NCBI RefSeq assembly: GCF_000417875.1
Contig: NW_006920873.1
Location: 118,842 to 180,327 of the forward strand
DNA from: Pseudozyma flocculosa PF-1
Taxonomy: Eukaryota; Basidiomycota; Ustilaginomycetes; Ustilaginales; Ustilaginaceae
DNA: 61,486 nt
Reading direction: 5' to 3'
Shown: piece by piece, positions 1 to 61,486 of the stretch
Position numbering within the stretch: position 1 is the first letter of the stretch
Layout of the letters: each line of letters opens with the position of its first letter
Notes under the pieces: generated by a model
What the model was told of the DNA's origin: nothing
What the model saw: the letters and a program-made list of their open reading frames with translations, nothing else
Database searches by the model: none
Made by a program: the position numbers and the translations under genes

Positions 1-2059
1 CCGCTCGCCGCGCGGCTGAGCAGGCCCACCTTTTGCAGCGTGAGCAGTAGCGCGAGGTACTGGTAGCCGTACGTCTGGAGGATCTCGCGCTTGACAAATT
101 CGAGGTTCTTGGCCTTGATACCACCCGCGCCTGGCCCAACGATGCTGCTGAGGCACAGCAGTCGCAGCACGGCCACGAGGCTCCTCTCCTCGTTGACCAT
201 GTCCTCGATGCCCTGCTGCTGCGCGTTCATGTCGAGCCCGGCGACGAGGTTCTGCTGGATCTCGAGCATGCGGTTGAACTCTTCGCGGCCGGTGAACTGC
301 ATGATCTTCTCCGTCAGGCCCGTATGGAGCCTCAGCGAGGCGTGCTCGTTCTGCAGCCCGCCGAGCTTGCCGACGAATGCGCGGATCTGTGAGACAGTCT
401 TGGCCTGGTGGCGACCCTCGTAGTCCTCGTTGAGCCGCTTGGCGGCGCGATGCAGCTTCTCGCCGACGACGGCAAAGTTGAGGTCGCGGATCTCGGCAAA
501 GAGGAGGTCGGTGGTGCTGTCGAGGCGGTGCTTGCGCTTCTTGGGCGCCGACGTCATCTGCAGCGGCGTGCCGCTCCCGGAGGGTTGCGAGGGGTGGGGC
601 GGCGCGGGCTGGTTGGTGCCTGTCAGCAGCGCCGGGTCGACCTCGACGTGGGCGTTGCGGATGCCGACGACCTCGTCGACCAGGCCCTCGTAGGTGAGCT
701 GGGTGCAGAGGGGCGTGGCGAGGTCGACGGATCGGTCGATGATGATGAGGCTGTCGATCGACGTCGAAGGCGTGGTGAGCGAAGGGTTGGTGGGGTCCGA
801 GGCGAGGTGCTCGCGGCGCTGCCGGATCAAGAGGTCGGCGAGCCTCCTGGCGAGGTTGCCCTTGCCAATGATGCGCGGAAAGAGGCCGTAGGCGTGCTGC
901 ATCGTCATGAGCGCCTGGGCCGAGCGGAAGATGGACGTGTGGTCGCCGTCGGCGTAGATGCGCTTCCACGCCGTGTCCTCCTCGAGGCTGATCACGTCCT
1001 TTTCCAGCGGCACAAACTCGAGGCCGAAGTCGAGCAGCGATATGTCCGAGAGGACGGCCTCGCGGTCGAGAAACTGCAGGCAGGGCTCTGTCCGGTGCGG
1101 CACAAATGTGACGGTGTAGGTGTGCTGAAGGGGCGACGAGGGTCGGGCGGCGCGGTCGGCCCGGATGTGTTCTTGGTCGGGACGAGGGTAGCGGGAAGCA
1201 GACGCGTCAGCTGGGCGTCCGAGCGCGGCATAATGACTTCGCGAGGAAAGGAGAGTGTGCCCGTGCGACGATGCGCCCGCCCGTCGTAGGCCGGGTCGAG
1301 GCTCGCGGGGAGTCCGACGGCCGACGAGCTGTGCAGAGCAGCGACGGGCAGAGGAGCATCGCAGCAGGGTGGCCGGGTACTAAAAATCCCGGCCAGATGG
1401 TCGATCTTCGGACATAGACTGACCCGATCCTCGATTGTGCGTGTGGCAGGCGCCGCCGCTCGACGCGGCCGAGCAGCGGCGCGGTGCGCTTCGAGGAACG
1501 GGCTAATTGAGTCCGCGTGTAGAAAGGGCGGGATGTGAGGAGGGCACGGCAGAGGAAGGGGGTGGGTCGGCGCGGCAGGCGACTTACCAGCAATGGCCGA
1601 CATCCATCGTATCTCTGGTCGGCAGATGTAGACGACGGAGCGTGTGGGCGCGTTGATGGCCTTGAGGGAGTAAGGGTGTCCGTGTGCGTTGACCGATGCT
1701 GCTGCTGCTGCTGCTGCTGCGGACGCGGAGGTCGACGTCTTTGGTACAAAGGCGGGTGAATGGTTTTCGAGCCAGAACATGCGTTCGACGCCGTGGTGCT
1801 TGAGGCTCTGCACGTCTGCGACGAGGCCGAGGGGTCCTGCGAGAGAGGGATCGAGGATGAGGGTTTTTGCCTCCTTTATCGAGTCGAGAGTGGAGAGGAG
1901 GCCGCGCTTTGCGAGGTCTGTGAGGATTGAGGTCTCGAGGCCGTCCCAAGGGGATGGGAGGGGAGCGTCGGTGGCGGCTGCTGCTGCTGCGGCCTGCGGG
2001 TCTGGCGACGAGGTGGCGCTAGCATGGCGGCTGGCCGAAGGTGCGACGGCGGCAGCCAT
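1..2059 (-). CDS. VPS33: VPS33, Sec1-family subunit of HOPS/CORVET (3' end missing)
   Basis: Sec1/Munc18-like SNARE chaperone of the HOPS and CORVET tethers, acting at vacuole and endosome membranes. Exon 1 runs 2059 to 1588 and exon 2 runs 1171 to 1, leaving the window before the stop. The start is chosen at 2059 because the context is CCCACCATGG. Seen: a 40-residue Ala/Ser leader, then SLKHHGVERMFWLE, a polyalanine run coded by eight TGC units (1697-1720, read antisense), VVYICRPEIRWM, HTYTVTFVPHRTEPC, IDSLIIIDRSVDLATPLCTQ and, near the edge, ILQTYGYQYLALLLTLQK. These follow the family order closely. The exon join uses donor GTAAGT (1587) and an AAG acceptor (1172) with CTGAC at 1206-1210. 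It creates a Glu codon and reads AIAEHIRADRAAR into the conserved strand. The 416-nt intron is by far the longest in the window. Identity is firm; the join is likely. Confidence 0.9.
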
Positions 2060-2693
2060 GGTGGGCTTTCGAGGATGAAGAAGACGGGAGTTTGAGGTGA
2101 TGGAATGACGAGAGAGAAGAGAAGAGAAGTGACGCCAAGATCGACAGCCGCGTCGAGGCAGGAGGCAGGCCGGCTCAAGGAGCGTCAGCCGCCCCCAAAG
2201 GCGCAATCCCCCAAAGTAGTCGGGTAGCGGCCAGGCCTGTGCGCAGAGGACCCTGCCTGTCAAACCGAGAGAGTAGTGTCAGACTCGGACGAGAGGAGCC
2301 CCTCGCAACCAACACTTTCCACCCTCGCCGCTTTTCTCTGGCCAGCAGGTGGTTGGTTGGCCTGCCAGCCAGCGCCAGCCAGCTCTCAGAGGGCAGACCA
2401 CCGTCTCTTCTTCGTGACTCCATCCCCCCTCCCCCTCCTCCTCCTCTCGCTCCTCACCAACCCGTGCCGGCCCGTCTGACTCCCTCATCACCACCGCCAT
2501 CCCTCTCTCTCGGAAACCCTCCTTCTATCATCCTACACGGCGGCGGCGGCGCATGTCACTGTGCTTATATACATCCTCGTCCCTCTCTCTTCGCCGCATC
2601 GTACCCCTATCCCTCTCTGTCTCCCGCTCCCTCGCCCGCTCCTCACCCCACCGCACCCAGAATCGCACCATCGCACTATCGTCACCTGCCACC
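2060..2693. promoter_or_regulatory. VPS33 / cysteinyl-tRNA synthetase divergent promoter
   Basis: 634 nt between two divergent start codons. The left half is mixed sequence; from about 2420 it becomes strongly CT-rich on the plus strand (runs of CCCTCCCC and TCTCTC), as is usual around fungal start sites. TATATA lies at 2566-2571, about 125 nt before the CysRS ATG at 2694. An in-frame upstream ATG at 2553 precedes that TATA (see separate entry). No other gene is visible. Confidence 0.6.
2553..2693 (+). other. In-frame N-terminal extension of CysRS, mitochondrial-leader-like
   Basis: From ATG 2553 the frame is open into the main CysRS start at 2694, adding 47 residues. The extension has six Arg, many Ser/Leu and no Asp or Glu, the composition of a mitochondrial presequence; SLSLRRIVPLSLSVSRSLAR is its core. 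The 2553 ATG has a weaker context (GGCGCATGT) than the 2694 ATG (TGCCACCATGG). TATATA at 2566 lies inside the extension, so transcripts started from it would lack the first ATG. Yeast makes cytosolic and mitochondrial CysRS from one gene; a similar split here is inference. Confidence 0.5.
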
Positions 2694-5301
2694 ATGGCCG
2701 CCGCACCCGACGCCTCGTCCTCTTCCACGCCCACCCGCGTCGCACAGCCGCAATGGCAAGTGCCCGCAAAGGCCGTCCCAGAGCCCCAGCTCAAGGTCTA
2801 CAACAGCCTCACACGCACAAAGACGCCCTTTGTGCCCACAAAAGGTCGCTCCGTCGCCTGGTACAACTGCGGGCCCACCGTATACGACGCTAGCCACATG
2901 GGACACGCGAGAAACTACGTCACTCAGGACATTATCCGCCGCATCCTCCGAGACTACCTCGCCTACGACGTCCACTTTGTCATGAACATCACCGACATCG
3001 ACGACAAAATCATTGTCCGCGCCAGGCAGGCTCACCTCGTAAAGACGTTCCGCGCACAGCATCCCACCCTCTCCCAACCCCTCCTCCAGACCGTCCAGGA
3101 GGCCTGGTCCGCCTACTTTGCAAAGAACGTCGAGCAGTTTGCGCCCCCGCTCCCGCCCCAGGAGCGACAGGGCGGCCTCGCCGCCACCGCGGAAAAGGCT
3201 AGGGCGGGCGAGGCCGGCTTCGAGGAGGTCGCGCGCCTCAGGCAGGATGCCGCATGGCTCAAGCAGGCCTCGGAAAAGGAGCCCAAGTTCGCCATGTGGT
3301 TCGCCGCCCTCGAAAAGTCGAGAAACGCCCAGATCGCCGCAGCAATGGCCCTCGGCGCCGGCGACGCCTCGAAACAGCAGGCAAAGGACCTGATCGACGC
3401 CTCCGAAGACGTCCTCAGCCTCCACCTCGACAAGGCGCTCGGCCACACCGTCACCGACCCTGCCGTCTTCCGCGACCTGGCCGCCTTCTGGGAGGCCGAG
3501 TTCTTCAACGACATGAAGCGCCTCCACGTCGAGCCGCCCACCACCCTCACCCGCGTCAGCGAGTACGTGCCCGAGATTGTCGCCTTCGTCGAGCGCATCG
3601 TCGCCAACGGCTACGGCTACGCCGAGGGCGCCGACGAGGGCAAGAAGAATGTCTGGTTCGACACGCGCGCCTTTGACGGCGCAAAGGCCCGCGGCGACGT
3701 CGACGGCGACTTCTGCCACAGCTACGCCAAGCTGCAGCCGTGGTCCAAGGGCAACAAGGAGCTGCTCGAGGAGGGCGAGGGGTCGCTCTCGACATCGGCC
3801 GCCGCCACCGTCGGCAAGCGCGCCGCCTCGGACTTTGCGCTGTGGAAGTCGTCCAAGCCCGGCGAGCCCGCGTGGCCGTCGCCGTGGGGGCCCGGTCGGC
3901 CGGGCTGGCACATCGAGTGCTCGGTCATGGCGAGCGAAGTGCTGGGCACCACGATGGACGTCCACTCGGGCGGCGTCGACCTCATGTTCCCGCACCACGA
4001 CAACGAGATTGCCCAGAGCGAGGCCCACCACGACTGCCGCCAGTGGGTAAACTACTTCCTCCATACGGGCCACCTGCACATCGAGGGCCTCAAGATGTCC
4101 AAGTCGCTCAAAAACTTCATCTCGATCGACGAGGCCCTCGAGCGCTTCACGGCGCGGCAGCTGCGCATGAGCTTCCTGCTGCAGCCGTGGAGCTCGCGCA
4201 TGGACTTCAAGGCGAGCGCGCTCGGCGAGGTCAAGAACGCCGAGAGCACGTTCAACAACTTCTTCGCCGGCGTCCGCGCCAAGGCGTCGGAGCGGCGCGC
4301 GCTTGGTGCCGCCTACTCGGACGGGCAGCACCACTACGAGCAGGCCGAAAAGGCGCTCATGGCCTCGCTCGACGAGGCGCAGCGCGCGTTCCGCGAGGCC
4401 ATGTGCGACTCGTTTGACACGCCGCGGGGCATGGAGGTGCTGCTGGACCTCGTCAGCAAGGCCAACGTGTACGAAAAGAGCAAGGCTAGGCGGACCGACG
4501 TCAACGTCGGCGTCCTCGAGGCCGTGGCGCGCTACGTGGGCGACATGCTCAAGATGCTCGGCCTCGGCGAAGGGCCAGCGGCCAGTGACGCGCTCGGCTG
4601 GGGCGACGCCGCGTCGGGCGAGGGCGCAGGCGCCGCCGACCGCGACGAGGTGCTGATGCCCTACCTGCGCGTGCTCAGCTCGTTCCGCGACAGCATCCGC
4701 CAGCTCGCCCGCAGCGGCGCGTCGGCCGGCGACATCCTCAAGCTCGCCGACGCGCTGCGCGACAATGACCTGGTCGACCTCGGCGTCGCGCTCGAGGACA
4801 CTGAGGGTGGGTTGCGCTGCCGATCCAAGTCCGACCCCAATGCTGCCCCAACGGACTGGATGAGCTGACCACGCCCCCTTTTTCTCGTCCTGACAAACTT
4901 CCTTTGCCCTTCCTGTCCGCCCCGCTCTCCCCTACCTACCTGCAGATGGCAAGGCGCTCGTCAAGCTAGTACCCGCCGAGCAGCTAAGGGCCGCCAAGGC
5001 GGAGCGGGAACAAGCAGCGGCGGAAAAGCAGGCGCGCAAGGCGGCCGCGGCCGAGCAGGCGCGGCTCAAGCGGCTCGAGAACCTCGAGCGGGGACGTATC
5101 GCGCCCACCGACCTCTTCCGACCGCCGCACGTCGGCGATGCCGAATTCACGGCGTGGGACGAGCGCGGCCTGCCCACCCTCGATGGCGAGGGCAAGGAAC
5201 TGGCAAAGAAGAGGAGGAAGAACCTCGAAAAGGACTGGGACAAGCAGTCGAAGCTCCACCGCGACTTTTTGGAGGCCAGGGAAAAGGGCGAGATTCAGTA
5301 G
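2694..5301 (+). CDS. CRS1: Cysteinyl-tRNA synthetase
   Basis: Class Ia synthetase that charges tRNA-Cys with cysteine using ATP. Exons 2694-4806 and 4946-5301 give 822 residues. The 139-nt intron starts GTGGGT and ends TGCAG; joining restores EDTEDGKALVKLVP and the coiled, Lys/Ala/Glu-rich tail. Seen: the HIGH-type signature GPTVYDASHMGHARNYV near residue 60, MNITDIDDKII, the zinc-site Cys/His stretch WHIECSVMASEVLG with DVHSGGVDLMFPHHDNE, and the KMSKS loop LKMSKSLKNF. The protein is longer than bacterial CysRS because of an insertion after the first Rossmann half (about residues 125-240) and the C-terminal tail, both usual in eukaryotes. The start at 2694 is taken for its ideal context. The 2553 ATG would give a longer form that may be mitochondrial; no second CysRS is in this window. 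Confidence 0.95.
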
Positions 5302-5476
5302 CCGTGTACGTGCGCAGTATAGCGCCACACTGGCTTTGTGTCGTCGTAGACGTTTCCTTAGGTATTCATCCTTGGAGGATGGCAAATCGAGAGCGGTCTC
5401 TTTAGAGATATGACGACTGAGGGGAGGGGTTATTCGGGTCTATCGTGCGCTGCAATGGTGTGGGCATGGTGGTAGG

Positions 5477-7595
5477 TTACGCGACGACCTTGATCCGCGC
5501 GGCCTTTTTGATGTCGTCGGGCGAGATGCTGGCGATCTCGTCGATGAGGGCCGGGATGAAGGATCCCGGTCCCCGGACGTCGGGACGGGCGGCGGCCTGT
5601 TCGGATGCGATGGTCATGCTCAGCAGGCTGGGTGCCGAGGAGGGAGGGGAGCGAGAGAGGGAGGGGGAAAGGGTCAGTAAACTCTGCAACCGTGTTGAGA
5701 GGTGGGGGAGGCAAGGGGTTCCTGCGACTTACGCCATCAAGGCACCGACGAATAGATCCTCCTGGTGGTTGACCATCAGTTTCCCCAGCCCGCCCCCACT
5801 CTCCCCATCCTCTGGCGATGCAGCATCGACAGCGACGCGGGGATGGACACAAGAGGCGAGCGCAACGGCGAGCATGACGCCCAGGGCGCAGCCGCTCCCC
5901 GTGATCCTGCCGAGCAGCTCGTGCCCATTATCGCAGGCCACGACGCGCTGCCCATCCGAGAGGTAGTCCGTCTTGCCGCTCAGCAGCACCAGGCACCGCT
6001 CCCGCGAGGCAAGGGTGCGCACCAGGGCGACGGGATCCGACAGCTGTCCGGACCCCGAATCCACGCCTCGCGCGGCCACTTCGGCGCTGCCCGAGATCGA
6101 TGACAGCTCCGCGGCGTTGCCCTTCAGCAGCGTGACTTGCGTGTGGTTGAGGATCTCTGTGCGAGCGCGATTGGTTCCAGGGTAGGGCGAAGAAAAGAAA
6201 GACGGGGAACGGGGTCACGAGCTGTTCCGTGCAACGGCGGCTCAAAGACGGCTGCATCCCCTGGCCCACTCACCGTTGACGACCTCCTTTCGGAAATTCG
6301 TCGCACCGCATCCAACAGGGTCGAGGACGACGGGCTTGCCGCCACGGTTGGCCGCCGCGCCCGCCACCTTCATGCCGGCACGGCTGGGCGGGCCAATGGT
6401 GCCAATGTTGAGCACGAGCCCGCCGACGGCGCCGCTCAGCTCCTCGGCCTCTTCGGCCTCGTGGCTCATGATGGGGCTCGCGGAAAAGGCGAGCGCGATG
6501 TTGGCCGAGAGCGTCGACGACACGTGCGACGTGATCGTCTGGATCAGCGGCGGACCCGTGGGCGAGCTCCGCAGCGTCGAGAGGAGCGAGGCGGCGCGGT
6601 CGACGTAGAACGCTGCGTCTGTCGGCGATGAGGGCGGAAGCAGGGACGGGTGCGGCGCAAAGGCGGAATAGAGCAGGGCCGAGCCCGACTCCGACGGCAA
6701 CGAGGACGACGAGCGGGATGCGGCGAGACCGAGCTTGAAGCGCGACACAATCTCGCCCAGCTCCCGCGCGGCGACGTCCGAGTCGACCCTGGCGACAATG
6801 GCCGAGATGACGGCGATGCCGTCGGGGGCGTTGGTCGACGAGGTGGCGCCAAACAGGGTCCTGGCCGCCGTCTTTTGGTTGAGGCCGCCGATGAGGACGC
6901 AGGGCATCCTCGTCTCGGACCCGCCACCGCTGGCGCCGGCGCCCAGGACCTCGACGATCTCGCGTGCGCCCCTTGGTCCGATGACCTTGTCGGCGGTGAT
7001 GCCCTTTTTGGACTGGGTGCCGTAGCACGGTCCGACGCCGGCGTAGTCTGCGCCAGATCGCTTGGCGTCGAGGGCCTGCTGGACGCTCTTGACCGAGATG
7101 CCAAGGAGGCGGTTTGGGCCGAGGAGGCGACGCGCCTGGGCGACGGGGATGTCGTCCTGCCCGATGTGCAGGCCGACACGCGCCGGCAGCGAGAGGGCGA
7201 CGGTGAGGTTGTCGTTGATGAGCATCGTGACGTTGTACTGGCGCGCCGGGAAGGGGAGAAGGAGGGGTCGAGTAGACGTGTGTGCGGGTTAGCAGCAGGC
7301 CAGTCGGTGCGGCAGGGGTTGGCAGTCGGCGAGCAGCACAAACCTTGTCGCAGATGTCGAGGGCCCTCTTTGCGATTTCGAGAAAGTGGCCCGTCTCTGC
7401 ATCCTTTTCTCGGATCTGAACCATGCCGACGTGGCCGTCTCGGAGGGAGCGCTCGAGGCTGTCGAAGAAGTCCACACCCGGAGGGAGCAGCTCGCGTCCC
7501 GTGACGAGGTAGACCGAGTAGTCCAACTTGCTCCTGTCGAGCGGCACTTCGTCGTTGGCGGCGGCATTGCCGCGAGTGGGTGGTTGCGTCGACAT
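5477..7595 (-). CDS. THI6: Bifunctional thiamine-phosphate synthase / hydroxyethylthiazole kinase
   Basis: The N-terminal half couples HMP-pyrophosphate to thiazole phosphate to make thiamine phosphate; the C-terminal half (ThiM-like) phosphorylates hydroxyethylthiazole. Four exons: 7595-7344, 7237-6274, 6156-5733 and 5627-5477, giving 596 residues. The introns are 106, 117 and 105 nt, and the first has a textbook TGCTAAC branch site. Seen in the synthase half: MVQIREKD, VGLHIGQDDIPVAQARRLLG, GADYAGVGPCYGTQSKKGI and CVLIGGLN. Seen in the kinase half: TSHVSSTLSANIALAFSASP, VVLDPVGCGAT, LLKGNAAE and TGSGCALG, whose Cys matches the kinase's conserved Cys. The two-domain fusion is the normal fungal form. 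The ATG at 7595 leads directly into the synthase domain. No TPP riboswitch hallmark was seen in its introns or leader. Confidence 0.94.
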
Positions 7596-8109
7596 GGCGG
7601 CGAGGCAAGGTGGTTTAGCGGGTAAGCCGAGGTGGTGGTCGAGAGGCGAGCAGAGGGAGAGGCGAGCAGAGGGAGAGGCGAGGCCAGGGACACCACCTGG
7701 CCAGATCTTCTCAGCGTGCTTCGGCCTGCCCCCCAAACTCGAGCGGGGAAATCGCACGTCAGCCTGGCTTGCCCTTCGGCATAAAGCCGAGCGAAACCCA
7801 GACCGCGCGCCCAAACCTCGGCCCCAACCTCCACCTCGCCCGCCGCGGCCAACGAAACGATCCTCGACGGCATCGTCCCGACTCCCTGCCACCACCATCC
7901 TGGCTTCGACGATTTGCCAGCCCATTCAACGCACACACACATACACACCAACACGGACAGCCCCAACGTGCAAACTGCAGCTCCGCAACGACCTACTCGT
8001 TTTGCGGCATCGTTTGGCATACACGGCGACCTCTACAGCATCACTCTCTCTCTCTCCGCACACAGTCGGCCGCCTCGCCTCGCCTCGCCTCGCCTCGCTG
8101 CCCGCCGCC
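7596..8109 (-). promoter_or_regulatory. THI6 upstream region / RNase T2 downstream region
   Basis: 514 nt between the THI6 start and the RNase T2 stop, both on the minus strand. It should hold the RNase T2 3' UTR and the THI6 promoter. It contains a short CGCCT tandem (about 8078-8100) next to the RNase T2 stop, a CACACA patch near 7925-7950, and a duplicated GGCGAGCAGAGGGAGA block at 7646-7680. No TATA box or protein gene is evident. Confidence 0.4.
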
Positions 8110-9014
8110 TCACTTGGGCAGGTACCGGATGCCCGTCCGCGGGCAGCCATTGTCCTTGGCCAGCGGCGCCGTCTGCACAAACGCATCCGCGCTCGTGCTG
8201 CGCCCCTCTGTGAAAAAGTAATACCACGCCTCGTTGAGGTTGGCGCCGCGGCACCGGAACGACGCGCCGTGGCCGTATTTTGCCTCGACGGCCGCCTGCA
8301 GCTCGGCCAGCGCGTACGTCTTGGTCGCGCTCGGGACGATGCCCGCCTCGGCCAGCGCGTCGTACGTCGAGTACCGCCGGTGCAGCTCCGTCGCCGTACG
8401 GAAAAAGTCGACCACCTCCTGGTTGGGCGTGTAGGCCTCGTAGCACGACGGCACCAGCGTCGACACGCACGTACCGTGCTTGTTCCACTCGTGCGACTGC
8501 CAGCCCAGCAAGCCCGGCAGAGACGTGGGGAGGTGAGGTGCTCAGCCGCAACGCACAGCAGCGCGAGTCGCCAGCCGGTCTCGCCCGCCCCACTCACCCA
8601 GAACGAGTTGTCGTTGCCCCGGATGTCCAGCCAGTACTGGTTCATGTAGTCGAGCACATCGGTGGCATTGGCCCCGCGCAAGATGCCCGCAATGTCGCCA
8701 TGGTTGCGGCTCGAGTCACACGACGCATCATAGCCCCCAGAACATCGATCGGGCCAGACGCCGTGTAGAGTCCAGACGTCATCGGGGCCCGTTGCGGGGC
8801 TGTAGTCCCAGAAGTTGGTGAGGAGGAGGAGGCCGCCGGGCGTGTTGGTCTGGCACGGGTCGGTCGAGCAGCCAGAGCAGCTGAGGCACGACGCCGGGCG
8901 CGCCTGGAGCGGGTCGGCCTTGAAGGGCAGCTGCGCGGCGGCGGCGGCGGTCGAGGCGGCGAGGCAGAGACCGAGCAGCAGCGCACCGAGGGCCAAGGCG
9001 GCGCTGCGGGTCAT
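8110..9014 (-). CDS. Secreted ribonuclease T2
   Basis: Extracellular or vacuolar RNase of the T2 family, which cuts RNA through a 2',3'-cyclic phosphate. Exons 9014-8598 and 8496-8110 give 267 residues. The 101-nt intron (GTGAGT...GCAG) splits the second active-site block exactly, and joining restores NSFW|SHEWNKHGTC. Seen: an N-terminal signal peptide (hydrophobic Leu/Ala core, residues 5-27); four Cys in a short stretch (SCLSCSGCSTDPC); LLLTNFWDYSP; catalytic block I WTLHGVWPD; catalytic block II SHEWNKHGTC with its His and Glu; and a late Cys pair near FRCRGANLNEAWYY and DNGCP. Length fits the family. It shares an intergenic region with the divergent gene at 9714. Secretion suggests phosphate or nucleotide scavenging or effector-like use, but nothing here decides that. 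Confidence 0.93.
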
Positions 9015-9713
9015 GGTCTGGTCGGGTCGGGTCGGGTCGTCGTCGAGGGGTAAAGACGCTTCTGGGTGACAGCTTGCTTGAAGGAGAGAAGGGTGAGGGT
9101 TGAAACTAGCTGACGATAATGGTGATAGTTGCAAAGGGAGTGGGTGTGTAGGTGGTGGTGGTGGTGCGAGTGAGCGGGGGTGGTGCTGATAAGACTCGCC
9201 AACGAGGGGCCGGCGAGGAGAGCAGGCTGGGGCTGGCCAAGAGGCTCGAGCAGACAAGCAAGCAAGCAAGCAAGCAAGGGCCAACGTGCACGGCAAGCCT
9301 AGCCGACAAGGTTGCTCACGGGGGCTCGGGCTAGGCCAGGCCAGGCTGATTGCAGGCGAGGCGGAGGGGCCTCGGCCTCCACCCGCTTGCTTGCTTGCTT
9401 GCCTGGCCCGGCCCCTGACCGACGGCGGGCTGCCCGAGTTGCCGCCCGCTGCTCCCCCGCAATTTCCAGCCAAGCGCTCGCACGTGAGGCGACCCGCCAA
9501 AGGGCGCGGCAGCCGACAGCCAGCCCAGGCCAGGCAGGTGTTGATTTTCGGGCGTGGGCGAAGTGTTGGTCTCGGCCCTCGCCCTCTCCCTCTCCCTCTC
9601 ACGCGCACCCACACACTCTCGCAGCGCTCGACCTCGACCACGATCTCGACATCAGCCTTTGATTCATCGCACCGCGTGCACCGTCCACGCCCAACCACCA
9701 CCCTCCGACCGAC
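9015..9713. promoter_or_regulatory. RNase T2 / TPX2-like divergent promoter
   Basis: 699 nt between divergent start codons. It carries an AAGC tetranucleotide run (9256-9278) and its reverse complement GCTT (9385-9402) about 106 nt apart, a GGTGGTGGTGGTG patch (9151-9164) and a CCCTCT tandem (9578-9600) just before the plus-strand leader. No canonical TATA and no coding sequence were seen. Confidence 0.5.
9256..9402. repeat. Inverted tetranucleotide repeats (AAGC)n ... (GCTT)n
   Basis: AAGC repeated between 9256 and 9278, and its exact complement GCTT repeated between 9385 and 9402. The arms are 17-18 nt with a spacer of about 106 nt. A transcript crossing both could fold into a stem, and the DNA could extrude. 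It sits in the middle of the divergent promoter. Confidence 0.7.
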
Positions 9714-12392
9714 ATGCCGGCCAAGATGGACGCCTTCACGGGCGACCTTTCGCTGCGCTACTTTGTCGACAGCGGCGGCGGCGGGCAGGACGACGACTCG
9801 CCATCAGCCGGAGCAGCAGCCCGGCGCACTCCACAGAGCAGCAGCCGACGCCAGCTCAGCTGTCGAAAGAAGGCAACCGTCCCGGCCTCGCCCGGCTTCA
9901 ACGTTCCGGCTCTGTCGGCCGACGATAGCGCACTGATGGACACCAGCCTCGGCGACGTCTCCAATACCCTCACCAAATCACCCGCCAAGGCCACCAACGC
10001 CTCCTCGAACTCGTCGCCCAGGAAGAGCGCGAGGCAGCCGCCAAGGACAGGCGCATCGCCGCTCAAGAACTTCTACTTCACCACCGACCTGCGCCGGATA
10101 TCAGAGGTGCCCACCGCCACGCCGGGAGATGACACCTTCCTCGTCGACCTCGATACCAGCGAACTCGAGCGCCTTGCCGCCTGGGAGACAGCTCAGCTGG
10201 ATCAGAATGCGCTAAAGTCAAGCACGGCGAGCAGCAGCGGCGACGGCTCGAAGTCGAGCTCCTTACGCCCCTCCCGATCTAAGCTGTCGGAGCTGTCCAG
10301 CCTGCAAGAAGACTCGGCGGAGCACGAGAATATCGCCCCCTTTGTCCAGCTTGGCCGAGGTCGAAGCCGCAGCAGGAGCCCCAGAAAGGCCAGGCCGTCT
10401 GCTGCCCTGCCGTCGAGGGAGGATGTCGAGCCGATTCCTGAAGTCATCCAGCCCGTCCCGGAGCCTGCATCGACGCAGCCGATCCTGACGTCTTCGGCCC
10501 AGGCCGCGAAAAGACCTGCCGCAGAAGATGTTGCCGGTCCGCCAACGAAGGCGTCAAAGAAAGCGTCGCTGATCTCCGTAGGTGCCAACAGGCAATATTT
10601 TCGAGCTTCTCGGGCGGCGGCTGATTCCCTTGTCCCTGCCCTGCCCGCGTTGCACCTCTCCGATCCCCAGAAACCACCTTCGCAGGGCACGGCTAGCGTC
10701 ACTCAGTCGTCCGTCAAGACATCTCGCAGCTCAGTGCCCCGGAAACCGTCTTCGTCTCGCGAAGCATCGAGACTCGCCTCTTCGTCATCGTCAGACGCTC
10801 TTTCGAGCTCGATCTTCTCTTCGGACAAGGACGTGGGTGGCAGTGGGCCCATGCCGACTTCGGCGGCGCTGGAGCCGACGCTTGCACCCTCTGCTGGCGA
10901 CGAAAAGCAGCGTGCTTCGGTCTCGCCAAAGAGAAGGATTGCAAAGGCGCAGTCGCGGCAGCCTTCTACTTCGCCCACCAAGCTACCCACCAGGCGCGGC
11001 TCGAGGGTCTCGCTGGTCGCCGCCGCAGAGCCGCGCGAGGAGCGGCGCAGACGGCTGGGCCTCAGCACGAAGAGCAAGGAAGAGCTAGCGTCAAGCGCAG
11101 TGCCGATCGAGATGCCAGCCGAGGCTGCCGTTGAAGCGGCAGCTACATCGCCGGACCCAAGATCGCTGCTGCCGTCGACGCCACCCCTGACGCAGTCGGA
11201 GGACGGCCAGGTTGAGATTCCCGTAACGCCCAGTGAGCAGCAGCCCGAGGTTCAGACTCTGGCCGAACAACAGCGACGCTCTCCACCTGCCGAGGCTGTG
11301 CCTCCATCCCAGGAAGCTCCTGCAGCCAGTCGGACAACGAGGCGGCGATCTGCGCGACTCAGCCTCAAGGGAGAGAGCTCACCGCGAGATCCGACGGGGG
11401 CGCCAGCGACGGAGCCGAAGCCGTTCAAGCCCAAGGCGACGACCAGGAAGCCGTTGCGGCCATCTCTGACCATCCCGACGACGGCCGTGGCAAAGAAAGA
11501 GGCTGCCGTGCAGAGGAGCGCCGTCGCCCAGGCTCGCAAGGCGGCGTCCGCGGCACCCTCCGTCACAGCCAGGATTCCGGCAGTGACAGGCCGGAAGGTG
11601 CAAGCCACGCCGCCAGTTGCCCCGAGTCAGAGCGCAACCAGCGACAAGGACTCGACTGGCGCGAGCGCATCCAGCGCTGCCCCTGGGGGCCGCGTCCTGC
11701 GGAACCGCAAGTCGCTGGTGGCCCCACCGGCAGTCCCGACGACGGTCATCGGCGGCAAGTTCCGGCAGATGGCCAACGGCGAGCTGGTGCCCATCACGTC
11801 GCTGGAAGCGGCCGGTTTCCAGCTCTCGACGGACGCACGAGGAGCGCAGCACGCCACGATCGCCCGGCAGCGCCTCGAAAAGCAGGAAGAGGAGCGGAAG
11901 CGAAAGGCGGCGTACAAGGCGAACCCGATCCCCGAATGGATGCGGAAGCGCAAGCAGGAGCTGGAGAGGGAGGAAGAAGAGCGGCTGCAAGCCGAGCTGG
12001 AAGAGGCGCGGCAGCAGGAGCTGACCAGGCAAAAGAAGAAGAGGGTGGCGGCGTCGTCGCTGGCGGCGGACCGCGGTGCGAGGTCTCCAAAGAAGCAAAA
12101 GACGGTGGCAGTGCCGTTCGTGTCCAGCGTCGATGCGAGGCTGGCCGAGAGACAGAGGTGGGAAGACAAGAGGCGGCGCAAGGAAGCGCTCATCGAGGCC
12201 GAGCGCGAAAAGGCGAGGAGGGAGAGGGAAGCCAAGGAGGAAGAGGAGTACAGGGAGGCACGCAAGAGGACCGTCGTCAAGGCCAACCCGCTGCCCGGCT
12301 ACCTCAACTACGCCGTCAGCAACGCGGCGGCAAGCTCCGAGACGCAGACGCAGCAGACGAGGTCTTCGGCCAGGACCCGACGCAGCGACTGA
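9714..12392 (+). CDS. TPX2-domain-like spindle/microtubule protein
   Basis: A single-exon frame of 892 residues. The first 680 residues are Ser/Pro/Ala-rich and look disordered, with SP/TP sites and basic SPRK patches typical of Cdk-regulated chromatin or spindle proteins. The last 210 residues are charged and helical, and hold two copies of a pattern known from TPX2 C-terminal repeats: a long Glu/Arg helix joined to a short KANPIPEW or KANPLPGY motif. The second copy reads VDARLAERQRWEDK, then an Arg/Glu helix, then RTVVKANPLP. TPX2 proteins nucleate spindle microtubules and activate Aurora A. The assignment rests on this motif only; an INCENP-like or other coiled-coil microtubule protein is the alternative. 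The first ATG of the frame is used; another lies four codons later. Confidence 0.55.
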   Translation: MPAKMDAFTGDLSLRYFVDSGGGGQDDDSPSAGAAARRTPQSSSRRQLSCRKKATVPASPGFNVPALSADDSALMDTSLGDVSNTLTKSPAKATNASSNSSPRKSARQPPRTGASPLKNFYFTTDLRRISEVPTATPGDDTFLVDLDTSELERLAAWETAQLDQNALKSSTASSSGDGSKSSSLRPSRSKLSELSSLQEDSAEHENIAPFVQLGRGRSRSRSPRKARPSAALPSREDVEPIPEVIQPVPEPASTQPILTSSAQAAKRPAAEDVAGPPTKASKKASLISVGANRQYFRASRAAADSLVPALPALHLSDPQKPPSQGTASVTQSSVKTSRSSVPRKPSSSREASRLASSSSSDALSSSIFSSDKDVGGSGPMPTSAALEPTLAPSAGDEKQRASVSPKRRIAKAQSRQPSTSPTKLPTRRGSRVSLVAAAEPREERRRRLGLSTKSKEELASSAVPIEMPAEAAVEAAATSPDPRSLLPSTPPLTQSEDGQVEIPVTPSEQQPEVQTLAEQQRRSPPAEAVPPSQEAPAASRTTRRRSARLSLKGESSPRDPTGAPATEPKPFKPKATTRKPLRPSLTIPTTAVAKKEAAVQRSAVAQARKAASAAPSVTARIPAVTGRKVQATPPVAPSQSATSDKDSTGASASSAAPGGRVLRNRKSLVAPPAVPTTVIGGKFRQMANGELVPITSLEAAGFQLSTDARGAQHATIARQRLEKQEEERKRKAAYKANPIPEWMRKRKQELEREEEERLQAELEEARQQELTRQKKKRVAASSLAADRGARSPKKQKTVAVPFVSSVDARLAERQRWEDKRRRKEALIEAEREKARREREAKEEEEYREARKRTVVKANPLPGYLNYAVSNAAASSETQTQQTRSSARTRRSD

Positions 12393-13015
12393 GGGCGTCG
12401 TCGCTTGATCGCCTCTCCCGATGGCCAGTTCTACCAGCATCGCCTGATGATACCCAAGCCCGGTTCCTCTTGACGAACCCCATCGATACCTCTTCACTCA
12501 CTCTGCGGCCGTGCGGGTAGCAGCGCAGCCGCCGCATGTGTGCCGGTGCCGTCTGAGCGAAGCTCTCCAGGACAGAGGAGCGCGACGTGGATTGCCGTGG
12601 GCGGATAGGGGTTGGCGGGGCGGCCAGCAGGCCATCGGCTCGACCCGAGCCAGCGGGGTGGGAAGGGTCGGCTGGCTGGCCGAACGGCGACAGCGCCGAT
12701 GGCCGGGGCTCGCCTCCACTTTTTTTGGTCTCGATCTCGGGGCGGTGCTTCGGCTTCCCTCCCGACGACCATCACCCATCCGCACCGCCCACTTGTCATA
12801 TCGCCTGCTTCTGCTTCCGGCCATCGCCATCGGCACCTCTCGAATCTCTCTCAGCTCTCGCAGCTCTCCATCTGCCTTCGATCTCTTCACCTACTTCCAC
12901 CGACACACGGACAGCCTGGCGAATCTCACCATTGTCAGAGGAGATGCGCGCGCCGTAGTCGTCCAACCCTGTACCTCCCCCTCCCCCCCCTCCTTCGGGC
13001 TCTCAACAGCCCAAC
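12393..13015 (+). promoter_or_regulatory. Upstream region of the F-box gene
   Basis: 623 nt between two plus-strand genes. It holds the 3' UTR of the TPX2-like gene and the F-box promoter. It turns CT-rich from about 12830 (TCTCTCTCAGCTCTCGCAGCTC), with a C-run at 12975-12990 shortly before the ATG. No TATA and no additional gene were seen. Confidence 0.45.
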
Positions 13016-15067
13016 ATGGTCGACCCCGTACAGTGCCTGCCGTACGAGACCGCACTCCACCTCCTCTCCTTCCTCGACCCGTATACCCTCACGCAGGCCT
13101 CCTGCGTCTCTCGGTCCTGGTCGGGACTGGTCCAGGACAGCCAGCTATGGAGGAGGGTCGCCCTACGCCTGGGCTACCACCAAGGTCCCTCCCACCCTCG
13201 ATTGACGGTCGCCGCCGGCACACTCAGGGAGATACCGGAATCGCCAGAAGAGGGCACCTTGGACGCTTCTACGGAGCTTGAGCGTGCCATCGACACGCAC
13301 CGCTCCAGGAGCGTCACCCGAGCCTTTGACAATTGCCGCAACTTCCGACAGTTCTGCTGCCTCCTTTGGAAGCTCGAGTGCAACTGGGCCGGCAAAAAAG
13401 CGGCCGTCGGTCCCGGAGACCAGGGAGAACAAGGTCGCCTCGCTGCCGACTCGGAGGTGCCCCGCCTGCGGCCAAAGACGGCGAGGCGCTTCCCAGACTC
13501 GCCAAACGGAGCTTCTCCCGACGTCTGGAGGTTCAAGCTGGACCCCATCGAAAAGACAATCATCTGCACCGGGTGTGAAGGCGGCGTCACCGTCTACGAC
13601 GCCCACACTTTTGAGATCCTGTGGCACCTCGCGCCGCACCAGACGAGGCAGCATCCGCATCTCGAGTTCTCCGAGGGCTACATGATCTTTGACCGCATCG
13701 ACCTCGACCACTTCGAGGTGTGGAAGAGCGAGAGGATCTCGAGCCGTGACGAGCTCGGCGGCAAGGCTCCCGAGCGCGGGCGCTACCTGCCGCACGCTCG
13801 CCTCACGTCGCCCCGCGCGATCCGGGCGTACCGCTTCCAATTCCCCGTGCTGGCCGCCGCCACCCGCGACGGCGCCGTGCTGCTGTGGAACGTGCCCGAG
13901 CGGCGCCTGTTCCAGACCATCGACATCTCGGCCTCGCCTCACGGCGACGGCAACATCAACTACATCGACTTTGACGACGAGTACGTGTTTCTCATCGGCG
14001 ACGGCGCCAAGAACGTCTCGGTCTTCTCGCGTGCCACGTCGCGCATGGCGTGGAACCTCGGCGAGCATTTCGAAAAGGGCAGAGCGGGGCCCTCGACGTG
14101 GAGGACGACGAGAGGCGAAGCCGTCTTCCGCGATTGGACGTTCAGCCAGGCAAAGTGGGTGCCGATGCCCCCGGGCGCGTGGCAGTCGTCGTCGAACCGC
14201 ATGAACGACGCCCAAGTCTTTATGAAGCCGTACCAGTGCTGGGGCGCCATCCACCCGGACATCAAGACCAACACGCTGCTGGTGCTCGGCCAGGGCTCGC
14301 TCCTGCTGCTGAGGGACTACAAGAGCTTCTTCCGCGACACGTCCAAGCCGCCCGCCGCGTTCGACGAGCTCCTCTTCCGCGATCTTGTGATGGGCGTCGA
14401 CCCTCGCTACGTGTCGGTGGAGTTCGACTTGGAGCGGGACCCGCTAGCATGGAACAGCCGCGAGCAGCTCTGGGACGTCTCTCCGCCTTCGCTGATGGCC
14501 GTGCACGACGGCAAGGCCTTCTGCGTCAATGTGAGTCGAGCGCAAGCGTGCATTGTCGGTCTGACACCGCGCCTCTGAGCGAACCTCGACAGAGGGGGAC
14601 GCTGCTAATCCTGCTGCTCTCCGCCCTCTTCCACCCTTGCCTCGCAGCTGCAACCGATGTTCGTCGATCTGGAGCGGCCCGCGCCCGTGGTTGCAAGCGA
14701 TCCGGGCGACGGCGGACCGGCTCCGGCCGACGACGCCGTCGAGCGTGCTGCCGGCCGGGGTCCTCCGTGCAGCCTCTACCTCAACTACAACAGCTTTGTG
14801 GCGCCGGACCACGACGTCTGGGTGACGGCGCTGTACGAGTCGAGCTGCGTCCAGATGGACGGCACGGCGGCTTTCTGCGTCGACATCGACTTTGACTCGC
14901 GGCCCCACATCCAGTCGTTTGACTTTGCGCGAACCCGCCGGCCGAGGCATGCCTCGCTGGCCTCGCGGAACCGCAACGCGGGCAGCGCCGCGGACAGCGG
15001 GAACGGCTCCTGGGATAGCGATGACATCGATGGGGACCACGAGGATGCCGAGGAGGCGGTGGTGTGA
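13016..15067 (+). CDS. F-box protein with a degenerate beta-propeller-like C-terminus
   Basis: Probable substrate receptor of an SCF ubiquitin ligase. Exons 13016-14530 and 14648-15067 give 644 residues. The 117-nt intron (GTGAGT...CGCAG) is phase 0, and joining continues AFCVN|LQPMFVDLERP. Seen: an F-box at residues 3-50 (CLPYETALHLLSFLDPYTL, then CVSRSWSGL and DSQLWRR). After it, short blades resemble WD or kelch units, such as IICTGCEGGVTVYD, VLAAATRDGAVLLWNVPER and YVFLIGDGAKNVSVFSRAT. The C-terminus is acidic. The family (F-box plus poorly conserved propeller) is common in basidiomycetes, and its substrates are unknown. I do not recognise a named orthologue. Confidence 0.8.
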
Positions 15068-15566
15068 AGGTGGGAAGCGGCCGAGGGAGCTGCTCACAAC
15101 CAAAAAAGCGAAGGGCAAGCAAGCGAGGAGACGTTGCGGTGTGGACCCGACGCACCGACGCATCGTCCGCTTTGGCCCCATCTCGTGCGTGTATGTACTC
15201 GATAATAGGCTCGAATCGACCCGACTCGGGAACTTGCTGTGCGTGCGTCGACCATGGCAAAGTGCATGGTATGACCTCGAGAGCGAGGGGATACGGGTCG
15301 ACGAAGGTCGAGGAGAAGCTCGGGTCGCTGCAGCTATGTAGGCAGGTGGAGGGTGACGCCAAGAGCCGGCGGCCCGTGCACCGCCGGCCCCGGGCGCCGC
15401 TGCCGCTCGAGGTTGACGCTGGCAGCCGGGCCTCTCAGACGGACCTGGCCGCCTTCTTCTTCTTCTTCTTCTTCTCTTCTTCTTCCACCACCTCCATCTT
15501 CGTTCATCGACCGCTCGTCCTTTCCTCGTGCTGTCCTTCGCCGCTCATCGCTGATTGTTCGACGCC
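15068..15566 (+). promoter_or_regulatory. ISC1 upstream region with a TTC tract
   Basis: 499 nt. A TTC microsatellite at about 15453-15484, then CCACCACCTCC, lie 85-115 nt before the ISC1 ATG, probably in or next to the 5' UTR. The first half is the 3' UTR of the F-box gene. No TATA was seen. Confidence 0.45.
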
Positions 15567-17424
15567 ATGTCGACGTCCTCTGCGTCACCGCCGCCGCCAA
15601 CCCCCGGGACCAAGGCCTCGACGGCCCAGCTTCGCATCCTGACGCTCAACGTATGGGGCCTCAAGTACATTTCCAAGCTGCGTTTCGAGCGGATACGGCA
15701 GATTGCATTGCGTCTCCACTCGCCCTCAACGCCCACGTACGATTTTGTATGCCTTCAGGAAATCTGGTACGAGTCGGTCGACTGGCGCCAGCTCCAGGCC
15801 CTCCTCTCGAGCCGGTATCCGCACACCAAGTTCTTCCTCTCGGGCGCCTTTGGCAGCGGCCTTGCCATCCTCTCACGCTGGCCCATCCTCGAGACGCGCA
15901 CTCATCCCTACAGCCTCAACGGTCTGCCCATCCACGTTCAGCAAGGGGACTGGTTTGTCGGCAAGGCGTGCGGCGCCATCACCGTCCACCACCCCGAGCT
16001 CGGCCTGGTCGACGTGTGGAACACCCACTTTGTCGCCGCGGGCGGAGAGGACGGGCCCGAGAGCCGCAGGGCCCACCGCATCACCCAGGCCTACGAGCTC
16101 GCCACCAACGCCAGGAACAGCGCAAAACGCAACAGGCACACGATCGTCTGCGGCGACCTCAACTCGACCCCGCCCGCCCTCTGCCTACGCCTCCTTAGGG
16201 ACGTCGGCGGCTTGTTTGACAGCTGGGCCGATTCTCGGCCGGGCGCAGACCCGTTCGCCACCGAGCTGCCGCCCTCTGCTACCGGCAGCGGCGCAAGATC
16301 GGGTCGCACCGCCATCGACCCCGAACGCGCCCTCGTCGACCTCGGCGTCACGTGCGACTCGCCGCTCAACTCGTGGACGGCGGGCAAGAAGCTCGACGCG
16401 AGAGCCCAGCGCGGAGCAGGCAAGCGCCTCGACTACATCCTCTACCGCGGTCCGGAAGTCGTCGAACCGAGCAACGACGTGCACCCTTCGTCGGTGCCGG
16501 CAGCCGCGTCGACGCTGGCCTACGAAGCGAGCGAGTCGACCAGGGGCAGGCTGCAGTGCACGGCGAGTCGCGTCGTCTTCACCGAGCCCTCGCCGGCGCT
16601 CGAGGGCATCAGCTTGTCGGACCACTTTGGAGTCGAGTCCATCCTCGACATTCTCCCACCACCACCAGCAGCGTCTTCCTCGTCGGCCAAGCACACGCAC
16701 AAGCACGGCGTCGCACCGTCCTCGAGCGATGTGGCGATCACGACGAGCCGCGCCAAGAGCATTCAGACGACGCTGGCTGCCGCCATGCAGGCTCTGGCGG
16801 GTGGGCATGCCGGATCGCGGCGCACGCAGCGCAGCCACTTTGGCGTGTTCGCCGCTGCGCTCGGCGTTGCGGTCACCTCGGTCGTCGCGAGCATCTTCCA
16901 GCCTCTGTCCGGGGTCAATCCGCTCCTCGTCCTCCTTGGCGTCGTGGCGGGCTGGGCGGGAACGACGATGCTCTACAGCGCCGTCGTCTGGTTCGAATGG
17001 GAGAAACGTGAGTGTTTCAATCGGCCTCCTTCCTCTCTCAGCCTTGGCGTCTCTTTGGGCAGCCGGCACAACGCTGACACACCTCGCTTCGTTCTCTCGC
17101 CCCCTTTTCACGCTACTACCGTCTCGGCCTTTCAAAGGTACGCTCCGGACCGTGCTAGAGATGATGGAGCTGGAAATGGACCAGACGCGTCGACTCGCCC
17201 TTTTACCCTCGCGGACCCCGTCGTCGTCGTCGATCCGGCCCATCGGCGGCGGCGGCGGCGGCGGCGGCGGCAGCGGCAGCGGTGGGGGGGACGGGATAGC
17301 CGAGCGCACACCACCGTCGCAGGAACAGGGTGGCAGCAGCTCGGGTCCAAGGGCAGGCTCGTCGTCGCACAGCAGCGGCGCCGCTTCGCCCCTGCCCCAT
17401 GTCCGGGAGGGCAACCTCATCTGA
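15567..17424 (+). CDS. ISC1: Inositol phosphosphingolipid phospholipase C (neutral sphingomyelinase)
   Basis: Mg-dependent enzyme that cleaves inositol-phospho-ceramides to ceramide, on the ER and mitochondrial outer membrane in yeast. Exons 15567-17007 and 17138-17424 give 575 residues. The intron is 130 nt (GTGAGT...AAAG), and joining gives WEKRTLRTVLEMME. Seen: endonuclease/phosphatase-fold motifs LTLNVWGLKYISK, VCLQEIWYE (metal Glu), GSGLAILSRWPI, the P-loop-like GDWFVGKACGAI that in Isc1 binds acidic phospholipid, DVWNTHF, VCGDLNSTP and SDHFGVES (catalytic Asp-His). Two hydrophobic segments near residues 428-447 and 452-475 form the usual C-terminal membrane hairpin. The tail has a polyglycine run from a GGC repeat (17245-17270). 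The tail and second exon are poorly conserved but the frame closes. Confidence 0.93.
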
Positions 17425-17747
17425 TCCGATGCGACCTCGACGAGACCGACCTTGACCATCGTTCAAGACCATCCTTCAACTGTCAAGGTCGATGGCGACG
17501 ATCAGAGACGGAGTAGGGGACACGGCGACGTTTCTATCTAGATTGTTCGTTTGGGAGAGGCGGTAGAGATGGAGATGGAGAGCAGAGGTGAGGGGAGGAG
17601 GATGTCTAGCGATTACGATGCGTCACCCTCTTTCTACCTTCTAAGAGCTAGTGCGATACCACGTCGATACGAGCGGCGCCGTGCCGCATCTAGTCAAACG
17701 CACGGCGAAGGGGACGACGGAGGATTGCCTCGCGCCCGCGACCGCGA
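17425..17747. other. Intergenic, convergent 3' ends
   Basis: 323 nt between the ISC1 stop (plus) and the hydrolase stop (minus). GATGGAGATGGAGAGCAGAG-like purine-rich sequence lies on the plus strand; no gene or clear terminator element was seen. Confidence 0.5.
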
Positions 17748-20216
17748 TCAGAGGGGGGATGGGGCGCGGGTCGTGTAGAGCGAGGCGAGGGCCGAAGTCT
17801 GCGGCGCGGGCGATCCAGGTCCGTGTCCCTGGAGGAGGAGGAAGTCGGAGCTGGCGCTCGTCTTGTTGCTCTCGTATCCCCGCTCGTAACGGTGGTGGTG
17901 ATGGTGAGACGATCCGACGAGCGTCGTCCCCGTCGTCGCCGTATCCATATCGTATCCGCCACCGACATCACCACCACCGCCGGCTTTTCCTCTCTGCTGC
18001 TGCTGCTGCTGCTGAGGGGACGGCAAGGTTCGGCGCTGTGCGAGAAAGGGAGAGTTGGATGCGATGCTCGAAGTGTCCATCATCTGGTCGGTCTCGTCGT
18101 CGGCGCCGCCTGGCGAGCGCGAAAACGAAGAGTCGCCACGTCCGTGGCCGCCGCCGATGCCGCCGCCCGCGCCGTCGCTGGGACCCCTTCGCTTGCGCAG
18201 TCCCGCCATCGACGCCGCTCCGCGTGCATCAACCAGAGTCGACATGGCCATCTCGGTTCCTGCGCCGCGCGCCGTCGTGGCCGCGTCCAGGTCGCGCCTC
18301 CACGCCTGGTCGTCGCGCCCGACGCTGCAGAGGCAGTAGAGCGCCGTGTAGATAACGAGGATTCCACCCAGCGAGCCGTAGAGCAGGCCCTCGGCGATGA
18401 GGAGGTGGAAGTGCGTCGCGAACCGCTTGTCCTGGTGCTCTTCTCCGTGCCTGCCGCCCCTCGTCCCGTTCTTGGGCGCGTGGACGTGCGGCTGCCGATC
18501 GCCCGGATTCGTGAGGTTGGTGAGTTCGGCATCGGCCGTGTCGAAGCGGTCGTTGAAGAGGCGCCACAGCGTCACGTTGGTCGAAAGCATCGGGTAGTCC
18601 TGGTGGCTCGTGTTGGCCACAAAGTCGACCGTCTGCTTGGCCGTCGGAAAGCCCAGGTTGGGGCCCGTCTTGTACTCGCCCGAATCGGACGTGTTGGCGA
18701 GGGCCAGGACGAAGTGGCAGCCACGATCTAAGTGATTCCACCCTTGCATCGTCGCCTGGCAGTGGGTGTCGCCCTGGCCGTTGTCGAGCAAGCCGTAGGC
18801 GTAGTGGACGTCGCGGCTGCGGTACCGCTTGATGATGGCCGATAGCGAGGCGTTGACGTCGCGCCGGGCGTAGGGGGGCACCTTGGTCACGTTGGACATG
18901 CCGTAGGGCCACGAGTCGGCGCCTGGTGCCGAGTTGCCGCCCGAGTTGCCAGCAGACGAGAGGGACGTGGGAGCATGGTTAGCTCGTCGGCTGGGCAATC
19001 GCGTTGTGGCACTCGCCTGGCATCCCCTGCCCATCGGGCCCACCCGTAACTCACCTTGGCACGTCGCGTTGGCGTTCTCGCGATCGTCGGTGGGGAAGAC
19101 GTAGGATCCAGGGTTGCCGATCCAGAAGAAGACGTTGGGATCGTAGGCCTTGGTCTTCTTGAGCATGGCGTACCGCTGCACCGCCTGCGCGCCCATCGAG
19201 TGCCCCGCGACGACGACGCGATTGATCGAAGGGAAGACCGACTTGTCAAAGAGCCAGTCGAGAAACGTGTCCATGACCTCGTACGACGATATGTTGGTCT
19301 TGTTCTCGTCGGGCGGCAGCGTGAGGTTCTGCACGCCTTTTGGGGGCGCCGCGGCTGCGCCGGGGTCGCTGGGGGACGGCGGCTGCTGCCTGCGTTGCAG
19401 CTCTTGCTCGCCCGGCTCGGCCTGGTCGGCATGCTGCTGCAGCGTGCGGTTGAGCTTGTGCAGCTTGGCTTGATACTCTTCGTCGGTCAGCGGGACGGGC
19501 GGGCCCTGGCTGTGGCTTCCGCTGGCCCAGCCCGAGCTGCGCCAGTAGAGCTCGTTGGGCTGCACGGCGCCCGCCGCCTTGTCGTTCTGGTTGAGCCAGC
19601 ACATGCCCATGAGGAGCACCGAGGCGTTGTTGGCGCCCGGCTGGCCCTGCTGCGCCACGATGTTGAGCGCGCTGCGCACCAGCGCCGTGTACTTCCAGCA
19701 GTCGCGCGGCTTGCCGGGCATGACGATGACGGCGCGCTTGATCTGCGACGGGTCGTAGTTGGCGCTGATGTAGAAAGGCATGACGGCGTCGCCGCGCACC
19801 TTGAAGGTGCGGTTGAGGTTGAAGCCGTCGAGCTGCGGCAGCGTCTGCCAGCCGCCCGTGTCCGAGCCGTTGACGGCGGGCACCGTCGTGAGCGGCGTGC
19901 CGTTGTTCCACGGCAGCTGCTGCACGTCGTCGCCGTGGACGAGCGTGTACGACGTCAGGCTGCCCGTGGCGACGCTGTTGGGTCCGGAGATGTAGGGCAG
20001 CCCGATGGCCATCTGCGCCGCGGCCACCGGATCGGTGCTGGCGAGCGCCACGACGGCCTCCTGCTGGTCCTGGGTCGCTGGCGGCGGTGCGTTGGGGTCC
20101 TGGCGGCGCACGAGCCCGGACGCTTGCGAGAGCGAGACGGGGTCGATGGTGCATATCACCATGAGCACCATCACCAGGCTCGAGAGGCCGTTGAGCAGGG
20201 CGAGCAACCGCGCCAT
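17748..20216 (-). CDS. Membrane-anchored, glycosylated alpha/beta-hydrolase
   Basis: Exons 20216-19055 and 18922-17748 give 778 residues. The 132-nt intron (GTGAGT...CCAG) keeps frame even if read through, so the length is not itself proof of splicing. Seen: an N-terminal hydrophobic segment (residues 8-30, signal peptide or anchor); the nucleophile elbow VVVAGHSMGAQ with Ser near 340; oxyanion-region strand AVIVMPGKPRDCW; about 15 N-glycosylation sequons, all before the second membrane segment; a transmembrane helix near the C-terminus (LLYGSLGGILVIYTALYCL); and a 140-residue cytosolic tail rich in Gly/Ser with short Gln and His runs. Topology therefore suggests a lumenal or extracellular catalytic domain. 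Substrate is unknown; lipase, esterase or peptidase are all possible. I do not recognise a characterised orthologue. Confidence 0.75.
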   Translation of the reverse strand: MARLLALLNGLSSLVMVLMVICTIDPVSLSQASGLVRRQDPNAPPPATQDQQEAVVALASTDPVAAAQMAIGLPYISGPNSVATGSLTSYTLVHGDDVQQLPWNNGTPLTTVPAVNGSDTGGWQTLPQLDGFNLNRTFKVRGDAVMPFYISANYDPSQIKRAVIVMPGKPRDCWKYTALVRSALNIVAQQGQPGANNASVLLMGMCWLNQNDKAAGAVQPNELYWRSSGWASGSHSQGPPVPLTDEEYQAKLHKLNRTLQQHADQAEPGEQELQRRQQPPSPSDPGAAAAPPKGVQNLTLPPDENKTNISSYEVMDTFLDWLFDKSVFPSINRVVVAGHSMGAQAVQRYAMLKKTKAYDPNVFFWIGNPGSYVFPTDDRENANATCQGELRVGPMGRGCQASATTRLPSRRANHAPTSLSSAGNSGGNSAPGADSWPYGMSNVTKVPPYARRDVNASLSAIIKRYRSRDVHYAYGLLDNGQGDTHCQATMQGWNHLDRGCHFVLALANTSDSGEYKTGPNLGFPTAKQTVDFVANTSHQDYPMLSTNVTLWRLFNDRFDTADAELTNLTNPGDRQPHVHAPKNGTRGGRHGEEHQDKRFATHFHLLIAEGLLYGSLGGILVIYTALYCLCSVGRDDQAWRRDLDAATTARGAGTEMAMSTLVDARGAASMAGLRKRRGPSDGAGGGIGGGHGRGDSSFSRSPGGADDETDQMMDTSSIASNSPFLAQRRTLPSPQQQQQQQRGKAGGGGDVGGGYDMDTATTGTTLVGSSHHHHHRYERGYESNKTSASSDFLLLQGHGPGSPAPQTSALASLYTTRAPSPL

Positions 20217-20843
20217 GTCGTCGTCGTCGTCGTCGTGGTTGTGGCAGTTGTACCGGCTGTCAATGTCGCGGGAGGAACGGTCGACTCGTCAAGAGGCGCA
20301 CAGCTCCGGTTCGGCGTGCGATCAGAAGGGTAGTAGTAGTGTGGGCATCCGATGGTGAAGGCGCTGGGCAGAAAGGAGGATGCCCTTTAGCCTAGTGGTG
20401 TGCGCGGACAGAGCGATGGCGAACAGTCAACTAGGGCGGAACGGCAGGCGACGGGCAGGTCACATATGAGGTCGCCAGGTGGGGTGGTCCGAAAGCGGCC
20501 GCTCGAGCCCCATCATCGGCCGGCCGGTCGGCCTGCCTCAAATGAGGACGACGGGACGCCCCACCTGGCTTTGCTAGCGCTGCGCCCGACCTCCGCGTCA
20601 AGGCGGGGCGGGGCTGATGTGTGGGTGGCTGATCCGTCTTATGTATCTCGGCGGGCGCCTGCCGCCGTGGACCGACGCTCGTCTGTGTTGGGGCGGAATG
20701 GCATGCTGTTGGCAACGTCTAGCTGGATGGTGGTAGTGATACAGGATGAGCAAGAAAGAGGAAGAGAGGGGGACAAGGTGGGGCAGGGACAGGCGCGCCG
20801 GTGATGGCAAGCAGAGATTGGCGGGCCGATCGATGCCTCTACT
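20217..20843 (-). promoter_or_regulatory. Hydrolase upstream region / creC downstream region
   Basis: 627 nt between two minus-strand genes. A GTC repeat (20218-20237 on the plus strand) lies in the hydrolase 5' UTR, directly before its ATG, followed by AGTAGTAGT near 20330. No TATA and no coding sequence were found. Confidence 0.4.
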
Positions 20844-23333
20844 TCAGGCCATGACGCTGCTGCCATTGTGGGCGCGCGCCATGCCTGCATTGGCGTTGGC
20901 AGGCGAGACGCCGCCGCTCGGCCCTCCAAATCCGAGCGAGCGGGCGCCGGTGCGCGACGCCTTTGGTGGGGCCGACAACGGTCCTGCAGCCACGCCAGGC
21001 GGCTGCTGCTGTTGCTGCTGCTGCTTGTTGAGGTGGGCCACCGTCGTCTGCCAGCTCTCTGCCAGTCGGCTGCGGTCGGCCGACAAGGAAGCGCGGCCGC
21101 CGGGCGCCGTCAGCCGGTCGCGTCTCGGCGCAGGCCGGGCAAAGGTTTCGATGTTGCCGTTTTTGCGCATCACCGACACCGAGTCTGGACGGAAGCGGAC
21201 GCCGGTGAGGTACTCGCCCCCGAGGTCGGCGGTCACGACTGGCTGGAGGATGGCGACCTCGCTGCGCGGCGACGGCGGGTGCCACAGAGGCTCCTGCGGC
21301 GTCGACAGCGTGTGGGGCGATGCCGCCGGTCGGTCCATGCTCGCGCTGACCCGTCTTGCCGCCGAGTTGCCTGGCGAGCGGGACTTGTCGAGCAGCGAGA
21401 ACGTCGAGCCCGTCGCGCTCCTCCTCGCCGCAGCAGAGTGGCATGCGGCGGTGTGCGACTTGGGCTTGTTGAGCGCGGCGCTGGAAAAGTCCCAGAAGAT
21501 GAGCTTGCAGTCCTCGCCGACGGTGGCGAATCGGTAGGTCCGCTCGTCGTCCCGCCAGCGCCACGGATCCCACGCGAGGCCGGTGACGAACGACGTGTGG
21601 CCCTGGCAGCGCGCCACGATGCGGCCCTCGCGCGGCGCCCACACGGTCACCAGGTCGTCCTGCCCGCCGGTGAGCAGGAACTTGCCGTCGGGCGACCAGC
21701 TGACGCAGTTGATGCCGCCAAAGTACGACTCAAAGGCGTCCAGCAGGCGCTCCGAGTTGATGTCGGCGACCCGAAGCACGCCGTCCTCGGCGACAATGGC
21801 GACGTGGCTGAAATCGGGGCTGAAGGCAAAGTCGGTGACCTTGGACTTGGACAGCCTCCAGTGGCTGACCGGGTTCATCCGCGACCACGGCGTCTCCTTG
21901 CCCTTGCCCGACAGGCCGTTGGCGCTGCCGCTGTAGGATCCGAGATCGCCGCGCGACTTGCCGCTTGGCAGGCCCGATGCGATGGGCACTCCGCCGGGCT
22001 TAGTGACGAGCATGAGGGGTTCGCCATCCTCCCGTCCCACCCTGCCTGCCCTCGTCCTGGCGGTCGAAGGGCCGGCGGACGATGACCCGACCGACGGACC
22101 CAGCCGCGCTGCCGTTTCGCCGACACTAGTGCTGGGCTCGTTGCTCGGCGTCGCGCCGTCGCTCGCGTCGCCCGCAGTCGTGCTGGTGGATGCGGTCAGG
22201 CTGCGCTGACCGATGCTCGGCCGGGATCCGGTCGGCGTGAGAGGCGGGAAAGCGGCAGCGCCACCGCCTGACCTGCCTGCGTCGGCACCGTCCGAGCGCT
22301 GGAGATTTTGCAGGGCTGCGCCGGCTGCGCTGCGAGAGGGCGTCCAGGATGCCGGGACAAAGTCAGACGAGTCCTCGCGGTCGCGATCGTAGACGATGAG
22401 GGTGCCGTCGGCATGGGCGGCCATGAAGAGGCTCTCGCTGCCGGGCAGCCAGCGGACCTGGGTGACGGCCGACGAGGTGATGGCGCCGCCCTTGTTGATC
22501 CGCGTGTAGCGGGACGACATGGGGTCGAGCCAGAGCAGGTCGCCGGTGACGAAGCCGATGACAATGTCGAGGCGGTCGTGGGAGCGGGTGAACTGGTTGA
22601 CGTCGTGGCAGCTGGGCGACGCGCTGAAGCTGATCCTCGCCAGCGCCTCCTTCATCCTGCCCGTGGTGTCGGCGAGCCAGAAAAAGGAGCGCGCGTTGTT
22701 GAGGAAGACGAAGGAGTCGTAATCGGTGCGCTGCGCCAGGATCTTGGCGAGGTCCTGGTGCGTGACCATGCGGTTGACAAAGTTGCTGCTGGTGTTTTTG
22801 ACGCTGTTCTTGGGCCGGCTCGGCTTGGCGCTGAGGCGGCCCATGGTGGCGCCCAGCCCCGCGAAACCCATGCCCTGTCCGCCGATGCCGGCGATACCGG
22901 CGAGCCCGCCATTGCCACCGGTGAGGCTCGAGGCCGGCGCATCGATCCCCTGGGCGGCCAGGGGCGCTTCCAGCAGTGGCCCTCCCGAAGAGCCGAGGTA
23001 GTCTGCCACCGACAACCCTGCTCCTCCGTTGGCGTGCGTTGCGTCTCCCGTTACGCTGGCGTCGCTGCCGTTGCTCGAGTCAATGGCTGCGGCGGCGGCG
23101 GCAGCCGCCTTTGCGGCCGACCTCTCCTTTTCGGCGTGCTTTGCCGATTTCGAGGTGGAAGGGTACTTTACGCTGACGGTGCTGGTTCGGGGCGTGGGGT
23201 AGATGGAGCTCATGAAGGCCTGGCTGTAGACCTGCGGAGCGATGCTGATGATGGGCTGCGGCGGCGGGGCAAATGTGCCGGTCTGGAGGTACTGGCCCTC
23301 GGGCGCCTCGAAGCGTATCGTGTCGGTGGTCAT
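20844..23333 (-). CDS. creC: CreC-type WD40 protein (WDR20 family), partner of a deubiquitinase
   Basis: Single exon, 829 residues. In Aspergillus CreC binds the deubiquitinase CreB and affects carbon catabolite repression; the animal relative WDR20 activates USP12/46. Seen: N-terminal RFEAPEGQYLQTG, a family-typical opening; a central block with DSFVFLNNARSFFWLAD, VIGFVTGDLLWLDP and RWLPGSESLFMAAHADGTLI; and the strongly conserved WD core NPVSHWRLSKSKVTDFAFSP, SYFGGINCVSWSPDGKFLLT, GGQDDLVTVW, VARCQGHTSFVTGLAWDPW and RFATVGEDCKLIFWDF. Low-complexity insertions (Ala run near residue 85, Gly/Ser/Thr stretch near 330-450, Gln run near 775) separate the blades. The start at 23333 is the first ATG in frame; no ATG precedes the domain upstream. 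A TATATC lies about 185 nt upstream. Confidence 0.9.
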   Translation of the reverse strand: MTTDTIRFEAPEGQYLQTGTFAPPPQPIISIAPQVYSQAFMSSIYPTPRTSTVSVKYPSTSKSAKHAEKERSAAKAAAAAAAAIDSSNGSDASVTGDATHANGGAGLSVADYLGSSGGPLLEAPLAAQGIDAPASSLTGGNGGLAGIAGIGGQGMGFAGLGATMGRLSAKPSRPKNSVKNTSSNFVNRMVTHQDLAKILAQRTDYDSFVFLNNARSFFWLADTTGRMKEALARISFSASPSCHDVNQFTRSHDRLDIVIGFVTGDLLWLDPMSSRYTRINKGGAITSSAVTQVRWLPGSESLFMAAHADGTLIVYDRDREDSSDFVPASWTPSRSAAGAALQNLQRSDGADAGRSGGGAAAFPPLTPTGSRPSIGQRSLTASTSTTAGDASDGATPSNEPSTSVGETAARLGPSVGSSSAGPSTARTRAGRVGREDGEPLMLVTKPGGVPIASGLPSGKSRGDLGSYSGSANGLSGKGKETPWSRMNPVSHWRLSKSKVTDFAFSPDFSHVAIVAEDGVLRVADINSERLLDAFESYFGGINCVSWSPDGKFLLTGGQDDLVTVWAPREGRIVARCQGHTSFVTGLAWDPWRWRDDERTYRFATVGEDCKLIFWDFSSAALNKPKSHTAACHSAAARRSATGSTFSLLDKSRSPGNSAARRVSASMDRPAASPHTLSTPQEPLWHPPSPRSEVAILQPVVTADLGGEYLTGVRFRPDSVSVMRKNGNIETFARPAPRRDRLTAPGGRASLSADRSRLAESWQTTVAHLNKQQQQQQQPPGVAAGPLSAPPKASRTGARSLGFGGPSGGVSPANANAGMARAHNGSSVMA

Positions 23334-25945
23334 GACGGCAGGGTGACAGAGTGGTGATGCAGAAGCAGCGACGGGCGAGGACGAGGTCGGCGCTGCTGGG
23401 CGGTCGGTTCGCGTCGCCGTTGTGGAGCGCTGGGTCCCTGTGTCGTGAAGAGGAGCGGACGTGTGAGCTCTGCGGGCGGGAGTGGCCGACAGCAACGAGC
23501 CTGTTGCCGACGAAGTGATATAGCAAGCACCGAGGTTCAGGCAGCGACGCCGCGCACCAGAGGCTGGTCACCGGGGTGGCGAGTCTCTTTCAGAGGATGT
23601 GCAAAGAACGAAGCCGAGGGACGGTGGCCGTGTCGATGATGGTCGCAGGAGAGCGCTGGCAGGCAGCGGTGGGCAAATGGGGTTCGTTCTGAATGCGCGT
23701 TGGGGGCGCTACTTGCTGTCTAGCCTGGGCCGTGTGTTGGCCGGGGATGGGCGCAAGGCTGATGACCGCAGGTGTCTGTGCGGTGCGGCGCAGTCTATCT
23801 GTTCTGGCGTCGGTGCGCGCGCCGAGGACGGGCGCATCGGCTCGGCCCGATTGAAGCCGAGGTTGGGCTGCAAGTCGGGCGGAGTGTCCGCAAACAGGGT
23901 GCGGCGGGGCGAGGCCAAGATGGCCGCGGCGATGGTTGTGCGGAGGGCGGCGGTGATGGAGGTGGTGGCGAGGAAGGGGGGCAGGAGGATGGTGGTGGTG
24001 GTGATGGTTGCAGCACTTTGACGTTGCAACCGGGGGCGGTGGAGGAAGGAGTAGAGAGGGCAGCTGGGGAGGGAGGAGTGCGATGGAGCCGGGGCGGGGG
24101 TCAGAGCCAACCAAGAATTGTGGGACTGGGGCCACGCAGCACGTCGGCCCCCTCTGCTGCCTGGCCGCAGCGAGCAAAAGAAGAAGCAGCAGCCAAGCCC
24201 AAGCCCAAGCCCAGCCCAGGCCACCGAGTGTCTGTCTCTCCGCGGCTTTTCGGTCGTCGCCCCCGCCGCCGTTGACGCCGTCGTTGGCTCCCTCCCTTGC
24301 TTAGCTTCCTCTTCGGCCAGGCTGTTCAGGCCCGCAACCCCAGCCCGTCGGCCTGGACCTCGTCTGGCTCTCGATGCCGTCGGGCGGCCCTCTCCGCTCT
24401 CTGCCCGCCCGGCCCTTGGCCTGCCTTGCTTGCCGCGCGTCTGTCTCTCCGTGGCCGCTGATCCTGCTGACAAGCAGCACGCACGCACCACCACCACCCC
24501 CCGGCCATTCCGCCTGGCATCCGCCCGCCATCAACCAGGGCAGAAGCAGGAGCTCAGCGAGCGTGCGCCGTTGGTCTATTTCGAGGCCTTCTCGTCGTCA
24601 TCGTCGCTCCTCCCCTCCGCCTCCCAAGCCTTCCATGCAACTCGGTCACCTACTGTACCCGGCTGTAGCCATCCATCAGCATATAGCGTATCGGCGGGCC
24701 TCTCCTTGCCTGTCGTGACCAGCAGCGCAGCATGAGCCATATGGCTGCCCCTCGGATAAGGGCTGGAGGCCCGCATGAGCAGCGCGCTTGAGCCTCTTAC
24801 GTCGTCGTCGTCGTCGTCGCCGCCGCCGCCGCCGCTGCTTGCTCTGTCGCTGGCCTGCCTTGGACGTGGTTGTTGGGGCAGGCGCATAAATCAGCTCCGT
24901 GCGGAGCAGCGACCGGCCGGGGGTTGACGGGCTGCAGCACCTGACCTGGCCCGGCCAGGCCTGGCCCTCGCCTTCCCCACACATCCATCCGGCCTAGTGC
25001 GATGTGCTGATGGCCAGCACGCGTACGGCCAACGTCCTGGCCTCGGCGCACCGTCACGCCCGACTTACGACTGGCGTGCACTCTCTCTGTACCGCAGGCC
25101 ATGCGTGCAGACGCTCGTTCGTGTGTAGCTATAGCTAGGTGCTCTCGCGGCCCTGCCCGCCCTTTCTGGCCAGGCGAGGCCTTGACCCTCCTGCGGATGG
25201 TGCCGAGATAGAGAGGCAGGCAGGCCAGGGCGGCGACGGCCGGTGGAGAGAAGCGAGGCGCCACGAGGCGGCGGGCCAAGCCAAGCAGCAACCAGCAGCG
25301 GCCACCAGGCTGGCGGGCAGGCAGGCAGGCTAACGCAGGCCGGGCCGTCCCTGCAGCAGGCCGGCCACGCATGCAGCTCACCGCCCCATGCTGGCACGCA
25401 CACGCGCACTCGGCCCGCCGAGATCGGGGTGGCCGTCGAGCCGCCGTTTGACATCACACCACGGCCATCCGATCTGGTCGGTGGGGGACGGCAGGATCAT
25501 TTCGGCCGGGAAAAGCTCGGAGCGCACAGGCCCACCCCTGACCAGCCCGTTCGCCCCGCCTGGCCGTCCCCGCCAGACCGAGGACGGGCCGGGCAAGACC
25601 AACACGCGGGCTGGCCGGTTGGTCGGGCCAGCCAAACGACCAAGCGCAACCGCTGCGGCGATCCACGACCAGCTGCTCCGCCAACCCGCTCGATTCTTCT
25701 CAACCCGCGCCGCGGCACAGGCCCACCTTCCCCCTCCGACCGACGACAGCGCAACCTCAACCACAGCGCCACTCGGGTTGCATCGTGGACCAGTCACCAC
25801 AAGACTCGCTCCTTGCGCCGTGGCCGAGAGAACGGGCACCACCGCGAACGGCGCCCGCGCTTCAACCTCGCTCCGACCGCCGGCCGCTGGAAAGCTACAG
25901 CAGAAGTGAGCCTTGCCATCGCCGGCGCGCGCTACAGGCGCCACC
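23334..25945. other. 2.6-kb creC / VPS54 divergent intergenic region
   Basis: Long spacer between two divergent start codons. On the minus strand, TATATC (23517-23522) is a possible creC TATA. Repeats seen: GGTGGTGGTGG (23985-24005), CAAGCCCAAGCCCAAGCCCA (24195-24215), a GTC/GCC run (24803-24838) and GGCAGGCAGGCAGG (25311-25330). From about 25500 to the VPS54 ATG the plus strand is mixed. Open frames here lack domain similarity and the codon pattern of the neighbouring genes. I see no RNA gene. Confidence 0.5.
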
Positions 25946-28900
25946 ATGAACGGGGATGGCGATGGCGGTGGCAGTGGCAGCGGTAGCGCCAGCGCCTTTG
26001 CCAGCGGTGCGGCCACGCCCTCGTCACAGCAAGACGCAGGCCATCGTCCAGGGACGCCTTCTCGCACCGCCTCCAACCTACGCAACGAGATCGGCAGCCC
26101 CACCAGCACCGGCTCAGAGAACGGGTACGACTCGCAATCAATCAACGACGGCTTCGCGCCTGGCATCCTCGCCTCGAGGCTCGGGCGCAGCCTGGTGGGC
26201 GCCGGCGTCGGCAGCTCCCTCAGCCTGACCGGCTCCGGTACCAGCTCGCCCAGCCTCTCCATGACCGGCTTCAACGGTAAGTGACCGCCAATGGGCCAGC
26301 TGCAATGCCTCTGCACGCACGCTAGCTTGCCGACAACGGACCTCGCTCATCCCCATCCGGCACCTCCTCCCTGCAGCCATCTCGACCGTGCTCAACAACC
26401 CTTCGAAACGCCAGCATACGATCGACCCCAAGTCATCCCGCTTCCCACCTCTGACGCCCACCCCACACGTCCTGTCGGACATTCCCAAGGCCAAAAAGTC
26501 CGACATCGAGGGCTACCTCTCCAGCGTCCGGCCAGAATGGGACCGCTTCATGCGGAACCAGAAGCTCGGCAGGCAGGGGAGGGCGACCGTCGGCGAGAGG
26601 CACGACGGCGAGGGCGACGGAGATGGCGACGACAGCGTCGGCGGACCCGCCTCGGCCCCGGCGGCGGCCAAGCGGCGTGGCCACCGTACCCGTGGCAGCG
26701 TCGCTTCCCTCTCGGCCGACCTCCGAGCGCAGCCAGTGGTGGCCCCCGAGAAGCGGCTGCCTCCGCTCAGCGCGGTACCCCAAGTCTTCTTCTCCGAGGA
26801 CTTCGATCTCGGCAACCCATACACTTTCGATCTGGTCACCGAGCGGCACAAGGCGACGACGACCTCGGGCGGCGGCAATGGTGCCGCGGCGCCCAGCTAC
26901 GACGTCGCACTCAACCAGATGCTACAGGAGAAGCTGAGCTACTACTCGGACGTGATCGAGCAGCACCTCGTCATCGAGATCGGCACGCAGTCGTCCTCGT
27001 TCTTCGCCGCGCTGGGCAACCTCAAGGAGCTCAACGCAGAGGCTGAAAGCTGCCTCGAGCGGATCGGACACCTCAAGTCGGAGCTGGTCCACATCGACGA
27101 AGACCAGGCCAAGGCGGGGCTGCGCGTGGTGCGGGAGCAGGAGCGCCGGCGGCAACTGCACAGCAAGCGCAAGGCCATCGAGAGCGTGCGCGAGGTCATC
27201 GAGCGGCGCGATCTGGCCCGCCTGCTGGTGCAGCAGGGCGAGACCGAGGAGGCCCTCGAGATCATCGATGGTGTGCGCAGCGTTCTCTCGGCCGACCCCG
27301 CCGCCGATGCGGCGCGACCAAGCCTCCGGTTCACCGACCTTCGTTCGCTCTCCTACATCTTGCCAGAGCTGCGAGAGCTCGAGTCGAGCCTCTCTGGATC
27401 GCTACAGCGCGACTTGGTTGCGATCCTCGCCGACGACCTGGCCGAGCGCGTGCGCCCGACCTCGGAGGGCGACGGCACCGGGCGGGATGACTACTTTGCC
27501 GAGAGCCTCGTCCCGAGCCGCTCGGCCGGAAGCCCGCTCTCGCCGGCTGCGAGCACCTCACTCCCCTCTTTCGTCAGGCCGCCCTCCTCGCCGTTCGGCA
27601 ACGCGGCCAAGCCGCTGTCAGATCCCGACTCTCGGCTCAAGTCCCGCATAGCTCCGCTCATCGGCGGCCTCGTCCGTACGAGCGGCATCGATGGTCTGCC
27701 CGCCGCTTACAGGGAAGCCGCGCTGCGGGCGGTCAAGGAAACCTGGCGTTCCAGACTCGGCGACGACGGCGAGGAGTGGGCCGAGCTCGCGGCGCTCCTC
27801 GAGACCGACGATCCGTCCAAGAACGACCTGGTCGGCGCACCCGAGGTGGTCGTCCGCTTTCGCGACATCGAGCACCAGGCGTTCCTCTCGCTCGGTCGGA
27901 AGCTGCTCGACGCGCTGCTCAGGTGCCTCAAGGGCATCGATTCGCAGGCCAAGCTCGTCATCCGCATCCTCGACGAGTACCACGCGTCCGGCAGCGGCGA
28001 CCGCGATGCAGCACCGCGGAGCAGCACCGACCAGGCTGTCGACGCCGCGCCTACGATGCCAGACGGCGTGTCGGCAACGCTACCGACGACGATGGCCGAT
28101 ATCGTGACCGCGAGCACGGAGCTGTCGCACGTGCTTACGGCTCGCCTGATTTCGGTCCGGTCCAGCACGCACGCTGCCATGGACCTGGCGCCATTCCTCG
28201 CCGTATTCCAGCTCTGCTGGTCCTACGTGCTCTCGTCGGAGCTCGTCTGCCGGAGGATGATAGTGGGCCTGCGCGGCTCCGTGCTCAGCCAGGCCAAGGG
28301 ATTCCTCTCGCAGTTCCACCGCAAGCGGATCGAGAGGGCCGCCAAGGCGGTCGAGGAGGAGACGTGGGCGCAGTCCGACGTCGGTGCCGATGTGCAGCGG
28401 CAGGTGCGGCTGATTGTCGAGAGCGCCGTCGAGGATCCGGCCGCCTTCGTCGTGAGCAGCGAGCTCGCACGCGGCTCGATCGACGCTGCACGCGGTTCCG
28501 CCGGCGCTGGGACTGCGACAGGCGGTGCGGACGCGGCAGACGCCGATGCAGCACCGCAGCCCGCGCAAGGCAGCAAGGCGCTCGAGATCGAAGACCGCTC
28601 CTACTTTGTCGTCTCGGCCAGCCTCGACGTGCTTAAGTTGCTCGCGGACTACCTCCGCGTCATCATTAACCTGCCGCTGCTGACCACCGAGGCCATGGGC
28701 CGCGTCGTCGAGTTCCTCAAGCAGTTCAACTCGCGCACCTGCCAGGTGGTGCTGGGCGCCGGCGCCATGCGTTCGGCGGGCCTCAAGAACATCACCGCCA
28801 AGCACCTGGCGCTCGCATCCCAGTCGCTGTCGATCATGATCTCGCTGATCCCCTACATCCGCGAGACTGTGCGCCGCCACCTCAGCCCCAAGCAGGCAGT

Positions 28901-31414
28901 GATGCTGACCGAGTTCGACAAGCTTCGCCGCGACTTCCAGGAGCACCAGTACGAGATCCACGCCAAGCTGGTCGCCATCATGAGTGATCGCCTGACGGTC
29001 CACTGCCGCGCCCTCGGCTCGGTCGATTGGAACGCGCCACTGCCTGGCGACGGAGACGACGGCGATGGCGAAGCGACGCCCGAGGCCAACAAGTACGCGG
29101 CCGACCTGGTCAAGGAGACGGCGACGCTGCACAAGGTGCTCTCAAAGTACCTCCAGCCTCCCGTCGTCGAGCACGTCATCGGCCAGGTGCTCAAGGCCAT
29201 CGACGCCCGCATCGCCGCCGAGCTCGACAAGGTCGACGTCCAGACGCGGGCGGCTCGACGCCGCATCGAAGAGGACATCGGCCTGCTCAAGACGAAGCTG
29301 TCGGCGCTCAAACACGTCGAATGGCAGGGAGAGGTGAGCATCCAATATCTGGGGCCCGATCGGATCCCGGCAAAAATCCATCGCAGCAGAGCCCACGAGA
29401 CTGATCAACACGCTGTCGTTCTTGACCCGGCTACGCTACACAGCAACTTGACGCCATCCTCGAGAAGAAGCAGGTCCATGCTGCCACTCAGCGAACCAGC
29501 GCCGATGGCAGCAGCGGCAAAGAGGCGGTCTCGTTGGCCGCCGAGGCGCAGCAGCCGGCCCCGCAGCACGCCTACAAGGCCCGCATCCCATCTCTGTTCA
29601 CCCGCAGGCAGCAGCAGCAGCACCAGCAGAACCAGCAACAGCAACAGCAGCAGCAACAACAGCAACATCACCAGCAGCAACAGCAGCAGCAGAACTCGGC
29701 TGCCCGCTCCTCTGCCGACTCGACCCCCTCGTTGACCACGCTTCAGGCTCGGGCATCGCAAGAAAGCACGCCGCGGTCCAGCATGCAGGATATTGTGGTG
29801 CCGCCGGTACCGAACAAGGACGCAGAAGCCCAGCCCGCAGCAGTCGACGACGCCGAAGCGCCTCCTCCCACACCGCCGGCGAAGTCACTGTCTGCTGAAC
29901 GGGCATCTGATGAGTCCACAGCCGGAGTCGGGGAGCCTGCTCAGCAGCAGCAGCAGCAGCAGCAGCAAGCTGACGAGACGGAGGCTTCGTCCGAGCAGGC
30001 TTCGGCGTCTTTGCACACCGCTGAGCGGTCTAGCCAGGACAAGGGGGGCGACGTTGACGCTGGTGCGAAGGAAGGCGATAATCAGGAGGAGCAGGCGAAG
30101 TCGAACGACGCCGAGACGAGTAAAGCAGCGATTCCTGCGCTGGCCACGACTGCCGAGGCCGCCGCGACGGAGGCCCCAGCGGCTCCACGAACGTCGGGCG
30201 AGTCTGCGCCAACAGTCGCCGACCTGCCTAGGCAGACTAGTCCGAGTCAAGCAACCGAACCGTCACCGGCGAGTCCGCGACAGTCGGCCACCAAGCCAGA
30301 ACCATCGTCGGCCTTTGCATCCCCCGTCAAGAGCGGAGCATCGACGCCGGTCGCATCGACCAACAACACGCCGTCGAAGCCGGGGCGGATGTCGCTCAAG
30401 GAACGGCTTGCCGAGGCGGCGCGGAAGAGGTCGATGGCACAGCAAGCCCCCGCAGCTGCCGCGCCGGAGCCTGCGCCTGCAAAGCCCTCTCCGGCAGCAG
30501 CTGCTACCGGTGTAGCCGCCGAAACCAAGGCCGGAGACGCGGACCAGGCCCAAGATGAAGGCGCGAAGCCATCAGAGGTCGCAAAGCAGTCGAAGGACGC
30601 GTCAGCCATGCTTCCGTCGCAGGAAACGGCTGTTGCTGCCGCGCCTCGGGACGAGGAGATCAAGCTGGCGCCCTCTGAGGCCGAATCGGCACCAGGTGTG
30701 ACACAGCAGCCCGAGGCCATGCCAGAAGCACAGCAAGAGGGGTCCGCTGCCCTTCCGAGCAGTGCTCGGGCCGAGATGGCTGCACCTGTTGCACCAGAGG
30801 CACCAGCACCCGAGCCAGCTGCTCCGACTGCGGACGTCGTTCCGAGCGCCCTCGGCGCAGAAGAGGAAAGCAAGCATCCGGCGGGGTCCACGGACTCGGC
30901 AGACGCCCAGGCCACCAAACTCGATGCGTCGTCCTCCGGGGCGCAGCAGCCCACGGCCACCAGCATCGAAATCGAGGCGCAGGAAGCGACGGTATCGGCC
31001 CAAGTCGACGAGTCTGTTACTAAAGCTGGCTCGACGGCGCCAGAAACAGAGGCTCTATCGAGCGAAGCCCCCGAGCAAGCGACCGAGGCACAGGCATCGA
31101 CTACGGCAGCGCTGGAGGAATTGGACATGCCGCCGCCTGCTGCCTCACGAGCCGACGACGCCGGAGAGGAAACCGATGCTGCTGCCGTTGGAGCCCCATC
31201 CGCGGAAGCTCAAGACGAGCCGCCGGCCGCCGATGAGGGAGGGGCCGATGAGGTTTCGACGCCGATCCTGTCGGGCACTGCGACGCCCGACGTGGAAGAG
31301 AGCGTCAAGGGCGACGGCGACGACGACGATGGAGAGGCCGACGCCAAGCAAGGCACTGGAACTCCCAAGACGCCGGGCAAGAAGAAGAAGAAGAAGAACA
31401 AGAAGAAGAAGTGA
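25946..31414 (+). CDS. VPS54: VPS54, GARP tethering complex subunit with a long low-complexity tail
   Basis: Subunit of the GARP complex, which tethers endosome-derived vesicles at the trans-Golgi. Exons 25946-26276, 26377-29333 and 29444-31414 give 1752 residues. The introns are 100 nt (GTAAGT...GCAG) and 110 nt (GTGAGC...ACAG), and frames close at both joins (NG|AISTVLNNPSKR and WQGE|QLDAILEKKQ). Seen: Ser/Gly-rich N-terminus; AISTVLNNPSKR and IEGYLSSVRPEWDRF near residues 111-165; the conserved core LSYYSDVIEQHLVIEI, SSSFFAALGNLKELN and LARLLVQQGETEEALEIIDG; then FVVSASLDVLKLLADYLRV and helical C-terminal segments. The usual protein ends about residue 1125. Here it runs about 630 residues further as disordered, Ala/Glu/Pro/Ser-rich sequence with two polyglutamine tracts and a terminal polylysine. 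The tail has no start codon of its own near its beginning. Confidence 0.92.
29610..29965 (+). repeat. CAG/CAA polyglutamine tracts in the VPS54 tail
   Basis: Mixed CAG/CAA codons at 29610-29693 encode a broken Gln/His/Asn tract, and a purer CAG run at 29942-29966 encodes eight or more Gln. Codon mixing in the first tract suggests selection for the amino acid, not simple slippage. Confidence 0.85.
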
Positions 31415-32649
31415 GCCATGGTGGCCACGCGGAGAGGCCGGGCCGGCGTTGGGTGATAGGAGCTGCCAGGCGTGATGAGATCGGGCCCCTCGATGCGGCT
31501 CGATCGGGGAGTAGGCTTCGATCGATAGACTTGGCCCGATGGGCGACTGGACAAGCAGGGGTGCTATGTTTGGCTTCTGCCCGCCGCCTGCCGCCTGCCG
31601 GCCTGCCGCCTGCCGTTGGAGCGCGTGTGTCTGCATAAAGCAAGCAACAGCGACGGCCCCCCGCAACCTGACGGCGGGTCTTGGCGCGCGACCGACCCCC
31701 CTCAGCCTCCCATTCGACGGTTGGTGTCGGATCGGGTGGCCCGTCTTTGCCCCTCATCGTGGCCATGGCAGAAATCAAGACACGAGCGAGAAGTGTGTAG
31801 TTAGCCCTAGCTTTGCCCCTGCCGTGTGTGCACGCCGTCGTTGGAGCGCTGGTACGGTGTGGCCTCCTGGCCAGCAGTCGAGGCCAAAGACGGGGCGGGT
31901 GGGGAAAAGGACCCTGCCGCCCGCCGCCCGCCGCCTGCTGACGTCGGACTCGCGCCGGCGTGCGTGCGTGGGCCTGGCCTGGCCCTGCCTGGCTTGGCCC
32001 AACCACGCCTGCTTTGCTGAGACGATCCCAACTGGTGTGCCTCGTCGTCGTCGTCGTCGTCGTCGTACTCGTCGTTGTCGCTGTCCCTCACTCGAACTTC
32101 TACATACGCCATCGTCAAGCGGATCGACGACTGCACGGCCACAGGAAAAAGACGCCGTCCCGAATGCATGTTTCGCCCTCTCTCTGAGAAGACGGCAGGG
32201 GCCCGACGAGGCCTACCTGGCGGGGGCTGCTAAAGATGAACCGGCTTCGGCCTCTTTTTTTTAGTCGAGTCGGGGGCCGCCGAGCTCGACTGTGGCCGAG
32301 TGCCGACCGAGGGGCCGGGCAGGCCGTGAGGCGGTGCTGCAGCTTACCCTGCCCTGCCCTGCCCTGTCTCGGGGGCACGCCGCTGCCTCGGTGCCTCCTG
32401 CCACTTGCCACCAGACACGAACAGCTAGAGAGCCTAGCCTAAACTGCCTCGGCCTCGGCCTCTCGCCCTGCTTCCCGCTCTCTCTCCCTCTCTCTAGCCT
32501 CGTATCTTGACCGCTACCCGACCGACTATCGGCTCAGCTCACCACCATCGCATCGTCGCCAGGTCTCGCTTGTCCCCGTCACCTCGCCCGCCCGTCCGTC
32601 CGTCAGACAGCCACTTGAGCCCAGCCCAGCCTACGGTAGCCCGCCAGCC
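31415..32649 (+). other. Intergenic, VPS54 3' end to LEA_2 gene promoter
   Basis: 1235 nt. Contains CCGCCTGCCGCCTGCC repeats (31580-31615), a GTC run (32043-32066), CTGCCCTGCCCTGCCCTG (32348-32368) and CT-rich sequence (32480-32640) leading into the LEA_2 start. No coding sequence is supported. Confidence 0.5.
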
Positions 32650-34172
32650 ATGTCGTCTTACCCCTTCGCCGGCAACCCTACCGCCCAGTCTTCGAGCGAC
32701 CACGACCCTTCCCTCCACCACCACCACCACAACCCGTACCCAAACGACTACCAGCGCGACTCGCACGACGACGACGACGCCTACCGAGACCACCCGCAGT
32801 CCCACGACTCTGCCTATTCGCGCGACCACGCCCAGCCACACCCCTACACCGACCGCGACGGCGCTGACGACGACGGCCAAGACCAAGCCTACCGCCCTCA
32901 CAGCCTGGACGCAGCACCAGCGCAGCCCGACTACGCCTACCGCGACACCGCCACCGTCGCCGCATCGCGAGACCCCTACACCATGACGGCAGAAAAGGGC
33001 GATCCCTACTCGGGCGCTCGCGGAAACAGCATCTGGACCCGCGACGACAAGCGCTCCTTCCAGGAACGCAGCGCACCCGCAAAAATCTTCCGCGTCCTCT
33101 TCTGCATTCTCGTCATTGGCGTCATCTTTGTCCTCGCCATCATCTGCCTCGTCGTCACTGTGAGTGCCTCGCCACAGCCTGGTCTGTGGCAGTGCAAGGA
33201 ACAACATCGCTCACCCCCCCCTCTGCGCCCTCTCTCCCTCGACAGTTTGTCCGGCCACCGAACGTCGCCATCAGCGGCGTCGGCGTTGCATCGCAGGAGG
33301 TCAAGTACAGCAACGGCGCCTTTAGCTTCGACGTCAAGGTCGACATCTCCATCTCGAACCCAAACTCGATCTCGGCCACCATCGAAAAGCTCGAGGCAAA
33401 GGTGCGTCCCCAGGCAGCCCCGCTCGCACCCGCCCATCCTACAGCAACGGCAGACAGCTGACCATCCTCCCCCTGCCCGTTTACCTCGTCCCCCTTGTGC
33501 CTCAACCTGCACCGCTCGAACAGGCATACGACGCCAACGATAAGAGCACCACGGTCGGCTCGGGCATCATCCGGAATCAGAAGATTGTCCCGCATGCCAA
33601 CACGACCATCGGCTTCCCATTCACCATTGCCTACGACTCGAGCAAGGACACCGACCTCAGCATCATTAAGAACATTGCCGACAAGTGCGGCCTCAACCTG
33701 GCCGGTCTCACCGGCGGGAGCAGCAGCGGTGGTGGTGGCGGCGGCAACCTCGACGTGAGTAGGCGCACATTTGTGCTTCTCGCTCCATGCCCGCTTTCAG
33801 GCTGACCACCATATCCGAGCGCTGGCGTTGACGATTCCACCACGCACTCCGTCCTTCACCGCGCAGTTCGATCTCGACATCGACGTCGACGTCTCGGTGC
33901 TGTCAATCTCGATCCCGGTCAGCTTTAGCCACGACGTTTCGTTCCCGTGTCCGCTGACGGGCGCATCGATCCAGTCGGCGCTGGGCGGCCTCCTCGGCGG
34001 CGTGACGGGCACGGGTCAGCGTCGCCGCGACGTCCCGCTCATCGAAGAGCGGCAGCCGGAGCCGGCATCCTCTTCGCCTCTGGACCTCGTTGCCGCTGCG
34101 GCCGATGCCTTCGTCCGGCGCGCCGCCGCGACGCGCCAAAAGTCGATTGCGGATCTACACGACGCCCTCTGA
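32650..34172 (+). CDS. Single-pass membrane protein with a LEA_2 (WHy-like) domain
   Basis: Four exons, 32650-33159, 33246-33401, 33524-33754 and 33867-34172, give 400 residues. All three introns (86, 122 and 112 nt) are phase 0 with GTGAGT or GTGCGT donors and CAG acceptors. Residues 1-140 are hydrophilic, rich in His, Asp, Tyr and Pro. One strong transmembrane helix follows near 148-170 (VLFCILVIGVIFVLAIICLV). Then comes a LEA_2-type beta domain: VAISGVGVASQEVKYSNGAF, VKVDISISNPNSISATIEKL and NTTIGFPFTIAYD. A Gly/Ser spacer leads to a second beta-like stretch, LDIDVDVSVLSISIPVSF. LEA_2 domains occur in plant and fungal membrane or stress proteins and are thought to bind lipid or membranes. 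The topology predicted is cytosolic N-terminus and external or lumenal domain. Function in fungi is open. Confidence 0.82.
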
Positions 34173-35090
34173 AAGCTCTGCCGACTTCGCCCTCTTTCAG
34201 GCAGGGGGACGGACGATGTTTTCTTGTTTCGCTGAACATGGACAGTCACAGGCGGGCGGGCGGGCGGGCGAACGGGTGGGGACCGTCTCTTTTTCTGCCC
34301 TTCTCCCTTCTTGCTCGCCCAGCCTCTTCCCCTCCTCACTCTTTCTCAAAACGGACTCTTGTGTATTCTCGCCGTCTTTCCATTCCCCCCACACTCTCTC
34401 TCCCTCTCTGTTGCAGTCTCGATAAAGTCCAACTCCGCCCCCTCTGTCCATCCTCTTTTTGTCGGACACGAGCCATCCTCCTGTATCCGTATCGTACCGC
34501 ACGCGCGCCCGCCCGCGAACTTTAATCTCGTCTCTCGTCATGGAAGAAGGTGGGATCAACGTGCTGGTGCTGAGGAGGGTCGAGGGGGGATCCCATGCCA
34601 CCTCACACGGGGTAAGGAAGAGGACGACGACGAGGCAACAAGGGTGGGGGTTTTTCGAATTGTGGAATACAGTTGGGGTCGAGGCAAAGGGGACGGACGC
34701 AACGGGTGGTTATGTGGAAGAGGGAGGAGAACCCAAGACAAATCGAGGAACTGGGGAAAAAGCGGGAGGGGGGCGAGTGATTAGGTGGTGGTGGTAATAC
34801 AGTTTAGAGGGACCGGCGATGGGAGAGAGGGGGGGCTGGACGAGACTTTGTAGCTATGGCTATGGGTCTGAATCTGAGACCGGATCTGGACGTTGGCGAG
34901 AGCGAAAGAGGCGGGAAAGGGAGGGGGGACGGTGACGCGTTGCAAGAGGGCGAGGGATGGAGGGGCAGGGCGCGATTCTATGTCTTTACGCGGTCGATCT
35001 GGACAGAGAGGAGGGTACGTGGTGGCAAGTGTCCAATATAAAGAGGTGCGGTCCGGTCCGGTCGGGTCGAGGGCATGCTGCCGTGGCTGG
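34173..35090. other. Intergenic, convergent 3' ends of the LEA_2 and TEA-domain genes
   Basis: 918 nt. It has GGCGGGCGGGCGGGCG at 34253-34270, CT-rich sequence at 34290-34420 and purine-rich sequence after 34550. It should contain both 3' UTRs. No third gene is supported. Confidence 0.5.
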
Positions 35091-38000
35091 CTAGGCCGAC
35101 GAGAAAAAGTTGTTGGGGTTGGAAAAGTCGCTGGGCATGGGCATGGATGCGCCGCCACCACCACCGCCGCCACCGTTGTTGACGCCGATGGAAGCGAGCA
35201 GGCCGTCAATGTACTCCTGGGTGCTCTGGTCGTTGATGAGCATGTGCTGCTGCTGCTGCTGGTGCTGGCCATCCGCAGCATCGGCCTGGCCGCCGCCGAG
35301 CAGCTTGGACTCGCCAAACTCGAAGCTGGCGGGAGAGAGGAGGCCGCCGCCGTGCCCATCCTGCGGGTGCACGGCGAGGTGCATCCCAGACACGCCGAGC
35401 GCCGACGTCGTCGAGCTGTCGAGCGCCGCCGTCGAGGCCGCCATGGCCGCCGCGCTAGAGTGGATGCCCGGCCCGAACGTCATGTCGAGCGGCGAGTGGA
35501 GCGACGAGTCGATGCCGCCGTTGTTGGCCGCCTCGGCGGCCCAGTGCCGCGCCAGTCGCTCCTTTTGCTGCCGCGCCTCGTCGCCCGAGATAATCGGCGG
35601 CGGCTCGTTGAGCGGCGCGCCCGACATCTGCGGGTACGGCGTGATGGGCGTCAGCATGGCCCGCTGCTGCATCAGGCCCCACGCCGCCGGCGATGGGCTG
35701 TGCATCGGCGAGTGCTGCTGACCCGCCGGGCTGAGCATGGCGCTGTTGGGCACCTTGTTCGGGTTGAGGTACGTCGGCGCCGGCGGGATAGAGACCATCA
35801 GCGGCTTGTTGACCGAGAGGCCGCGCTTGCGCAGCAGCGTCGGCGGCTGCAGGCCGTTGTTGTTGGCGCCAAACGGCATCGACCCGTCAAAGTGGAGCGG
35901 CTGCGGGCCTTGCGCCCGTTGGTTGGAGTGGGGCTGCGGCGAAGGCTGTGTCTGCATCAGCGCCGGCGGCGCAGGCGGCGTCATGGCGCGGTAGCCCTGC
36001 GAGTGGCTCTGCTGCATCTGGAAAGACTGAGGCTGCTGCGGGTGGTGCGCCATGCCCATGGCGCCCGGCTGCTGCTGCTGCTGCTGGTGGTTCGGAAGGC
36101 CGTAGAAGGGCTGCCCGTGGAGCGGTGAGGGCAGGCCCACCTGACGACCCATAGGCGACGGGCTGGCGCCGGTGCTGGCGGTGAGCACAGAGACGGTCGG
36201 AGTACCCGGGTTGGTGCCGAGGGCCTCGACGCACTCGAGATCCCAAGCAATGACCAGGACCACGTCGCCAACCTTGCTGCCCGGGCTGAGCGTCGAGCCA
36301 GAGTCGGGCAGCAGGGTGGGGCCAGCACTCGGGTTGGATTCGCGAGGACCGGGCGATCCCTGGCCCTGGGTCTTGGGCAGGCCGTTGCCGCCCTCGTCGG
36401 CGGCGACGACGAGCTCCTGGATGATGGTGACGCCCGAGACGGCCATGCCGAGCGCGGCCCGCTCGCTGGGCTCCTTGCCAAACGACTGGATGCCGTCGCG
36501 GTCGTTGTAGACGTTGACCGGGTGGTTGCGGCTGAGGAAGTCTGCCCAGAAGTCGGTGGCGAAAGGCGCCTGGTGGCACCACCGGTGGCGCGTCGAGCCG
36601 TCGCGGCTCGCAGACGGCTCCATTGGCGTGGCGGGCGAGGGCGGCTCGCTGGGCGAGGCGGTGGCCGGGCTGATGCAGGTCTGCTTCTTGTCGGACTGGT
36701 CCTGGCCGGACGCCGAGGCCTCGGCGCTGCCATCGGTGGTCGTCGCCTCGGCATTGGTGCCATCAGCTCCCTCGTCGGCGCCCTTGGAGGCCGAGGTGGT
36801 GATGCTGGCACCGTCGGTGACGCCTCCGCGTCCCGAGACGCGGCGCGGCGCATCGAGCGGCTCGACGAGCGAGAGGACGCGCTTGCCGTGCGAGTAGACC
36901 GAGGTGACCGAGGTCAGGCGCGAGTCTTGCGCGCTGGTGAGCGAGAGCTGGGTGCTAAAGTGGTCGTAGCGCGGCATCATGATGTCGTGGCGCGGGATCG
37001 AGAGCGGGACGTGGACGTGGAGAAACTGGCAGGGCATGTGGTGGTACATTTCGGCGAGGCGCGGGAAGCGGAAGTGGCCGACGCGGACCGAGTCGAGGGG
37101 CAGGCGCGGGAGCGAGGCATGTCCGTTTGCGAACGTGGTCATGGCGCTGCGGTCGAGGCTGGTGTAGACGTGCTTGTCGTCGGAGTTGGAGCAGTGGACC
37201 CACATCGAGAAGCTGGCGGGGAGGATGGGGCAGGGCGTGTTGGCCATCTGGCCCTTGCCGTTGGGGGGGTGGGGCAGGTGGAGGTCGTTGAGGGCCGAGG
37301 TGATGGAGCCCGTGGCCGACATGGGGGGCGCTCCCGGTGTGGTGGGGCTGGCGAGGGCGTGGGGCCCCAGGCCGGGCGTGTAGGGCGAGAGGAGTCCGGC
37401 GCTCTCCATGCTGAGGAGCGGGTAGGGCCCACCGAGGCCGCCGTAGCCGTAGCCGGCGAGGGTCTGGGCGTACATCATGCCGCCAGCGGGGATGTAGAAG
37501 TCCTCCTCGGACGTGGGTTCGGCGATGAGCTGCTGGAACTCGGGGTCGCCCTTTTTGATGTTCTTGAGGACCTGGATGTGGCTGGATACCTGCTTGCGGG
37601 TGCGCGTCTTGTTCGTCTTTCGCTCAATGTAGTCTGCGATGAGCTCGTTGCGGCCGCACGGCTTTCCGTGGACGAGGACCTTGCGCCGGCCCAGCTTGGG
37701 GATGAGGCGAAGTGCTGCCGGTTGCAGGAAGGTGGATGGAGGGTAGAGCGAGGGGGGAGGGCAGGATGAGGACGAGGACGAGGGATGGAGACGAGGGATG
37801 GGGAGAGAGAGTGAGTTAGGGGCCAAGAGGGCGCGCGCGCGCGGGGCTGTATTTCAAGGTTTGGATGCGGCAGGCTCACCTTCCCAGAAAGCGACTTCGA
37901 CGTCGTCGGGCCAGACATCCTGGCTCTTGTTCTTGTCGGAGCTCGGGGTGGTGGTGGGGTTCTGGTGGTTGGGGTGCGGAGGGTTGTGGTGGTGGTGGTG

Positions 38001-39263
38001 GTGGTGGGTGGCGGAGTTGGATTGCGAGAGGCGGCTCGGGGTTGAGCTCGACTGGTGCGACTGGGCGCGCTGCATGGCGTCGGCTGCAGCTCGGGCAGGC
38101 GCGCTTTTAGGCTCGTCAAAGCGCCCCGCCGACGCTGGCAGCGACAGGCCTGCCGTCAAGTTGGCAATCTCCGAGCCCGACTCGCCACCACCGCCACCGC
38201 CGCCCAGCGACAGCTTGCGCACCCGGATCGAGGACACGCTGCTCTGCACCGAGTTGGTCCCCGCCGTCGTCGACGACGGCGTCTGCTGCAGGTGCTGCTG
38301 GTGGCCGCCCACGGAAAACGTGCTCGACCCGGCAGAGTGCATCACATGCTGCTGATACTGCCCAAAGTTGGGCGGCGTCTGCTGGTGCAGGTAGAAGGCG
38401 TGCGCCATCTGCTGCTGGTGCCCAGCTCCGTTGCGGTCCGGCGTCGCCTCGACCCCCGACGTCCTCCTGCGCTTGTTGTCGTCCATCGACGCACCGGGTC
38501 CAGCCGCACCGGACGAGCCCGAAGCGCTCGACCCGTCCAGCGGCTCCAGCGGCGTCGGCGTAGGCGTGCCCTGCATCGACAGGCTCACCGTCAGCCGCGG
38601 CGGCGACATCAGGTACTCGTTGCTGCCCTGCGACATGCTCAGGTTGCCGAAGCCGGTGTACCCAGAAGATGGGCCAGACGACTCAGCCGAAAGGCTCATG
38701 CTCCGCGCCGCACCGACCGTGACATTGTGCGACGCGCCCAGGCCCGCCGCCACGTCGGCCGTCAGGCTCGATGAGGATCCGGACGACGTCAGCACCGGCT
38801 GGATGCTGTGCCGCCGGTTGGCGGCCGCGGCAGCGTCGGCCGGCGAGGGCATCAGCGCGCCGTTGTTGGACGCCTGCCGCTTGCCCAGGAACGAGAACGA
38901 AGGGTTGGCCATCAGGCCGCCCATGTCGGCGTTGTTGACCGCCTCAAACTCGAGTGCGGCGGCCAGCGACGCATCGCCCCCGGCGCTCGAGTCCTGCGAC
39001 GAGTCGTTCGGGTGACCGCCAAAGACGGCGTTGAACTCGTCGCGCTCCGTGGCCGAAAAGAAGGCGGCATTGGCCGCGCTGATCGACGAAGGGAAGGCGC
39101 CGTCCTTGCGTTTGGCGCCGTCGTGCGGCAACGCCTTCATGGTGTTGTCGGGCGTGCAGAGGTTGGAGCTGGACGACAGCGTCGAGTCCGAATAGGTTGG
39201 TGAGGGGAAGAGCGTCTGTCTTCCTCCAGTCGGCGAGCCCGTCGTCTGGGCAGCAACCTGCAT
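35091..39263 (-). CDS. TEA/ATTS-domain transcription factor (Tec1/AbaA type)
   Basis: Exons 39263-37880 and 37714-35091 give 1335 residues. The 165-nt intron (GTGAGC...GCAG) cuts the DNA-binding domain, and joining restores the TEA domain at about residues 447-515: [14 protein letters not shown], then [20 protein letters not shown], then [20 protein letters not shown], then [12 protein letters not shown]. The last part is the recognition helix, nearly identical to the family consensus. Tec1 and AbaA drive filamentation or conidiation programmes, so a role in development or dimorphism is likely but inferred. The rest is low complexity: Ser/Gly/His-rich before the domain, Gln/Pro/Gly-rich after it, with a central conserved-looking region ([16 protein letters not shown], [17 protein letters not shown]). 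The start is the first in-frame ATG; further 5' exons cannot be excluded. It borders the 10-kb gene-poor stretch. Confidence 0.88.
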
Positions 39264-39652
39264 GTCCACAAGTGCGAGGTCGATCGGTCGGTCGAGGTGG
39301 ACAGGGAGGCTCAAGGAGCGGCTGGGCTGAGCGTCAGAGGTGCGCAGCTGGTCGACGACAACCGCGAGGTGATCCGAATCGGTCGGATGCGGTGCGTTGC
39401 GCGACGCGGTGTGGCACGGTCGGCAAGGCGTAGGCTGTGGTGTAAGACGCAGCAGATCAATCTGAAACGCGGCGGAGAGGCGGGTGCTGCTGTGGCGCGT
39501 GGCGTGTGTCGCTGCTTTGTAGGTTCTGCCTCAGGATCGACCTTTGGCACGGCGGCGACGATGGCGTTGCAGGCGGTGGCGAAGAAAGAGAGCTGTGGCG
39601 CGGGGTGGGGGCGGAGACCTGGACCGGGGCGGAGAGGGAGGGTTGGGGAGGG

Positions 39653-39683
<31 letters not shown>
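39653..39683 (+). repeat. GGGACA hexanucleotide repeat
   Basis: About five tandem GGGACA units within a G-rich block (39620-39690); the plus strand could form a G-quadruplex. It lies about 400 nt upstream of the TEA-domain start. Confidence 0.8.
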
Positions 39684-40480
39684 GGGGAGAGCAGGCACGC
39701 CAAGGGGAGGGGAGTTGCTGGTGGTTGAGGTTCGAGGAGAGCAGAAGTGAGGGGGAGGAAAGCCCACGCTTGGTCCAGAGCGGCGGTACTGTTATATGGC
39801 GGAATGCAGCGATGGGCTCGAGGATGGGGGGGAACCAAAAGCCGCTGCCACTGCCACGGCCGCCGCTGCCGCCGCCAACGTTGCTGATGCCGCTACCACC
39901 GCTGCTGCTTGCCTGCCTGCCAAGCTGTCAAGGAGGGAGGCGGGGCGCGCAGACGAGCGGGTGGAAGGCGAAGCCGATTCGGGCAGGCGGCAGGGGGGGG
40001 GGACCATCAGGACAGGAGGTGCGGGCAGGAGCATGAAGGGGGGCGGCGAAGCGTTGCTAGGGTACCCTGCGATGTCAAGCAGCTCGCAAGCAAGCAACCA
40101 GGCAGGGGTCGACAGCGGAGGAATCGGCAGGAGTTGGCAGATCCATACCTCGTGAGGGGTGGCGGCCAATGCGATGGTCTGCGGGCCCGCCTACCTCTGG
40201 CCTTGCTCGCCCTGACATACCCGGGACCAGGCAGTCACACTAGGCCGCGCTATCGAGCGCGGAACGGCTCGACGCATCATATCACCCGACGCAGTCGAGC
40301 GAGGGACGAGGGGCGAATCCGGGATCCAGGATCTCACCAGCGTCGACGGAGCGCGGCCGGGCGAACGGGCGGTCGGTCGGTGGGTCGGATCATTCCTGGG
40401 GTAAGCTGGATCAAGGGGCGAGCAAGACGAGACAGCCGGAAAGCGCGCGGCAGCCGGGTAGGGAGAGGTGCTGCTGGTGG

Positions 40481-40531
40481 TGCTGGTGCTGGTGCTGGTG
40501 CTGGTGCTGGTGCTGGTGCTGGTGCTGGTGC
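40481..40531 (+). repeat. CTGGTG hexanucleotide repeat
   Basis: About eight and a half near-perfect CTGGTG units, preceded by GAGGTGCTGCTGGTGG. No open frame with coding character uses it. Confidence 0.85.
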
Positions 40532-41450
40532 TCTGCCAAAGGGGCAGGCAAGGCAGCTAAGCAGGCAGGCCAGGCAAGCTAGGGTCAGGAATCAAGGGGC
40601 TCGCTCACCTGGCCGCGATTCCGATGGCCCGCCGTAATGGCTCCAAAAGCTGCCCATCGCCAGAAGCCAGGGGGTTCCTCTTGGTCTGATTCCGGTGACC
40701 TGGATAGAGCTCGACTCGATTGCTGCCCCTCGAACCGGCAGGCAGACAGGCAAGAGCCAGCGCCCCGACGCTGCTGCGTGGGAGACACCTGACGGTTCCT
40801 AATTGGTGCCGCCCAGCAGCGGCTCTCGTTGTCAGACCTGGCCGAAGCGACATCTCCCCTACAGATCCATGGCGGCCGGGCTAGCGGCCAAGAAAGAGCA
40901 TCCGTCCTAGCCTGCTTTGCTTGCTTGCTCGCCCGCCTGTCTGCAGGCAAGGGCAAGCGAGGGTGGTGTAGCGTGGGCAGTCCGGGTAATCGGTCGGTCG
41001 GCCTCCCTGCGGTACCTGCCGCCGCGCTTTGCGCGCAAGCGACTGCCAGAGTGTGCCTTCCACCTGGCCGTGGCAATCGGTATCGTCGAGTTGGACGATG
41101 TCGCAAAGAGCTGTGCGCGGAACGGTCAGCTTGCGGCAGCAGCAGCGGTGTCAGCAGCTAGGTTCATATGCCATGGGATGAAAGTTCGTCGGGCAGTCGT
41201 GCTGCTGCGCTCGCCGGTGTGATCGTCTGCCCGGCCAAAAGTGACCGCCGTCAGATGCGATCAGCGCGGCGTATGCGGCGTGGCCCCTTGGGAGCAAAGG
41301 ATACCAGAGCGGCAGGCATGGCATCGCCCATGGACCGCCCGCACCGAAGCGTAGCGTGGCCGGGCAGGCCGTCCACCGTATGTAGCAGGAAGCAGGGGGG
41401 GACTGCCTAGGGTCCAAAAGCAGCGCCTCCAATTTCTGACCAGGCTAGGA

Positions 41451-44120
41451 AGAAGGGTTGATGAGGGGAGAAGAGTCGAGAGAGCGAGGTGAGCCAGGCG
41501 AAGACCTGGATCTTGCCATCGTCCCTGCCTGCCGGTCCAGACCGGGCAGGACGCTCTTGCGCAACAACGACCGGCATGGCTGGCCGTTGCCTCGCAACCC
41601 AGGAACCAAGCCGGCAGAAGGCGTTCGTCGCAGGGTCCGAAGGGGGAAAGGAAGACCTGCTTGCTGCCTGTCCGTCTGTGGCCCCTCTACGTGCGGCTTT
41701 TGCAAGCAGCTCGACGCACCGCCCGTCCGTCCGTCCGTCCGTCCGCTAACTAGCTTTACCTTTGTCCTGGTTCCTCCGCTGCCTGCCATATCGACCGCAT
41801 GCTGGGGTCTGATTGACCCTGCCGCCAACGCCTCCACTGCCGCCAACGCCATCACCGCAATCCATTGAGCCCCGCCTTGAAATCAGACTTTGCTGCTTCT
41901 TCCTTCCACTCGACGTCCGCCCCGATGGCATCAAATCACAGCGGCGCTCATGCGTTCGTCCGGCGGCCAGACAAGGCGGTGGAAGTTGTACTGTACTGCA
42001 CGGTCACCGCGCGGCCGGGGACGATGGTTGATGACCGAAACGACTCGACTCCTGAGCGCTGGCACGACCATCGCTGACGGTAGCTCTCGAGGGAAAGGTA
42101 CGCGCACGGTATTCGACCATGCAACCTGTCTTTGCTCGCGTGCTCACCCTTGACTCGTATCGCCGTGCAGATGCAGTAATGATAAATGAGGAGAATCGCC
42201 GACATCGATCGTCTTGGCTCGCCTCTTGGTGCGTCCATTGTCCTCTGACGACCCTCGAAGGCTAGCGGTGGGCCAGTGTCTGTGCAGGCGAACCTTGTCG
42301 GATGAGACCGACGGGGTGGCTGCGGCTTCTTGCCCCTCGACTCGCCTCGACTCGACTCGAATGGTGGCAAGGCGTAGCGAGGATCGTCAAGAAGATCGGG
42401 CCCCAAGGAGGGATGGTCGATGGGCAGCGCAAGCTTGACCGAAGAGTCAGCAGGTTGCAAGGGGTACGGCGCGGGCTCGCCGGCGCGGTTCCTTCTGGAG
42501 CCCAACGCGATCGACGAGCGGCCTGACATCGTGGAGGCCGGATACGCTTAACTTGCTCATCCACTCGCACGTTGCGTCCGGGGTGTCATGGACGATGCCA
42601 AGCTTTCAGGCCTCGGTAGGGTCCACCGCCGTTGTGGCGGTCTCTCCAGACACGGATGCCAGATCAGAGAGGACGCCGTCGAGCCAAGGCCGGTTTGCAG
42701 GTGTGGCTAGACGAATCGGGCCGCCAGCGGCCGCAAAAGACGGATCGAATCGCATATCTCATGCAGCTGCTGCGAGGGGCTCCGGTCGTCCCGATGGCCA
42801 CGGACCCAGCGATGATCATTGTCTCAGCAGGCCGCTGCGTTGCTCTGGTACCGACACCGGTATATGACCTTGAGATGCCCCTCGACATCTGCGCTCGCGT
42901 GCAAGATGAACGAATGCCGCCGACACTACTCTCACATCCGCACTTGCACTTGAGCAGGGAGGCGCGGCCCGGACTGTCACCTATTGGTCATGCCCGCTCG
43001 TTTGTGGGGGCCTACGCCTGTACAAGGCCGCTGCGGAATCTGTCGGGCCCCCCTCCCGCCGTCTGGAGAAGCCCGTCAGAAGCCCGTCCAACGGTCTGCC
43101 GAGAGGAGGGTCCGGCGCGGGGTGAAGGACGTCCCAAACGAGCGCGCCCGAGGCCATCTCGCACTCGCGTGCGTGGGGCCACAAGGTCGATCAACGTATA
43201 CCTCCCAGCCTCGTCAATCGGCCTCAGTGTAGACTCAGTCACGCAGCGAGCAGCCATGGCGACAGGGATTTATCATCGTCGGTGAGAAGGGCGGCTGTTC
43301 GACGGTCGGTTTTGTCGCTCGCGCCGTAGGGGCCGGCCTGACCCCGGCCTGGCCCGTCGACGCCGTGGCTGGTTTTCCGAGCAGCGTTCCGGCCTTTGTC
43401 ACGGTGCACAGCGGCCGTCTGCTGCGCTGAGCGAGGAGGGAAGGTCCAGATGCAAGGTAACCAAGTGGGACGGGACCGATCCGTCCCCGATGCCCTCTTT
43501 TAGGCGCGTGACGGTCACAAGCGGTCCTGCCGCTCTCCGTGGTCGACCCGATGGGGCAGTGGGCGCGGCGAAGCGAAGCCGTCGTCGCCAGTAGTAGCGA
43601 TGTCGTCGTGATGAGCGTCCTCTGTATGGCGCAAGCTCGTTCCTCCGCCGCGAGCAGACCATCCACAAAAGGCGAGCGTGCGTGGCACCACGCTATGGCG
43701 AGAAAGCAAGGGGACAGGATCGGACATTTGCGCACAAGAGGCCGTCGATCGTTCCGAGTTCCCCTCTGCCGGAGGATGATCGGCCAAGACAATGGTGATC
43801 AATACATACGTACGTGTGCTGACCGAGACAATGAGCAGCGAAAGCCAATGATGACGGACGACGGCGTCGCGGTGGCGGTGGCGCCCCTCCCGCCTCCGCT
43901 GCGCTCTCGATGCGCGAAAGGAAAAGGCTCTACATTCCTGGCCTTGTTTCGAGGGCAAGCAAGCTGCCGTCCGGCAGGGATGGGCATACGCTGGGACTCG
44001 ACGTTCATGCTTGCCCTGCGCCGCTTGGAGCGACCTTGTCAGCGAGCAGAAGAGGAAGGAGCAGCAGAGGCGGGCCGGAGCGTGCGGGCGGGCGAACGAG
44101 CGAGCGAGCGAGCGGGTGAG
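41451..44120. other. Gene-poor stretch, part 2
   Basis: No supportable gene on either strand. A CGTC repeat lies at 41724-41746, and GCGAGCGAGCGAGCG at 44096-44113. Third-position GC bias, strong in the real genes here, is absent from the open frames. No tRNA-like A and B boxes were found together. Confidence 0.5.
41724..41746 (+). repeat. CGTC tetranucleotide repeat
   Basis: Five to six CGTC units in a row. The same unit recurs at 47518-47535 and 48228-48245 within the same gene-poor stretch. Confidence 0.8.
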
Positions 44121-44235
44121 CTCTAATCAGGTCGGCATTTCCGGAGAAGATCTGCCGCAACGCGCCAGGCAGGCAGGCCAGCTCGCTTTCGAGCTCCGCG
44201 CGCCTCCTGACAGGTGCACCTGCAGCAACAGCCGC

Positions 44236-44236
<1 letters not shown>

Positions 44237-44266
<30 letters not shown>
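44237..44266 (+). repeat. AGC trinucleotide repeat
   Basis: Ten perfect AGC units outside any supported coding region. Confidence 0.9.
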
Positions 44267-44267
<1 letters not shown>

Positions 44268-46626
44268 CGCGACCTAGCCTGCTTCTGCTGGCCGTCCGGC
44301 CGCTTGCCCTAGCCTGCCTGCCTGCCTCTCTCTTTCGCTTGTTCGCTCGCTTTCTCACATCGATCCATCGGGACCTTGAACCGCCGCTCGACGCCCCCCT
44401 GAACAGCAAGCACGTCCAGGCGGAGCCAAGCGGCCAACTGCTTCGTCCTCGGGCCATACAGCCAAGGCCCCGATCACCCGACCTCAGCCGCTTGACGCTG
44501 CGACCCTTCCAACAGATCGAGGCAGGCCAAGCAAGGTACGGCAGCCACACCGACCGCCGCGCCCAGCGACAGCCTGCTGCCGAGTGCAGCGGGCCAGCAA
44601 GACCCTGACTGCGTCGATTCAGCCGGCACACAGGCAGGCAGACAGGCAGGCAGGCATGGGGCTGCGTCTTGAAGCCCGCCTTGGACCGTCGTCGTCCAGC
44701 ACTACCGCCCTGCCTGGATCACCGCCGCTCTCCGCCTTCCACACGCTCGGACCGAGGTTCCGTAGGTCGTTCCTGGGAGCGAGTAGGATGCAAGGGTCGT
44801 CCCGTCAGCTCGTAGCTCGTCGAGGGCCGCCCAGCCCAGCGTGGGTCGGTGGACTCCTTGGCTTGACATATCCGACGACCCTTGTCATGGTCTGCTCGCG
44901 AACTCACCAATCCGCGCCTCCGCAAAAGCGTAACGTGAAGGCAGGCCCAAGCAAGCAAGGCAACCCCATCCTCTTTTTTTGTTTGTGTCACACGCACCAT
45001 TCATCTCTCTCTCACGCTGCTGCACTCTCTTTTCCACTCCGACCGGCGACTATGCCGTCCGTCGAGCTCAGCCCCGCCCCGCTCAGCCTGCGGTCAAAGC
45101 GAGCAAGCAGGAGACCGCGAGCTTGAGGTGATGTGATGTGAGAAAGAGGGCGCACCTACCTTATCCTACCGGTATCCTTCTTTCGCGCCCAGCCCGGCAT
45201 GGAGACTACTGTACATGTACGCAATTGCGTGCCAGGCCCCGTACCGCGGGCGAATGCTCCGCATACGACGCACCCTACACGTTGCTGTACCGGTCAACCT
45301 GTATCCCAAGCTGTCAGAAGGCTCAGCATGATTGCCCGGACTCCGAGCAAGCGCTGGTCAGCAACATGTATGCGCCCTCTCGCCGCCGTTACGGTCAGGC
45401 CGCTTATTGCCAAATTGGTCGTCTACGGTCTGCTTGGGGCCACAAAGACCATACCTCGACAGGCATAGCCGTGAAAGGTCGATGCCTGCCTCGATTTGGT
45501 AGAGAGCCATCGCGATCCAGTGCCAAGCCATTGGAGCGTGTCGCCCTCTGCCAACCTTCGCACGTAGGCGGGCCAGGAAGCAGTGGTAAGAGAGCTGCTG
45601 CCGGGCTTGGTCACCAGCTGGACGAAGCGAAGACGGCCAAGTTGCGCTCCCTTGCTGCGGATGCGTCCGTCCGAAGCAGTCAGAGTCGTCGACACCGAGC
45701 GCCGTGCCGCCGCTCCACAGAGGCCACTCAATGACGACCTGCGGAACGCGAGCTGCGCCGGTCGACGACTTGAGGCATTGTTGGCAAGCGCGAAGCCGGG
45801 TCGACGGGGACAAGGGGGGGGTGAGGCGGCTCCCATACCGGGTCGTCAGCATGCCGTTGGGACAGGTGCAAGGAGGCAACAAACAGCTCGTGCTGGGCAT
45901 CATGATCATGGAGGATCGAGTGCTGTCCGCAACGGCAGCAACTCGTCGAGCCAGGCGATCAAGCACCGGTATGTGACAAGGGGACGTGCTGATGGTCCAG
46001 AAACGGAGCTCAGGAGCGAGCGTCGACGATACGAAGGTGGAGCAGAAGGAACCAAGCGGACCAAGGCTTGGGTCGATGGGCATTTGTCCGCCTTCTGCTT
46101 GTTTGTTACGCAGCAAGCAAGGGGCGGCCACGCAGGTCAGACCAACACATCAGCACGAAGGGCAAGGCGGGTCCATCTTTCCGTTGCTCCTCGGGACGCT
46201 GGGGCGATCGGCCTCTGGGGCTCTCTCCGCGGCGACGTGCGGTCGTTCAGGGTCGCCATGCACGGAGGCCGAGGGAGACGGGGGTCTTGAAAGAGCGCTC
46301 TGCTCGATTACCGGGTGCTTTCATCTGTACCGCCCTGGACAGCCAGGCAACGATAACAAGCTTGACGGCCTCGCCAGTGCCGCGCGGTGCGATGCGAGGA
46401 CGGGGTCGATGGCGAGAGCGAAGGAGAGGGAGAGGGGAAGGAGGCGGTGGTTCCAGGACCACTACCGATTGCGGCATCGGCCGTGGGTGGCTCGCGAGCC
46501 GGTCGTCGAGGATGCAAGGAGGCGTACGGGTCAGGAATTGATGGGAGCCCATGGCCAGCAAGCTCGGACGCGACCCTGGTTCGTGGGTCGAGGTCGACGA
46601 CGAAGGGGCCCGCGCGTGTGTGAGTG

Positions 46627-46645
46627 TATGTGTGTGTGTGTGTGT
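46627..46645 (+). repeat. TG dinucleotide repeat
   Basis: About nine TG units following GTGTGTGAGTGTA; the only sizeable dinucleotide repeat in the gene-poor stretch. Confidence 0.85.
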
Positions 46646-47000
46646 CACCTGGGCTGGCACGCGAGCGCGGTGCTCTGAAGTTAAGAGTGGAGGCAGCGAG
46701 GAGCAGCGGGCCAGGCCAGCCCAGCCCAGCCCCAGCCAGGCCAAGGGGCTTTGGATCGGGACCCCAAAAATCCTAGGCGAAGCACAAGGGGGGGCGGCTT
46801 TGGGCTAGGTTGGCCGGCCCGCCTTCCGCTTGGCCCACCGCCACCATCATCACGACCGACGACGACGACGCCATCCCCTCGCCGAACGGGAAATCGGCCG
46901 GGGTCGATCCGTCGTCTTGCCAGGCCTTGCCATCCTCCGTCGAGCTGCCGCGCTCCTCCGCTCCTCCTCTGGTCGAGGTGTTGGCGCATGACCTCGCTCG

Positions 47001-49414
47001 CCTCTTGCCATCCTCTCGTGTTATCTATCTCGTCTCACTCTCTCGAGTCTCGCATCGCGTCCCGTGCAAAGGGCAGAGTACGGCGGTGCGGCACCTTCCG
47101 AACTCGGTTGCTCGACCTGGGCCGTGGCTGCCGTGTCGGCAAGAGGTGGCGTCCCAGTCTCGCTCCCTTCCCGGCACGTCTAGTGCCCAAGCGCTTCAGC
47201 GGAGGCTCGGACAGGCCGCTGCGCCCTCGACTTGCGCGACCGCTGGCCAGATCCTCTGAGAGCGACCGTCCTGGCTTGCACGTACGCTTGAACTTTTGCC
47301 GGCTCGCGAGACGATTCTGGCTCGCCTCAGCGGGTCCGAAGCGTTATTGTCGACGCTGAGCCCGATTTCATCACGGCTGCCATCCGAAGCGTGGGGTCCC
47401 GGAAGGGCCTGCCTGCCCTTGATATCGTGTACGCGACGACCACGTCGCCCTCGCGACGGCTCCAGACGACGTCCGCCGGCGGCCAGCGCGCCTGGCCTGA
47501 GATTCATGCGATGGCAAGCAGCGTCCGTCCGTCCGTATGCCAAGCCTCCGGAGAGACAGCTCTAAAGTCACACAAAGCGTCTGGGTTGGGGGCACCGACG
47601 AAGCGACACGTCGTCTGGACGGAATCCATGACCTGGCCGGCGCGACCCAGCGTCCATCCGCAGCGATATATCATTTTCTTCTCGCCACGTCCAATTTTTT
47701 TTCTTTTCCTGCCACTGCTCGTCTCTCTGGCAGCCCGTGACCATCGACCGGTACGGTGCTGTACCAGGGCTCTGGCACCGCCTGGATGGGCCTAGACGAG
47801 GCTGCAGGCTCGTCCATGGCGGCGGCTACTTTGTCGGCTTGCCGCATCGAGAGGGGCGCGGGGGGGTTATTTCCTGGTCCGAGGGTCTGGCCTCTCTCTC
47901 TCCTGAGCGCAGGATAAGTACAGTAGAGGTTTGGACGGGGATACGGCATACGAGCCGCGCGAGCCGGTCCATGCTGATGGACCTGCTAGATTCAGATCGG
48001 ATGCACCCTGCTTTCGGCCCAAGCCCAACGGCGGCCGGGCGACGCAACCTGGCGACGGCAAGAGGTGCTGCCGATGGTCCGCTGCCTCGACGATGGATGG
48101 ATCCGGCAAGTCAGAGCTTGTTTCGCCTGCCTCTCTGCTTCTCGAACCTTCTTTTGTCTTCCGTGCTGTCCGTGCCGCTCGACGGACGGACGACCCGTTT
48201 GGGACTCTGAGGCTGTCTGGCCAGATCTGTCTGTCCGTCCGTTCCGTCCACCCATCGGCCAGGCTCGCTACTGCTGCTAGCTCCATCGCCGAAGCCGATC
48301 CTTCAGGCTGCCGTACCACTGGTACATAGGGGCGACTGGCTCGTGGACCCCGCTATGGCGTGTGTCGGAAGTGAGGGGACGACGTCGGTATGGCACGGAC
48401 CTCAATCGTGTCGACGATGACCTGGGTCCGACTACAGGTGAGGTGCGCTGCTAGCTCAGCGCACCTTGCAATAGCAGAGACGAGGCCAGGCCAGGACGAC
48501 CCCGAACACGGAACGATGCTTCGCGACGCGTACTTTCTGCCGCCAGGCCAAGCTAGGCCTGATCAGGCGAAGGACAGACACACAGATCAGCGTGGGCAGC
48601 CGGTTCATGGTCGAGCAGCAACGAGCAGGTGGCACCAGCCCAACCTCTCCCACGCTACCGATACCTGGCCAATGATGGTCGCCCAGAAGTCCGAGTCGGC
48701 TGGCACGGCGCCCGAGGGCGATCCCGACCGGGGTTTTGGCAGCGTCGTAAGCGCGCTTGGCGGCGAGACAGCTGATGGCCTTGCGATGTCGCAGAGGATG
48801 AGGTAGTGTGGGGACGGAACGGAACCCGAGGCCGAGCGAGGAGACGCGAGACAGGTGCAGCGTCGATGAGGAAGCAAGTGGATCGCCATCGTCGTAGGGG
48901 TCTGAGGGGAGGGGACGGTCGAGGGGCTGGGTTGCCAGCTAGCGGGTAGCCCAGCCCAGCCCCGCACTGATTTTCGTTTTGAATTTTGGGCGTCTTTTAC
49001 CTTTTGGCCTCGGGCGCGGGGTTTGGGTAATCGAGGGCAGCATGGCCGAGATGGGCCGAGGCGGGCGAGAAAAAGAAAGTGGAGAAGGTCAAGCCAAGGC
49101 CAAAGGGTCGGCGGCTCTTTGTCGCTCGCACCGAACCGCCCACGCCCGACGCAGCCTTCATCGCTCGTCGCTCATCGTTCCCCGCACCTCGATCTCGTCT
49201 TCTTCACGCACCATCTCCTCGCACATCCACCGACGACGGCATCGCCCACCCTGGCCACAGAGCAGCCAGTCCAACAGCCCGCGGGAGCATGCAAAGGGTC
49301 CTCCGAGCTTCTCTCCTCGTACGCACCGCTGCAACGCCCAGGACCCCCCTTCGCCCCGTCCCGCTCCGCCCGCACCCAGGTCTGCCACGGCGACTGGTCA
49401 GGCCTTCGTCCACC
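47001..49414 (+). other. Gene-poor stretch, part 4, and promoter of the MCMBP fusion gene
   Basis: No supportable gene. GATATATC (47665-47672) is followed by CT/T-rich sequence (47673-47730), a promoter-like arrangement with no clear gene after it. A T-rich island at 48969-49009 stands out in GC-rich surroundings about 410-450 nt before the fusion gene's ATG and is its likely nucleosome-free promoter. An in-frame upstream ATG lies at 49289. Confidence 0.5.
49289..49414 (+). other. In-frame mitochondrial-leader-like extension of the MCMBP fusion
   Basis: ATG 49289 opens 42 residues in frame with the main start at 49415. The extension has nine Arg, no Asp or Glu, and starts MQRVLRASLLVRTAATPR, very like a mitochondrial presequence. 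Context is fair (A at -3, C at +4) and poorer than the CCACCATGG at 49415, so leaky scanning could yield both forms. The PLP homeostasis protein of animals is partly mitochondrial, which gives the extension a possible purpose; this is inference. Confidence 0.5.
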
Positions 49415-52400
49415 ATGGTCCCCGACACCTACTTCACCCACGCCCTCAACAAGCCGTCGGATCTCATCCAGTCCCTCTACGACAAGGCCACCGACAAGTC
49501 GGCTCCGACCTTTGCCCGCGACGTCGAGTCCCACTTCCGCACCACCTTTGCCCACGCCGATGCCCGCTCAAAGATCCCCGTCCTCTCGCAGGCCGTCGCG
49601 CAGCCTCTCCTCCAGCAGCAGCACGGCAGCACATCCTCGACCGCGGGCAAGCTCGTGAGGTGGAGGTGCATGGTCCAGGACACTGGCCTCGGCACCGAAG
49701 TCTTCCTCTCCTCCAGCAGCGCCCAGGGGCACGACTCCGCCCGCTGCGGCCTCTTTGGCGCTGAGAACTCGGCCGCCGCACACAGCGATGCCGACGACTT
49801 CACCCACGTCGACAGCTCCAAGCTCGGCGAGCGCACCGTCGTCTACGCCGTCTCGGTGCCCGGAAGGAGCGACTGGGCACGCCGAGCATGGGGCGAGGAT
49901 TCGGCGTCCTCGGCGTCCTCGGCGTCCTCGGCGTCACAGACGCCCAGCGCCACCGACCGAGATGGACAAGGCGACGAACTCAGCTCCAAGATGGCCGCGA
50001 CCTCCCTCCTCGACGAGCCCCAGTCTCCGCAAAAGGTCGAGGAGGTCAGGCAGCGCATCCGGGCAGCCGTCGAAAAGGGCAAGGCCGTCGGCGGCAGCGG
50101 CAAGGAGCCTCGACTCGTCGCCGTCTCCAAGCTGCACCCCCCTTCGGCCATCCTCGCCGCGCACCGCCAGGCAGGTCAGCTCCACTTTGGCGAAAACTAC
50201 GTCCAGGAGATGGTCGACAAGGCCAAGGTGCTGCCAAGGGAGATCCGCTGGCACTTTGTCGGCGGCCTGCAGAGCAACAAGGGCAAGCTGCTCGCATCCA
50301 TCCCCAACCTCTACCTCCTCGAGACCCTCGATTCGGTCAAAGCGGCAAACGTCCTCCAGAAGGCGCTCAGCTCGCCGGATGCGCCCAAGCGGGACGAGCC
50401 GCTGCGCGTCTACCTCCAGGTCAACACCAGCGGTGAGGACGCCAAGAGCGGCCAGCCGCCCATCCTCGACGCTCAGAGCCTCGACGAGGCTTCTCGACCT
50501 CTGCTCGACCTAGCGGTCCATGTCATCACCAAGTGCCCCGACCTGAGGCTGAGGGGCGTCATGACGATCGGCGCGGCGGCCAACAGCGCCAACACTGCGG
50601 CCGGACAGGAGGCCAAGAGCGTCGAGGACCTCGTCTCGGCCAACCCGGACTTTGAAAAGCTCATCCGAACCCGCAAGAACCTCGTGGCTCTGCTGCGCTC
50701 CAGCTCCGACGTGGCCAAGAGCGACGCGGCCCACATCAAGGAGGCCTATGCGCAGCTGCTGGCCGAGGGCGGCGACGAGAGCGGCGGCCTCGAACTCAGC
50801 ATGGGGATGTCGGCCGATCTCGAGGTGGCTGCCATGGTCGGCAGCGACAACGTCCGCGTCGGCACCGACTGCTTCGGCAGGCGTCCGGGCACGCGCGACG
50901 AGGCCATGGCCGGCATGAAGCGCGAACTCGAAGTGGGCATCGAGGCCGCCATGGCCGAGCTCCGCAGCAGCGTCCAGGGCCAGGGCCAGGGCCAGGACAA
51001 GGCGTCCGCGAGCGGCAAGCACGGCGAGGTCTCGGCGTCCGCATCAGACCCGGGGCCGCTCGCGTACCAGGACCCGCTGCCGCAGAAGGCTCCCTTGCCC
51101 GAGGAGGGCCACGTCGGCGGACTGATCAAGGTAAGCGCTTCGCCCCGAGGTTCCCCTCTCCATCGATCTCGATCCGTGCTGATCCAAACTCTTCCCTGCA
51201 ATCCGTCTGTTGCCAGTTCTACGATGTCGATGCAGCCGAGAAGCTCAAGACTACCGAGATGGTCGACGTTGTCGGCATCCTCGACACGGCCTCGTGAGTG
51301 AAGAGCGCCGTCGATCCTTGCAGTGATGCCGTCACAGCTTCTGACGAGGGCCGACTCGACTCTTTCGATGCGCCGCGCGACAGCCTGCCGCACGCAGAGT
51401 GGCAGGAGTCGGGCTCGTCGGGGACGTCGGGCAACAACACCTCTCCCTCTGTGCCCTGCGTCCATGCCCTCTTTTTCGAGCCGGTCGACATCAACGACGC
51501 TCAGGGGCTCGCTGCTGCCGGCAGTTTTGGCCTGTCGGACCAGGGGAAGAGGTCGGCCATCATCGACTACCTCTCAACCGGCCTAGGAGGTGACAAGGTC
51601 GCCGCCGAGCTCGTGTTGCTCTCGGTTATCTCTAGGATGTGAGTTGCCCAGGTGTGCGCGTGGATCTCCCGACTTTGCGCAACGGTCGAAGTGGTAGCTC
51701 ACCCCATCTGGCCACCACCATCTACATCGCACTGCAGCCACTCGCGCCGAGCCAGCCTCTCGCTCGGCGCGCTGACCGTCAACCTGTCCAACTTCCCCGC
51801 GCCGCCCGCCTCCGGGAGCGGTGCCACGACAAAGATCTCGCGGCTGCTATCGAGCCTTCTCCCATCGGTCGTGGACGTGTCGATGGATCTCAAGGACCTC
51901 AACGACCCCAAGAGGAGCTTCAGCCCTCGGAGCTCGGGCGGTGAAGTCGGGCTGGAGGCCGGGAGGCTGCAGCTCGTCAACGGCACCGCGCTGGTCGTCA
52001 ACGAAGGCACGATGAAGGAAGGCGAGCTCAAGGAGCACGGTGAGTGTCGATCGCGGCGCGGTGGCGGTCGAAGGGAGGATCCGTTGCCGCATGGCCGCAG
52101 CTCTGACCCTCGAGGATGTCCTCCGCACGCTCCGATGCCACCTGCTGCCAGGCATCCGCAACATCAAGTCGCTCTCGTCGGTGCTGGAGTCGCACAAGCT
52201 GCCCTACATCTTCCCGTACTCGGAGTTTGAGTTTGAGACAGACCTCAACGTCGTCGTGCTGAGCCAGGGCAAGTCGTTCCTGCCCTTTGACGTCCAGTGT
52301 CCCCTCGCGGTCGCCTCCTCGTCCTCGGTCGCCAGCGCCCTGTACGGCGAGGTGGATGGGATGCCGGTGCAGGACAAGCTGGAGGGGTGGAGACGGGCGC

Positions 52401-52805
52401 TCCTGTCTGCGCGAACGCTGCAGGTGGCGCAGGCGTTTGAGATCCCGGGCGAGGTGAGCGAGTATATCCAGAGCGAGTTTGTCGAGTCGCGCAGGGAGGA
52501 CAAGGAGGTCGGGCAGGAGGATCTGTTGCGCCGCATGGCCCTCGTCCGGTGAGTCCAGTTGCCCGAGTGCGCCGAGGCGGTCCGCGGTCCGCTTCCAGCA
52601 CCATCCTGCGTCGGACCCTCGTTCGCTGACGGTGCCGGTTTGACCTTTTAATCCCGCGCGCCCCAGGCTCCTCGCCATTTCCAAGGGCGAAAAGACGCTC
52701 ACCGTCGATACGTGGAAGGCGGCCGTCGAGCTCGACTGTACCGTTTCGCAGCGTCGTCGGGCCGCCGTTGCGCAGCAGCAGCATCACCCGTCGGGCTCCA
52801 GGTGA
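49415..52805 (+). CDS. MCMBP: MCM-binding protein with an inserted PLP homeostasis (YggS/YBL036C) domain
   Basis: Six exons, 49415-51130, 51217-51293, 51384-51638, 51738-52039, 52101-52548 and 52667-52805, give 978 residues. MCMBP/ETG1 binds MCM helicase subunits and aids their unloading or assembly and sister cohesion. Residues 1-163 match its N-terminus (VRWRCMVQDTGLGTEVFL, ERTVVYAVSVPGRSDW). Residues 200-500 are a whole YggS-type domain with PLP lysine 239 in VAVSKLHP, HFGENYVQE, IRWHFVGGLQSNK, LQVNTSGEDAKSG, GVMTIG, LSMGMSAD and RVGTDCFG. From 550 MCMBP resumes (GGLIKFYDVDAAEKL, VVGILDTAS, AAELVLLSVISR, LGALTVNLSNF, SFLPFDVQCPL, TLTVDTWKAAVEL). No stop and no GTRAGT donor separates the parts in exon 1. 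Donor 51294 is clear; acceptor 51383 is preferred over 51323, which would leave a 30-nt intron. Confidence 0.88.
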
Positions 52806-53450
52806 GAGAGAGCCAAGACGTCATCCCTGCACACGTTTCTCGACATCGAGGGCATTGCTTGTCGCCGTCGACGTTCTGCTAGACGATGAAATGGAGCTTT
52901 CCAGAAGACACGGTACCGGCAGCCGAGGGGCAGGATGACGCGTCCACGCCGGTATAGACGACGGGCTGCGTGCCATGCATGAGGCGGCGAATCCGTCGTG
53001 CAGCTTTTGGCCGGGGGGCAGAGGGTGACGACGGGAGACACACAAAGACGAGAGAAGGTGCGAATCTTGAATGGGATTGACAAACAAGGTGGGCACAAGA
53101 ATACTTCGCAACGATATTGAATAGAAAAAGAAGGTGGAAGAAGTAGGAAAAAGAAGAAAAAGGACAAAGAAAGAAGGAAAGCGTCTGGTATAGTTGCAAG
53201 GGTCAAACGGAGCACTGGAAGAGAGTGCGTGTAAAGGGTAACGGATGGGCTAGAATGGTAGCCTTGTCCAAGAAGGTGGTGATGGGTGGGGCAAGAGGGG
53301 CGAGGTGGGCGACGACGGGCCGGGCTGCACCGCTGCTGAGCGGGAGCGGCGCCGAAGCCTGTCTAGAGACTTGTCGCGCCTGGCCTTCGGCCGACCGATC
53401 ACGGTTTGGAGGTTCGAAGGGCTTGCATGGGAGGGGGGGCGCCGCCCGTT
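52806..53450. other. Intergenic, convergent 3' ends of the MCMBP fusion and opsin genes
   Basis: 645 nt, more A-rich on the plus strand at 53095-53190 (GAATAGAAAAAGAAGG) than its surroundings, probably the opsin 3' UTR read antisense. No gene is supported. Confidence 0.5.
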
Positions 53451-54536
53451 TTACTGGGTGGCGTTGGTCTGCCTCATGGCCGGGGCGGGCTCGATGCCCG
53501 GGTTGCCGGCGTTGGTGTTGACGTTGTTGAAGTTGTCGTGGCCGATGATGCCGTGCGGGTCGTTGGTGCCCGTGGTGGTGGCGCCGGCACCGGTGGTGGT
53601 GGTGTTGGCGGGGGCGTTGGTCGAGTTGGGCAGGACGCCGGTGTGGTGACCGCGGGCCTCCATCCGCTTTGCGTCCTCGACGGAGCGGGGCGTGGGGCCG
53701 GCAAAGTCGGTGTCGTAGTCCGAAAACTTGCCCGAGCGCAGGTGGAGCGACGAGTAGTCGCACTTGCGCAGCGAGAAGAGGTGGACCATTGCAAAGACGG
53801 GCTTGGCGAGCAGGTCGAGGACGCCGTAGAAGACCATTTCGCCGTCGGGCGAGATCTGGTTGCTGCCGTCGGCCAGGCCCCAGGCGATGGGGTAGAGGAA
53901 CCACAGGCCGCAGAGGATGGCGGCCGAGGTGAGGTACGACTTCTTGAACTCGGCGCCCAGGTGGCTCGCCGACTTGAGGCCGGGCACCCAGATGACCCAG
54001 AAGACGTAGAACATGGCGACGCAGCCAAAGGTGAAGAAGCCCCACTTGTACCGGCTCTGCACCAGCGCGCCAATGAGGCCCGTGATGATCATGACCAGGT
54101 CAAAGAAGATGGTGACGAAAATCGTCGAGAGGGGCAGTCCCGAGACGAGGAGGAGCTCGAGGAGCAGCAGCGGCGTCGTGATGGTCCAGTCAATGTAACG
54201 CGCGTACCAGATGGAGCGCGTCGGGTAGAGGCCGTCGCCGCCGACAAAGGCTCCGTTGAGGAACTCGACGCGGATCGGCGTGGCGCCGAGGTCCGAGGCC
54301 ATGGAAAAGTAGGCAATCGACGCCGTGGCCAGGATGGCGGCGCTGAGGTAGTGGAAGGTGCGCTCGCCGCGGCTCATCTTCATGCCCCAGACCATGCAGC
54401 CGAGGCCGGTGGCGGCCATGACCGAAAAGACGGCCCACAGCCAGCTAGAGCCATTGGTGGTGATGTCGATCTGGGCCACCGTGGGGTTGAGGTCGAGCGC
54501 GTTGTTGCGCCTGGCGAGGCTGACGAGCTGGTCCAT
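53451..54536 (-). CDS. Microbial-type rhodopsin (light-driven ion pump family)
   Basis: Seven-helix retinal protein, 361 residues, no intron. Seen: helix C RYIDWTITTPLLLLELLL with Asp116 at the counter-ion/acceptor position (D85 of bacteriorhodopsin) and Glu127 at the donor position (D96), eleven residues apart as in the family; helix F FLYPIAWGLADG; Glu233 at the release-group position; and helix G YGVLDLLAKPVF with Asp241 and retinal Lys245. The Lys and both carboxylates make a working outward proton pump or a NOP-1-like slow photoreceptor likely; Glu in place of Asp at the donor position is also seen in Neurospora NOP-1. The C-terminal 75 residues are Asn/Thr/Gly-rich and cytosolic. The ATG at 54536 precedes helix A by about 30 residues. 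TATAAG lies 212 nt upstream. Confidence 0.94.
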   Translation of the reverse strand: MDQLVSLARRNNALDLNPTVAQIDITTNGSSWLWAVFSVMAATGLGCMVWGMKMSRGERTFHYLSAAILATASIAYFSMASDLGATPIRVEFLNGAFVGGDGLYPTRSIWYARYIDWTITTPLLLLELLLVSGLPLSTIFVTIFFDLVMIITGLIGALVQSRYKWGFFTFGCVAMFYVFWVIWVPGLKSASHLGAEFKKSYLTSAAILCGLWFLYPIAWGLADGSNQISPDGEMVFYGVLDLLAKPVFAMVHLFSLRKCDYSSLHLRSGKFSDYDTDFAGPTPRSVEDAKRMEARGHHTGVLPNSTNAPANTTTTGAGATTTGTNDPHGIIGHDNFNNVNTNAGNPGIEPAPAMRQTNATQ

Positions 54537-54747
54537 GACGGGCAAACGACTCGCTGCTAGCGTCGAAACAGAGGGAGGAGAGGGATACGCAAAGGGGCCT
54601 GGCTGGCTGGCGGGCTGCTTGGTGGTCGCTCGGGGACGTGGCGAGAGGAGCAGGGGCAAAGACGGGCCGAGGGAGTCTGCTGCGCTGGAGCCGGGTGGTT
54701 AGATGGGGATCGGGGAGGACAGGATGGGGACGACGGCCTACCCTCTT

Positions 54748-54753
54748 CTTATA
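54748..54753 (-). promoter_or_regulatory. Opsin TATA box (TATAAG)
   Basis: TATAAG on the minus strand, 212 nt before the opsin ATG, in an otherwise GC- and CT-rich context (GGGCTATAAGAAGAGGG). Distance suits a TATA-driven gene with a 5' UTR of roughly 150-180 nt. Confidence 0.55.
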
Positions 54754-55330
54754 GCCCTCCTCCCCCTTCGTAGCACGTCTCGAGGCCGTGAAGCCGTGAC
54801 GGGCTCAGCTGGCGGCTGGCTGCTAGCGGCACGGCGAGCCAGCAGTCGATCCAGGGTGCAGGATCAGGCGGGCTGGCCAGGTCAGCCTAGCTTGTGTCAC
54901 AGGGTTGGATCGCTGTCGAGCTGAGCCATAGGGACAGCGGCCGGCCAGCCGGCGGAAGAGAGAAAGAGGGCGGGAGAAGGACGACGAGGTGCTGAGCGAA
55001 GCGTCGTCGATGAGAGCCGTAGGGATCGACGTCATAACGGACGCTGAGGGGGCCGGGCCCAGAAGTCTAGCGCCATCGCCCGCCCGCCCGCCTGCCCTGC
55101 GTGCCGCTCCACCTGACAATAACGACGACGACGACGACCCTTCTTGGTTGCCCTTCCTCCGACCAATGGTCCGATCCGACCGAAGGCGTTGAGCAGGTGA
55201 CGAATGGCCACTACGGCGGCTTCTCTGCGCTTCTGCGCGTTTTGCCAGGCCGGCCGTGCGGCCGTATCCTGCCCGATCCGGCGGGGCGCGCGACCTGGCC
55301 TGCGGGACGACGCATCCATATGTCTTCCAT

Positions 55331-55378
55331 GCCTGCCTGCCTGCCTGCCCGCTTGCCCGCCTGCCCGCCTGCCTGCCT
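55331..55378 (+). repeat. GCCT-type tetranucleotide repeat
   Basis: GCCTGCCTGCCTGCC followed by degenerate CGCTTGCC and CGCCTGCC units; one of many tetranucleotide clusters of this type between genes in the window. Confidence 0.75.
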
Positions 55379-57700
55379 ATGGCCATGCACACATCGTCAA
55401 GCTCTATGCCCTCGCATCCGGTCACGTCCAGCGAGACGGACGGTGGTCGCGCCCATCGCCAACAATGGTGCCCGCCATCCGGTGTCTCGCCGCGAGGCTG
55501 GGTAGACGTTGGTCGGGCGCCATCATTCTGTCGCGAGACTTGGTCTGATCTTCCCATTTGCGGCCGGCGAGACGGTCGAAGGGTTGATTGGCAGGCCAAG
55601 CCAAGGCGAGCAGGACGGCGGGCCATCGAAAGTCGTACGTTCGAGGGTCCCTGCCGTTACTTCATCAAGACCAGGGTCAGGGTCTCCTGACACCCTACCC
55701 TTGGGGCCTGATCGGCATCGCGAAGCCGGTGTCGCTGGGCCCAGTGCCAGTCGGACCAAGCTGAAGTCATCGGATTCCCACCAGAGTTGACAGCACGCGT
55801 GCCGCCAGCTCGAGCGGGGAGATGACGCCCTTTCCTCTCTCATGTGTAAGTCTGGAGAGCTCTCTTCTGCCTGACGTACGATCGGAGGCCCTCCATCGGC
55901 CATCGTCGCCGTCGCCGCTCTTCGCCGACGGTCGGCACATGGTTCCCGACCGACCGACCCTGCTGCGATTGTGGTTCTTCGGCATCGACCTCCTCCCCTC
56001 CCCACCGTACCGTACCATACCACCGCGCGGCGATGGTCTCGGCATCGACGGTTCGGCATCGGTTCGTCAAGAGTCAGGTACAGGTGCCGGTACGGTACCT
56101 GCCCCACCTCCATCACTCATCCTACAGGAGCTCGACCTCGCGGTTCGGGGGGAGTCAGGAGGATGACACGTACCGTGCTGAGCGGCGATAGGATGTTTGG
56201 AAAAAGAAGCAAGCAAGGCGACGACGACGAGGCTGGCTGACCGGCGGTTGGGCGGCCACCTTTGCCGCCGCGAGCAGCATCTCATCGTCCTCATCACGTT
56301 GGCCTGCATGACTGTAGATTGCAGTCGATGGTGACTCGAGCTCTATTCCCGAGCGGAGTGAAGGTTCCCTACGGTGACCAAGAGCGGAGTGTCAATGGCG
56401 AGGATGGAGGGACGACGACTGACTAACCTTTTGCTGTGTTACCCCTCGTCGGTCAGAGTGGCCCAAAGGGCAGGTAGGCGCCCTGGACACGAACGGCTGA
56501 CCGAGGCGGGCCGACAACGGCGAGCAAGAGAGCGAGCGATAGATTGGGTTCACCAGCATCTTTGATGCGATTGCCATCGTCGGCGATCGGCCCCCATCGA
56601 CGGACGTCGGGGAGGCGCGGCGCCTCTGACCAGCTTTGTTTAGAGCTGGGGGGGATACGCGTCCCGGCTTTTCGCCTTGCTTGCGCTCGAATCGGAGGTT
56701 TTCCTCTGCAGCGCGCGGCGGCGGTGGCGTCGGCGGGCGCTTCGCTCGGACGTAGGTTGCTGCAGGTGCGATCTGTTGTGCCTGCCTGCCTGCCTGCCTG
56801 CTGCTTCTATAAGCGTGCATGGCCTGCATGACCGGGCGTGGGGAGGAGGGGTCGAGGTAGGGATCGGGTTTCCCGGCCTGTGCCGGCGGTACTTGGTCGG
56901 AGCATGTACAGCAGTACCAGCTTCGCTGCAGGGCAAGGCAGAGACGGAGGAGGAGCGAGCGAGATGGTCGCCCACGATCGGCATGGCTCGACTTTGGCCA
57001 ACCTCGACGTGGGTGCGTGCGGGACAGGTAGGCAGGCTAGGGGAGGGAGGGTAGGCCAGGGCAGGGCTTGGGCCCTGCCTCGACCTGCTTTTTCAGGGTC
57101 TCGACCCTCTGGCTGCTTGCTTGGCTGCTGCCGGCAAGGCTCCAAGGTCTGTCGTCACCGCGCATCCGTCGCCGTCGTCGGCCTAGCCTCCACCCCAGCT
57201 CAGCTCACCTGGCAGGCCAGGCCTCCCGCGACAACGGACCCGACACGCGCCTACGCGCCGTTCCGCTCGCGCTCCATCCCACCACCTCACCTCGCCCCGC
57301 CTTGCCTTGGCCATGACCTTGGACCTTGAGAGGCACCCTACTCTCTTCACCAGCTGCGGGCACGTACGCTCTTGCCGCAAGAGAGAAGGAGAGAAAGAGA
57401 GAGCGGCCGCCATGATGGGTGGGGAGTAGTGATGCTTTCAACGAAAATTATACACTCGGCTTGACCGAGACCTCCTCCTACTGAAGCTACAGTAGTATGT
57501 ACGTCGTACGTCGTCGTCACGACCTCCTGGTGCCAACGAGCTTGCTCTTGCTCTTGCTCCCTCTATCCGATCCGACCCGCCAAGACCCGTCAAACTTTAG
57601 CGCCTCTCCCGCCGCCTCGAAGATGTCGACGTACGGCGCAGATCCCTGCCAGTGGGTACTGTGTGGTACTAAGTACCACCGTCACGACCCCCTGCCAAGC

Positions 57701-57764
57701 CTGGCCTAGCCTAGCCTGGCCTGGCCTAGCCTAGCCTGGCCTGGCCTAGCCTGACCTAGCCTGC
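57701..57764 (+). repeat. 20-bp tandem repeat, CTGGCCTAGCCTAGCCTGGC
   Basis: Two exact copies (57701-57720 and 57721-57740) and a third changed copy, all built of CTGGC and CTAGC pentamers. It lies about 310 nt beyond the PFKFB stop, downstream of that gene. Confidence 0.85.
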
Positions 57765-58072
57765 TCCGGCTTCTTGTCCCCGATCCGACATTCCTCACAT
57801 CGCCTCGCCTCGTCTCGCCTACGGACTCTCATCCATCGGACCACATCTTGCCCCAGCACGACTCGCCGACGTCAGCTCCGGGTGCCGCAATCATCTCCAG
57901 TATGGCGGATCGACGTCGTCGGCTCGGTGGAGATGAGCGACAAAGGCGTTCCATCGCAGAGAACACGCACGGACGGCCGGTGACGGCATCCGCTTCCATG
58001 CACGTACCTACCGGTACCGAAGCAACGTCGGTGGACCCCCGTCTCGCGCCCCGTCCTGTCGCCGACTGCTGC

Positions 58073-60521
58073 TCACTCGGCAGGTCCGGGCGCTGTGTTT
58101 CAACGACAGCCAGGGAGATAAGAGGCGAACAGCGCGGGTCAGCTCCACCTGTCCTGTCCTATCGGTACCGACTCGTTCCGCGACAAGGCCTGACGGGTCG
58201 GGCCGCCGCTGCATGTACTCACGTCGGACCTGGCTGGGCGGCTGGCTGGTCGCGGCGCTCTCGAGCGGGTCCAGCGGCGGGCTGGGCGGCAGGTCGTCGG
58301 CCACGTCGGGCTTGGGCGGCCGCGGGCGGTGGGTGTCGACGGCCTCGATGGGCAGCTGGAAGCGCTTCTCGTCGCACCCGTACGCCTTGGGCGTCAGCTG
58401 GATGACGGTGTGCAGCGGTATCTTGATGTAGGGCAGGTCCTCCTGGCTCAGCGCGTGGAAGTAGGCGTAGAGGCACCGGATAATGGCCTGGTGGCCAATA
58501 ATGAGGATGTTCTCCTGCCGCTCCAGCTCCATGATGATGGGCTCCAGCCGCACCACGACGTCGCGGTACGACTCGCCGCCGCGGTAGCGGTAGTTGAACT
58601 TGTCCTCGTCGCGGCACGCGTAGTCCTCGGGGTAGTACTTTTCAATCTCCTCGTACGTCATGGCATCGCACACGCCCGCGTCGAGCTCGTCGAGCGACTT
58701 CCACGCCAGCTTGGGGTACGGCAGGAACGACGCCGTCTGGCCCGTCCGCTTGAGCGTGCTGTGCCACACGGTCAGGGGCGCATCGCCGATGTTGTCCTGG
58801 ATCAGCTGCGGCAGCGCCTTGGCGTACGCCATGCCGCGCTCCGACAGGCACGAGTCGCCGCCAATCTTGCCCTCGACATTGTACTGCGACTCGCCGTGGC
58901 GCGAGAAAAAGATGTTGCGCGGCGTCAGGTGCAGGTTCATGAGGTAAAAGGCGATGCGCGACTCGAGGTAGCCCTGCGTCTTGTTGATGACGACCGACTT
59001 GCCGACGTCGGTGACCTTGACGTAGCTGTAGTCGGACTCGGTGCCGTCGGCGTTGACGGGCTCGTAGCCCTCCTCGTAGTGCTTGATGCGCGCCAAGAAG
59101 TCGGCCTTGGCTGCCTCGGGCGTCATGCCGGCGTAGTCCGGGTCGCCGCTGCTGACCTTGACGGCAATGTTCTTTTCGATGACGGCCGGGTCGGTGCAGA
59201 TCGACTCGAGAAAGACGAGCTTGAGGTCGGGCTCCTTTGCGATGCGGTCGGCAATCTCCTTGCGGCGCGCCTTTGTGCTGTTGGTGGCGTCGTGGATGCC
59301 GACGTTGCCGCCGCGCTTGAGCCAGCCGATGAGCTGCTCGAGGCACTCTTCGGCCATCTGGGAGCGCAGCTTGTACGCCGACGGGTTCGACGGGTCGAAA
59401 AAGTTGTGCGTGTGGTCCTCCTTGACGCCCGACTGCCGGAACTTTGTGCGGGCCAGAGCGCGCCGCAGCTGGCCGACGTTGAAGACCTTGACGTCGTACT
59501 CGAGCCACCGGAGGTATTTGAGCACGCGGTTGGCCACGTAGCTCTTGCCGCGGGCGGGCAGGCCGACCATGCAGACGACAATCTTGGCGCCCGAGTAGTC
59601 GGGCTTGGCCCCCGTCGCGCCGAGGTTGGGCGTCGAGATGCCGGTGCGGATGCCCTGGCCGAGGCCCAGGGCGGCGCCGAGACCGCTGCTGCCGCCTCCC
59701 GAGTGGCCTCCCTCGCCAACCTCTGGAGCGCCGTGGAGCACGGTGCCGCTCGTGTTGGACGACGACGACGCCGCAGGCGCCGGCGCCTCGGCCGACGTCG
59801 AGAGCCCGGAGCGGTGAACCGAACCGGCCAGGGAACCGCCCATGGCGAGGTATCCGCTGCTGTCGCCGTGGTGTTCGGCGCGCTCAAAGGGGGTGCTGGG
59901 CATGCTGCCCGACTTGCTGCCGCCGCGGCTGCCGGAGCGCGTCGAGAAGCCGCCGGTCGCGCTCATCTGGGAGCTCGCGAGGTTGGGGCCGGCAGCGGCG
60001 GCGAGGCTGCTGGATACGAGTTCCGGGTGATCTCGGAGGAGCGCCTGTAGGCCGTCGGAGGACTGTGCGAGGTTGGACGAGGCGACTGCGATGTCAAAGG
60101 CCTCCCTGTTTGAGACCTGGGGGAAGGGTGCAGGGCGCGAGTGTCCGTGCGACGAGTGGGAGAGGTGCCTGGGGGAAGCGGTGGAGAAGACGCCGGGGCT
60201 GCCGCTCATTCTTCGTGCGCCGCTCTTTACCGACGAGGAGCGCGAGAGGGCGGCGTGGGCCGCTGCGGCCTCCTTTTCGAGGGCCTTTTGGGCGGCGCGC
60301 TGTGCGCTCGTCTGGGAAGCCTCTGCGGTTGAAGCGGTTCCGGGCCCTACGCCTGGACCGCCGCTAGGGTGGCGGTGATGGTTGCGGCCCTGCCTCTGCG
60401 ACTGGCTCGACTCGGAGCGCTGGTGGGGCGACGAGAAGCCCGAGGCGGTGTCGTTGTTGTTATTGTTGCTGGCATCCTGGTCATTCTTGGTGCCGGTGTT
60501 TGCAGAGGATGATGCCGACAT
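58073..60521 (-). CDS. 6-phosphofructo-2-kinase / fructose-2,6-bisphosphatase
   Basis: Bifunctional enzyme making and breaking fructose 2,6-bisphosphate, the switch between glycolysis and gluconeogenesis. Exons 60521-58223 and 58092-58073 give 772 residues. The last exon holds only 20 coding nt; it is supported by donor GTGAGT, branch-like GCTGACC, a pyrimidine tract and CACAG, and adds PPGPAE. Reading through instead gives a longer, Arg-rich, unlikely end. Residues 1-305 are disordered, with His, Asn and Ser runs and SP sites. Kinase: P-loop GLPARGKS near 320-327, DHTHNFFDP and VGIHDATNSTKARR. Phosphatase: FFSRHGESQYN with the phospho-acceptor His near 541, LDELDAGVCDAMTYEEI (acid Glu), YRYRGGESYRD and ILIIGHQAIIRCLY (second His). 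Both active sites look intact, so both activities are expected. Confidence 0.93.
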
Positions 60522-61117
60522 GGTGTAGCGTAGGCCGGCGTTGGAGGGTTGATGGAGCGAGAGCAGGAAGGAAGGGAGGGGACGGGGGGGGGGGTGGGGG
60601 GGGGATGGCCAGGGTGGGGGAGGCCAGAGGGAAGGGGGGGCAGTCGGTGCTGCCCGAGATGGACCAGCGGACAGGGTCCGGGCAGTTGGAGTGCGGGCGG
60701 ACCGGGGCCCTCAGACGGGCAGCCAAAGAGAGAGAGAGAGAGAGCGAGGGCGGCTGCTGACCATACTCGGGACGGTCTCAAGGTCGGCTTTGTCCGGCTG
60801 GCCGTGAGGCTGGCTGGGCACGGGCTAACCAGCGGGACACTTCCGACCGCCGTGAGTGCCTTCGCTTGCTTCCTGCCTGGCCAGGCCAGCCTCGACTGCG
60901 GGGAACACCGATGTGTGGCCCGACCGCCGGCGACGAGTTTGCCGACTCGTGCGAAAGACAGCCCCGCCCTGGCCGCTCCACTTTTTCCAAAAAAAAAGAG
61001 AGGTGTGGGCAGGCCAGCTTGGCCCGTTCCCGCTCCTCATCTTCGCTCCTGCTCCGTTCCCTGCCCACCACCACCACCACCACCACCACCAACTCCACAG
61101 TCGACCCACCGCACACA
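60522..61117. promoter_or_regulatory. PFKFB / NudC divergent promoter
   Basis: 596 nt between divergent starts. G-runs at 60585-60605, a GA repeat (60727-60745), an A9 tract at about 60990-60998 and a CCA repeat (61066-61090) in the NudC 5' UTR. The A-tract is the likely nucleosome-excluding element for NudC. No TATA was seen. Confidence 0.5.
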
Positions 61118-61354
61118 ATGACGCCCGAAGAGTACGACGCACTCACCCCAGAGCAGCGCACCGCCCACGACGCCCAGGAAAAGGCAAGGGAAGACGCCGA
61201 GCAGGCCGCCCTCCCCTACAAGTGGTCCCAGGAGCTCGATCACGTCGAAGTCGCTGTCCCCGTGCCCCAGGGTACAAAGGGCAGGGACCTCATCGTCGAC
61301 CTCCGCAAGAAAAAGATAAAGGTCGGCCTCAAGGGCAAGGACGCCATCCTTGAG
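61118..61354 (+). CDS. nudC: NudC-like CS-domain protein, first exon only
   Basis: Start of a NudC family protein, an Hsp90-associated chaperone needed for dynein function and nuclear movement. Only exon 1 (79 residues) lies in the window; donor GTGAGT at 61355 is phase 0 and the next exon is beyond the right edge. Seen: an acidic N-terminus with TPEEYDALTPEQRTAHDAQE, then the beginning of the CS (p23-like) domain: YKWSQELDHVEVAVPVP, GRDLIVDLRKKKIKVGLKGK and DAILE. This is the usual NudC order for a short fungal form lacking the long animal N-terminus. The start has context CACACAATGA and is the only ATG before the domain. Confidence 0.85.
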
Positions 61355-61486
61355 GTGAGTCAGTCACGTCGCGCTTGCTTGATCCCCCCCGTTGCCCTCC
61401 TCGCCCTCGGTGCGCCGGACTCACAAATCGCACCTCTTCTACTCTCCTCCCCCCCCCCCCGTACCCCCCTCCCGACCGTCCGTCCG
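61355..61486 (+). other. Beginning of NudC intron 1
   Basis: From donor GTGAGT to the window edge, with a C-run near 61450-61470. No acceptor followed by the next CS-domain strand is visible before the edge. Confidence 0.6.

Follow-up and report, generated by a model that had tools for sequence, protein, structure and literature searches.

Gene fusions are normally taken as a sign that the partners work together. Does this hold when a complete protein of vitamin B6 homeostasis is read from the middle of a replication factor? The question is raised by one gene in the window, by which we mean the whole stretch of 61,486 nucleotides of Pseudozyma flocculosa PF-1 DNA analysed here. In this gene a YggS/YBL036C domain is embedded in an MCM-binding protein (MCMBP), and the embedding itself is a real observation.

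An open-reading-frame scan returned a stop-free frame of 756 codons (49031-51301). Within it, a single exon without a stop (49415-51130) runs from the MCMBP N-domain through a linker into the complete YggS domain, and through a second linker into the first part of the MCMBP middle domain; the remaining MCMBP sequence is carried by five further exons downstream (Table 1). With splice sites set by comparison with relatives, the product extends from the ATG at 49415 to the stop at 52805 and is 961 residues long. A 998-residue splice model with acceptors at 51324 and 52101 was discarded because relatives place them at 51384 and 52152. The first-pass annotation had reported the MCMBP-YggS-MCMBP order in one frame and the same start and stop, and the open frame, the succession of both Pfam families and the TIGR00044 match described below agree with it; its product of 978 residues was superseded by one of 961 once the two acceptors were set. 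It had also remarked on the lack of a stop and of a GTRAGT donor, and our scan of exon 1 likewise found no GTRAGT, GTRNGT or GTAAGN donor inside it. A frame of this length stayed open in just 6 of 2000 Markov resamples of the exon. Third-position GC is 0.84-0.96 across the five regions of 49415-51130, both linkers included, and the overall GC of the five introns is 0.58-0.69. The low-complexity appearance of the linkers, another point of that annotation which stands, is due to tandem repeats that keep the frame (3.9 copies of a 9-bp unit and 3.8 of a 6-bp unit), which are absent from the Thecaphora protein.

Table 1. Parts of the MCMBP-YggS fusion gene, in positions of the window.
Feature	Position	Strand	Basis
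Optional N-terminal extension, 42 aa (MQRVLRAS...), Arg-rich, no acidic residue; candidate mitochondrial presequence	49289..49414	+	in-frame ATG
MCMBP N-terminal domain, start of the 961-aa product	49415..49891	+	MCM_bind profile 23-153, E 3.3e-14; 0.68 mean pairwise identity, 17 orthologues
Linker 1, in-frame 9-bp repeat at 49901-49935	49892..50023	+	matching segment of orthologue model has pLDDT <50
Complete YggS/YBL036C (PLP homeostasis protein) domain	50024..50938	+	profiles; orthologue model matches 1ct5 (YBL036C), TM 0.86
Putative PLP lysine, residue 239	50129-50131	+	inside YggS domain
Linker 2, in-frame 6-bp repeat at 50974-50996	50939..51079	+	matching segment of orthologue model has pLDDT <50
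First part of MCMBP middle domain; exon 1 ends here (donor gtaagc)	51080..51130	+	splice model
Exon 2, MCMBP middle	51217..51293	+	comparison with Thecaphora P0001
Exon 3, MCMBP	51384..51638	+	MCM_bind, alone 23.8 bits, just below cut-off
Exon 4, MCMBP	51738..52039	+	MCM_bind 323-419
Exon 5, MCMBP	52152..52548	+	MCM_bind 419-547
Exon 6, MCMBP C-terminus and stop	52667..52805	+	splice model, MCM_bind

Both parts of the protein belong to recognizable families. Pfam MCM_bind matches the 961-residue protein at 318.8 bits (cut-off 25.6); this match has two stretches, with Ala_racemase_N (residues 230-491, 38 bits, cut-off 24.1) between them. The first stretch covers profile positions 23-153 and the second runs to position 576 of 577; apart from the insert, the profile is covered along its whole length. 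The YggS part is recognized by NCBIfam TIGR00044 at 155.2 bits (cut-off 106.25), and its fold type III TIM barrel is seen in the model of an orthologue (P0002), which matches 1ct5/1b54. The whole domain, the motifs of the PLP site and the fold are common to the window YggS and the PLPBP/COG0325 family (yeast YBL036C, E. coli YggS, human PLPHP). Members of this family are called single-domain in PMC9605639, whereas the window YggS lies within the chain of a different protein, which makes it a PLPBP domain rather than a typical PLPBP protein.

The fusion gene carries the only YggS and the only MCMBP found in the P. flocculosa assembly (23.05 Mb, 33 contigs), which may be incomplete. Queried with the YggS domain, the assembly returned a single match at E<=10, and the second YggS gene that the first-pass annotation had suggested looking for was not found in this assembly. 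The only further Ala_racemase_N match (L001) is on inspection what we take to be a D-threonine aldolase/D-serine dehydratase-like protein. All four MCM_bind matches in the assembly are pieces of the fusion gene.

Relatives, known from predicted proteins rather than DNA, were sought with the 998-residue version of the spliced protein, which gave 60 matches. Each of the best 18 of these (P0001-P0018) contains both Pfam families, and all 18 have the order seen in the window, with the MCMBP N-domain motif followed by YggS and then by the MCMBP middle domain; the second half of MCMBP is complete in 16, P0017 and P0018 being truncated. Among the carriers are Thecaphora frezii (68% identity), Kalmanozyma brasiliensis, Ustilago loliicola, U. 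trichophora, Testicularia cyperi, Sporisorium reilianum, S. scitamineum, S. graminicola, Pseudozyma hubeiensis, Melanopsichium pennsylvanicum and Violaceomyces palustris; none of the fused rows P0001-P0018 bears the name of U. maydis. The fused relatives span three orders of Ustilaginomycetes, including Urocystidales and Violaceomycetales, the remaining one being presumably Ustilaginales. Since the same order recurs in 18 proteins from three orders, it is no local artefact or simple merger by a gene caller. P0017 departs from MCMBP right after the residues VK, where the window has intron 1, so the position of this intron seems to be shared.

Conservation is uneven along the fusion protein. Among 17 orthologues (the window and P0001-P0016), mean pairwise identity is 0.84 in YggS, the best conserved part, 0.68 and 0.74 in the MCMBP parts, and 0.48 and 0.46 in the linkers. 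The 13 YggS positions checked, which we take to be the PLP Schiff-base lysine and the phosphate-site motifs, are invariant in all 17 proteins, PLP lysine included (Lys239 in the window).

The insertion site can be located by comparison with unfused MCMBPs, in which the VSVPG and HxGxxxK motifs are separated by a linker of 31-71 residues (22 rows in alignment A1, of 34 unfused). In the fusions, YggS directly precedes the PxPExxHxGGLxK motif of MCMBP. The letters LSL are found in the linker of 10 of the 22 unfused proteins and ahead of YggS in 3 of 19 fused rows (P0001, P0004, P0018), and the remaining fused rows show looser variants, AVSI or ATSLL for example; from these letters, YggS sits late in the old MCMBP linker. 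An AlphaFold2 model of the Kalmanozyma orthologue P0002, predicted with an alignment of 58 sequences, has a mean pLDDT of 86.9 and a pTM of 0.68. Most of YggS exceeds 90, and residues 168-184 and 504-521, which correspond to both linkers, fall below 50, as do four shorter stretches elsewhere. Foldseek matched the model to YBL036C (1ct5/1b54, TM by target 0.86/0.87) and to MCM subunits (about 0.4). In the orthologue, both folds are thus predicted to be kept and joined by disordered linkers. Insertion at a disordered linker of MCMBP and the integrity of both folds had been proposed at the outset; the first agrees with the linker of unfused proteins and with the low pLDDT of the modelled linkers, the second with a model that represents the Kalmanozyma orthologue and not the window's own protein. 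In comparison with the MCMBP/ETG1/Mcb1 family at large, the fusion conserves the N-domain, middle and C-domain, and its orthologue model resembles MCM subunits, but it carries a PLP-binding-type barrel of about 305 residues in the linker that measures 31-71 residues in the unfused relatives.

MCMBP is not the only host. Predicted proteins of other Ustilaginomycotina, again known without their DNA, carry YggS in ARMT1/DUF89 (Malassezia, internal), in twinfilin (Microstromatales, internal) and in MTHFR (Tilletia, at the C-terminal end), and three of the four fusion events are internal insertions. As in the MCMBP fusion, YggS lies within the host chain of the 18 ARMT1/DUF89 proteins (P0034-P0048, P0080, P0081, P0084; Malassezia among their sources), but host and site differ. 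In nine of these 18 that were tested, the host part follows L008, the unfused homologue in P. flocculosa, as far as residue 440 in every case and restarts at 444 in seven; the short models P0080 and P0084 lack the right-hand break. The model of P0034 (pLDDT 84.4, pTM 0.84) matches both fission-yeast DUF89 (0.82) and YBL036C (0.92); it places YggS within the phosphatase domain, with junctions that are predicted to be ordered, unlike those of the MCMBP fusion. Twinfilin and MTHFR likewise show native YggS in another gene. In the 11 twinfilin fusions (P0019-P0022, P0027-P0033) YggS comes late, between the ADF part and a C-terminal tail that reads exactly KGFAKPKRPG in six and close to it in five; the unfused twinfilin of P. 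flocculosa ends KGSFARPPRPGRR. Of the carriers, Jaminaea was assigned to Microstromatales by taxonomy look-up, and we take Sympodiomycopsis and Parajaminaea to belong there too. YggS is C-terminal in all three MTHFR fusions compared out of the four from Tilletia. The genome's own ARMT1, MTHFR and twinfilin show no YggS fusion in P. flocculosa. Malassezia sp. CBS 17886, Tilletia maclaganii and T. horrida combine a YggS fusion to another host with an unfused MCMBP.

Several further protein models deserve mention. The unfused MCMBP model of Malassezia sp. CBS 17886 (P0181) has an extra PF01111 domain, presumably of the CKS family, and is perhaps a merger of neighbours. Three Pleosporales proteins (P0049, P0051, P0052; 671-709 aa) have a long N-terminal part ahead of YggS and may be another fusion or a gene merger; one Colletotrichum protein has a long N-terminal addition as well. 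No Pfam domain was named in these additions.

How many captures do these hosts represent? A guest tree was built from 94 YggS domains, including 42 of 71 standalone proteins; nine other long proteins were left out and a tenth was dropped owing to its short match. Rooted on other basidiomycetes and further rows, it places Ustilaginomycotina and relatives on one side of a branch with an SH-aLRT of 98. Because the fused domains nest within this clade, YggS appears to be native, and its recent horizontal transfer was rejected. The MCMBP (19 rows, 87), ARMT1 (18 rows, 99) and MTHFR fusions (4 rows, 100) each form one group; the twinfilin group (11 rows) also holds two 'partial' standalone models, which are probably pieces of fusions. 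Standalone lineages, including Tilletiaria, Exobasidium and Ceraceosorus, lie between the fusion groups. In a host tree of 41 MCMBPs, made up of 18 fused proteins and 23 of the 34 unfused, the fused rows come out with a single origin; the support of 78, like the 87 of the guest tree, is only modest, and Violaceomyces forms a long branch. We also considered a single ancestral fusion followed by host swaps. The AU test was run on 82 rows, without the 'partial' models P0065 and P0078, the nine 'otherlong' rows and standalones above P0095; holding all 52 fused rows together was rejected marginally (p-AU 0.0415), and parsimony on these rows needs four changes. The differing hosts and insertion sites are a stronger argument for separate captures than this test. 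Thus, YggS seems to have been captured separately by different hosts at least four times in Ustilaginomycotina.

Published work describes what each part might contribute. PLPHP is proposed to be a chaperone or carrier of PLP (PMC10463200; PMC13353753); the human protein is located in cytosol and mitochondria, and yeast without YBL036C loses PLP when its carbon source requires mitochondria (PMC10463200). Human MCMBP binds MCM3 and MCM proteins, MCMBP promotes MCM2-7 assembly with nascent MCM3, and its nuclear localisation signal is dispensable in human cells (PMC9018068), so the fusion chain need not be tightly nuclear.

The best explanation overall, to which we give a probability of about 0.8, is that a single chain serves two unrelated housekeeping jobs, with an essential YggS guest that was captured once and stayed embedded. 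The native YggS coding sequence would have moved into the disordered MCMBP linker in one event, before the sampled Ustilaginomycetes diverged, and the gene would now yield one chain of MCMBP-N, YggS and MCMBP middle plus C-domain. Tethered on flexible linkers, the YggS barrel would still bind and buffer or deliver PLP, and the flanking MCMBP parts would still bind and assemble MCM proteins. We infer that the fused protein performs both jobs independently; the need for each part may keep the other in the gene, and no specific signal between B6 and replication would be involved. The MCMBP fusion would then be one instance of a guest gene changing carriers.

A second in-frame start adds a further aspect to this explanation. 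The interval 49101-49420 contains just two ATGs, and both of them, 49289 as well as 49415, are in frame; the first-pass annotation made no mention of the upstream one, which would prepend MQRVLRASLLVRTAATPRTPLRPVPLRPHPGLPRRLVRPSST to the fusion protein. Extensions free of Asp and Glu, with 5-9 Arg/Lys, stand ahead of the MVP start in P0001, P0004, P0009 and P0017. A basic, acid-free extension is present in all five MCMBP fusions with visible upstream sequence (window included) out of 19 rows; the other 14 begin at the MVP/MIP methionine with nothing visible upstream. For the window extension, 2079 of 20000 resamples do as well, and its GC by codon position is not coding-like. None of the hydrophobic moments of the five extensions beats shuffles at 0.05, and that of the standalone protein P0069 does (0.034). 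By eye, a presequence-like start precedes the second Met in 2 of 11 twinfilin fusions (P0021, P0032) and in 3 of the 21 standalone smut-side rows shown (P0069, P0071, P0072); these stretches include one acidic residue in P0069, one in P0032 and several further upstream in P0021. The four Tilletia MTHFR fusions have no such extension, and the sole long one in Malassezia (P0040) has acidic residues. More weakly, and as an unproven point, we infer for the fused MCMBPs a presequence-bearing form for mitochondria, where YggS would be required, and a short form for nucleus and cytosol, made from the two starts; the location of human PLPHP and the yeast phenotype described above lend this idea plausibility.

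A broader and tentative extension of this idea, possible at best in our view, treats YggS as a nomadic guest whose whole coding sequence entered unrelated hosts at least four times (three of them internally) and which serves two compartments by means of presequences. Some route would favour capture in frame; a gene lying within a host intron might, for instance, have turned into an exon. Hosts would keep or gain an optional mitochondrial presequence, one gene could supply both the host compartment and mitochondrial B6, and the replication factor would enter mitochondria as a passenger.

The explanation by a single chain with two independent jobs has to be weighed against four others. Separate products might arise from the locus by exon skipping, an internal promoter or internal initiation, for which the Met just ahead of YggS in the window (SSKMAAT) would be suited; this is unlikely, as 13 of 19 rows have no Met in this segment, the position of the Met is not conserved, exon 1 has no consensus donor, and the predicted proteins of 16 relatives read through both linkers. 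Alternatively, PLP occupancy of the embedded YggS could regulate MCMBP and couple vitamin B6 state to MCM assembly or unloading. That three ustilaginomycete orders have retained the fusion, both of its parts being intact, would suit such coupling, which we nevertheless consider quite improbable: the linkers are the most variable parts and are disordered in the model, and MCMBP is no special partner, as relatives have YggS joined to a phosphatase, to an actin regulator and to a folate enzyme. The first-pass annotation had left the choice between a tie of B6 supply to the replication helicase and a simple tolerated fusion; the latter fits better, and the tie is not favoured, since native YggS has three other, unrelated partners in sister lineages. 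Judging from these sequences, an essential guest that became embedded repeatedly, in hosts unrelated to one another, is preferable to a B6-replication circuit, which is unlikely. Disordered linkers are predicted on both sides of YggS, where a polyprotein might be cut after synthesis, but no shared cleavage-like motif was seen in them by eye and excision of YggS would leave MCMBP in two pieces, which makes this very improbable. An artefact of assembly or gene calling is barely credible, for although such mergers exist (P0004 with its extra rhodopsin), YggS is internal and not end to end, many independent assemblies agree, and the window has one uninterrupted exon.

No description of a fusion of this kind appeared among the titles and abstract openings listed from the open-access literature, in one case 8 of 600 matches, in line with the initial impression that no such system had been described; the fusion is conserved and, as far as searched, undescribed. 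With at least four apparently independent fusions to unrelated hosts, the YggS family can serve as a test case of tolerated, as opposed to functional, fusions, and it calls for caution when function is predicted from a fusion. Several questions become testable as well: how a complete gene enters another in frame, how a mitochondrial need for YggS is satisfied with its only copy inside a replication factor, and how an insert of about 305 residues is tolerated by MCMBP. Several fusion proteins are named 'Pyridoxal phosphate homeostasis protein' in UniRef, which affects the annotation of MCMBP. A protein of Dissophora ornata (P0209) is labelled 'putative alanine racemase' with MCM_bind as its sole listed Pfam domain; our guess is that the label may trace to the fused smut proteins, and the word 'racemase' is absent from PMC3335088.

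Finally, a microbial rhodopsin gene (Bac_rhodopsin, E 9.5e-37) lies at 53451-54698 on the minus strand, tail to tail with the fusion gene, and the Testicularia gene model P0004 merges a rhodopsin with the MCMBP-YggS fusion; together these suggest that the neighbourhood may be old but rearranged.
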